Assembly (NCBI GenBank): GCA_018895075.1
Contig: JAHIOW010000027.1
Span: 1-42,969 of the forward strand
Source of the DNA: Candidatus Omnitrophota bacterium
GTDB taxonomy: Bacteria > Omnitrophota > Gorgyraeia > Gygaellales > Profunditerraquicolaceae
Direction of reading: 5' to 3'
DNA: 42,969 nt
Shown piece after piece: positions 1 through 42,969 of this stretch. The notes beneath the pieces were generated by a model. It did no database searches, had not been told where the DNA came from, and worked only from the letters and a program-made list of their open reading frames with translations. Position numbers and translations under genes: made by a program. The stretch's first letter is position 1, and the number at the start of each line of letters is the position of its first letter.

Positions 1-167
1 CGTTTTATCTTTTATTTCGTTATCTACCAATATGTTAGCATAAATATGAGAAAGAACAAGCATTTTTTCCGACGGGAGAATAAATCTCTCCGACGAGAAA
101 ATAGAGAAAATTTAGTCAGAGTTTTTCAGAGCTCTCTTTTATTATTTTTAATATTAAATAGGAAGAT

Positions 168-905
168 TTAATTAGTAAACTCGATCTTGCCCCAAGAAAT
201 AAAATTGTTTTCAATTATAATAATCGCGCCTAAGACGCCCTTTATGGATTTAGCGAAATTTATTGACTTCTCTAAATCTTTCCGGGACCTTACTTGGTTA
301 GCCGATGCAGTAGCAACAGCATCAGCTAAAGACGCGTCCTTAGATAAAATTACAACAGCATCTGCTAATCCAAAGCTTAATGAATGCCCTACGCTACCCG
401 AAGATGTACATATCCCTATGGGCGTATCTTCCGGTTTTATTTTTAAACTGAGCTTCTTAAATAGCTTTGACCTGCCGGCATAGATTGCGATCTTGCGGGG
501 TTTTCGCGTCTTCAGATATATATCGCCGCCATTCTCGATAATTATCTCTCTATAGCCTTTCTTAACCAAAGCCCTACCTAGAAATTGCGCAATAGCGCCA
601 GCTACTGAGGCCATCGGGCCAACACCGGCTCTCTTTGCAGCCTGGGCCATATTTTTTACAATTAGCGGTGCATTAAATCCTACCTGAATAGGCCTTAGCG
701 TAGTTAAAAATTTTCTATCTTTGGAAATATAACTTTCAATCTCCCGGCGGTATGAACGTATCCTCCCCTGAACGAAATCTTTGTTTATTGTTCTATCTGT
801 AAGAATTTGCAAATCCGTTTCTTTCTCAACAACGTGCGCCAGAAACAAATCCTTTGACTTCACCCACTCCCGATAAAACCGCCTCTGATATTTATTAGTT
901 TTCAT
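168..905 (-). CDS. UPF0280 / ApbE-like family protein
   Basis: ORF 245 aa; motifs GPMASVAGAIAQFLG, IIENGGDIYL, GICTSSGSVGHSLSFGLADAVVILSKDASLADAVATA typical of UPF0280. Confidence 0.8.
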   Translation of the reverse strand: MKTNKYQRRFYREWVKSKDLFLAHVVEKETDLQILTDRTINKDFVQGRIRSYRREIESYISKDRKFLTTLRPIQVGFNAPLIVKNMAQAAKRAGVGPMASVAGAIAQFLGRALVKKGYREIIIENGGDIYLKTRKPRKIAIYAGRSKLFKKLSLKIKPEDTPIGICTSSGSVGHSLSFGLADAVVILSKDASLADAVATASANQVRSRKDLEKSINFAKSIKGVLGAIIIIENNFISWGKIEFTN

Positions 906-1922
906 TTAACATATTCTCGGCAAGGGATCGCTGGTTAACATGTCTATAATACGCTGCGTGCCTAAAATAGTATTTATTATTACCTCGGCCCTGGGTTGCC
1001 TTACCACAGTACCGATAACCTGCGCATTTCGTCCTTGCGGATGTTTTCTTAATAAACTTAAAATTTTTCTTACGCCATCTGGCCTGACCGCTAATATTGC
1101 CCTTCCTTCATTAGCAATATATAGAGGGTCTATGCCTAATAATTCGCAAGCTGTCTTTACTTTTATAGATACAGGAATATTGCTCTCCTCAATGATAATG
1201 CCCAGCCGCAGGGACTCGGCAATTTCATTTAAAGTAGTAGCAACTCCGCCCCTTGTGGGATCACGCATAAATTTGATGGAATCTGTTTTTTTAAGTATGG
1301 GGATTATCAAATTATTTAAAGCGGCGCAGTCGCTTTTTATATTCAGCCCCAGGTCCAATTCTTTTCTTTTGGTAAGCACTGCTAAGCCATGCTGGGCAAT
1401 ATTTCCGGTGACGATAATCTTATCACCTGGTTCGATATTCCTTATAGATAATTTTCTATTCTTTATGATTCTGCCAATACCGGAGGTATTAATAAAAATC
1501 TTGTCGCAAGCGCCTTTCTCCACTACTTTGATATCCCCTGTAACAAAATATACGCCGCTTCTTTTGGCAGTTATAGCAATAGAATCAATAATCCATTCTA
1601 ATATATTATAATCAAGCCCCTCTTCTATAATCAGTGCCAGAGATAGATATTCCGGTAGAGCGCCCAGCATGACCAAATCATTTATTGTTCCACAGACCGC
1701 AAGTTTTCCTATATTGCCACCGCTAAATTCTAAAGGACTTACTACAAAAGAATCAGTAGTAAAGGCGAGCCTGTCTTTATAATTTATGAAGGCGCTATCA
1801 GAAAGCTCTTTTAATATAGGATTATTTAGCCTCTTAAGTAAGAGACCCTTAATCAGGCTATGCGTCAATCTTCCGCCGCTTCCATGTCCGAGCAATATTT
1901 TTTCTGTCTTTAATTTGCCCAT
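906..1922 (-). CDS. hypE: Hydrogenase maturation protein HypE (carbamoyl dehydratase)
   Basis: ORF 338 aa; ILLGHGSGGRLTHSLI N-terminus, PTRGGVATTLNEIA, C-terminal PRIC motif. Confidence 0.95.
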   Translation of the reverse strand: MGKLKTEKILLGHGSGGRLTHSLIKGLLLKRLNNPILKELSDSAFINYKDRLAFTTDSFVVSPLEFSGGNIGKLAVCGTINDLVMLGALPEYLSLALIIEEGLDYNILEWIIDSIAITAKRSGVYFVTGDIKVVEKGACDKIFINTSGIGRIIKNRKLSIRNIEPGDKIIVTGNIAQHGLAVLTKRKELDLGLNIKSDCAALNNLIIPILKKTDSIKFMRDPTRGGVATTLNEIAESLRLGIIIEESNIPVSIKVKTACELLGIDPLYIANEGRAILAVRPDGVRKILSLLRKHPQGRNAQVIGTVVRQPRAEVIINTILGTQRIIDMLTSDPLPRIC

Positions 1923-2890
1923 TAATTTCCCGTGTCCTCCTTCTTTTTGAACAAATCCAAAAACCTGTCTTCGTATTCTTTATATACATTCCATTTGTCC
2001 AATTCATTTTTTAACTCATTGGCCTTTGAGGTATCTCCATTTACATGGCGAAAGAGTTCTTCAATTTTTTCCTTCACAGAAACAGGCAGTTTGGTAAGTT
2101 GGCTTAGAGATTTTTTTATCTTTTCTATCTCTTCATCGCTAATAGGCGCAGAGGGTTGAGAATCTATCTTCAGGTAATCCAAGAGCTTGTTGATCTCATT
2201 TTCCATAACATGCGCCTGTTCCATAAGACTAGAAAAATCTATTTGTATATTCAATATCCTGCTTAAGGCATCTAAGACGATATAAGATGCCTTGGGATTT
2301 GCAATCTGAACAGTATAAAAGGGTATCTCGCCAAGAAGACAAAACCCTTCAAACCCTTGTCTTTTGGCTATACCTAAGAATAAACCATTCATACCGCTAA
2401 TTTGGCCCTGCGATAAAAGAGAGAAATTATATTTCTTTAAAAGATTATTAATCTTTTCTGAGGTAGAGGTAAACCATACATTAGGGATTTGAGTGTGGTC
2501 TATGGGTTGCGGCATAGCCGCAAAATTGATTATCATTTTTACCTTGAAAATCTTTGCCATATGAATAATCCTGCTACAGTAATCCTCTGCCTTACTCAAA
2601 TCTGGCTGGGCCTGGCTGATAAATATAATTAGATCGTTTTTACCGGATGGGTTCTTCCAATAATAGAATTTACTAAAGGGGGGATTAGGCACATTTAATA
2701 TGCCTTCTTGAATCACGCTCCCGGTTGAATAGAAAAAGTCTGCAGGCGGAATCTGGGCAAATTCCTCGGCTTTTAGTTTGTCTACTAGATATGTTGCCGC
2801 TTTAAATGCCACCTCACCCATCCCTGGCCAGACACAGATAAGATAAGGATTTTTTAGTCTGGGCTTTTTATAAATCTTGATCTCTTCCAT
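1922..2890 (-). CDS. PAC2 (proteasome assembly chaperone-like) family protein
   Basis: ORF 322 aa; PYLICVWPGMGEVAFKAATYLVDKL, GEIPFYTVQIANPKAS motifs. Confidence 0.75.
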   Translation of the reverse strand: MEEIKIYKKPRLKNPYLICVWPGMGEVAFKAATYLVDKLKAEEFAQIPPADFFYSTGSVIQEGILNVPNPPFSKFYYWKNPSGKNDLIIFISQAQPDLSKAEDYCSRIIHMAKIFKVKMIINFAAMPQPIDHTQIPNVWFTSTSEKINNLLKKYNFSLLSQGQISGMNGLFLGIAKRQGFEGFCLLGEIPFYTVQIANPKASYIVLDALSRILNIQIDFSSLMEQAHVMENEINKLLDYLKIDSQPSAPISDEEIEKIKKSLSQLTKLPVSVKEKIEELFRHVNGDTSKANELKNELDKWNVYKEYEDRFLDLFKKKEDTGN

Positions 2891-2900
2891 ATGTCACCTC

Positions 2901-4061
2901 TTAATAAAATCTATAATTTTTTAAAAATTCTTCTAAGACACAGGCGCCTTTATATAAGTTGTCTATCCTGGCATATTCATTAGCAATATGGGCGCATCCT
3001 TTTGAACCAAAGCCCGTAGCAATCGCGGGGATATTTTTACCTTGAAAGAATGTTATGGTGGTTGCGCCTTCAGAACCTCTTATAGCTGGCTTTACGTTTA
3101 TTTTTCTCATGGCGTTTGTTAGATAGCTTATCAAGGGATGATTTTTATTGATGCAGTAAGGTTTTTGCATCCCTTCTATCTCTATCTTTGCCGCATTTTG
3201 CGGCATCCCGCTTTTGCGGGAGAATCTTTTAATATGTTTTTGAATTACGCCTTTTATTTCTTTTAAAATTTTTCTTGCTGACATACCTGGTAAAAATCTA
3301 AAATCTAATTCAAATTCACACCAGTCTGCTACCACATTAACCTTATCTCCGCCTTTTATGGTTCCGATATTTAGTGTAGGGGCCTTAAGATATTTATTTT
3401 TTGTATAAGTAAATTTATAGGCCTTTAGTTCCTGGAGTATACCTAAGGCAATATCTATGGCATTTATGCCTTGCCAGGGATAAGCACCGTGTGCCCTCCT
3501 GCCTTGTATCTTGACCTTAAGATGCAGGAGCCCTTTCTGGGTAATAATTATACCGAAATCATCAGAGTCTAAGACCACTGCCGCCTCAGGGGTTATTATA
3601 CCTTTATCCAATAAAGGAACCAGGCCTAAACTAGAGCCGGCCTCTTCATCAGCAGTGGCTGCAAAAACTAAAGTATAATCCAAAATAATCTTATTTTCAA
3701 TCAGGCTGTTTATTGCCTCCAAGCCACAGGCAAGATTCCCTTTACAATCAGTGGCGCCTAATCCGTAAATTTTACCCTGGGATATCTTGCCTAAAAATGG
3801 CCGGATACGCCAATTTTGCCCAGCAGGTATAGTATCCAAGTGAGGCGTGATAAACAGAGAATGTTTCTTATCTCTTCCCTCTATAGTGGCTACTACATTG
3901 CAACGCCTTCTTTTAAACTCATAAATTTTTGTTTTTATTCCTAATCCTCTAAGATAATCCTGCACAAAATGGGCAATCCGGGATTCATCGCCGGGTGGAT
4001 TTTGTGAATCTATACGGATTAATTTCTGGACAAGTTTTATCAGCCGTATTCTATTTATCAT
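2901..4061 (-). CDS. M20 family metallopeptidase (ArgE/DapE-like)
   Basis: ORF 386 aa; TPHLDTIP, GATDCKGN, AATADEEAGSS metal-ligand motifs. Confidence 0.9.
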   Translation of the reverse strand: MINRIRLIKLVQKLIRIDSQNPPGDESRIAHFVQDYLRGLGIKTKIYEFKRRRCNVVATIEGRDKKHSLFITPHLDTIPAGQNWRIRPFLGKISQGKIYGLGATDCKGNLACGLEAINSLIENKIILDYTLVFAATADEEAGSSLGLVPLLDKGIITPEAAVVLDSDDFGIIITQKGLLHLKVKIQGRRAHGAYPWQGINAIDIALGILQELKAYKFTYTKNKYLKAPTLNIGTIKGGDKVNVVADWCEFELDFRFLPGMSARKILKEIKGVIQKHIKRFSRKSGMPQNAAKIEIEGMQKPYCINKNHPLISYLTNAMRKINVKPAIRGSEGATTITFFQGKNIPAIATGFGSKGCAHIANEYARIDNLYKGACVLEEFLKNYRFY

Positions 4062-4069
4062 GACTAATC

Positions 4070-6937
4070 TTAAAAATTATGGCTTACGCCAAACCAAACC
4101 TGCGGGTCTTTTTTGGGCTCATTGAGGGCCTGGGCAACATCTAATCTTAAGATAAATTTTTCTAAAAATGAACCCAGGGTAAGATGAAGGCGCAAGCCCA
4201 ATCCCAGATCCTTTTTGAAACTACGGTCATTAAAACTCCTAAACCAGGCCTTACCCGCATCAAAGAAGCCTACGCCCTGAATTTTATCTATTGAGACAAG
4301 GTTATCTAAAAATCTTAAATCCAAATTATTTAATATATCCTGGCGATATTCTATATTGAACATAACTGCCTGTGAGCCATTAATAGTTTTGTATCCGTAA
4401 CCCCTGATGCCCTTTTCACCGCCCAGCTGAAATAAGCCTTTATCTGCCGGAAATCCTAAGCCAAACTTCATCCTCGTTGCCAATTTTTGTTTAGGCGTAA
4501 GCTTTAGATAACGCGTTAATTCTGGGCTAAAACGCCAGAAATAATTCTGACCTCCTAAAACATGTTCTGCATTTTCAAGCGTAGAGATAAACTTCCAGCC
4601 ATAAGCAGGATCGGGATATGTGCCGTAACGGCCAAATTTTAAATTTATCCCAAAAATAGATTCCTCCTCTTGCCGGTAGGCAAGATTCCTGACGTCCTCA
4701 AGGCCGCCTAAGGTCAAGGCACTCTTGAAATCTCTGTCACGGATAAAATAAACAGTGATGTGGTCATTCTCATCAAGCAGGCCATAACTTACCGGCCAGA
4801 GGTCTCTACGCAGGTATAATTTAACTCCATCCTGGTCATTTCTACTGTGTAGATCATTGTAATCAAACGCCTCAATTCCCCATTTTAACAATTTTCCTGA
4901 TAGATGCTGCTGCTGAAAGCCAAATGTATTTTTGATTCTTTCTTCGTTGAAATTATAAGTATGGGAAATATAGAGTAAATTATCCTGGGGTTTCTGTAAC
5001 GACAATTTTACGCCAAAATCAGAACCGTCTGCTTGCGGGCCAAATACAAAACTATAAGCATCATCCTCTAGGAATACCGGAATCTCGTATAGAGGATAAT
5101 ACAGAATAACCGGCCTAAAATCTACCTGGCGCCTCCAATGATTATTTGTCCTATCTAGCTCAAGGATGCGTTTTTGGGGATCAAGCCGGGCGGATTTTAT
5201 TTTCTTAGAGTTATCAATTAAAAACTCTTTACTTTTTTCTGCGCCATTCCAAAGGTAATTTAACTGGCTGCCATCTTCTAATTCCACTTCCAATTCCACC
5301 GGCATAGGAATATCGCCGATATTTTCTACAACTATTTTATTTTGATAAACGCCTTTTATGGCATAGTCGCAAATCTTGGTGGTTTTCAGCCAATCATCAA
5401 AAAACCAATTTAAATCTGTCTTTGCCTCTTGGCTGGCTATTTTCTCTAAATCTGCAACAAAGATATTTTTAAATTTAAATTCATTAAAATACCTTTGCGT
5501 CAACCTCTTAAAGGCATCCTCGCCCATAACGTAGTTTAACATGTCCACAATCTTAGAACCCTTGCCATAAGTAATAGAAAAGATAGAACTGGGTTCTTTA
5601 AAGCTGGAGAGTGCCCCTAATACAGGCCGGTCAATGCCGTTTTTGGCTACGAAGCTATAGCGGTCTAATTGGGCACGGACAAAAGAAAAATTAGGGATTA
5701 ACCATTGCAATGCCCTAGGCAAAACCATGACCCCAACATCCTGTCCATATTTAGTCTCTAGGTATTTTAACAACCAGTAGGAATTAAACCCTTCATCAAG
5801 AAACATCTCTTTATATTCATCAGAACCCACAATATTATAGAACCACTGATGGCCTGTTTCATGTGAAATGAGAAAATCAAAATAGCGATGAAGGAAACCC
5901 GGTAGTTTATAGGCGCGCGTATCAATAAATACCAGACACGAAGATTGCATTCCGCCAAACCCTAAGTAACTGGGGACAATACTAAATTCGGGATACGGAT
6001 ATTCAACAAAATGTTGACTATAGAATTTCATTAGCCCTTGAGCATGCCGAGCAGCCTCCTGTGCTCTTTGTTCGTCGCCACTCAGATAATAAGATTTAAT
6101 TTTGGTTTTACCGTCATCTACCGCATAAACCAATAAACTTTTAGACACGCTTAGGCTAAAATCCCTCACCGGTAATACGGTCTCTAAACTTAAAGTCTTG
6201 GTTCCGTCAGGGTTGAGGGTTTCTTCTTTTAAAGAGCCGCTTGAGGCAACCTTTTCGTTTTGATCAACAGTAAACTTAACTTTATAGTAAGAGGCATCGC
6301 TAATATATGGCTGATGATAAATGTAAAATGGATAATTATGCCAACTGTTTTTATCAAAAACGGATAATATCGGATACCAGCGCGCCAGTGTAATAATATC
6401 TTTGTGCCAACCGAATCTGCCGTAAGCATGAGGTATATCTAATTGGAAATCTATATCAATCTCACAAGACTCTCCTGGGCTAAGGGCAGAATCCAGATTT
6501 ACCTTAAGGATGGTCTGGTCTTCTCCTTCAATCATATAAACCAGCGGCCCTTTAGAGTAAGAAATATGCCTTATTTTTAAATCCCCGCCTTGGAACCCTC
6601 CAGGAAAAAGATCTATTTTAAAATAAGCTGCATACCGATAAAGAAGCCTGATTTCTTTATCGGTATATCTGCGGTGGGGATAGATGTGGAAATAGATTTC
6701 GTTTAATTCCTGATTAGAATTATTAGTGAATTTTACTTTTTGTTCGGCGCTTATCTTATGATTATTAGTATCGAGGTGTGCATTGATTTCGTATCGGGGC
6801 GGCTCTGAAGCAAAGCTAAGGCAAAAGGAAAAAGTAAAAAGGCAAAAGTACAAGGTAAAACTAAAAAGTTTTAAATTTTTAGTTGTGGTTTTGCGTTTTA
6901 CGTTTTTACTTTTGAGTTTAAGGGGCAGATATCGCAT
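4070..6937 (-). CDS. M1-family metallopeptidase with C-terminal Omp85/BamA-like beta-barrel
   Basis: ORF 955 aa; signal peptide; HETGHQWF + downstream LDEGFNSYW (gluzincin); C-terminal LGGEKGIRGYGY (Omp85 RGY-type motif), final GVSHNF. Confidence 0.85.
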   Translation of the reverse strand: MRYLPLKLKSKNVKRKTTTKNLKLFSFTLYFCLFTFSFCLSFASEPPRYEINAHLDTNNHKISAEQKVKFTNNSNQELNEIYFHIYPHRRYTDKEIRLLYRYAAYFKIDLFPGGFQGGDLKIRHISYSKGPLVYMIEGEDQTILKVNLDSALSPGESCEIDIDFQLDIPHAYGRFGWHKDIITLARWYPILSVFDKNSWHNYPFYIYHQPYISDASYYKVKFTVDQNEKVASSGSLKEETLNPDGTKTLSLETVLPVRDFSLSVSKSLLVYAVDDGKTKIKSYYLSGDEQRAQEAARHAQGLMKFYSQHFVEYPYPEFSIVPSYLGFGGMQSSCLVFIDTRAYKLPGFLHRYFDFLISHETGHQWFYNIVGSDEYKEMFLDEGFNSYWLLKYLETKYGQDVGVMVLPRALQWLIPNFSFVRAQLDRYSFVAKNGIDRPVLGALSSFKEPSSIFSITYGKGSKIVDMLNYVMGEDAFKRLTQRYFNEFKFKNIFVADLEKIASQEAKTDLNWFFDDWLKTTKICDYAIKGVYQNKIVVENIGDIPMPVELEVELEDGSQLNYLWNGAEKSKEFLIDNSKKIKSARLDPQKRILELDRTNNHWRRQVDFRPVILYYPLYEIPVFLEDDAYSFVFGPQADGSDFGVKLSLQKPQDNLLYISHTYNFNEERIKNTFGFQQQHLSGKLLKWGIEAFDYNDLHSRNDQDGVKLYLRRDLWPVSYGLLDENDHITVYFIRDRDFKSALTLGGLEDVRNLAYRQEEESIFGINLKFGRYGTYPDPAYGWKFISTLENAEHVLGGQNYFWRFSPELTRYLKLTPKQKLATRMKFGLGFPADKGLFQLGGEKGIRGYGYKTINGSQAVMFNIEYRQDILNNLDLRFLDNLVSIDKIQGVGFFDAGKAWFRSFNDRSFKKDLGLGLRLHLTLGSFLEKFILRLDVAQALNEPKKDPQVWFGVSHNF

Positions 6938-7545
6938 TTGGGTTTATTTTTTAAACAGACCTCTTTACCTAACCTTACCAAGAGCGCATGGTATTCATTA
7001 AATAATTTTACATTGGATTTAAGATTTTGCATAAACAAATTTTGTATTTCACCGTAGCTGGCATTTTTTTTAACCAAACGGTGTCTTAAAAGTATCCTTC
7101 TGGTATATGCATCAACTACAAACACCGGTTTTTTTAAGGCATATAGCAATATAGAATCTGCGGTCTCCGGGCCAATACCATTTATAGAAAGTAACTGTAG
7201 GCGTAAATCCCGGGTATTTATTAGAAGAATCTTTTGAATATTCCCCTGGTAAGACTTAAATAAAAAATTCAAAAACGCCTTTAATCTTTGCGCCTTAATA
7301 TTGAAATACCCGGTTGGCTTTATCAGCGTGGACAATCTTTTCTTGGATAGCCTATAGAGTTTACGCTGCTCTAATAATTTGTGCTTTCTTAGATTATTGA
7401 TTGCCTTTTCTACATTAAGCCAGTTTGTATTTTGGGTAAGAATTGCGCCTACAATAACTTCAAACGGGGTATCAGCCGGCCACCAGTGTTGTGGGCCAAA
7501 ATGAGAATATAACTTGCGATAGATTAAATCGAGCTTGCCGCTCAT
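6898..7545 (-). CDS. Endonuclease III / MagIII-like HhH-GPD DNA glycosylase
   Basis: ORF 215 aa; FEVIVGAILTQNTNW, INGIGPETADSILLYA HhH, VVDAYTRRIL; C-terminal CLKNKPKCDIC with three Fe-S-type Cys. Confidence 0.9.
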   Translation of the reverse strand: MSGKLDLIYRKLYSHFGPQHWWPADTPFEVIVGAILTQNTNWLNVEKAINNLRKHKLLEQRKLYRLSKKRLSTLIKPTGYFNIKAQRLKAFLNFLFKSYQGNIQKILLINTRDLRLQLLSINGIGPETADSILLYALKKPVFVVDAYTRRILLRHRLVKKNASYGEIQNLFMQNLKSNVKLFNEYHALLVRLGKEVCLKNKPKCDICPLNSKVKT

Positions 7546-9494
7546 TCCTGAAGTTCTAAAGGATTATAGTCATAATAGGCAAAAAGGGTATAGGTAGTGC
7601 CGGACACAGAACCCGTAAATTTACCCTTAGGCGTCATCCAACCGTGCCCGGTATCTACGGCATCCTGGGTGGCATAAGGAAGGCAACTTTCCCCTTGGCC
7701 TGAAGGCGAAGAACTGGAGATAATCATATTGCTCAACTCTGCTAGATATTCATCGGCTTTATTTTCGTAAGACCTGGCCTTAGCAAGCATGCCTTTTTCA
7801 TGGTAAAAATCTGCCACGATCTTAAAGGCTATAACCATCTGGGCGGTCCATTCCGAAGAAACTACGCCACCTCTTGGGCTATGTCTCTGGGAAGCAAAAT
7901 CAAAGCCTTTGATTTTTATAGTTTGGCCTTCGGGACGAGTATAGAGAACCTCGACTGCGCAGTTCTGTTCGGCAAATTCTATAATCCTATCTGGATTCAT
8001 CCCTAAGTCCTCTAGTTTGTCCGGGCCAATAGCTATAATGGAATAGGCATAGGTATCGGTGGCAATAGTAGAATCTCCCCGGCCGCGTTTAACAGGTATA
8101 TCTAGGCTATCATAAGTATGCTGGACTAACCAGGTTAATACCTTATCGCTTGCCTGCTGATAGACTAATTGGCCAGTAATCTTATACAACATATTAAAAA
8201 ATGCATAGGCATCCAGATTATGCTCTGTGGAATACCAACTTAGATCTGGACCGCCGCAAATACCACCATCTTTATCTTGATCCTGTAAAGAGATTATGCC
8301 TCCAGCAATCTCTTGTGCTAACCGAAGATAGCTATGATCTTGCGTTATTTCGGTATATTGTAATATCGCTATCCCCAGCCAGATATTAGGACCGCTATGT
8401 ATAGCATACTCCGCAGGAGAACCATCGTTAGCAGAGTAGGCATTAAGAAATAATTTATCTATTCTTTTGGCTTTTTTGTCAAAAAAATCCATTATTTTTC
8501 TCGCTCGCTGAAAATCACCAAAATTTGTAAAGGCGCAAGCCACCAGGGCTTGATCGTAAATTAATGCCCACTCAGCAATATCGCTGTCACCCTCAAAACT
8601 TATTACTAGACCTGTGCGTGGACTCTGTTGAACCTTTAACCACTGATACATCTTATCTAAATTTGCCTTTTCAAGATGCACCTTCCTTTTATCCAAGCGT
8701 AGTAATTCTTCGGCCACGCTAGCTTCTTTGCCTTGAACAGCGATTAGCTGTTCTTGTAGAAAGGTTTTCTCCTGAGTTAGTTTCTCAATAAAAACATTAA
8801 GTTCTTCTATTTTTTTAGCTGCCTTAATCTCTTCTAATTTGCTTATATTTCCTAAATCCGCCTTTTCGCCATTAACATTCTGAATCTGGAATTGCAAACC
8901 TTGAATCTTGATTTGTAAGTCCTCCTTTGCTTTGCTTGTTGCTTTTATCTTCTGTTTAGCAATACTGGATTCCTGGAGGATATTAATCAGTTGCGTAACC
9001 AAGGCCTTGTTGCCCTTAATTAGTTTGATATTTAGGTAGGTGTTAATCGCAAAAAATAAACCCAATATAAGGATTATGACCACAACAGACGGGACAAATA
9101 ATTTCTTTGTCCAAGCGTAACGCATAATCGTATTGTTTCCCCGAGGGTCAATATTGTCGTAACTTAAACCAATGAGATATCTATTCGGTTCGCCTATTAT
9201 GTCTTGAACCCAACCAACCTTTGCCAGCGCCGATACCGCATTTTTGGCTAAGGGTATCTCTATACCTAAAGATAATTTTACCTGTTGGGTTTTGATCAGT
9301 TTGGCTAAGTCAGGATTTAAATTATTAATATTCAGGCAAATCCCACCCTTACCTATATTATTAGAAAAACCCTGCAAATAATCGGAAACAATTTGTTTCC
9401 CGTCCAAACTTACCAGCCTAAAACTTACCGGAAATACAGAGTCCAAACGGATATACTTTCGGCGCTCTGGGCCATGTTGATCTTTCTCTTGCAT
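7542..9494 (-). CDS. PilZ domain-TM-coiled coil-alpha/alpha-toroid (glycosidase-like) protein
   Basis: ORF 650 aa; N-terminal ERRKYIRLDS...NNIGKGGICL (PilZ), TM FVPSVVVIILILGLFFAI, long coiled coil, C-terminal helical repeat domain. Confidence 0.7.
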   Translation of the reverse strand: MQEKDQHGPERRKYIRLDSVFPVSFRLVSLDGKQIVSDYLQGFSNNIGKGGICLNINNLNPDLAKLIKTQQVKLSLGIEIPLAKNAVSALAKVGWVQDIIGEPNRYLIGLSYDNIDPRGNNTIMRYAWTKKLFVPSVVVIILILGLFFAINTYLNIKLIKGNKALVTQLINILQESSIAKQKIKATSKAKEDLQIKIQGLQFQIQNVNGEKADLGNISKLEEIKAAKKIEELNVFIEKLTQEKTFLQEQLIAVQGKEASVAEELLRLDKRKVHLEKANLDKMYQWLKVQQSPRTGLVISFEGDSDIAEWALIYDQALVACAFTNFGDFQRARKIMDFFDKKAKRIDKLFLNAYSANDGSPAEYAIHSGPNIWLGIAILQYTEITQDHSYLRLAQEIAGGIISLQDQDKDGGICGGPDLSWYSTEHNLDAYAFFNMLYKITGQLVYQQASDKVLTWLVQHTYDSLDIPVKRGRGDSTIATDTYAYSIIAIGPDKLEDLGMNPDRIIEFAEQNCAVEVLYTRPEGQTIKIKGFDFASQRHSPRGGVVSSEWTAQMVIAFKIVADFYHEKGMLAKARSYENKADEYLAELSNMIISSSSPSGQGESCLPYATQDAVDTGHGWMTPKGKFTGSVSGTTYTLFAYYDYNPLELQE

Positions 9495-9496
9495 AT

Positions 9497-11905
9497 CTAT
9501 TTTATCTCCTCTAATACTATCCTCTGTTTAATCTTTTTTGCCAGGTCTTGGAAGAATTGTTTAAAATTAAGATATTCTTCCTCCGAAACCTTATTTTTCT
9601 TTAATTCTATCTTTTCTCTAAAATATATCTTATTATCTTTACGATTATATTCAACGCTAAATTCTAACCAAGGGCTATCGGCGTTCAGGCACTGGGGCAG
9701 GTATCTTATAGCAAAATTATCAGGAATTTCAAACTCCAATATTGTCTCTTTGGTATTCAATATATCAAAATCGATCGCATATTTGCGCTTATCTTTTGCT
9801 ACCAGGGATGTATCTAATGCGGATAACTCCGGCATTATCCTTAAAGGCCCTGCTAGAGTACAATAATCAGTCCCATTAAATACATAGCTTAGCGCCAGGG
9901 GGGTATTGAGGTCATTTAAGTTTTTCACAACATAGCTGTCTAGTCTTGCGCCTATAGAAATCTCCTGTATTTTTTCTTTTATGGTCTCTTCTACTAACTC
10001 TGGCGGTGTGTAGAGTAGCCAAAACCTTTGCGCCTGATCATATATACCATAGGTGAAAATAGACCTTTTGGCAGTTATAGTCTCATCGCTATTGATCTTG
10101 ATATCAACGCATTCTTTTAGCAGGTTGTGGTGGGCAGGATATAAAGGGGTATCCTGTATTTGATATCCGTCATTTTTAAAGACCAGGGTTTTGCGCCCCT
10201 GGTCATCAATGGGCAAATCACCAAAGGGACAGGTTTCTGCTGTGGGGTCCAAAAAAACTATCTCATTATCTAATGATACGCAGGCGATACAATGATTAAA
10301 CTGCACAGAAGGAAAATCTTCATTAAGGTTATAATAGTCTTTGGTAGAAATAAGCACTGGCCAGGCATCAAAACCTGCTTCCCTGAGCATGGCCACCAGA
10401 AGTATGGCCTGGTCTTTACAGTCTCCGTATTTATTCTTAAATATATCGCAGGCAGAATGTGGTTCATAGCCCGCCTGTCCATATTCTACTGCCACATAGC
10501 GGATTTTCTGGGCGCAGAAGTTATAAATTGCTTTTGCCTTTTCTGCGTCAGAAACAAGACCTGCGGTTAACTCTTTAATTTTATCCTTTATTGCGCTATC
10601 TACCCCTATCTTATCTTTGGCCAGAGGCCACCACCAATCATAAATCTGGCGCCATTGATTGAATGTAGAGATGAGAATACTGGGATTAATCTCTGTGCCT
10701 GGCGGCATATTTGACTCAGGTAAAATCTGAGGTATATTATTAAATTGCCAATTATAAATCAGGCGATTATCTTTTTTCTGTATCTTGGGCTTTAAGACGG
10801 CCTTAGAATAGTTATATTTCTCATTAATTGTCTTTATGTACAAATCTTTGGTTTGGGGTAAGTCAATAGTAAGATTGGCATCAATAATTGGCTCTGCTGA
10901 CTGGAGGGGGTAACTGATAACAAAATCTTTTTTATTGATGAGCTGGCTGCGGTAAATCTTTGCTTTATACTCCACTACAGCGCCTTCTGCTATCTCAGGA
11001 AAAGAGATGATAAAGACCCGGGCATTACTATAAAGGGGGAAATTGAGGTACTTAGAGACATCCCTTATATGGCGGCTTCCCACCTCAACTACTGTACCAT
11101 CCGGCTTGATGGTCCGGGCATATTCCAGCTCTACTTTCTCAAAAGTACAATCATAATTTATGTGGCTTTCAGCAAAATCTTCTTTGCCCCGCTCATTCAG
11201 AATTTTGATTATATAATGTATATAAGAAACCTGGGTATTTTCAGGTGTAATTTCAATCTTTTCATCGCAATACAAGATAAGTGCGCCTGCCTGTGGGTAT
11301 TCATCCTCTGAGGGCGACTCAAGCAGAATCTTATTAACCTCGGGATTTATATCTTTTATATGAACCAGACTAACTTGTTTTTCAATGAAATTAAGACGTT
11401 CTGATGCCAAAGGAGCAAACTCTTTAGCCTTTATCTTTTTATAGATATCCAGGGCCTGGTCATAGAGATTCAATTTCTCGCAGGTCAGACCGTAATAATA
11501 AAGATATTCATCGTCTATAATTTTATGCTTATTAAAAACCTCCAGGGCATCAGTGAAATTACCAAACCGATAATAAGAGACGGCTAAAAATTTCTTTGCC
11601 AGAGAATCATTGCTTTCCCTAAATTCTTCTATTGCCTGTTTAAACTTACCTTGATTGTAGTATAATTGACCGAGCGCGAAATGTAACCTGTCTAAATCAT
11701 CGCCCTTGGCAATGAACGCTTTGTAAATGCCTTCTGCGCGCTGATAATAATCTTGGGCTTGCCTTATATAATTCTCTGACTTTTCTAAACTATCCTTTTG
11801 AGTACAACCAGACAGGAGATACAAAATGCAAAATGTAAACATTAAAATGACAAAATAAAATCCAAAATTTTTAATTTTTAATTGCGATTTTGAATTTTTA
11901 TCCAT
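9497..11905 (-). CDS. Lipoprotein with TPR, DUF3857 and transglutaminase-like domains
   Basis: ORF runs to 12010, but the Met at 11905 gives MDKNSKSQLKIKNFGFYFVILMFTFCILYLLSGC (lipobox LSGC); TPR-like repeats; NKYGDCKDQAILLVAMLREAG transglutaminase core. Confidence 0.8.
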   Translation of the reverse strand: MDKNSKSQLKIKNFGFYFVILMFTFCILYLLSGCTQKDSLEKSENYIRQAQDYYQRAEGIYKAFIAKGDDLDRLHFALGQLYYNQGKFKQAIEEFRESNDSLAKKFLAVSYYRFGNFTDALEVFNKHKIIDDEYLYYYGLTCEKLNLYDQALDIYKKIKAKEFAPLASERLNFIEKQVSLVHIKDINPEVNKILLESPSEDEYPQAGALILYCDEKIEITPENTQVSYIHYIIKILNERGKEDFAESHINYDCTFEKVELEYARTIKPDGTVVEVGSRHIRDVSKYLNFPLYSNARVFIISFPEIAEGAVVEYKAKIYRSQLINKKDFVISYPLQSAEPIIDANLTIDLPQTKDLYIKTINEKYNYSKAVLKPKIQKKDNRLIYNWQFNNIPQILPESNMPPGTEINPSILISTFNQWRQIYDWWWPLAKDKIGVDSAIKDKIKELTAGLVSDAEKAKAIYNFCAQKIRYVAVEYGQAGYEPHSACDIFKNKYGDCKDQAILLVAMLREAGFDAWPVLISTKDYYNLNEDFPSVQFNHCIACVSLDNEIVFLDPTAETCPFGDLPIDDQGRKTLVFKNDGYQIQDTPLYPAHHNLLKECVDIKINSDETITAKRSIFTYGIYDQAQRFWLLYTPPELVEETIKEKIQEISIGARLDSYVVKNLNDLNTPLALSYVFNGTDYCTLAGPLRIMPELSALDTSLVAKDKRKYAIDFDILNTKETILEFEIPDNFAIRYLPQCLNADSPWLEFSVEYNRKDNKIYFREKIELKKNKVSEEEYLNFKQFFQDLAKKIKQRIVLEEIK

Positions 11906-12986
11906 ATCTATAATACGCATTACAAGTCCCCTCGCTTGAAACCATGCAAGGGCCGATAGCATTATCTGGCGAACAAGCCTTAGCAAATAATGGGCAATCC
12001 GGGGGAACAATTAAACCCTTTAAGATATCGCCACACCTGCAGGCCCTAGCGTAATCTGTTTTGTCTGTTGGAGATTTAATAGAAAACTGCTTCTCTGCGT
12101 CAAACCTGAAAAATTCTTTTTTTATCTTGAGCCCGCTTTGGGGAATCCTACCTAGGCCCCGCCAAGGGATATCAGATACCCTGAACACCCTGGATATTAT
12201 CTTTCTTGCTCTGGGATTGCCGTCTCTGGTTACTGCGCGCAGATATTGATTAGCCACAATGGGTTTATCGTTTACTATTTGTCGCATCAGCAGGTATATC
12301 CCTTCTAAAATGTCCAATGGTTCAAACCCGGCAATAGAGCAACCTATTTTATATCTTTTTGGTATAAATTCATAGGGTTTTGTTCCAATAATAGTTGAGA
12401 CGTGCCCGGGGCATAAAAAACCGCTTAAGGTTAATCTTTTATCTTTAAGCAGATAAGCCATAGCAGGAGGGATGAGCTTTAAAGAAGAAAAGAAGAATAG
12501 ATTCTTTAAATTTTCTTTTTTTGCCGATAAGATGCTTAGGGCAATGGTAGGCGCTGTGGTCTCAAAGCCAACAGCCAAAAAAATTACCTTTCTGGCGGGA
12601 TTTTCTCTTGCTATTCTTAGGGTATCCCAGGCAGAATATACAAGGCGCACATCAGCGCCTTGAGCCCTTTGTCTTTCTAAGTTAGAATTGCTGCCCGGAA
12701 CCCGCAACATATCCCCAAAACTTAAGATGATTGTATTTTTTAGTTTTGCCAAGGCAATGGCCCGGTCAATATAATCTTGGCCAGAAACGCATACCGGACA
12801 ACCCGGACCAGCAATAAGCTTTAAACTAGGCGGAATGAGTTTACCCAGGCCAAAACGACGGAAACTCTGGGTATGCGTACCGCAGACCTCCATAATATTT
12901 ATATTATCGCCGGGCGTTATTTTCCTTATTCTATCTACAATCCTGCTAATTAAATTTTTATTACGGAATTCATCAACGTATTTCAT
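11898..12986 (-). CDS. hypD: Hydrogenase maturation protein HypD
   Basis: ORF 362 aa; MEVCGTHTQSFRRFGL, LIAGPGCPVCVS, FLAVGFETTAPT, CRCGDILKG motifs. Confidence 0.97.
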   Translation of the reverse strand: MKYVDEFRNKNLISRIVDRIRKITPGDNINIMEVCGTHTQSFRRFGLGKLIPPSLKLIAGPGCPVCVSGQDYIDRAIALAKLKNTIILSFGDMLRVPGSNSNLERQRAQGADVRLVYSAWDTLRIARENPARKVIFLAVGFETTAPTIALSILSAKKENLKNLFFFSSLKLIPPAMAYLLKDKRLTLSGFLCPGHVSTIIGTKPYEFIPKRYKIGCSIAGFEPLDILEGIYLLMRQIVNDKPIVANQYLRAVTRDGNPRARKIISRVFRVSDIPWRGLGRIPQSGLKIKKEFFRFDAEKQFSIKSPTDKTDYARACRCGDILKGLIVPPDCPLFAKACSPDNAIGPCMVSSEGTCNAYYRYG

Positions 12987-13182
12987 CTATTAACCTCAGG
13001 GTTTCTTTGGCTCCTCTGGGATCTAATTTCTGTATAGCAAATCCTGCGTGGACAATAACATAATCTCCTATTTTAACCAAAGGCAGGAGCTGAATATTGA
13101 CTCTGCGCCTAAGGCGTCCGGTTTCTACCTCTGCGAATTCATCCTTGATACTTGTTATTTTCATGGGGATACCTAAACACAT
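12973..13182 (-). CDS. hypC: Hydrogenase maturation chaperone HypC
   Basis: ORF 69 aa; MCLGIPMKI start, VIVHAGFAIQKLD. Confidence 0.95.
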   Translation of the reverse strand: MCLGIPMKITSIKDEFAEVETGRLRRRVNIQLLPLVKIGDYVIVHAGFAIQKLDPRGAKETLRLIDEIR

Positions 13183-13184
13183 CT

Positions 13185-14306
13185 TTAATCCTTAAAATTA
13201 GCTATTGCCGCCTGCCCTAATGAAATACCGGAATCATTGCAAGGCAAATAGTTATGGGTAAATACATCAAAGCCTTCTTTATATAATAAATCTAAGCTCA
13301 GGCGAAGTAAAAGATTATTTTGAAAAACACCGCCGGATAAAACTGCCTTATTTATACTGGTCTGCTTTCTTAATATTAAACATGTATCCTTTATCATTTT
13401 AGCTATAGTTAAATGGAATTTATAAGCAATCTTTTCTTTTAATTCCTTTCTCTTAAGTTCCAAGATTATCTGTCTAAACATAGGTGTGGGGTCTATAATA
13501 TATCCATCTTTGCGGCGAACAATCTTAAACGAATAGCTAGTAGCGAGTAGAGAGTAGCGAGTAGCAAGTTTTTCCAATCTAATTGCCAGTTCTGCCTCAA
13601 AATCAACTTTATTTTTCTCGAAAACAAGACTTCCCACGGCATCAAAGAGCCGCCCCATGCTGCTAGCCATTGGAGAATTGAACCCCGATAAATACATTTT
13701 CTTTAAAACTTCCCACTTCCGTCTATTTGCCTTCTTGAAGCCACCCAAGCCTAACCTCCAAAACCTCTCCCCATATATCAGATAAAGCCAGACAGCCGTA
13801 AGGCGCCAGGGTTCTAATATCGCGCGCTCTGAGCCTAAAAGAGGAATCTCTCTTAAGTGGGCTGTCCTTTTAAAATTTTTATACCCGCAGGGACAAAAAA
13901 ATTCTGCGCCCCAAAAGCGTTGATCAATACCTAAGCCCGTGCCATCAAAGGCCACTCCGATTACATTCTGATTCTTCAGCCCGTTATCTGCCATACAGGA
14001 AACGATATGCGCATGATGGTGTTGAACAGGTAGCAGGTAATAGGTAGTAGGTAGGGATAAGGCAAATTTAGTAGATTGGTATTCGGGATGCAAGTCGTAG
14101 GCAATAATACGGGGTTTCTTTTTCAGAAAATAACTTACTGACTGCTTAAAACCCAAAAAATCCTTTGGATTCCCCAAGTCCGCATACACGGGACTTAAAA
14201 TAGCAAAATTGCCTTTAGCAAAACAAACAGTATTCTTTGTCTGGCCGCCTAAAGCCAGAATCGGTTCCTTAATCTTAAACGGGAGCCTTATTTTTTTAAG
14301 TTCCAT
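13185..14306 (-). CDS. HypF C-terminal (Kae1-like carbamoyltransferase) domain, stand-alone
   Basis: ORF 373 aa; PILALGGQTKNTVCFAKGN, VQHHHAHIVSCMADN, GVAFDGTGLG, GGVFQNNLL; no acylphosphatase, zinc-finger or YrdC region. Confidence 0.85.
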   Translation of the reverse strand: MELKKIRLPFKIKEPILALGGQTKNTVCFAKGNFAILSPVYADLGNPKDFLGFKQSVSYFLKKKPRIIAYDLHPEYQSTKFALSLPTTYYLLPVQHHHAHIVSCMADNGLKNQNVIGVAFDGTGLGIDQRFWGAEFFCPCGYKNFKRTAHLREIPLLGSERAILEPWRLTAVWLYLIYGERFWRLGLGGFKKANRRKWEVLKKMYLSGFNSPMASSMGRLFDAVGSLVFEKNKVDFEAELAIRLEKLATRYSLLATSYSFKIVRRKDGYIIDPTPMFRQIILELKRKELKEKIAYKFHLTIAKMIKDTCLILRKQTSINKAVLSGGVFQNNLLLRLSLDLLYKEGFDVFTHNYLPCNDSGISLGQAAIANFKD

Positions 14307-15132
14307 TTTTAAATAAAAGATTGTATTCCTTGATAAAGAAGCACCTAAGCCTGCATTCAGGCTTGGCCTTACCGATTTGCTGATTTTCCACAGACCTCAA
14401 AGGCATAATCCCCATCAAAGAATTAGTCAAGAATGCCGCGTCTGCTGCATATAGATCCTGCAGCGTAAAATTTCCCCGGCGTATTTTGATATTGTGCCTC
14501 TTTGCTAAGTCGCATATAACCCTCTGGGTAATACCGCCTAAACATCCGCATTCTAGGGCAGGGGTAAGTACCTCCTTATCCTTGATCATAAACAGGTTGC
14601 TGCGGCTGGCCTCGGAAATATAACCACGGTTGTTAAGAATAATTGCCTCATCAAAACCCTTTTCTTTTGCCTGTAGATATGCAAGTTGATAAAAAAGGCG
14701 GTTTGTGGTTTTCAATCGGACTAAGAAAGAGTTCTCCTGCTGCCTAAATCCAGAAACCAAACAAGAAAAACCCTGCTTGTGCTTTTTGGCAGAAAAAGGC
14801 TTATATCGTCTGGCCGCAATTAAAGTATCTGTTATTCTTTCTAAATTCTTCCAAAGGGTCAATCTGACGTATGTGTCTTTAAAGCCATTAATTCTGACTG
14901 TCTGCTCAATATAATCCTTTAATCTGGCTAATGCATAAGGGAATCTGATATTTATTAATTTAGAGGCATTTTTAATCCTTTCAAGGTGCTCATTGAAATA
15001 TATTATTTTATTATTATATGCACGCATAGTCTCAAATAATCCCCAGCCGTATAAAAACCCCGGGCTGATTAAAGGTAATTGTGCCTGTTCCTTAAGTATA
15101 AACTTGCCATTTAAAAAAACTATCTCTTCCAT
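14296..15132 (-). CDS. pabC: Class IV PLP aminotransferase / aminodeoxychorismate lyase
   Basis: ORF 278 aa; GFLYGWGLFETMRAYN, GYISEASRSNLFMI; adjacent to pabB. Confidence 0.8.
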   Translation of the reverse strand: MEEIVFLNGKFILKEQAQLPLISPGFLYGWGLFETMRAYNNKIIYFNEHLERIKNASKLINIRFPYALARLKDYIEQTVRINGFKDTYVRLTLWKNLERITDTLIAARRYKPFSAKKHKQGFSCLVSGFRQQENSFLVRLKTTNRLFYQLAYLQAKEKGFDEAIILNNRGYISEASRSNLFMIKDKEVLTPALECGCLGGITQRVICDLAKRHNIKIRRGNFTLQDLYAADAAFLTNSLMGIMPLRSVENQQIGKAKPECRLRCFFIKEYNLLFKNGT

Positions 15133-15138
15133 TAGGCA

Positions 15139-16542
15139 TTATCCCCTAATTGCCTGCAAAATCCCTCTTGCTTTTACTAATGTTTCATTGTATTCTTCTT
15201 CGGGTTTTGAATCCGTAACAATCCCTCCTCCTACGCCAAAAAAGAGGCTGTCATCTTTCTTTAATATAGTGCGGATCAGGATATTAAAATCCATATCTCC
15301 GGAAAAACTTAGATAACCCAGGTTCCCTGTATAGATTGCCCTTTTCGACGGCTCTAATTCTTCAATGATTTGCATAGCCCGGATCTTAGGACACCCGGTA
15401 ATGGAGCCTCCGGGGAAACAGGCCTGCAAGAGGTCAATTCTATCTTGATCCTTGTGTAACCGCCCACAGATAGTAGCAGTAGTTTGGAACACGGTCTTAT
15501 ATTTCTCTAACTCTCTTAATTTAACTACCTTGATAGAGTGGTACCTGCAGACTCGGCCTAAATCGTTCCTCTCTAAATCTACAATCATTAATAACTCTGA
15601 CTTATCCTTTGGGCTGTTCAATAGTTCTTTTTTGAATTTATAATCTTTATCTTCGGTCTCACCCCGCGGCCGCGTACCTTTCATCGGCTGCGTAATCACT
15701 AAATCCTCCTCTAATTTTAAAAATCTCTCAGGAGAGGAACTCAAGATTTGGAAATCGCCACTATCAAAATAAGCGCTAAAATAGGAGGGGCTGCTCTTGC
15801 GTAGTCGTCTATATATTTCCAAGCTTGACAGCTTAGTCCGGCTAGTAAATTGCTGTGAAAGGTTAACCTGATAAATATCTCCTTTTCTGATGTAGCCTTT
15901 GGCTTTCTGTATTGCCTGCATATAGCCTTGCTTGGTAAAGTTAGAATTTATCCCGCCCCTGCTCAGGTCAGGATAGGCAAGGGTAGAATCTATTTCTCGG
16001 GTTAGTGATTCAATCGGAAATATTTGAGCCTGGGATTTAGCCAGCAATAGGGATATCTTCTTAAAGTTATTCTGCGCAAGTAGCCGGGCCAGGCGGTAAC
16101 TTTTTTCCGGAAAACCTATGGCTAAAATATACAACTGACTCTTTAAATGGTCGATGATCACGCTGGTATTATAAAAACCAAAGAAGCTATCAGGTATCCC
16201 TAAATCCGGCTTGGGCAATTTTTTAACCTTTTCCCCTAAGGCCAATCCTAAATCATAACTAAGATAGCCCACTGCACCGCCAAAAAAAGGAAAAGAGTTA
16301 TTCATCCTTTTGATTCTATACTTGCTCAGAACCCCTCTTAACTCCTTAAACGGGCTAGTCCCCTTTGTTTTCAAAATATGGAAAGGTTGTGCGCCTAAAA
16401 TAGAGTATCTGCCCCGGCCTATACTGTAATACCGAAGACTGCTATCCAAAAAGAAACAATTCCTCTCTCGGGTCAGGATAGCAAATATTTTAGGCAGCTC
16501 CTGCCTCTTAAATTTATATGATTTCAAGATGTAATATGCCAT
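15139..16542 (-). CDS. pabB: Aminodeoxychorismate synthase component I
   Basis: ORF 467 aa; KGDIYQVNLSQQF, PMKGTRPRG, LMIVDLERNDLGRV, PGGSITGCPKIRAMQIIEELEP, GGGIVTDSKPEEEYNETL. Confidence 0.9.
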   Translation of the reverse strand: MAYYILKSYKFKRQELPKIFAILTRERNCFFLDSSLRYYSIGRGRYSILGAQPFHILKTKGTSPFKELRGVLSKYRIKRMNNSFPFFGGAVGYLSYDLGLALGEKVKKLPKPDLGIPDSFFGFYNTSVIIDHLKSQLYILAIGFPEKSYRLARLLAQNNFKKISLLLAKSQAQIFPIESLTREIDSTLAYPDLSRGGINSNFTKQGYMQAIQKAKGYIRKGDIYQVNLSQQFTSRTKLSSLEIYRRLRKSSPSYFSAYFDSGDFQILSSSPERFLKLEEDLVITQPMKGTRPRGETEDKDYKFKKELLNSPKDKSELLMIVDLERNDLGRVCRYHSIKVVKLRELEKYKTVFQTTATICGRLHKDQDRIDLLQACFPGGSITGCPKIRAMQIIEELEPSKRAIYTGNLGYLSFSGDMDFNILIRTILKKDDSLFFGVGGGIVTDSKPEEEYNETLVKARGILQAIRG

Positions 16543-17335
16543 CTATGCGAAAATGACGCTCTGCCTGCCTTAGACAACAATGCCCCAGCAGATAAATCTT
16601 GCCGTTATCTTGCTTTATCTCCAAGGGCTTAACCTGGCGCTCTGTAACCTCTGCGCTGGCGCCAGAAAGATATCTGATTTTAAGCCTCACTCCTAAATCT
16701 ATTGCCTCTTGTATCCTGGCTATCTTTTGATTATTGATATCGTTTAACAAGCTAGAATTAAGGCCAAAGAGGCTTAAGAAATTCATAAAATCAAATATAG
16801 ACTTTGTTTTTAAGATTTCTTTTAATTTATGAAACACCTTTAAGGTAAGTTCCACATCAGAGAGGGCGCGATGTTGTTGCTGGCTCTTTATACCTAATTT
16901 TTCGGCCACAAACCAGAGGGCATAACGTCCCAATCCAGGCAGGAGCCTTCTGGACATCTTCAGTATATCCACCGCTATAATATCTCCTAATGCATTCCTG
17001 CCTGTACGCTTTAATTCATTATTCAAAAACGCTAAGTCGAATGCAGCGTTATAGGAACAGAGGCAGGTATCTTGAATAAAATCCAGAAACTTGGGCATTA
17101 CTATATCTATAGTGGGTGCGCCATTAAGCATATCGGGGGTAATCCTGTTTACCTGAAAGGCGGCTTCGGAAATAGACCTCTGGGGGTTAACCAGGCTTTG
17201 GAATGTGGCTAAGTTTTGTTTACCCTTAAACCGGATGGCGGCGATCTCTACTATCCTATCCCCTGATTCTGGCTCTAACCCGGTAGTCTCAGTATCAAAG
17301 ATAGAAAACTCTACATCATCTATATTTTTATGCAT
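16514..17335 (-). CDS. DEDDh 3'-5' exonuclease (DnaQ-like) with C-terminal WYL-like domain
   Basis: ORF 273 aa; FDTETTGLEP, YNAAFDLAFLNNEL, HRALSDVELT; C-terminal IQEAIDLGVRLKIRYLSG...RQVKPLEI...RHFRIDGILHL. Confidence 0.8.
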   Translation of the reverse strand: MHKNIDDVEFSIFDTETTGLEPESGDRIVEIAAIRFKGKQNLATFQSLVNPQRSISEAAFQVNRITPDMLNGAPTIDIVMPKFLDFIQDTCLCSYNAAFDLAFLNNELKRTGRNALGDIIAVDILKMSRRLLPGLGRYALWFVAEKLGIKSQQQHRALSDVELTLKVFHKLKEILKTKSIFDFMNFLSLFGLNSSLLNDINNQKIARIQEAIDLGVRLKIRYLSGASAEVTERQVKPLEIKQDNGKIYLLGHCCLRQAERHFRIDGILHLEII

Positions 17336-18227
17336 TGCGCCTTTTGATAATATAATTGGGAATTAACCGTATGGGATGATAAGAAAATTTTACTTTTTTT
17401 AGATTCTCCAGCCCTAAATCATCCATAATATTGATGTATTTATAGCCTCTTAAGTCAGAACAAAACTTTTGGAAGATATATTGCGCCAGGCCCTTAAGAG
17501 TAATATCCGCTATCTCATATAATATACAGAAGGTGTCCTGGTTTAACCGGAATCCAAACGTAAATGCCTTCACCTCTTTATCTATTTTTACAACCCTCCC
17601 CATTAAACCTAGATCCTGATAATCATGCAATAATACCTCCAGGCAACTACGGCTATCTCCAAGCATACCTTGATATACTGTATCCTGGGTCTTATGCTTA
17701 CGCTCTCTGGCCCAGAGGTCATATAATCTGAGGCACTCATCTTTATAGCGCAAGGAGAAAGGAAGATATGCGTAATGGTAATGCTTAAGGAAATAATTAA
17801 AACAGGCACGCTGGGATTTAAATCTATTGCCCCTTAAACGCGCCAAGTCAATCCGCCTACACAGATAGTCAGAGGACTTATATATGCATTCATAACCTAA
17901 GGCTTGATAAAAAGCTAATTTATCGGCCTCAAGATTTTCTATGCGCGATATCTGTTTATTGCTATTAAACCTATCCATAATCCCGAATGCCTGCTCAATA
18001 ACCCCTGCCTCTATCCGCCCTCCTTGCGGCGGGATATACAAAAAGCATCCTATGCTATCTTTAAAAAACACACAGAGGCTATCCTCAATAACTACCCAGT
18101 AGATATCAAAAAGGTTCTTCCAGATATAAATATTGGCAAAGGCATATACTGACAACTCATGGGGAGATAATCTCAGGAATCTATCAAAGAGCCGCCTATC
18201 TCTAAGGCTTAATCTACGCAGTCTCAT
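17328..18227 (-). CDS. DUF2156 / phosphatidylglycerol lysyltransferase C-terminal-like (GNAT fold)
   Basis: ORF 299 aa; N-terminal LSPHELSVYAFANIYIWK, LYDLWARERK..., YINIMDDLGLENLKKVKFSYHP. Confidence 0.7.
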   Translation of the reverse strand: MRLRRLSLRDRRLFDRFLRLSPHELSVYAFANIYIWKNLFDIYWVVIEDSLCVFFKDSIGCFLYIPPQGGRIEAGVIEQAFGIMDRFNSNKQISRIENLEADKLAFYQALGYECIYKSSDYLCRRIDLARLRGNRFKSQRACFNYFLKHYHYAYLPFSLRYKDECLRLYDLWARERKHKTQDTVYQGMLGDSRSCLEVLLHDYQDLGLMGRVVKIDKEVKAFTFGFRLNQDTFCILYEIADITLKGLAQYIFQKFCSDLRGYKYINIMDDLGLENLKKVKFSYHPIRLIPNYIIKRRNA

Positions 18228-18230
18228 GGG

Positions 18231-18752
18231 CTAAACCTTTAATTCTAAAAGGTCTGAGGCCTCATCATAGGCCTGGATGAGCTGGGGATTATTTTTTAAC
18301 CTAGCGATTTCAGTAGTGTTATTAAAAAACTCCTCAAGATATCGAACATACTCTTTAAATTCCTGACTGTCTAAATTTTTCTTGATAAATGCACAACCCA
18401 AATCTACTGCCAGAAAAATCTTCTCTTTACGTCGGTTTATAAGAAACGGGTATATCTGGCACTCAAATGGCCGCAAGGTATAAATTTTACACTTACTATC
18501 TTTAGGATTTAAAAAAGGGCAGATAAATATAGTCCCTACATGCGAGGGTAAGTCGCAGCTTTTTTGCGGAAATGCTATAAGGCGGATCTTTTTATTTTCT
18601 GAAAGAATCGAGGGTGGGATATTATTTTTTAATAAACCCTCTATCTCTTCATTAAGGAGGGCTGGCGACCAGATACTTTTTTCTTGGCTGAATTTACAGC
18701 AACAACGACATTCATTTAAACAAAACTCACCTGGAACAAGCTGCTTTATCAT
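18231..18752 (-). CDS. YkgJ-type cysteine-cluster protein
   Basis: ORF 173 aa; CLNECRCCCKF, ICPFLNPKDSKCKIYTLRPFECQIYPF. Confidence 0.8.
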   Translation of the reverse strand: MIKQLVPGEFCLNECRCCCKFSQEKSIWSPALLNEEIEGLLKNNIPPSILSENKKIRLIAFPQKSCDLPSHVGTIFICPFLNPKDSKCKIYTLRPFECQIYPFLINRRKEKIFLAVDLGCAFIKKNLDSQEFKEYVRYLEEFFNNTTEIARLKNNPQLIQAYDEASDLLELKV

Positions 18753-19069
18753 TTGACTGTACTGCCTAATTGAACTTCTCTATCCGGGGCAATGATACAG
18801 ATGCCCTGCTTATCCTGGGCTGCCAAAAGCATCCCCTGGCTTTCTACCCCGCGTAAGGTCGCAGGTTCTAAATTATCCACCGCCACGACCTGCCTTCCTA
18901 TCAAATCCTCTTTTTTATAATAATTCTTGATGCCGGCTACAACCTGTTTTGTCTTATCGCCCAAATCAATAGTGATTACATAAAGCCGATCTGCATCAGG
19001 GTGGTCTTTAACTTCTTTTATTTTAGCCACCCTTAACTCTAACTTCTTGAAATCCTCAAAAGTAACCAT
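18749..19069 (-). CDS. Stand-alone tRNA-binding domain protein (MetG C-terminal/CsaA-like)
   Basis: ORF 106 aa; KLELRVAKIKEVKDHPDADRLYVITIDLG, VESQGMLLAA. Confidence 0.85.
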   Translation of the reverse strand: MVTFEDFKKLELRVAKIKEVKDHPDADRLYVITIDLGDKTKQVVAGIKNYYKKEDLIGRQVVAVDNLEPATLRGVESQGMLLAAQDKQGICIIAPDREVQLGSTVK

Positions 19070-19083
19070 AGCACCCTCCTTTT

Positions 19084-20598
19084 TTAAAACTCGAATTCCA
19101 CTACTAATTCTATCTGATAAGCAGAATCTACATCTCCATCTCCGCGCAGAAAAGGACTAAATAAACTTCCATCGGTATCATCTCTTTCTTCCTTATAGTA
19201 GTCTCCTGGGAAAAAATACCCACCTAAAAGGCTAATCAATGCATTCTCATTAAGCTGATAATCAATAAATAAATCCACTTCTCTGCCTAAATCACGCGAT
19301 AGATATTTTGCCTGGCTATTTAATGTGCCCACGCCTTTTTCAAATGCCCTCAAGGAATAGCCGTAGAAACCGATACTTAAATTTTCGGTCAGATTAAAAT
19401 CAAATCCCAAAGAAGCAATAATTATATTATCAAAATCGGAAGCATAAAAAGTCCCCGGACGTAAAAGACCATAATTTAACCCATAACCGCCCCCCATAGC
19501 CACAATAGGACGTATATCTGCGTGGCTAGACGATATAGAATCTCCCAAATAGTCATTCAAAGGTGAAGAAACACTAAAGGCCCTATTCTTGCCACTAGTT
19601 AAGGTTGTATCTTGATTTTCCGCCATATCCAAAGTCAACTTATTCCCAGAACAAAAGAGAAATGCTAAAGTAGGGGTAAACTCACCTATTGCATAATCTA
19701 TGTCCGTATATACCATATAACCGCTATGAGATACATCCTTGTATTCAGGATCATTACTGTCTGCCTTACCAAAATTACGCGCTATCTCCGTATTTAAGGA
19801 CAATTTATCTTGCTTGAATCTCCAGGCAAATCCGGCTGTCCCTAATATATCCCTTTTAATGGACGTGGTAAAAAAATTACTCCTTTTGCCTGGCGAGGTA
19901 TAATCTGCCAAAACGCCCACATAGGGCTCTAGAGAACTTTTCCCCATATCGAATTTAACATCAGTAGCAAAAAAGTTGCTTGCATTATGCTCGTATTCAA
20001 CACCCTGTTCCTCATCCTGACGGATGCGTGGACCAAGGTGATTTTTATAGACAATATCCGGGCGGCAATAGTATATCCTCCAAACACAATTCTCCCATTC
20101 CTTTGACAAAGTAAATCCAAAATTCTCATAAGCCCCATTTAGACTGAATCCATTGCCTACCTCATATGTATACAGCCCGAGTTTCAATCTAAAATTATTG
20201 ATTAAAGGGGTATCTAACCAGAGCTCTTCCAATTGAGGCAGCAATTCATCATTACGATATCCTTCAATAACCCCGCCTGAGGTCATCAGGGTATTATGCA
20301 CAAAGAGGGGGGCATCGTAATCAGTAGGACCGTTTCTCTCTAATTTTAGATAAAATACCGGGCCCCCATCTTTAGATTCAGATTTAAACCCAAAACTGTA
20401 ATCTATCCCGAAATAGGTAGTGGTATCGTCACTATTGCTACTATCCAAATCCACCACATTTTTAAAGATAACCAAATCCTTTCTTAGGTAGGTATCCATG
20501 GATAAGATAAAATCTTCGGTTTCTAATATAGGCTCTGCGTAACCAAAACTGGTTGTGAAAAATATTACTACTAAAAATAGAAAGAATTTTTTAAACAT
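19084..20598 (-). CDS. Predicted outer-membrane beta-barrel (porin-like)
   Basis: ORF 504 aa; signal peptide MFKKFFLFLVVIFFTTSFGYA; alternating beta-strand pattern; C-terminal VVEFEF. Confidence 0.65.
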   Translation of the reverse strand: MFKKFFLFLVVIFFTTSFGYAEPILETEDFILSMDTYLRKDLVIFKNVVDLDSSNSDDTTTYFGIDYSFGFKSESKDGGPVFYLKLERNGPTDYDAPLFVHNTLMTSGGVIEGYRNDELLPQLEELWLDTPLINNFRLKLGLYTYEVGNGFSLNGAYENFGFTLSKEWENCVWRIYYCRPDIVYKNHLGPRIRQDEEQGVEYEHNASNFFATDVKFDMGKSSLEPYVGVLADYTSPGKRSNFFTTSIKRDILGTAGFAWRFKQDKLSLNTEIARNFGKADSNDPEYKDVSHSGYMVYTDIDYAIGEFTPTLAFLFCSGNKLTLDMAENQDTTLTSGKNRAFSVSSPLNDYLGDSISSSHADIRPIVAMGGGYGLNYGLLRPGTFYASDFDNIIIASLGFDFNLTENLSIGFYGYSLRAFEKGVGTLNSQAKYLSRDLGREVDLFIDYQLNENALISLLGGYFFPGDYYKEERDDTDGSLFSPFLRGDGDVDSAYQIELVVEFEF

Positions 20599-20637
20599 TT
20601 TTGTTGGGTGTGTTTATCGTTCAGAGTGCTTTATTTC

Positions 20638-20716
20638 TGGCGGGCCCGACGGGATTTGAACCCGTGATCTTCAGATCGACAATCTGACGTGCTAAACCAG
20701 GCTGCACCACGGGCCC
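20638..20716 (-). tRNA. tRNA-Asp (GTC), CCA encoded
   Basis: Cloverleaf read on minus strand: GGGCCCG...TCAGA-TTGTCGA-TCTGA...GGTTCAAATCC...CGGGCCC-G-CCA. Confidence 0.95.
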
Positions 20717-20774
20717 GAAATGTAGGAGGTAAATGTTAACTCAAAACAGTCTTACTTGCAATAATTATTTTATA

Positions 20775-20851
20775 TGGTGGGCGGTAGGGGACTCGAACCT
20801 CTGACCTCGTGAATGTAAATCACGCGTTCTAACCAACTGAACTAACCGCCC
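20775..20851 (-). tRNA. tRNA-Val (TAC), CCA encoded
   Basis: Cloverleaf read on minus strand: GGGCGGT...CGTGA-TTTACAT-TCACG...GGTTCGAGTCC...ACCGCCC-A-CCA. Confidence 0.95.
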
Positions 20852-20857
20852 ATAACC

Positions 20858-21310
20858 TTAGGCTAGCCTGCCTAATAATCCCATGGCAAAGGCCATAACA
20901 AAGAGCGCAACTGTCTCAATAATACCTAAAACAACGATATAGTTGCCGAATCCTTTGCCGGTTTCACCCAGCGCGTCGCAGGCTACGGCGCCGGCTTTAC
21001 CTTGCATAAAAGCAGAGAGCCCGATAGCAATACCGCATAATACGCCGACACCCCAGAGATAAGTGCCTCTGGCGGCAATCTCCGCCATGCGGTTCATCAG
21101 AATCATCCCGTAAATGGTCTGGGTCAACGGCGCACCCACAAAGGCAACCATTATAAATGCAGCTGCCTTATTCTGGGAAAAGGCCTTTTTCCAAGCACCA
21201 GCTGCAGCCATTGCCGCCACCCCTGTGCCTAAGGCTGAACCCATGGCGGAAAAAGCCAATACCGCTGCTACTCCTAAATCCTTAAACTGCAACAATGTCC
21301 CTGTAGGCAT
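20858..21310 (-). CDS. V/A-type ATPase subunit K (proteolipid, two hairpins)
   Basis: ORF 150 aa; four TM; GAPLTQTIYGMI, FMQGKAGAVA, GIIETVALF ion-site motifs. Confidence 0.92.
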   Translation of the reverse strand: MPTGTLLQFKDLGVAAVLAFSAMGSALGTGVAAMAAAGAWKKAFSQNKAAAFIMVAFVGAPLTQTIYGMILMNRMAEIAARGTYLWGVGVLCGIAIGLSAFMQGKAGAVACDALGETGKGFGNYIVVLGIIETVALFVMAFAMGLLGRLA

Positions 21311-21312
21311 AA

Positions 21313-23082
21313 TCAGACCTCCTGTAAAGGTTTATAGGAAAACCCGCTCCATTTTACATCAATATGATTACAGAACTCAAGTACATTAAGTCTTACTCCG
21401 TGCACCAAAACCGCCATCGACCCCAGCAATATATTCAAGGCGTGCCCTAAAAATAAGATTAAGACGGTCAGTGCACCCGTTAAAATACTGCCAAAACCCA
21501 CATCCATAGCCATTCTATTAAAAGAATCTGCCACTACTACTGTAGCCAGGCCCACGGCAAAAAGACGGATGTAAGAAACTACGTCGGTAAAACTATTCAC
21601 CAGATTTAAAAATAAATTACCTAAGCCTTGGCCAATGCCCTTAAACACATTCTTTTTGATGCTGGTAAAAAATACCACTAAAAATGGCCCGACGATAAAA
21701 AACCATTTTGCGGGTTCCGGAAAAATATCTCCTAAAATCAAGGCCTTGGCCAGAAAAAATGCGCCCCATAATACCGAAACCCAACCCAGTTCCGAAAGTA
21801 CGGTCAAAGACGGCGCTTTTACTATTGCCCTCCAGAGATGGGCTATACTTAAATGCAGCGCGCCGAGCGCGAAACAAAAGACTTGAATATTACGACTATC
21901 GCGTAGCGCCGGCATCAGAGGCTGAATTGTCTTGGGCAACCACTCCTGGCCAAAAAAGGTTCCGCTGAGCACCCCCCAGGCAATAGCGCAGAAACTGAAT
22001 AGATACAAAAGCATAAAGATAGATTTACTGCTGACTTTGTGTCCCCATTTATTTTGCGCCAAAAAGGTTAAGGACAAGAATATCGCTCCATACGCCGCAT
22101 CTCCGATCAACATGCCAAAGAAAACAGATAAAAATATCAGCACCCACAGGCTGATATCAAATTCACGGTATCCGGGAACCACCTCTATCATTTTAAATAT
22201 CGGGCTGATAATCGCAACCCAGCGCGGATTGCGAATCAATGTAGGGACCCCATCCTCATCAGCAGGGTCTTTAATCATAATACCCCATCTTTCTCTTACG
22301 GCAGCCTGCTGTAAGGGGCTAATCTTATCATAAGGAATATATCCTCTTAGATACATAATCTCATCGGCTACACCCATTCCCCTTAATGCCTCTTGAAATT
22401 CCAACTGCACCTGAATATCTTTCTTAATGCGCAAGAAATCTGTTTGTAAAGTTGTGTGGCTGCGGATATCCTCCTTGATTAATTGCATTATCTGCATATC
22501 TTCAGTTAATCTAGCACGCATCTGACTCAGGCCCATCTTGGGAAGTAGGGCTTCTTTAAAAGGGATTTCAACTTTGCCCTGTGAGACAACCGCACAATAA
22601 GCAACCCCTCTGACTGTAGATATCCTTTTTACTATAACATCTCTGGGAAATTCTTTGACCTGTTTTACCGGAATTGAATAAAACCGGATATAAATATTTT
22701 CTTTTGCTAAATCCCCAAGTATCTCCGGCTGAAAATCACCCCAGGCCTGCCATTGATTGATGCTATTTTGCATAGAGCGCGAATATTCATCAAGTCTTTC
22801 TATCCTCTTATGCGCATCAATAATGTGCTGGGCAGTAAATTTCCAATCCTTTAATGTTTTATTCCCTCTGCCAGGCTGTTTTTGAGAATATCCGCTGGCT
22901 GAGAGGATAGCCATGGCCTGGCTAATCAGTGCTAAGTCATCCTGCAGCAAACTGATATCGCTTCCCCTGGGTAACTGCTGATGTTCTACATGTAAAACGC
23001 CAAGCCTGCGCAGAGTCTTTAGGCAAGAATCCGCATCTTTTGCCTGGATAATTACTGCTACCTTTTTCATAGGCACAATCAT
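21313..23082 (-). CDS. V/A-type ATPase subunit I (a-subunit)
   Basis: ORF 589 aa; soluble N-terminus + multi-TM C-terminus; FTDVVSYIRLFAVGLATVVVADSFN, HALNILLGSMAVLVHGVRLNVLEF. Confidence 0.93.
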   Translation of the reverse strand: MIVPMKKVAVIIQAKDADSCLKTLRRLGVLHVEHQQLPRGSDISLLQDDLALISQAMAILSASGYSQKQPGRGNKTLKDWKFTAQHIIDAHKRIERLDEYSRSMQNSINQWQAWGDFQPEILGDLAKENIYIRFYSIPVKQVKEFPRDVIVKRISTVRGVAYCAVVSQGKVEIPFKEALLPKMGLSQMRARLTEDMQIMQLIKEDIRSHTTLQTDFLRIKKDIQVQLEFQEALRGMGVADEIMYLRGYIPYDKISPLQQAAVRERWGIMIKDPADEDGVPTLIRNPRWVAIISPIFKMIEVVPGYREFDISLWVLIFLSVFFGMLIGDAAYGAIFLSLTFLAQNKWGHKVSSKSIFMLLYLFSFCAIAWGVLSGTFFGQEWLPKTIQPLMPALRDSRNIQVFCFALGALHLSIAHLWRAIVKAPSLTVLSELGWVSVLWGAFFLAKALILGDIFPEPAKWFFIVGPFLVVFFTSIKKNVFKGIGQGLGNLFLNLVNSFTDVVSYIRLFAVGLATVVVADSFNRMAMDVGFGSILTGALTVLILFLGHALNILLGSMAVLVHGVRLNVLEFCNHIDVKWSGFSYKPLQEV

Positions 23083-23696
23083 ACCGCTACCTCTTGCAGA
23101 ACTAATGCCTCAATCTTTCTCTTGGCTATTTTGCTGCGACCTACGGCATTAGTCATCTGGTCGCCTAAATAAATCCTAATCAGCCGTATCGCCTCCTGGG
23201 CCTCGGGGATCTTCATTTTTTCAAAGAGATTCACCCTTTGAGTAGTAATGCGTAATTCCTGCCTTAAAATCTCTATTCCTCTTTCTATAACGTTGATCTC
23301 CTGACGCAGGGAAACCAACTCCTTAAGTGCTTCAACAGCAGCATCGACCCAGAGAGGATAAAGAAACAAGTCGTAAACCACTGCTGTAAATTCCACATTC
23401 TGGAAAACCGGTATATCTACGCCGGCGATATTTCTGGCGCTAGTAACTATTTCTTTGGGAATAAGCCACTGGCGAATATCTGCTCCTGGCTCAGCCAAAA
23501 GCCCAGCCCAAGCCTCTATCGAGTGCCTTTTAGTTACCTCAGCGCCTCTAGTCTGCTCAAGGAGAGTTAACTGCTGTGAGATCTCCATCTGCAGCTGTTG
23601 CTTCTTAAGCTGCAATGTAGGCAGGTAACGCTGGTATTGCCCCAGCGCATCCCTCTGTCTCTTTAATTCGCCTTTTGTAAGCTTGACTTCGGACAT
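23079..23696 (-). CDS. V/A-type ATPase subunit D
   Basis: ORF opens at 23756; MSEVKLTKGELKRQRDALGQYQRYLPTLQLKKQQLQ start fits subunit D at 23696. Confidence 0.88.
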   Translation of the reverse strand: MSEVKLTKGELKRQRDALGQYQRYLPTLQLKKQQLQMEISQQLTLLEQTRGAEVTKRHSIEAWAGLLAEPGADIRQWLIPKEIVTSARNIAGVDIPVFQNVEFTAVVYDLFLYPLWVDAAVEALKELVSLRQEINVIERGIEILRQELRITTQRVNLFEKMKIPEAQEAIRLIRIYLGDQMTNAVGRSKIAKRKIEALVLQEVAV

Positions 23697-23730
23697 AGAG
23701 TCGCGATAAACTAATGATTTTTGCCCTGAG

Positions 23731-25026
23731 CTATTTCTTGGGCCAATATTTCTCAACCATGGAACTTTTTATTCCGGTCTCCTCAGACGTAAAGCATTCC
23801 GCCATAATCTCCCAGCCTCTATCCAGCGCCTTTTCTAGGGGGATATTGACTTCTAAAGACATCATTTCTTTCTCGAATAATCTGCCGTACTTAAGGAGTT
23901 TGTTATCCCATGAACTCATCTTAAAACCCATGGCGCGTTTTTCTAAGGTAGAGCGGTAATTAGCAAACAACTGGATCATAGTGTCCATTATTATACGGTG
24001 GTCTGAGCGGGTCTTACCATTGACCTGCTGCTTAAGACGACTTAGAGAGCCGAATGGCTCTATGACCCCCCCTTTGAGATAAAACTGGCCTTCGGTAATA
24101 TAGCCGGTATTATCCGGAACCGGATGGGTAACATCATCGCCGGGCATAGTAGTAGCTGCCAGGATGGTGATGGAGCCCGCACCTTCAAAATCCACTGCTT
24201 TTTCATAACGTGCGGCTAATTGGCTGTATAAATCGCCGGGATAACCGCGGTTAGAAGGAACCTGTTCCATGGTGATAGATATCTCCTTGAGCGCATCGGC
24301 AAAATTGGTCATATCAGTAAGCAGTACCAGGACCCGCTTGCCATTTAAGGCAAATTGTTCTGCTACTGCCAGACTAATATCCGGAACAAGCAAGCATTCT
24401 ACTGTGGGGTTGGCAGCGGTATGGATAAAAAATATAGAACGGCCTAAAGCTCCTTGTTCCTCCAGTGTATCCCTGAAAAAGAGATAATCGTCGTGTTTTA
24501 AGCCCATACCCCCTAAAATGATAATGTCTGCCTCTGCTTGTATGGCAATGCGCGCGAGTAATTCGTTATATGGCTCACCGGCTATCGAGAAAATAGGTAA
24601 TTTCTGCGAGACTACTAATGAATTAAACACATCAATCATCGGGATACCAGTACGCACCATTTTGTTGGGGATGATTCTTTTTACCGGATTAACCGGAGGG
24701 CCGGCAATATCAATCATATTCTCGGAGAGCGTTGGCCCTTTATCTAAAGGCGCTCCGCTTCCATTAAAGATCCTGCCTAAAAGATTATCGCCGCTGGCAA
24801 TACGCATGGGATGGCCTAAGAAACGTACTTTATCGCCAGTTGATATACCGCGACTTCCGGCAAAGACCTGTAAAGAAACTCTCTTACCGTCTAAACGGAT
24901 AACCTGGGCCAGGGACATCCCCCGCTGCGTGGACACCTCGGCAATATCTGAATATCCCACGCCTTCTGCCTCAACCGTAATGACATCTCCGGCGATTTGA
25001 CTGATATTAGTATAGAATTTATACAT
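23731..25026 (-). CDS. V/A-type ATPase subunit B
   Basis: ORF 431 aa; [55 protein letters not shown]. Confidence 0.95.
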
Positions 25027-26773
25027 TAGATTCCTGATTTTTGTTTTTAACTTTTTCTTTTATGGTATTAGAAACCTCTTCTTCAGACCTCTTAAAATCT
25101 GGGGTATCCCAGGCAGCGGAATTCCACCCACGAAACTGTTGCCTTAGTTTCTGGAAAAATTTCAGCGCCTCTTCTTTATCAGTAAAAACGAATTCCGTCT
25201 CTAAAATATTATAGATGAAATTAAATATATATTTTTGCCTCTCTGCAGGAGCAGCTTCATCTACCTCATCATAGGCATTCTGCTGTAAATATACAAAATC
25301 AAAGAATTCTCCTTTAAGGTAATCTATATAATCTTCTAGTGATGTGCCTTCTTCGCCTACCACCTTCATCATCTGACTAACATCATGGCTCTTGCGCAGG
25401 ATCTGATGGCCTCGAAGCATCTGTTTTTCATCAATGAAACTTTTATATTTACTCCAGCTAATTAGAGGATCTATAGCCGGATAGCGACGGGCATCTGAAC
25501 GTTCGCGCGCAAGCCCATGAAAGGCACCCACAACTTTAAGTGTCGCCTGGGTAACCGGCTCCTCAAAATTCCCGCCGGCAGGGCTGATTGTCCCGCCAAT
25601 AGTCACCGAGCCACAAGAACCATCATGCAATCTCACCATACCTGCCCTTTCATAAAAAGAAGCAATGCGCGATTCCAGGTATGCCGGAAAGGCCTCCTCT
25701 CCGGGTATCTCCTCAAGCCTACCAGACATCTCGCGCATGGCCTGCGCCCACCTAGAGGTAGAGTCAGCGAGTAATAAAACATTTAATCCCATCTGGCGGT
25801 AATATTCGGCAATAGTTACTGCGGTGTAGACGCTGGATTCTCTGGCTGCTACGGGCATGGAACTGGTATTACAGATAATCACTGTACGGTCGCTTAATGG
25901 CCTGCCTGTTCTAGGATCGGATATTTTCGGAAAGGTCTTTAATGTCTCCACAACTTCTCCAGCGCGTTCTCCGCAGGCAGCAATAATCACAATATCAACT
26001 TGCGCATGACGGCTGGTAAGTTGCTGCAGAACTGTTTTACCTGACCCAAAAGGCCCGGGGATGCAATAAGTGCCGCCGCGGGCAACGGGAAAGAGAGAAT
26101 CAATCAAGCGCATTTTAGTTACCAGGGGCTCCCCTGGCTTTAATCTTTCAGAATATGCCTGAATAGGAATCTTGACCGGCCAGATTTGCTGCAGATATGC
26201 TTGGTATTGTTTACCAGACTCATCCTGTAATTTGGCAACCGGATCCTTTAAATTATATTTTCCTTTTTTGGCTATGCTGATAACTTTCAGCGCGCCAGCA
26301 AGATGAAAAGGAACCATAATATAATGTTTAAATATCTTCTCCGGTACCCAACCTAACTTATCTGAACAACGCAGGATATCGCCAACATTAACCAGGGGAG
26401 TAAATTCCCATTCTGTTTCATCGGGGAGCGCTTCAAGATAAATACCGCGCTTTAAAAAGAAACCACACTGTTCGGCAATATGCGGCAGGGGATTCTGTAG
26501 GCCGTCAAATATCTGACCCAGGAGCCCTGGGCCCAGCTCTACAGAGAGTAATTCATTGGTAAATTCAACTTTTTCTCCTACCTTCAGTCCGGCAGTACTC
26601 TCATAGACCTGCATCTCAGCACGCTTGCCTCTTACGCGGATGACTTCGGACTTAAGCCGCTCTTGGTTATGAAGAATATAAGTCACTTCGTTCTGGACAA
26701 TAAAGGCATCAGTCTCTACCGCCACCATATTGCCGCTGATCTTTACTATATGCCCTATTCTCTTTACTGCCAT
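25019..26773 (-). CDS. V/A-type ATPase subunit A (catalytic)
   Basis: ORF 584 aa; P-loop [45 protein letters not shown]. Confidence 0.96.
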
Positions 26774-26782
26774 TTTATCCTC

Positions 26783-27313
26783 TTAGCTCTTAACTAACGT
26801 CTCTTCTAAAATACTAGCTTTATCCGCGGTATTAATTATCTCCCAGCGCGCCAGTATCAATAATTTAAGCGCATAGACTACCAGAAAATCTATATCAAAA
26901 TAATGCCCCCTTGCCAACTCATCTAAAAAGTGCCATCTTTCTTGATCAAGCATCCTTTCTGCTGCCAGAATCGAAGGATTCTTTTGGGCATTCATAGCTA
27001 GGCGAGCAATTGCCGGCGGAGCATATTCTTCCCCGCGCAGATATCGGGCTGAATCCATTCTTTTGCGTGCCGCACGAATCTTAACTAACTCATTCCTCAA
27101 TAGCGTATCAAAAATAAACCATTTTCTTAGGCTAGATTGGGTAGTTTCATAAATATACTCTCCTGTGATTGATGCAGTTTCAAGTATCTTGATGCCGCTC
27201 TCCGGAATTAACCCTTGGCAGATTTCAAGAAATCCGGCAAAAGAAAAAGGAGATTGTATGCCAAAATGAAGCATGGGTAAACTGGATATCAAATAGGTAT
27301 AGTAACCGGGCAT
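26783..27313 (-). CDS. DUF2764-like V-ATPase operon protein (candidate C-subunit equivalent)
   Basis: ORF 176 aa; YYTYLISSLPMLHFG N-terminus, located between E and A genes as in other bacterial V-ATPase operons. Confidence 0.75.
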   Translation of the reverse strand: MPGYYTYLISSLPMLHFGIQSPFSFAGFLEICQGLIPESGIKILETASITGEYIYETTQSSLRKWFIFDTLLRNELVKIRAARKRMDSARYLRGEEYAPPAIARLAMNAQKNPSILAAERMLDQERWHFLDELARGHYFDIDFLVVYALKLLILARWEIINTADKASILEETLVKS

Positions 27314-27314
27314 A

Positions 27315-27956
27315 TTATTGTTTATGCTTTTGTTTTTCTTCTGGAGGCTGGGGACTTGTTCCTTTGAGAATCTGTGCTAGTTTGGGCTGAAGGTATGTGC
27401 CGATGTATTCTGTAAGCGCCTTATCCGTAAAATCAAAATGCGACCTGCCGCGATCATAGCTAATCATGAAACCTGCGTTCATGCCTTCCGAGGCCTTAAG
27501 AACCATACCTTTTTTTAATTCCTCCTTGAGCTCACCCAACAGACCCTTCTCTAGGCTTTCAAGGTCCTGCTTATTTAACAAGACGACAATATCGCTTTTC
27601 TCCTTCCCGCTATAATTTTTAATCAGTGTAACTATAATCTTGGCCATCTCCTGCGGACTCAACGCCGTACGTACGCCTCTAGCGATAAGATTATTGAGCA
27701 TAGTGTTAATCTCTTTGCTTAAAGTAAGCAAAAGGTCTCTTCCTGTCTGCTCCAGAGAAAGCCGAGTGCTCTGTTGGGTTTTAACCACTTTATCCCGGCC
27801 TTCAGCAATAATCTTCTCGGCTTCGGCTTGAGCCTTAGCAACTATCTCTTCAGCCCTTTGTCTTGCCTGCGCCTCAATATTCTTTGCTTTTCCCTGCACA
27901 GCCCTGATTCCTTCTTGATTTATCTTCTCGATTAATCCTTTAATGTCCTCTACCAT
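27315..27956 (-). CDS. V/A-type ATPase subunit E
   Basis: ORF 213 aa; coiled-coil N-terminus, MVLKASEGMNAGFMISYDRGRSHFDFTDKALTEYI. Confidence 0.85.
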   Translation of the reverse strand: MVEDIKGLIEKINQEGIRAVQGKAKNIEAQARQRAEEIVAKAQAEAEKIIAEGRDKVVKTQQSTRLSLEQTGRDLLLTLSKEINTMLNNLIARGVRTALSPQEMAKIIVTLIKNYSGKEKSDIVVLLNKQDLESLEKGLLGELKEELKKGMVLKASEGMNAGFMISYDRGRSHFDFTDKALTEYIGTYLQPKLAQILKGTSPQPPEEKQKHKQ

Positions 27957-27982
27957 AACCTTCTCCTCATAATAGATAAATA

Positions 27983-28011
27983 ATTATATGCTATTTATCC
28001 TCTAAATTCAA
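27983..28011 (-). promoter_or_regulatory. Predicted sigma70-type promoter for the V-ATPase operon
   Basis: Minus strand TTGAAT-N17-TATAAT (28011..28006 and 27988..27983), about 30 nt upstream of the E start. Confidence 0.6.
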
Positions 28012-28014
28012 CCT

Positions 28015-28779
28015 CTATCTAGGAACTTCCTGTAATATCTCATCTACCACTGAGGCGGGATCCTTGGCTGTCAATATAGGCCTGCCGATGACCAGAAAGT
28101 CGCTGCCTGCCTTAAGCGCCTGACTGACAGTGGCAGTCCTTTGTTGGTCATCACCAGCTACCTTTTTTATTCTTATGCCGGGGGTGACAATTACAAAATC
28201 CGAACCAAATTCTTTTCTCATCATGGCCGCTTCACTAACCGCACAAACTACCCCATCGAGACCTACATCTTTAGCCATGCGCGCCGCTTGCAGAACAGTT
28301 CTCTGGGTATCTTCATTATTCTCATCGCTTGTCAAGCTTGTAACGCCAATAATAAGAGGCTTGGGGATATTTAGTCCCGCTGCTTTTTCTATCGCACCCC
28401 TGAGAGCTGCTTTTAACATCTCTAGGCCGCCCTTAGTATGCACGGTCATCATAAAAACTGGTGGAGCCTGCGTCGCATCTTGAACGCTCTCTACAATGCT
28501 CCCTTTCGCCGTATCGAAGGTAGAAACCAAAATAGATGTAGCTGAGCCTGTAGCCGAAGATACTGTGTGTGGAATATCGTGAAATTTTAAATCTAAAAAA
28601 ACCCGGGCCCCTTTCTTAGCAACCATTCTCACTGCTTCTGGGCCGCAAGCAGTAAATAACTGACTACCGACTTTAAAAAGCTTTATGCCTGCAGGATAAA
28701 GTATATCAACAAAATGCTCTGCCTTCTTTAGCGTATCCACGTCCAAGGCTACAATGAGTTTATCTTTTACTGGTTGCAT
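28015..28779 (-). CDS. pyrF: Orotidine 5'-phosphate decarboxylase (with an internal insertion)
   Basis: ORF 254 aa; LIVALDVDTLKKA, FLDLKFHDIPHTV, MMTVHTKGG, FVIVTPGIR, IGRPILTAKDP. Confidence 0.95.
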   Translation of the reverse strand: MQPVKDKLIVALDVDTLKKAEHFVDILYPAGIKLFKVGSQLFTACGPEAVRMVAKKGARVFLDLKFHDIPHTVSSATGSATSILVSTFDTAKGSIVESVQDATQAPPVFMMTVHTKGGLEMLKAALRGAIEKAAGLNIPKPLIIGVTSLTSDENNEDTQRTVLQAARMAKDVGLDGVVCAVSEAAMMRKEFGSDFVIVTPGIRIKKVAGDDQQRTATVSQALKAGSDFLVIGRPILTAKDPASVVDEILQEVPR

Positions 28780-29705
28780 TTTAATGATCCGGTTAATTTA
28801 TTAATAGAATTTATATTACTTTTTTGTAAATACTTTTTAATGCCCATGATTATTTCGTGCGAGATTTTAGGATTGATAAAATTAGCTGTTCCTACTGCTA
28901 CTGCCGTAGCGCCGGCTATAAAAAACTCCAAGGCAGAAGAGACATCTATTATACCGCCCATTCCGATAATCGGAATTTTAATTTTTTGATAAACATCCCA
29001 GACCATCCTGAGAGCCACCGGCCTTATTGCCGGACCACTTAAACCCGCAGTTACCGTGGCTATCCGGGATTTTCTTGTATCTATATCTATGCTCATTGCG
29101 TTTAATGTATTTATCAAAGAAACCGCATCAATTCCTGCGCTTTCCGCTGCAATGGCAATCTCGGTAATGTCAGTCACATTGGGTGAAAGCTTAGCAATTA
29201 AGGTCTTTTTAGTAGCCCTGCGTACTGCCTTTACTAAATTATAAGTTGCCTTTGGGTCTTGAGAGATTAGTTTTGAGTTGTGAGTAAGATTAGGGCAGGA
29301 GATATTCAGTTCAATCGCCGCAACCCCCTTTATTTTATCCAGGCGCCGGCTAAGGATAACGAATTCACCCGGATCATCCAGCGCAGAAATACTGACAATA
29401 ATAGGGGTGCCTATTTTATTTAGTCGCGGCAACTTTTCTTGGATAAAGACTTCTAAGCCAGGATTTTCCAAGCCAATAGAATTCAGCATGCCTTGCGGGG
29501 TTTCGCAGGTGCGGCCAGGTGCATTGCCTATTTTCGGCTTTAAGGTAATTGTTTTGGTAACAATTGCTCCCAATTCTTTTAAATTCATAAAATCCTGGAA
29601 TTCCTCAGCGTACCCGAATGTTCCTGAGGCAACCATCACCGGATTCTTTAATTTAAGTTTACCTATATTAACGGAAAGTTTAGGCTGCATCTTTAATGAA
29701 CGCAT
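28767..29705 (-). CDS. pyrD: Dihydroorotate dehydrogenase, catalytic subunit (class 1B)
   Basis: ORF 312 aa; NPVMVASGTFGYAEEF, NISCPN, AKLSPNVTDI, SLINTLNAMSID, IIGMGGI. Confidence 0.95.
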   Translation of the reverse strand: MRSLKMQPKLSVNIGKLKLKNPVMVASGTFGYAEEFQDFMNLKELGAIVTKTITLKPKIGNAPGRTCETPQGMLNSIGLENPGLEVFIQEKLPRLNKIGTPIIVSISALDDPGEFVILSRRLDKIKGVAAIELNISCPNLTHNSKLISQDPKATYNLVKAVRRATKKTLIAKLSPNVTDITEIAIAAESAGIDAVSLINTLNAMSIDIDTRKSRIATVTAGLSGPAIRPVALRMVWDVYQKIKIPIIGMGGIIDVSSALEFFIAGATAVAVGTANFINPKISHEIIMGIKKYLQKSNINSINKLTGSLKCNQ

Positions 29706-29720
29706 AACTTATGTCCTCAC

Positions 29721-30092
29721 TTATTTTGCCAAAATCATTTTGATGGAAATAAAAAGTAAAAATACTCCAAATGCTTTTTTAAGAACAAGCTCAGGTAAAT
29801 TTTGTATGAGACTGGCGCCAATTAATCCACCGACAAAGAACCCCAAACAGATAAAACCCACCATATCCAGTTTTACATTACCGCTGTAGTAATACCGCAG
29901 TGCTGCCAGCAACCCGATGGGCGGAATCATAACCGCAAGCGTTGTGCCTTGGGCTTGGTGCTGGCTCAGGCCGAATATAAAAACCAACAGCGGGATTAAG
30001 ATAGTGCCTCCTCCGATGCCAAATATCCCTGCAGAAATACCCGCCACCAAACCTAAAACAATGTATAACAACTGGCTCATAACTCCTCCCAA
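29721..30092 (-). CDS. TSUP (TauE/SafE-like) membrane protein, half-size
   Basis: ORF 123 aa; GLVAGISAGIFGIGGGTILIPLLVFIFGLSQHQAQGTTLAVMIPP. Confidence 0.85.
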   Translation of the reverse strand: MGGVMSQLLYIVLGLVAGISAGIFGIGGGTILIPLLVFIFGLSQHQAQGTTLAVMIPPIGLLAALRYYYSGNVKLDMVGFICLGFFVGGLIGASLIQNLPELVLKKAFGVFLLFISIKMILAK

Positions 30093-30098
30093 CCCGGC

Positions 30099-30893
30099 TT
30101 AGCAATCCGGCCAGATTATTTCCTCTGCATTAAACACCGGGCCCTCTTTGCAGACCCGCTTAAAACCTTCTTTGGTATTAACCACACAACCCAAACACGC
30201 CCCAATTCCACAAGCCAGATGTTCTTCTAGCGAAATCTGGGCAGGGATCTTATAAGTTGTAGAAACGCGGCTGACCTCTTTTAACATCGGTCTTGGGCCA
30301 CAGGCATAAATTGCTAATCGCTTATGGCAAATAACAAATGGCAAAATCTTCTTTAGTAAATCAGTAACCTTGCCTTTAAAACCCCTTGAGCCGTCATCAG
30401 TGGATATTTTAACATCGCAACCCAATCTCGTAAATTCTTTTGCGCATAAGATTTCATTCTTGGTTTTTGCTCCAATTAAAACTATTATTTTGCGTTTTGC
30501 GTTTTGCGTTTTGCGTTCCGCTAATTTTTCAGTAAGAAAAATTAGCGGAGCAACTCCCATTCCACCGGCAATGAGTATCGAGTATCGAACATCGAGTATC
30601 GAGTATCCATTTCCTAAGGGGCCGATTATGTCTAAATATTCCCCTGGTTTCTTCCTGGATAAAACCTCTGTCCCTTTACCCAATACCTCATAAATAACTT
30701 CTATGTTCTGCTCTCTAACCCTATGAATACTAAACGGCCTGCGTAATAGCGGCCCATAACCGTCGTCTATGCGAATATCCACAAATTTCCCCGGAGCGGC
30801 CTCCCTGATCATCCCTGCTGCCCGAGCAACCAAACGGAAAAAACCACCCTGCACTCTTTGATTATAAAGTAGTTTACTTCTTATTTGCAACAT
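30099..30893 (-). CDS. pyrK: Dihydroorotate dehydrogenase electron transfer subunit
   Basis: ORF opens at 30908; RRPFSIHRV, IAGGMGVAPLIFL, EEHLACGIGACLGCVV...RVCKEGPVF [2Fe-2S] motif. Confidence 0.93.
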   Translation of the reverse strand: MLQIRSKLLYNQRVQGGFFRLVARAAGMIREAAPGKFVDIRIDDGYGPLLRRPFSIHRVREQNIEVIYEVLGKGTEVLSRKKPGEYLDIIGPLGNGYSILDVRYSILIAGGMGVAPLIFLTEKLAERKTQNAKRKIIVLIGAKTKNEILCAKEFTRLGCDVKISTDDGSRGFKGKVTDLLKKILPFVICHKRLAIYACGPRPMLKEVSRVSTTYKIPAQISLEEHLACGIGACLGCVVNTKEGFKRVCKEGPVFNAEEIIWPDC

Positions 30894-31581
30894 CTTTCTC
30901 CAACGCATTAGTCCGTCTGATTAAATAACCAATCAAACATATAAACAATATAATTATAATAAGTATGCCTATAAATTCCCTAAGATATACTCTTATGCCT
31001 TCATTTTTAATGTCTTCCCAGGACTCCAAAAAAAGGGTTATAAACAATACTGCTGATATAGTCCCGATTTCTTTTTTTAACCAAGATAGTTTTAAGGGCA
31101 GGTATTCGCTGATATCCATCTGGGATATCTTGGCTATTGAAGGGATAAGGCATGAAACGCGTTGCCGGTAATCCGGGTAATCCTCAGGAAAAGTAACAAA
31201 TAATTTTTCCTCCTCTTTAAATATAAGCAATATATAGCGGGTAATAAAAACCAATAATAACGCTGCCGTTGCCCACCATTGAAACAGGACCAGCACAATA
31301 CCTGATCCGATTAAAAGAATACCTAAATACATAGGATTACGCACCAGTGCATAAGGTCCGCCCTGAAGCAGTGACTGGCCATTTTGAGAATATTCTGACT
31401 TATAACCGCGGGCAGAAACCCTAAAGAGCTGCCCCAACAAGATCAAAACAACGCCGAATATCTCTATTAATTCATCGGTAAAATACCCGTTTGTCCGACG
31501 CAAAAAAAGAGCGGGAAAAAGAATAACTGACATTACGACAGTAAACATAATGAACCCGTTAATCTTCAGGCGTCTTTTCAT
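30874..31581 (-). CDS. Isoprenylcysteine carboxyl methyltransferase (ICMT/PEMT)-family membrane protein
   Basis: ORF 235 aa; multi-TM; GPYALVRNPMYLGILLIGSG, FKEEEKLFVTFPEDYPDYRQRV. Confidence 0.8.
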   Translation of the reverse strand: MKRRLKINGFIMFTVVMSVILFPALFLRRTNGYFTDELIEIFGVVLILLGQLFRVSARGYKSEYSQNGQSLLQGGPYALVRNPMYLGILLIGSGIVLVLFQWWATAALLLVFITRYILLIFKEEEKLFVTFPEDYPDYRQRVSCLIPSIAKISQMDISEYLPLKLSWLKKEIGTISAVLFITLFLESWEDIKNEGIRVYLREFIGILIIIILFICLIGYLIRRTNALEKDVANKK

Positions 31582-31584
31582 CTC

Positions 31585-32385
31585 TTATCTCTGACATTTA
31601 GGGCAAAAATAGGTACCTCTACCGCCTAATGATATTCTCTTAATCAACGTCTTACAGGCGCGACAAGGTTCTCCCTTACGGTCATAAACCTTATGGTATC
31701 TAACATAATCTCCGGGTTTACCCGATAGTTGTACATACTGGTCTACAGAAGAGCCCTTGTAGCGTATGGCCTCTGACAGTGTATCTTTGATTTCTTTAAA
31801 AAGGCCTTCCGTTTCCTTAGAGGAAAGAGAGGATGCAGGTCTTGCTGGGTGGATTTTGGCTCTGAATAAGGCCTCTGCAGCATAGAGATTGCCTATCCCG
31901 GAAATAAATTTCTGGTCCATAAGTAGTGGTTTAATCTTGCTTTTTTTGGCTGCCAGTTTATGTCGAAATCTATCTGGCGTTAACTCAAATGGTTCTGGCC
32001 CTAATTCCCTGATAAATTTTAGAGACCGCCAGTTATCTAACAGGCGCAGTTCTGCAAATAATCTCTGATCCTTAAAATCCAATATCTTGCCATTAGATAA
32101 ATGAAAACTTACCCGGCTAGTTTTACCATCTCCTGGATAAATCAACTGGCCGGTCATCCTTAAATGGATAACCAAGGACTTACCATTTGACAATTCCAAA
32201 ATAAACATTTTAGCCTTGCGCAATATATGTTTAAAGGTTGCCCCTTGGAGCCCCCTTTTGAATTTCTCTATTGAAATTTGACGAATTACCTTAGGATTGC
32301 GCACGCAGACCTCAACTATCCTCTTGCCTAAGATTGTTTTCTCTAGTTCTCTCTTTATTGTCTCTACTTCCGGCAGTTCCGGCAT
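31585..32385 (-). CDS. mutM: Formamidopyrimidine-DNA glycosylase
   Basis: ORF 266 aa; MPELPEVETIKRELE N-terminus, FISGIGNLYAAEALF, C-terminal zinc finger C-x2-C...C-x2-C. Confidence 0.96.
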   Translation of the reverse strand: MPELPEVETIKRELEKTILGKRIVEVCVRNPKVIRQISIEKFKRGLQGATFKHILRKAKMFILELSNGKSLVIHLRMTGQLIYPGDGKTSRVSFHLSNGKILDFKDQRLFAELRLLDNWRSLKFIRELGPEPFELTPDRFRHKLAAKKSKIKPLLMDQKFISGIGNLYAAEALFRAKIHPARPASSLSSKETEGLFKEIKDTLSEAIRYKGSSVDQYVQLSGKPGDYVRYHKVYDRKGEPCRACKTLIKRISLGGRGTYFCPKCQR

Positions 32386-32389
32386 AACC

Positions 32390-35300
32390 TTAATCCTTTT
32401 TTGCCTTTCGGATTTCTCTATGATATTCCTGCAGTGATTTTACCTGCAAGTCTTTTTTTATTAATTCTGCTATGCCGCTTACTGTTGCCTGGGCCCCGGA
32501 TATTGTGGTGGTGTAAGGTATATTATATAAAATGACCTGTGAGCGAATCTTGACCTCATCTTGTCGCGGAATTCTACCAGAAGGCGTGTTTATAACTAAG
32601 CTCACTTTCCTATCTTTCATGAGATCTAAAATATTCGGCCTACCTTCAGTAATCTTGGATAATACCTTAACCGCAACACCATTCTTTTCCAAGGCCACAG
32701 CCGTGCCTGAGGTAGCATAGATATGAAATCCTAACTCTTTGATTTTCTTGGCGATCAATACAATCGCCCTTTTATCTTTGTCCCTAACCGAGATAAAAAC
32801 ATTGCCCTTGGTAGGTATTTTTTGCCCGGCAGCCAACTGGCTCTTTATATAGGCGCGACCAAAATCCTTATCCACGCCCATAACCTCTCCTGTGGACTTC
32901 ATTTCTGGCCCTAAGATTATATCTACTCCTGGAAAGCGATTAAAGGGAAATACTGATTCCTTAACCGATACATGCTTGGGTATAATCTCACGGGTAAACC
33001 CCAAGTCCTTAAGTTTCTTACCCAATAAAACCTTGGTGGCCAATTTCGCCAAAGGCACACCTATGGCTTTAGAAATAAAGGGTATAGTCCGTGAAGCGCG
33101 GGGATTAACCTCTAATACATAGACCTCGTTATCTTTAACTGCATATTGCACGTTCATCACGCCCTTGACATTTAATTCTCTTGCCAATTTATAGGTAGCT
33201 ACTCTAATTTTATTTAATACGCCTGCGGATAATGTATGGGTAGGAAGGACCATGGCTGAATCTCCGGAGTGTACCCCTGCCTCCTCAATATGCTCCATAA
33301 TCCCGCCGATAACAAAGGTGGTACCATCGCCGATCATATCCACGTCCACCTCAATAGCGTCTTCCAGAAATTTATCAATAAGTATCGGGTGCTCCCCGGA
33401 AACACTGGCTGCCTCGGTGATAAACCTCTCCAGCGTCGAGGCATCGTAAACAATCTCCATCGCCCGACCGCCCAACACATAAGAAGGCCTGACTAGAACC
33501 GGATAGCCTATTTTTTTGGCTACTGCCTTTGCTTCGGCAAAGGTAAAGGCAGTACCATTATCCGATTGTAAAAGATTTAGTTTGTGCAATAAATCTTTAA
33601 AACGCTGTCTGTCTTCGGCAATATCAATATTATCTGCGCTTGTACCCAGGATATTAACCCCGGCATCACGCAGGGGAATCGCCAGGTTTAAAGGAGTCTG
33701 GCCGCCAAACTGCACAATCACTCCCGCTGGTTTTTCTAAATCGATTATATTTAAAACATCCTCTAAGGTTAAAGGCTCGAAATATAATCTATCGGAGGTA
33801 TCATAATCAGTGGAGACGGTTTCGGGATTACAATTAATCATCACGCTTTCTATGCCTTCTTCTTTTAAGGCATAGGCGGCATGACAACAACAATAATCAA
33901 ACTCAATCCCTTGGCCAATACGATTTGGTCCGCCCCCTAAAATAATCACCTTTTTATTCTTACTTACCCTGGCTTCATCCTGGGTCTCATAGGTAGAATA
34001 AAAATAAGGTTTTTGGGCATCGGTTTCTCCCGCGCAGGTATCTACTAACTTATAAACTGCCTTTATATTGTGCCGTTTGCGAAAGCAACGCACATCATCT
34101 TCCCTAGTGTTTAAGAGATAGGCAAGTTGCCGGTCAGAAAAACCGTTTTTCTTTGCCTCCTTAAGCAACTCCAAGGGAAGCTCTATTGCTTTCTCTGGCT
34201 GATTATTTCTGAAACCCTTTATTTTCTTTTCAAGCTCTACCAGTTGTTTCATATTATCAATAAACCAGGGATCGATCTTAGAAAGATTATGTATCTGTTC
34301 AACGGACAAACCTACCTTTAAGGCGTATCTGATAAAAAAGAGCCTCTCATCATTAGGAATCCGAATCTTGTCCTTAATCAACTGCAGCAAAGAGTTGCTT
34401 GGTTTATCAAGCATCTCATCAGTAATCTTATCTTTACCATCGCAGCCAAAACCAAAGCGCGAAATCTCTATGGAGCGTATTCCTTTCTGTAAGGCCTCCT
34501 TAAAATTTCTCCCTATAGACATTGCCTCTCCTACTGCTTTCATAGAAGTATTGAGAACTCGCTGTGCCTGAGGGAATTTTTCAAAGGTAAATCTGCAGAT
34601 TTTAAAAACGCAATAATCTACTGTGGGCTCAAAAAAAGAAGCTGTCCTGCCGGTTATCTGATTTATAACTTCAGGTAAAGTTAATCCCACTGCCAATTTA
34701 GTGGCCACGCGGGCAATGGGAAAACCCGTAGCCTTAGAGGCAAGCGCAGAACTACGGGAAAGCCGAGGATTAACTTCTATAATCACAATACGGCCATTAC
34801 CGGGATTCTGGGCGAACTGTATATTTACCCCTCCGCCTGTTACCCCTACTTTTCTAATGATTTTTTTACAAAGATTGACAAAATCTGTATATTCCTGGGT
34901 GGTGAGTGTCTGGGCAGGAGCAACTACAATACTGTCGCCGGTATGTACGCCCATGGGGTCTACATTTTCCATAGAAGTAATCATAATCACGTTATCTACC
35001 GAGTCGCGCATCACCTCAAATTCTATCTCCTTCCAGCCTAAAACCGACTGCTCTACCAGAATTTGATGCACCGGGCTGGCAGCCAGTCCTTTTTGTAAGA
35101 ATCTTTCTAATTCTACTTTATTGTAGGCAGTGGCACCACCTAAACCCCCCAGACAATAGGCAGGGCGTAAGATTAAAGGAAATCCTATCTTAAGGCCAAT
35201 GCGCATGCCCTCTTCTACGCTGGTAGCTATACCGCTTTTCGGAACATCTACTCCGATCTCCTGCATCGCTTTTTTAAAAAGAAGCCGGTCTTCTGCCCGC

Positions 35301-35671
35301 GATATTGCCTCAACCGAGGCGCCAATAGACTCTACGCCATATTTCTTAAGTATGCCCTCCTTCATTAAAAAGTAAGCTAAGTTAAGGCCGGTCTGGCCAC
35401 CCAAGGTAGGCAATATCGCGTCTGGCCGTTCTTTTTTAATAATCTCTTCTAATACCTCGGCTGTAAGAGGCTCTATATAGGTAACATCTGCCATGTCAGG
35501 ATCAGTCATAATAGTGGCGGGGTTAGAATTTACCAAAATAGTAAAATAGCCTTCTTCTCTTAAGGCCTTGCAGGCCTGAGAACCAGAGTAATCAAATTCA
35601 CAGGCCTGGCCAATGATTATTGGGCCGGACCCAATCATCAGTATCTTTTTTATATCATTACGTCTTGGCAT
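32390..35671 (-). CDS. carB: Carbamoyl-phosphate synthase large subunit
   Basis: ORF 1093 aa; duplicated ATP-grasp; [44 protein letters not shown]. Confidence 0.97.
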
Positions 35672-35683
35672 CCTATTACTCCT

Positions 35684-36763
35684 TTAATTTAACAATTTAA
35701 TAAATTTTTTAAACACTCCGTTTACCTCATTGAAACCAGGGCTGACCGGATAATATTGCACCCCCAGCAGTTTGAATTTTTTGCTTTCCATTTCTTCTAC
35801 CGTCTTGTCATTCAGATGATAGCCGGTCATTGCGACATCTTTTATTTTGCTCAATGAGTTTTTTTCTACTACATAACCATGGTTCTGCGTGGTAATCTCG
35901 GCTTTATATGAACCTGGTTGAGCCACCGGATAGTTTACCCCCCGATGGCCTAATTTCATCTTTTGTAATTTTGCACCCAAGGCAGAAGCTAATACCTGAT
36001 GGCCTGTACAGATACCTAATATAGGTAATCTACCAATTAAACTTTTGGTATTCTCCGCCACTTCTTCTAAGCTTACGTCTTCTTCCGGGCCGCTAGAGAT
36101 AATTAACCCGTGAGGCTTAATCTTCATAATCTCATCGGGCTTAGTATTATAAGGCAGCAAATTTAAGACAATCCCTAGAATCTCTAACTGCCTGATAATA
36201 CTATTGGTTATGCCTAAATCTAACCCTGCTATTTTATATTTTGCTTTTTTACTGCCGATAAGCGTAGGTTTATCTACGGAAATCTTCTTTATAAAATCTC
36301 TGGCCTGGCTCTTTCTAAAGGCCTCTATTTTAGATAATAGTTCTTTTGAGCCGCGGTTAGACGTAGAAATTATACCGAACATCTCGCCGTTATTGCGCAG
36401 ATGCACTGCTAGGGTACGTGTATCTACTCCGTTAATCCCTGCTACACCTTGTTCTTTAACAAAGGCATCAAGGCCAGACTTTGCCTGCCAGTTGGAATAC
36501 ATGCGAGATTTTTCCTTAATTGCCAGACCGCTAATCCAACAGCGAGAAGACTCATTAAACTTAGGGCTAATGCCATAATTACCGATTAAGGGGTAGGTAG
36601 GTACAAGTATCTTTCCGGCATTAGCCGGATCGGTCATCATCTCCTGATATCCCACTACCGCGGTATTGAGAATCACCTCACCAATTACCTCTTTTTCTGA
36701 CCCGAAACCTTCACCATTGAAACTTGTTCCATCCTCTAACATCAAAACTGCTTTCATTATCAC
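35684..36763 (-). CDS. carA: Carbamoyl-phosphate synthase small subunit (atypical glutaminase site)
   Basis: ORF 359 aa; GYQEMMTDPANAGKI, GINGVDTRTLAVHLR, PILGICTGHQVLASALGA; C-terminal QYYPVSPGF. Confidence 0.92.
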   Translation of the reverse strand: MIMKAVLMLEDGTSFNGEGFGSEKEVIGEVILNTAVVGYQEMMTDPANAGKILVPTYPLIGNYGISPKFNESSRCWISGLAIKEKSRMYSNWQAKSGLDAFVKEQGVAGINGVDTRTLAVHLRNNGEMFGIISTSNRGSKELLSKIEAFRKSQARDFIKKISVDKPTLIGSKKAKYKIAGLDLGITNSIIRQLEILGIVLNLLPYNTKPDEIMKIKPHGLIISSGPEEDVSLEEVAENTKSLIGRLPILGICTGHQVLASALGAKLQKMKLGHRGVNYPVAQPGSYKAEITTQNHGYVVEKNSLSKIKDVAMTGYHLNDKTVEEMESKKFKLLGVQYYPVSPGFNEVNGVFKKFIKLLN

Positions 36764-36768
36764 TCTCC

Positions 36769-37221
36769 TTATGTTAAGAGCTCTCTTACCTTCTTTATTG
36801 CTTCTTCTACTGTCTTTACCTTAATTACGCCTTTTATGTCCCAAGAATTGAGACTGATTACTGGTATACCAAACTGTATACAATAGGCAATCTCGGAAAG
36901 CGTCCCTGCTTCCCCTGGAAGCGCTACTGCTACATCAGCGCTTTTAACTACCAAGACATTCCTGGCTAATCCCAGGCCTGTAGGAATAACTATATCTACA
37001 AAAGGATTGGCATCATTTTTATTGTAACTGGGTATAATGCCTATGGTTAGCCCATCCCCTACCTTAAACCCCTTACAAACCGCCTTCATTGTTCCACTTA
37101 AACCCCCACAAACAAGAATATCTACCACTTTCGCCAGATTTTTACCTAAATTATGGGCTATTTGCTCCACTTCCCTACTACAACTATGCCCACCTATAAC
37201 ACTTACTATCTTCTTGCGCAT
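36769..37221 (-). CDS. TIGR00725-like / SLOG (LOG-related) family protein
   Basis: ORF 150 aa; VSVIGGHSC, ILVCGGLSGTMKAVCKG, VALPGEAGTLSEIAYCIQFGIPVI. Confidence 0.8.
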   Translation of the reverse strand: MRKKIVSVIGGHSCSREVEQIAHNLGKNLAKVVDILVCGGLSGTMKAVCKGFKVGDGLTIGIIPSYNKNDANPFVDIVIPTGLGLARNVLVVKSADVAVALPGEAGTLSEIAYCIQFGIPVISLNSWDIKGVIKVKTVEEAIKKVRELLT

Positions 37222-37255
37222 TTACTTATCTCCCAATCAACCCTTATCTTGTCGC

Positions 37256-37304
37256 GGGACAGTCATTCTTTACAAGGGACTGTCCCCGAAGGGGACTGTC
37301 CCTT
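37256..37304. repeat. REP-like element with GGGACTGTCCC modules
   Basis: gggacagtc at 37256-37264, then aagggactgtccccGAAggggactgtccctt at 37274-37304 (direct and nearly perfect inverted repeat). Confidence 0.75.
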
Positions 37305-37345
37305 GCCGTCCCTGCTGGCAACGCTTTGTTCTATCTTTAGATAAA

Positions 37346-37417
37346 TGCGCCTGGACAGAGTCGAACTGTCACACATGGCTCCGGAGGCCATTGCGCTATC
37401 CATTGCGCTACAGGCGC
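37346..37417 (-). tRNA. tRNA-Arg (CCG), CCA not encoded
   Basis: Minus strand GCGCCTG...ATGGC-CTCCGGA-GCCAT...AGTTCGACTCT...CAGGCGC-A. Confidence 0.93.
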
Positions 37418-37432
37418 GTGATTTCCTTATTA

Positions 37433-39910
37433 TTAAAACAAGCTTAACTGCTCTTCGTCTTTACCATGCCTTTCTTGTGGGTCAAAGATGGCAATCTTAC
37501 CATATTCACCATCAAAACCCGCCTGGATATTAACCTTGCCTTGCCGCACCCTTAATATACCTTCTGCAACCCGAGGAGGCATTCCTTTAAGTAAATCTTC
37601 CTTGGTCGCTTTAAGCAGGATTTCAAACTCGGTACCAAACTTAGCTATCATACTACGATAATCTCTCTCTACAGCCATTGAACCCTTACCTACACCTTTT
37701 GCCCCGGCAATAATCTCATCCAAAGGAATAAGATTTTTATAAGGGATAAAGTCGGCAGGCATGTATCCTTCTGGCCGATCCGCCAACTGCTCTACCCGGT
37801 TCATCACGCCCACAGTTACCGGCTTGCCACATTTAGGGCACCTGCCTTTATTTTGTTTAGTTTCTCCGGGAGATAATCGCATACCACAAAGCCGGTGCCC
37901 GTCATAATGATACTTGCCTTCTTCGGGGAAAAACTCAACGGTATATAAGAACCTCTTTTTATCTTTGGTCTTTAGAACCTCTCTGATGGTTTTATAATCC
38001 AACGCGCAATCAAAGACATTTGCCTCGCGGCCTATCTTAGAAGGTGAGTGGGAATCGCTGTTTGATATCAAGGTAAATTTATCTAAAGCGGATAACCTCC
38101 AATTTAAGGGAGGGTCGCTTGAAAGGCCCGTTTCTAAAGCAAATATCTTTGGTGTCTGTTTTTCAAAGCAATCTTCGATGCGGTCAAAACCTGACATAGA
38201 ACCGAATAAAGAAAACCAGGGTGTCCAACAATTATGAACCGTGGCGAATTCACAAACATAAGAATTATCTTCATCTACTTCTAAATTATAAACAACACCA
38301 TTGTATCTTTCTTTAGAAATATCCCTAACGGGTAAATATACATATTTATTATCCATCCAGCCATGTCTTGTTGACAATTTTGTTCTAAACTTCTTAAATA
38401 CGCTATCTTTTAATAAATTAAATTTATCTTCAAAAAAAGAAAGGTTATTAAAGTGGAACATATCGTGCTGGGCTAATATTTCTCTGGTTCCTATAAAATG
38501 CTTGCCACGATTCTTATGTTTTTTCGTAGAATCTAAGCCAATAGACGGAATGATGCCCAACCGTAAAAATAATACTTTCATTTGATTCATTAATGGTCTC
38601 GATGATGTGTATCCTTTATCCCCACGCCACCAGCCTTTAATAGTTTCTACCTGTTTTTCAAGCGGCAAATACAGCATCCAATTCGGTAAAGATTTAGAAA
38701 ATGCTTTTTTATTTCTTGTGTTTATATAGAAGAGTTTACTGAACAGGTTATATAAAACCTTTGAATAAAATATCAGCTCTATTCCTTTTATATCCTTTTT
38801 AATCTGAATTTTCGATAATTCTATGCCAAATATTTTTTGAATTAAACTTATTACATCATTTATGTATTCTTCTTCGTCTTCTAAAAAACAAAATGAGATG
38901 CAATCTCTACTATTTGTATACCCTTCAGAAATAAAATATCCGGCCAAGCGACAGAAATCTTTATCTATTTCAATAATATTTTTAACAAAGCGTGTTCGGC
39001 TACCTTTATAAGCAATTTTCCCTTCCTTAAAAACAAATTTTCCTTTTAATAGCCTGCTAATCTCTATTCTCGTATTGTATCTAATTTCATTATTGAACCG
39101 CGGAAAAACCAAAGCATCATTTATTTTTATATCCTTGGCCTGAACCCACTCTGGCTTATATTGCATAAAGTATTTTTGCTTGCAGCCTTTATTTTTTAGC
39201 TGAGAGCACCTTGGCATGCAAAAAGTCCCTCTTGAGGCGCAGTATTTATGTGTTTTGATTATATAGAACGGGTGCTCTGCTGTGGTTTTAATACCTTCTC
39301 GGAAATAATAAGGTTTGATATGAAAAATCTCGCCATTATAATCTCTTTTAAATAATTCTGTCACGCTTCTTAGCCGCATTCTATGAGTATATACATAGTC
39401 CTTTTTTGAAATTTCTTCTATTATTTTTAATCCATTGTTGGTATGCACAAATGTCCCGGGTAAAAGACAATGTGCTGGTACAACCATACAATTCTCATCA
39501 ATATCAAAGATAATCCGCGCCAGTTCTTCGGCATCCATGCCTAATATCGGCCGGCCGTCGGAAGCTAAATTTCCGTAACGGGCAAGTGTTTCATTTATTT
39601 TATCAGTAGTTTTAAAGGAGGGGCTGAACACCATATTATGGATACGGTAACCGCGTCCGTTTTTAGAATAGATACTGCTGATCTCTGCGGTTAAGATAAA
39701 ATAGACATTCCGATATTTAAACAGGCCGTTCCCCAAATCTTCTAAATGCGCCTTTACTTCCTCCAGCCACAGATGATGCGTAAAATCACCTGTCCCCATC
39801 AGGGTTACGCCCTTTAATCCTGCCCATTCCGCAATATGGGCAATATCCATATCCCTGCTTGTTGCCCGGCTGTATTTAGAGTGAATATGAAAATCAGCAA
39901 TAAATTTCAT
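37433..39910 (-). CDS. PHP-domain protein (TIGR00375-like) precursor interrupted by an intein
   Basis: ORF 825 aa; extein ADFHIHSKYSRATSRDMD, GTGDFTHHLWLEEVK, VPAH/CWTPWFSLFGS, FALETGLSSDPPLNWRLSALDKFTLISNSDSHSP, zinc-ribbon CGMRLSP...CPKCGKP. Confidence 0.93.
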   Translation of the reverse strand: MKFIADFHIHSKYSRATSRDMDIAHIAEWAGLKGVTLMGTGDFTHHLWLEEVKAHLEDLGNGLFKYRNVYFILTAEISSIYSKNGRGYRIHNMVFSPSFKTTDKINETLARYGNLASDGRPILGMDAEELARIIFDIDENCMVVPAHCLLPGTFVHTNNGLKIIEEISKKDYVYTHRMRLRSVTELFKRDYNGEIFHIKPYYFREGIKTTAEHPFYIIKTHKYCASRGTFCMPRCSQLKNKGCKQKYFMQYKPEWVQAKDIKINDALVFPRFNNEIRYNTRIEISRLLKGKFVFKEGKIAYKGSRTRFVKNIIEIDKDFCRLAGYFISEGYTNSRDCISFCFLEDEEEYINDVISLIQKIFGIELSKIQIKKDIKGIELIFYSKVLYNLFSKLFYINTRNKKAFSKSLPNWMLYLPLEKQVETIKGWWRGDKGYTSSRPLMNQMKVLFLRLGIIPSIGLDSTKKHKNRGKHFIGTREILAQHDMFHFNNLSFFEDKFNLLKDSVFKKFRTKLSTRHGWMDNKYVYLPVRDISKERYNGVVYNLEVDEDNSYVCEFATVHNCWTPWFSLFGSMSGFDRIEDCFEKQTPKIFALETGLSSDPPLNWRLSALDKFTLISNSDSHSPSKIGREANVFDCALDYKTIREVLKTKDKKRFLYTVEFFPEEGKYHYDGHRLCGMRLSPGETKQNKGRCPKCGKPVTVGVMNRVEQLADRPEGYMPADFIPYKNLIPLDEIIAGAKGVGKGSMAVERDYRSMIAKFGTEFEILLKATKEDLLKGMPPRVAEGILRVRQGKVNIQAGFDGEYGKIAIFDPQERHGKDEEQLSLF
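38231..39469 (-). mobile_element. Intein (413 aa) with LAGLIDADG-type homing endonuclease domain
   Basis: Begins CLLPGTFVHTNNGLKIIEEI (block A), GIKTTAEHPFYII (block B), LAGYFISEGYT (block C), IKGWWRGDKGY (block E), YNGVVYNLEVDEDNSYVCEFATVHN then C+1 (blocks F/G). Confidence 0.93.
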
Positions 39911-41187
39911 TTTGAAGCGGCGTAAACAATCTCACCGCCTAAAATTGTGTATTCTACAATGCCTTTTAATTTCCGTCCAAGAAAAGCCGAATTTCTCGAT
40001 TTCGACCGGATGCTATCTTTATCCACGAGCCATTCTCTATCAGGTGAGACTACAATAAGGTCTGCTGTTTTTGCGGCTCTTATTGTACCTTTATCTATTC
40101 CTAAAATCTGGGCGGGGTTCAATGCCAATTTCTTAACCAGTTCTGTCCAGTCTAATATTCTCTTATCCACAAGCTCAGTGATACTTACTGCCAAGAGGGT
40201 CTCTAAGCCGATTGTCCCAAACTCCGCGCGCTCAAACTCTATATCCTTTTCATTATCAGTATGCGGTGCGTGGTCAGAGGCAATAACATCAATTATCCCT
40301 TTTCTTAATCCTTCTTTTATTGCCTCTGCGTCTTTTTTGGTTCTTAAGGGCGGATTTACTTTCATGTTTGTGTTATAATCCAGCACCTCTTCCTCGGTTA
40401 AGGCGAAATAATGCGGCGCGGTCTCAGCAGTAACCTTTATACCTTTTTGTCTTGCCCGGGCAATTATATCCACCGATTCAAGACAGCTGACATGGGCAAT
40501 ATGTATACGGGCACCTACTTTTGCGGCAAGTCTGATGTCGCGTTCAACCCTTTTATATTCGGATTCTCTGGATACCCCTCTTAACCCCAGCCGCGTTGAA
40601 ACAACTCCTAGATTTATTACGCCATTACGACTAAGCCCCTTATCTTCACAGTGGCAGATTGTCAATATATCTGTATCTTTGGCTTTTTTCAGCGCCTTTA
40701 AGAATAAGTCTTCGGTATCTACGGAAGAGCCGTCATCAGAAATAGCTACTGCACCCTGTTTTTTAAACATAGGGATGTCGGCGAGCGCTTGACCCTGACG
40801 GCCCTTGGTAATGGTAGCACTGATAAAGACATTGGTGTGGGCGGTTTTTTTGATTATATCTTTTAGTAACCCCATTGCCTCTTTAGAATCAATAGCGGGG
40901 TGGGTATTCGGCATGGCCAAAACCGAGGTCACCCCGCCTTTTAATGCCGCGCTTGTACCGGTTGAAATCGTTTCCTTGTCTTCTCTACCTGGCTCTCTTA
41001 GATGTACATGCATATCTACCAGGCCGGGCATAACTATTTTTTCGGTGGCATCGACTATCTGGTCTGCCTGCACCTTAAGATTCTTAGCAATCTTGGAAAT
41101 CTTGAAATCCTCTACAAGGATATCCGAGATTTCATTTAATTTATTGGCCGGATCAACGACCAGGCCGTTTTTTATCAGTATTTTCAT
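39907..41187 (-). CDS. pyrC: Dihydroorotase
   Basis: ORF opens at 41199; VDMHVHLREPGREDKET, HIAHVSCLESVDII, ASDHAPHT. Confidence 0.95.
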   Translation of the reverse strand: MKILIKNGLVVDPANKLNEISDILVEDFKISKIAKNLKVQADQIVDATEKIVMPGLVDMHVHLREPGREDKETISTGTSAALKGGVTSVLAMPNTHPAIDSKEAMGLLKDIIKKTAHTNVFISATITKGRQGQALADIPMFKKQGAVAISDDGSSVDTEDLFLKALKKAKDTDILTICHCEDKGLSRNGVINLGVVSTRLGLRGVSRESEYKRVERDIRLAAKVGARIHIAHVSCLESVDIIARARQKGIKVTAETAPHYFALTEEEVLDYNTNMKVNPPLRTKKDAEAIKEGLRKGIIDVIASDHAPHTDNEKDIEFERAEFGTIGLETLLAVSITELVDKRILDWTELVKKLALNPAQILGIDKGTIRAAKTADLIVVSPDREWLVDKDSIRSKSRNSAFLGRKLKGIVEYTILGGEIVYAASK

Positions 41188-42121
41188 ATTTTTTATCATG
41201 CCCCTGGGACACCAAAAACAATACCGCCATCCTTACGGCAATGCCATTGGTGACCTGCTCTAATATCACCGAATTTAGCCCATCAGCAACTTCGCTGGAT
41301 ATCTCAATGCCGCGATTAAGCGGACCAGGATGCATCACCAGAATCTTCTTTTTTAACTTTGCTATTCTTTCTTTCGTAATACCGAAATTCTGGAAATATT
41401 CTATGTGGGTAGGAAATGCCGCCCCTTCATCCCGCTCAAACTGCATCCTTAAAACATTTACTGCATCCGCGTTATACAGGGCCTCATCTATATCGTGGGT
41501 TACCGAGACCCCCGTTTGTTCTATGCCCGGGGGGATGAGCATCCGGGGTGCACAAACTATTACCTTGGCGCCTAACTTGGTTAAGCCCCAGATATTTGAA
41601 CGCGCCACCCTTGAATGGGCAATATCCCCTACTATAGCCACATTGAGGCCTTGAATCTTGCCTATCTTTTCCTTTAAGGTAAAGATATCTAACAGCGCCT
41701 GGGTGGGATGTTCATGCCAACCATCCCCGGCATTAACTACACTGATATCCAGATGGCGCGCAAGCAGCTGGGCTGCGCCTGAACTATTATGCCTTAACAC
41801 AACAATATCTGCCTTAAGTGCCTGGATGTTCCTGCCTGTATCTACCAAAGTCTCGCCCTTGCGTACACTAGAGGTCTCCACGGCAATGGTAATCATATCT
41901 GCTGATAATCTCTTTGCTGCCACCTCAAAGGAAATCCGGGTGCGTGTGGAAGGCTCATAAAATAGATTCACCACCGTCCTGCCGCGCAGTGCCGGAACCT
42001 TTTTAATCTCTCGGGTAGAGATCTCCTTAAAAGACTCTGCCGTAGTCAGAATAAGCTCCAGCTCCTCTTTGCTTAACTCTTCTAGACCCAATAAATCTTT
42101 TCTCGTCCAGCTTATAGGCAT
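41153..42121 (-). CDS. pyrB: Aspartate carbamoyltransferase catalytic subunit
   Basis: ORF 322 aa; LFYEPSTRTRISFEVAAKRLSAD, VVNAGDGWHEHPTQALLDIFTL, VMHPGPLNRGIEI. Confidence 0.97.
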   Translation of the reverse strand: MPISWTRKDLLGLEELSKEELELILTTAESFKEISTREIKKVPALRGRTVVNLFYEPSTRTRISFEVAAKRLSADMITIAVETSSVRKGETLVDTGRNIQALKADIVVLRHNSSGAAQLLARHLDISVVNAGDGWHEHPTQALLDIFTLKEKIGKIQGLNVAIVGDIAHSRVARSNIWGLTKLGAKVIVCAPRMLIPPGIEQTGVSVTHDIDEALYNADAVNVLRMQFERDEGAAFPTHIEYFQNFGITKERIAKLKKKILVMHPGPLNRGIEISSEVADGLNSVILEQVTNGIAVRMAVLFLVSQGHDKKYENTDKKRPGR

Positions 42122-42124
42122 AAT

Positions 42125-42676
42125 TTACTGCGTTTGCATAATTACCACTTCATCTTTACCGTCAGTTTCTTCTAAGCGCACCTCTATAGTTTCATTTTTG
42201 GCAGTAGGGATATTTTTACCGACATAATCTGTGCGTATGGGTATTTCCCGATGGCCCCTATCTATCAACACTGCCAATTGTATTGACTTAGGCCTGCCGA
42301 AATCAACCAATGCGTCTAAAGCAGAGCGCACGGTGCGACCGGTGTATAAGACATCATCTACTAAAACAATATTTTTATCCGTAATATCAAAATCTATTTC
42401 CGTCTTATGCACCACCGGCTGGGAGGCAACGAGAGTAAGGTCATCGCGATATAGGGTAATATCTAAGATTCCCACCGGGATACTCTCTCCCTCGATCCTA
42501 TTAATGTAATCGGCTAAGCGCTTAGCTAAATAAGCACCTCGCTTTCTTATTCCTACAAGACATAAATCTTTTGTGCCTTTGTTCTTCTCGAGAATCTCAT
42601 GGGCAATGCGTATGAGGGTGCGGCCCAGTGTATCTTTATCTATTATCTTTGCCTTCTCTCTCATCTTTGACCTCAA
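42125..42676 (-). CDS. pyrR: Bifunctional pyr operon regulator / uracil phosphoribosyltransferase
   Basis: ORF 183 aa; [60 protein letters not shown]. Confidence 0.96.
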
Positions 42677-42683
42677 GTGGGCA

Positions 42684-42721
42684 TAAAAAAACCCAGCCGT
42701 CTATTACTTTACGGTTGGGTT
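42684..42721 (-). terminator. Rho-independent terminator in the pyrR leader (attenuator)
   Basis: Minus strand AACCCAACCGT-AAAGTAATAG-ACGGCTGGGTT followed by a T run; located just upstream of pyrR. Confidence 0.85.
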
Positions 42722-42755
42722 ATTATTATCGCCACAGTTATATACCATCTCATTT

Positions 42756-42791
42756 AACCTTGATAGCTTCTCTTGAGCTAGCTTAAAGGTT
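42756..42791 (-). promoter_or_regulatory. Candidate PyrR-binding hairpin (anti-antiterminator)
   Basis: Minus strand AACCTTTAAGC-TAGCTCAAGAGAAGCTA-TCAAGGTT; loop UCAAGAGAAGCU resembles the Bacillus PyrR site UCCAGAGAGGCU. Confidence 0.6.
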
Positions 42792-42807
42792 ATTTATATT
42801 AACCATA

Positions 42808-42836
42808 AATATACCATCTGGGCTGGTATCTGTCAA
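42808..42836 (-). promoter_or_regulatory. Predicted sigma70-type promoter of the pyr cluster
   Basis: Minus strand TTGACA-N17-TATATT upstream of the leader. Confidence 0.8.
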
Positions 42837-42900
42837 GGAAAATCTGCCCTGCGGGCAGAGGCTTAAAAACAACAAGCCTGCCTGCCGCAGGCAGGGATAA

Positions 42901-42969
42901 CTACTTTATCTCAATCGCCTCACCACACTGAGGACAGTGCAAATAGCTTTGGCCATCAAGATGGTATTC
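42901..42969 (-). CDS. C-terminal fragment of an unidentified protein (CPQCG motif), truncated by the window edge
   Basis: Minus strand open frame EYHLDGQSYLHCPQCGEAIEIK-stop. Confidence 0.5.
   Translation of the reverse strand, partial: EYHLDGQSYLHCPQCGEAIEIK

Follow-up and report, generated by a model that had tools for sequence, protein, structure and literature searches.

The solved structures of endonuclease Q (EndoQ) come from Pyrococcus and Thermococcus (PDB 5zb8, 7k30) and contain no intein. In Pfu EndoQ the PHP residues are D6, H8, H10, E76 and H139 together with an SDAH motif, and in the early view few bacterial genera had the enzyme (PMC4357722). Archaeal EndoQ binds PCNA via its C-terminus and bacterial homologues have clamp-binding motifs (PMC4858679). 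DNA-repair proteins are usual hosts for inteins (PMC5874633). Two inteins of known structure, PI-PkoII (PDB 2cw7) and the TliVMA intein (PDB 7qss), consist of a Hint splicing domain with an embedded two-motif LAGLIDADG endonuclease and have a penultimate His and a terminal Asn. For haloarchaeal MCM inteins, some MCM-d recipient alleles carry the non-nucleophile Pro at the residue following the insertion site (+1), which must be co-converted to Ser, and a few such MCM-d invasions are described (PMC10643990).

The window analysed here is a 42,969-nucleotide stretch from a Candidatus Omnitrophota MAG of 1.05 Mb (88% complete). Its genes at 32390-42676 are arranged in the order pyrR-pyrB-pyrC-endoQ-TIGR00725 (LOG-like)-carA-carB. 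A pyrC match was present in 118 of 146 endoQ loci, a count that includes repeats of one allele at several loci and many short stretches; among the loci with flanking sequence, pyrC lies immediately upstream of endoQ in nearly all. endoQ thus belongs stably to the pyr operon of this class, across Omnitrophota. The pyrimidine setting to which the initial annotation had drawn attention reflects this conserved position and does not make the host a pyrimidine enzyme.

The host had been described as a PHP-domain protein of the TIGR00375 family, interrupted next to a conserved PHP His. The His and the family held, whereas the generic PHP protein gave way to EndoQ. The joined extein matches the solved Pyrococcus EndoQ on both sides of the join in two collinear stretches (E 5.6e-50), and the likeness to PDB 5zb8 and 7k30 extends over the whole length, the PHP ligands, the four-Cys zinc site and the C-terminal clamp motif. 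D6, H8, H10, E76, H147 and an SNSDSH motif are present, and a segment reading LCGM...GRCPKCGKP, with its CPxCG, aligns with the zinc site of Pfu EndoQ. A C-terminal Q[LM]xLF occurs in 90 of 112 complete EndoQ proteins of the class. The unspliced precursor scored 237.1 bits against TIGR00375, under the curated cut-off of 326.6; intein-free relatives of the class also fell below it (about 120-224 bits), therefore this model is narrower than the bacterial branch concerned, and our assignment rests on the match to the PDB sequences. The host is EndoQ, and its predicted activity is nicking 5' of deaminated bases. An endoQ gene was present in 89 of 98 relatives and, across the class, in 287 of 384 genomes. 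A PHP host in a pyrimidine cluster had been thought less common for an intein, but as a DNA-repair endonuclease EndoQ belongs to the replication and repair class in which inteins usually reside.

The endoQ gene holds an in-frame insert whose extent, proposed as a 413-aa intein, was borne out to the base, on the minus strand (Table 1). It covers ORF residues 148-560, runs from C1-LLPGTF to VHN before Cys+1, and its removal from the 825-aa precursor leaves 412 aa. Every block that the initial annotation had reported was found (A, B, C, E, F, G), and the splicing residues are invariant in five inteins at this site. The insert matched Pfam Intein_splicing at 38.8 bits (cut-off 35.8) and LAGLIDADG_3 at 28.3 bits (cut-off 22.5). 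The features of class 1 inteins are present: the block A nucleophile C1, T63-A-E-H66 in block B, the VHN/C end and intact intein-free homologues. Both LAGLIDADG motifs keep their acidic residues (E and D), and motif 2 lies in the LAGLIDADG_3 match region, with residues 287-324 just downstream. Dozens of intein-free homologues align with the joined exteins from end to end, so the failure to align that was to speak against an intein was not seen; EndoQ proteins of related genomes, at up to 82% identity to the joined extein (residues 1-412), are unbroken across the join. The GC content is 31.6% in the intein versus 42.9% and 43.5% in the extein parts. No direct or inverted repeats were found at the insert boundaries, as expected for homing. 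The insert is thus a real, full-length intein of class 1 type, presumed to be self-splicing.

Table 1. Features of the intein-bearing endoQ locus in the window.
Feature	Position	Strand	Supporting observation
endoQ with in-frame intein	37433..39910	-	ORF for an 825-aa precursor, 412-aa EndoQ after predicted splicing; PDB EndoQ E 5.6e-50
N-extein, residues 1-147, ends ...VPAH	39470..39910	-	H147 = Pfu EndoQ H139
Intein, 413 aa, C1 to N413	38231..39469	-	five inteins at same site aligned
Intein C1, block A nucleophile	39467..39469	-	invariant in site-a inteins aligned
Block B TTAEHPF, intein residues 62-68	39266..39286	-	T63 and H66 invariant
Cys4 module C77-x6-C84-x3-C88-x7-C96, splicing half, putative zinc site	39182..39241	-	all four Cys invariant across five EndoQ inteins
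LAGLIDADG motif 1 LAGYFISEGY, acidic E182	38918..38947	-	E182 invariant; aligned with PI-PkoII VSEGY
LAGLIDADG motif 2 IKGWWRGDKGY, acidic D	38609..38641	-	conserved in four complete site-a inteins
Blocks F and G (YNLEVDEDNSYVCEFATVHN), penultimate His and terminal Asn	38231..38290	-	site-a alignment, Pfam
Cys+1 codon (TGT) of C-extein	38228..38230	-	Ile in most intein-free homologues
C-extein, residues 148-412 of spliced protein	37436..38230	-	PDB EndoQ match
C-terminal QLSLF, sliding-clamp-binding-like	37436..37450	-	Q[LM]xLF common in class
pyrC (dihydroorotase)	39907..41199	-	stop overlaps endoQ start (ATGA) at 39907-39910

The EndoQ intein shares with PI-PkoII and the TliVMA intein the Hint domain, the embedded two-motif endonuclease and the terminal His and Asn, but it differs from both in host and site and in having a Cys4 module, which lies between block B and block C, and it is smaller than PI-PkoII. 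PI-PkoII was the only solved chain matched by the sequence profile. AlphaFold2 gave a pLDDT of 49 for the intein (5-row alignment) and 44 for the precursor, which is too shallow for geometry; a Foldseek search with this low-confidence intein model matched the TliVMA intein, PI-PkoII and PI-SceI, the first two among the top matches, which supports the LAGLIDADG/intein class only. The nearest inteins seen outside EndoQ reside in IscU/NifU, DnaE and DnaG of Omnitrophota, hosts different from EndoQ, with 27-30% identity over the full length and Cys+1 in all. The Cys4 module, which may bind zinc, is present in the DnaG and DnaE inteins and absent from those in IscU. A viral or phage source was considered and found unsupported, as viral contigs yielded one 26%-identical relative and phages only matches below 30% identity.

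Further inteins were observed in these genomes. A family and profile search of the window genome recovered at least four more, in GyrB, GyrA, AhcY and DnaG, at three loci (L097, L098 and L171), with GyrB and GyrA adjacent. That in AhcY (S-adenosylhomocysteinase) lies within the GYGWC/GKG motif region and that in DnaG in a zinc-finger Cys. IscU/NifU-type Fe-S scaffold proteins from several families of the class carry inteins of about 370 aa directly before the conserved cysteine of GNPV/CGD (seven loci), where the intein is more than twice the size of its host. One DnaE locus (L116, genome G428) has an intein with the same Cys4 module, and a second intein begins downstream in the same ORF (GFNK/CVVGSTEI).

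The insertion point between H147 and Cys+1, hereafter site a, is occupied in six EndoQ alleles from four families of the class: the window genome (G000), G071, G415, G426, G031, which is cut by a contig end, and G162, whose C-extein is cut. All named records with this intein are Omnitrophota. In the EndoQ tree the carriers are scattered, each nearest to intein-free alleles, and a single clade for them was rejected (p-AU 3e-5).

We examined the +1 residue in 105 intein-free alleles, from which alleles with an intein at a second site (site b, below) were kept apart. Ile is found in 85 and Cys in 2, and the remainder have Ala, Val, Met or Leu; Ser or Thr occurs in none, which leaves 103 of the 105 without any splicing nucleophile. 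The equivalent residue in Pfu EndoQ is Ala140. By comparison, +1 is Cys in all five readable invaded alleles (Fisher p 2e-7, relatedness ignored), and Cys goes with the intein in all four of the independent contrasts between sisters that lie on supported branches, a number too small to reach significance (p 0.125). A change from Ile to Cys takes two base changes. Because the invaded alleles all have Cys+1 while the intein-free ones nearly all lack a nucleophile, the intein appears to move with its own +1 Cys codon by co-conversion of flanking DNA. The +1 Cys at site a thus itself appears to be derived, a point that, like the second insertion site, lay beyond the initial annotation. In a weak nucleotide test for a co-converted tract, the excess similarity around site a did not exceed that in the last codon bin. 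Ala at -2 (PAH versus PGH) also accompanies the intein, but not beyond phylogeny. The two intein-free alleles with Cys, G027 and G349, read PAH-Cys-WTPWF, and they may either bear the scar of a lost intein or be permissive by chance.

The same distribution might be read as one ancient insertion that descended vertically, with many losses and no recent homing, an ancestral Cys+1 having become Ile after loss. Identities at site a are 52-75% among inteins and 57-84% among exteins; since the inteins are no more alike than the exteins, recent transfer is unproved at this site and an old presence with many losses would be possible. The parallel divergence of inteins and exteins and the Cys kept in G027 and G349 are what this reading would predict. 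However, it needs dozens of losses, nearly all followed by a two-base change from Cys to Ile (or to Ala or Val), in sister pairs such as G415 and G396 too, and it conflicts with the rejected monophyly of the carriers' exteins and with clear transfer at site b of the same gene. We consider a single ancient insertion unlikely, and repeated homing with acquisition of Cys+1 remains our preferred explanation.

Site b follows ETGLS (ETGLS/S), 37 residues beyond site a and four past the counterpart of Pfu E167. It resembles site a in lying in the same host gene close to a conserved PHP residue. Its intein, of 361-363 aa (CYDEKTEVLT...CGN/S), was found in six alleles, and the native Ser+1 is kept in 104 of the 105 intein-free alleles. 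These inteins are 69-75% identical in hosts whose exteins are 54-60% identical; as the inteins are more alike than the exteins, horizontal transfer between families is clear at this site. The site-b inteins are less related, and the site-a profile at E<=1e-20 did not recover them in the same genomes. No allele with inteins at both sites was seen.

The position of site a, immediately after the conserved H139/H147, also raises the idea of a splicing switch, proposed in the initial annotation, in which the intein would be kept as a regulator of EndoQ. The ligand H147 would be split from the active site in an inactive precursor, and zinc, redox state or DNA damage would trigger splicing, perhaps via the Cys4 module, whose four invariant Cys lie in the splicing half. 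Other systems provide known examples of conditional splicing (review, PMC5874633; DnaB and zinc, PMC7360933). Against such a switch, EndoQ is intein-free in most relatives, close sister lineages included, the Cys4 module recurs in the phylum's DnaG and DnaE inteins and is therefore not specific to EndoQ regulation, and the homing endonuclease looks intact. Because the presence is sporadic, the endonuclease apparently intact and the recurrence scattered, homing alone explains the data, and a switch is possible without being needed. We judge it improbable, and just as improbable that the Cys4 module, by binding zinc or sensing oxidation, holds a precursor with a split PHP ligand until the nuclease is needed. 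That the intein is decayed, unable to splice or an assembly artefact is scarcely credible: the window by itself is one MAG and the Pfam score barely exceeds its cut-off, but four complete independent alleles have open frames of 825-854 aa and two more are cut by contig ends, every splicing residue is invariant and stops are absent.

Judged from sequence, the locus very probably holds a homing intein that combines ordinary splicing, LAGLIDADG homing and obligatory acquisition of Cys+1. Translation would yield the 825-aa precursor; excision would proceed through an acyl shift at C1, transfer to Cys+1 and cyclisation of Asn413 aided by the penultimate His, and ligation of VPAH to CWTPWF would give the 412-aa EndoQ, which would cleave DNA on the 5' side of deaminated bases. 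The LAGLIDADG domain would cut intein-free endoQ at site a and repair would copy the intein in, together with a tract that replaces the +1 codon for Ile (in some alleles for Ala, Val, Met or Leu) by one for Cys. Without Cys+1 splicing would stop and EndoQ would be lost, so the tract would have to bring the Cys codon. A precedent is haloarchaeal MCM-d, where some recipient alleles also need co-conversion of a +1 Pro (PMC10643990). In that system an unsuitable +1 residue is the mark of a resistant allele and co-conversion is rare, whereas at EndoQ site a nearly all recipients are unsuitable.

A search of open-access literature turned up no description of an intein in EndoQ or in Omnitrophota; these sequences may be contained in large surveys that are unpublished or exist as databases. 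The kind of element is known, and what is new is its occurrence in EndoQ, the pair of insertion sites and the fact that hardly any intein-free allele has a nucleophile of its own at site a. EndoQ is widespread in Omnitrophota and tied to the pyrimidine operon, in contrast to the early view of a few genera (PMC4357722), and it joins the intein hosts, with two points of insertion that both lie close to conserved PHP residues. Since nearly every recipient at site a lacks a +1 nucleophile, each successful invasion there must have altered the host protein sequence beside its metal site. Site a therefore offers a clean natural case of an intein colonising a position where simple insertion would abolish splicing.
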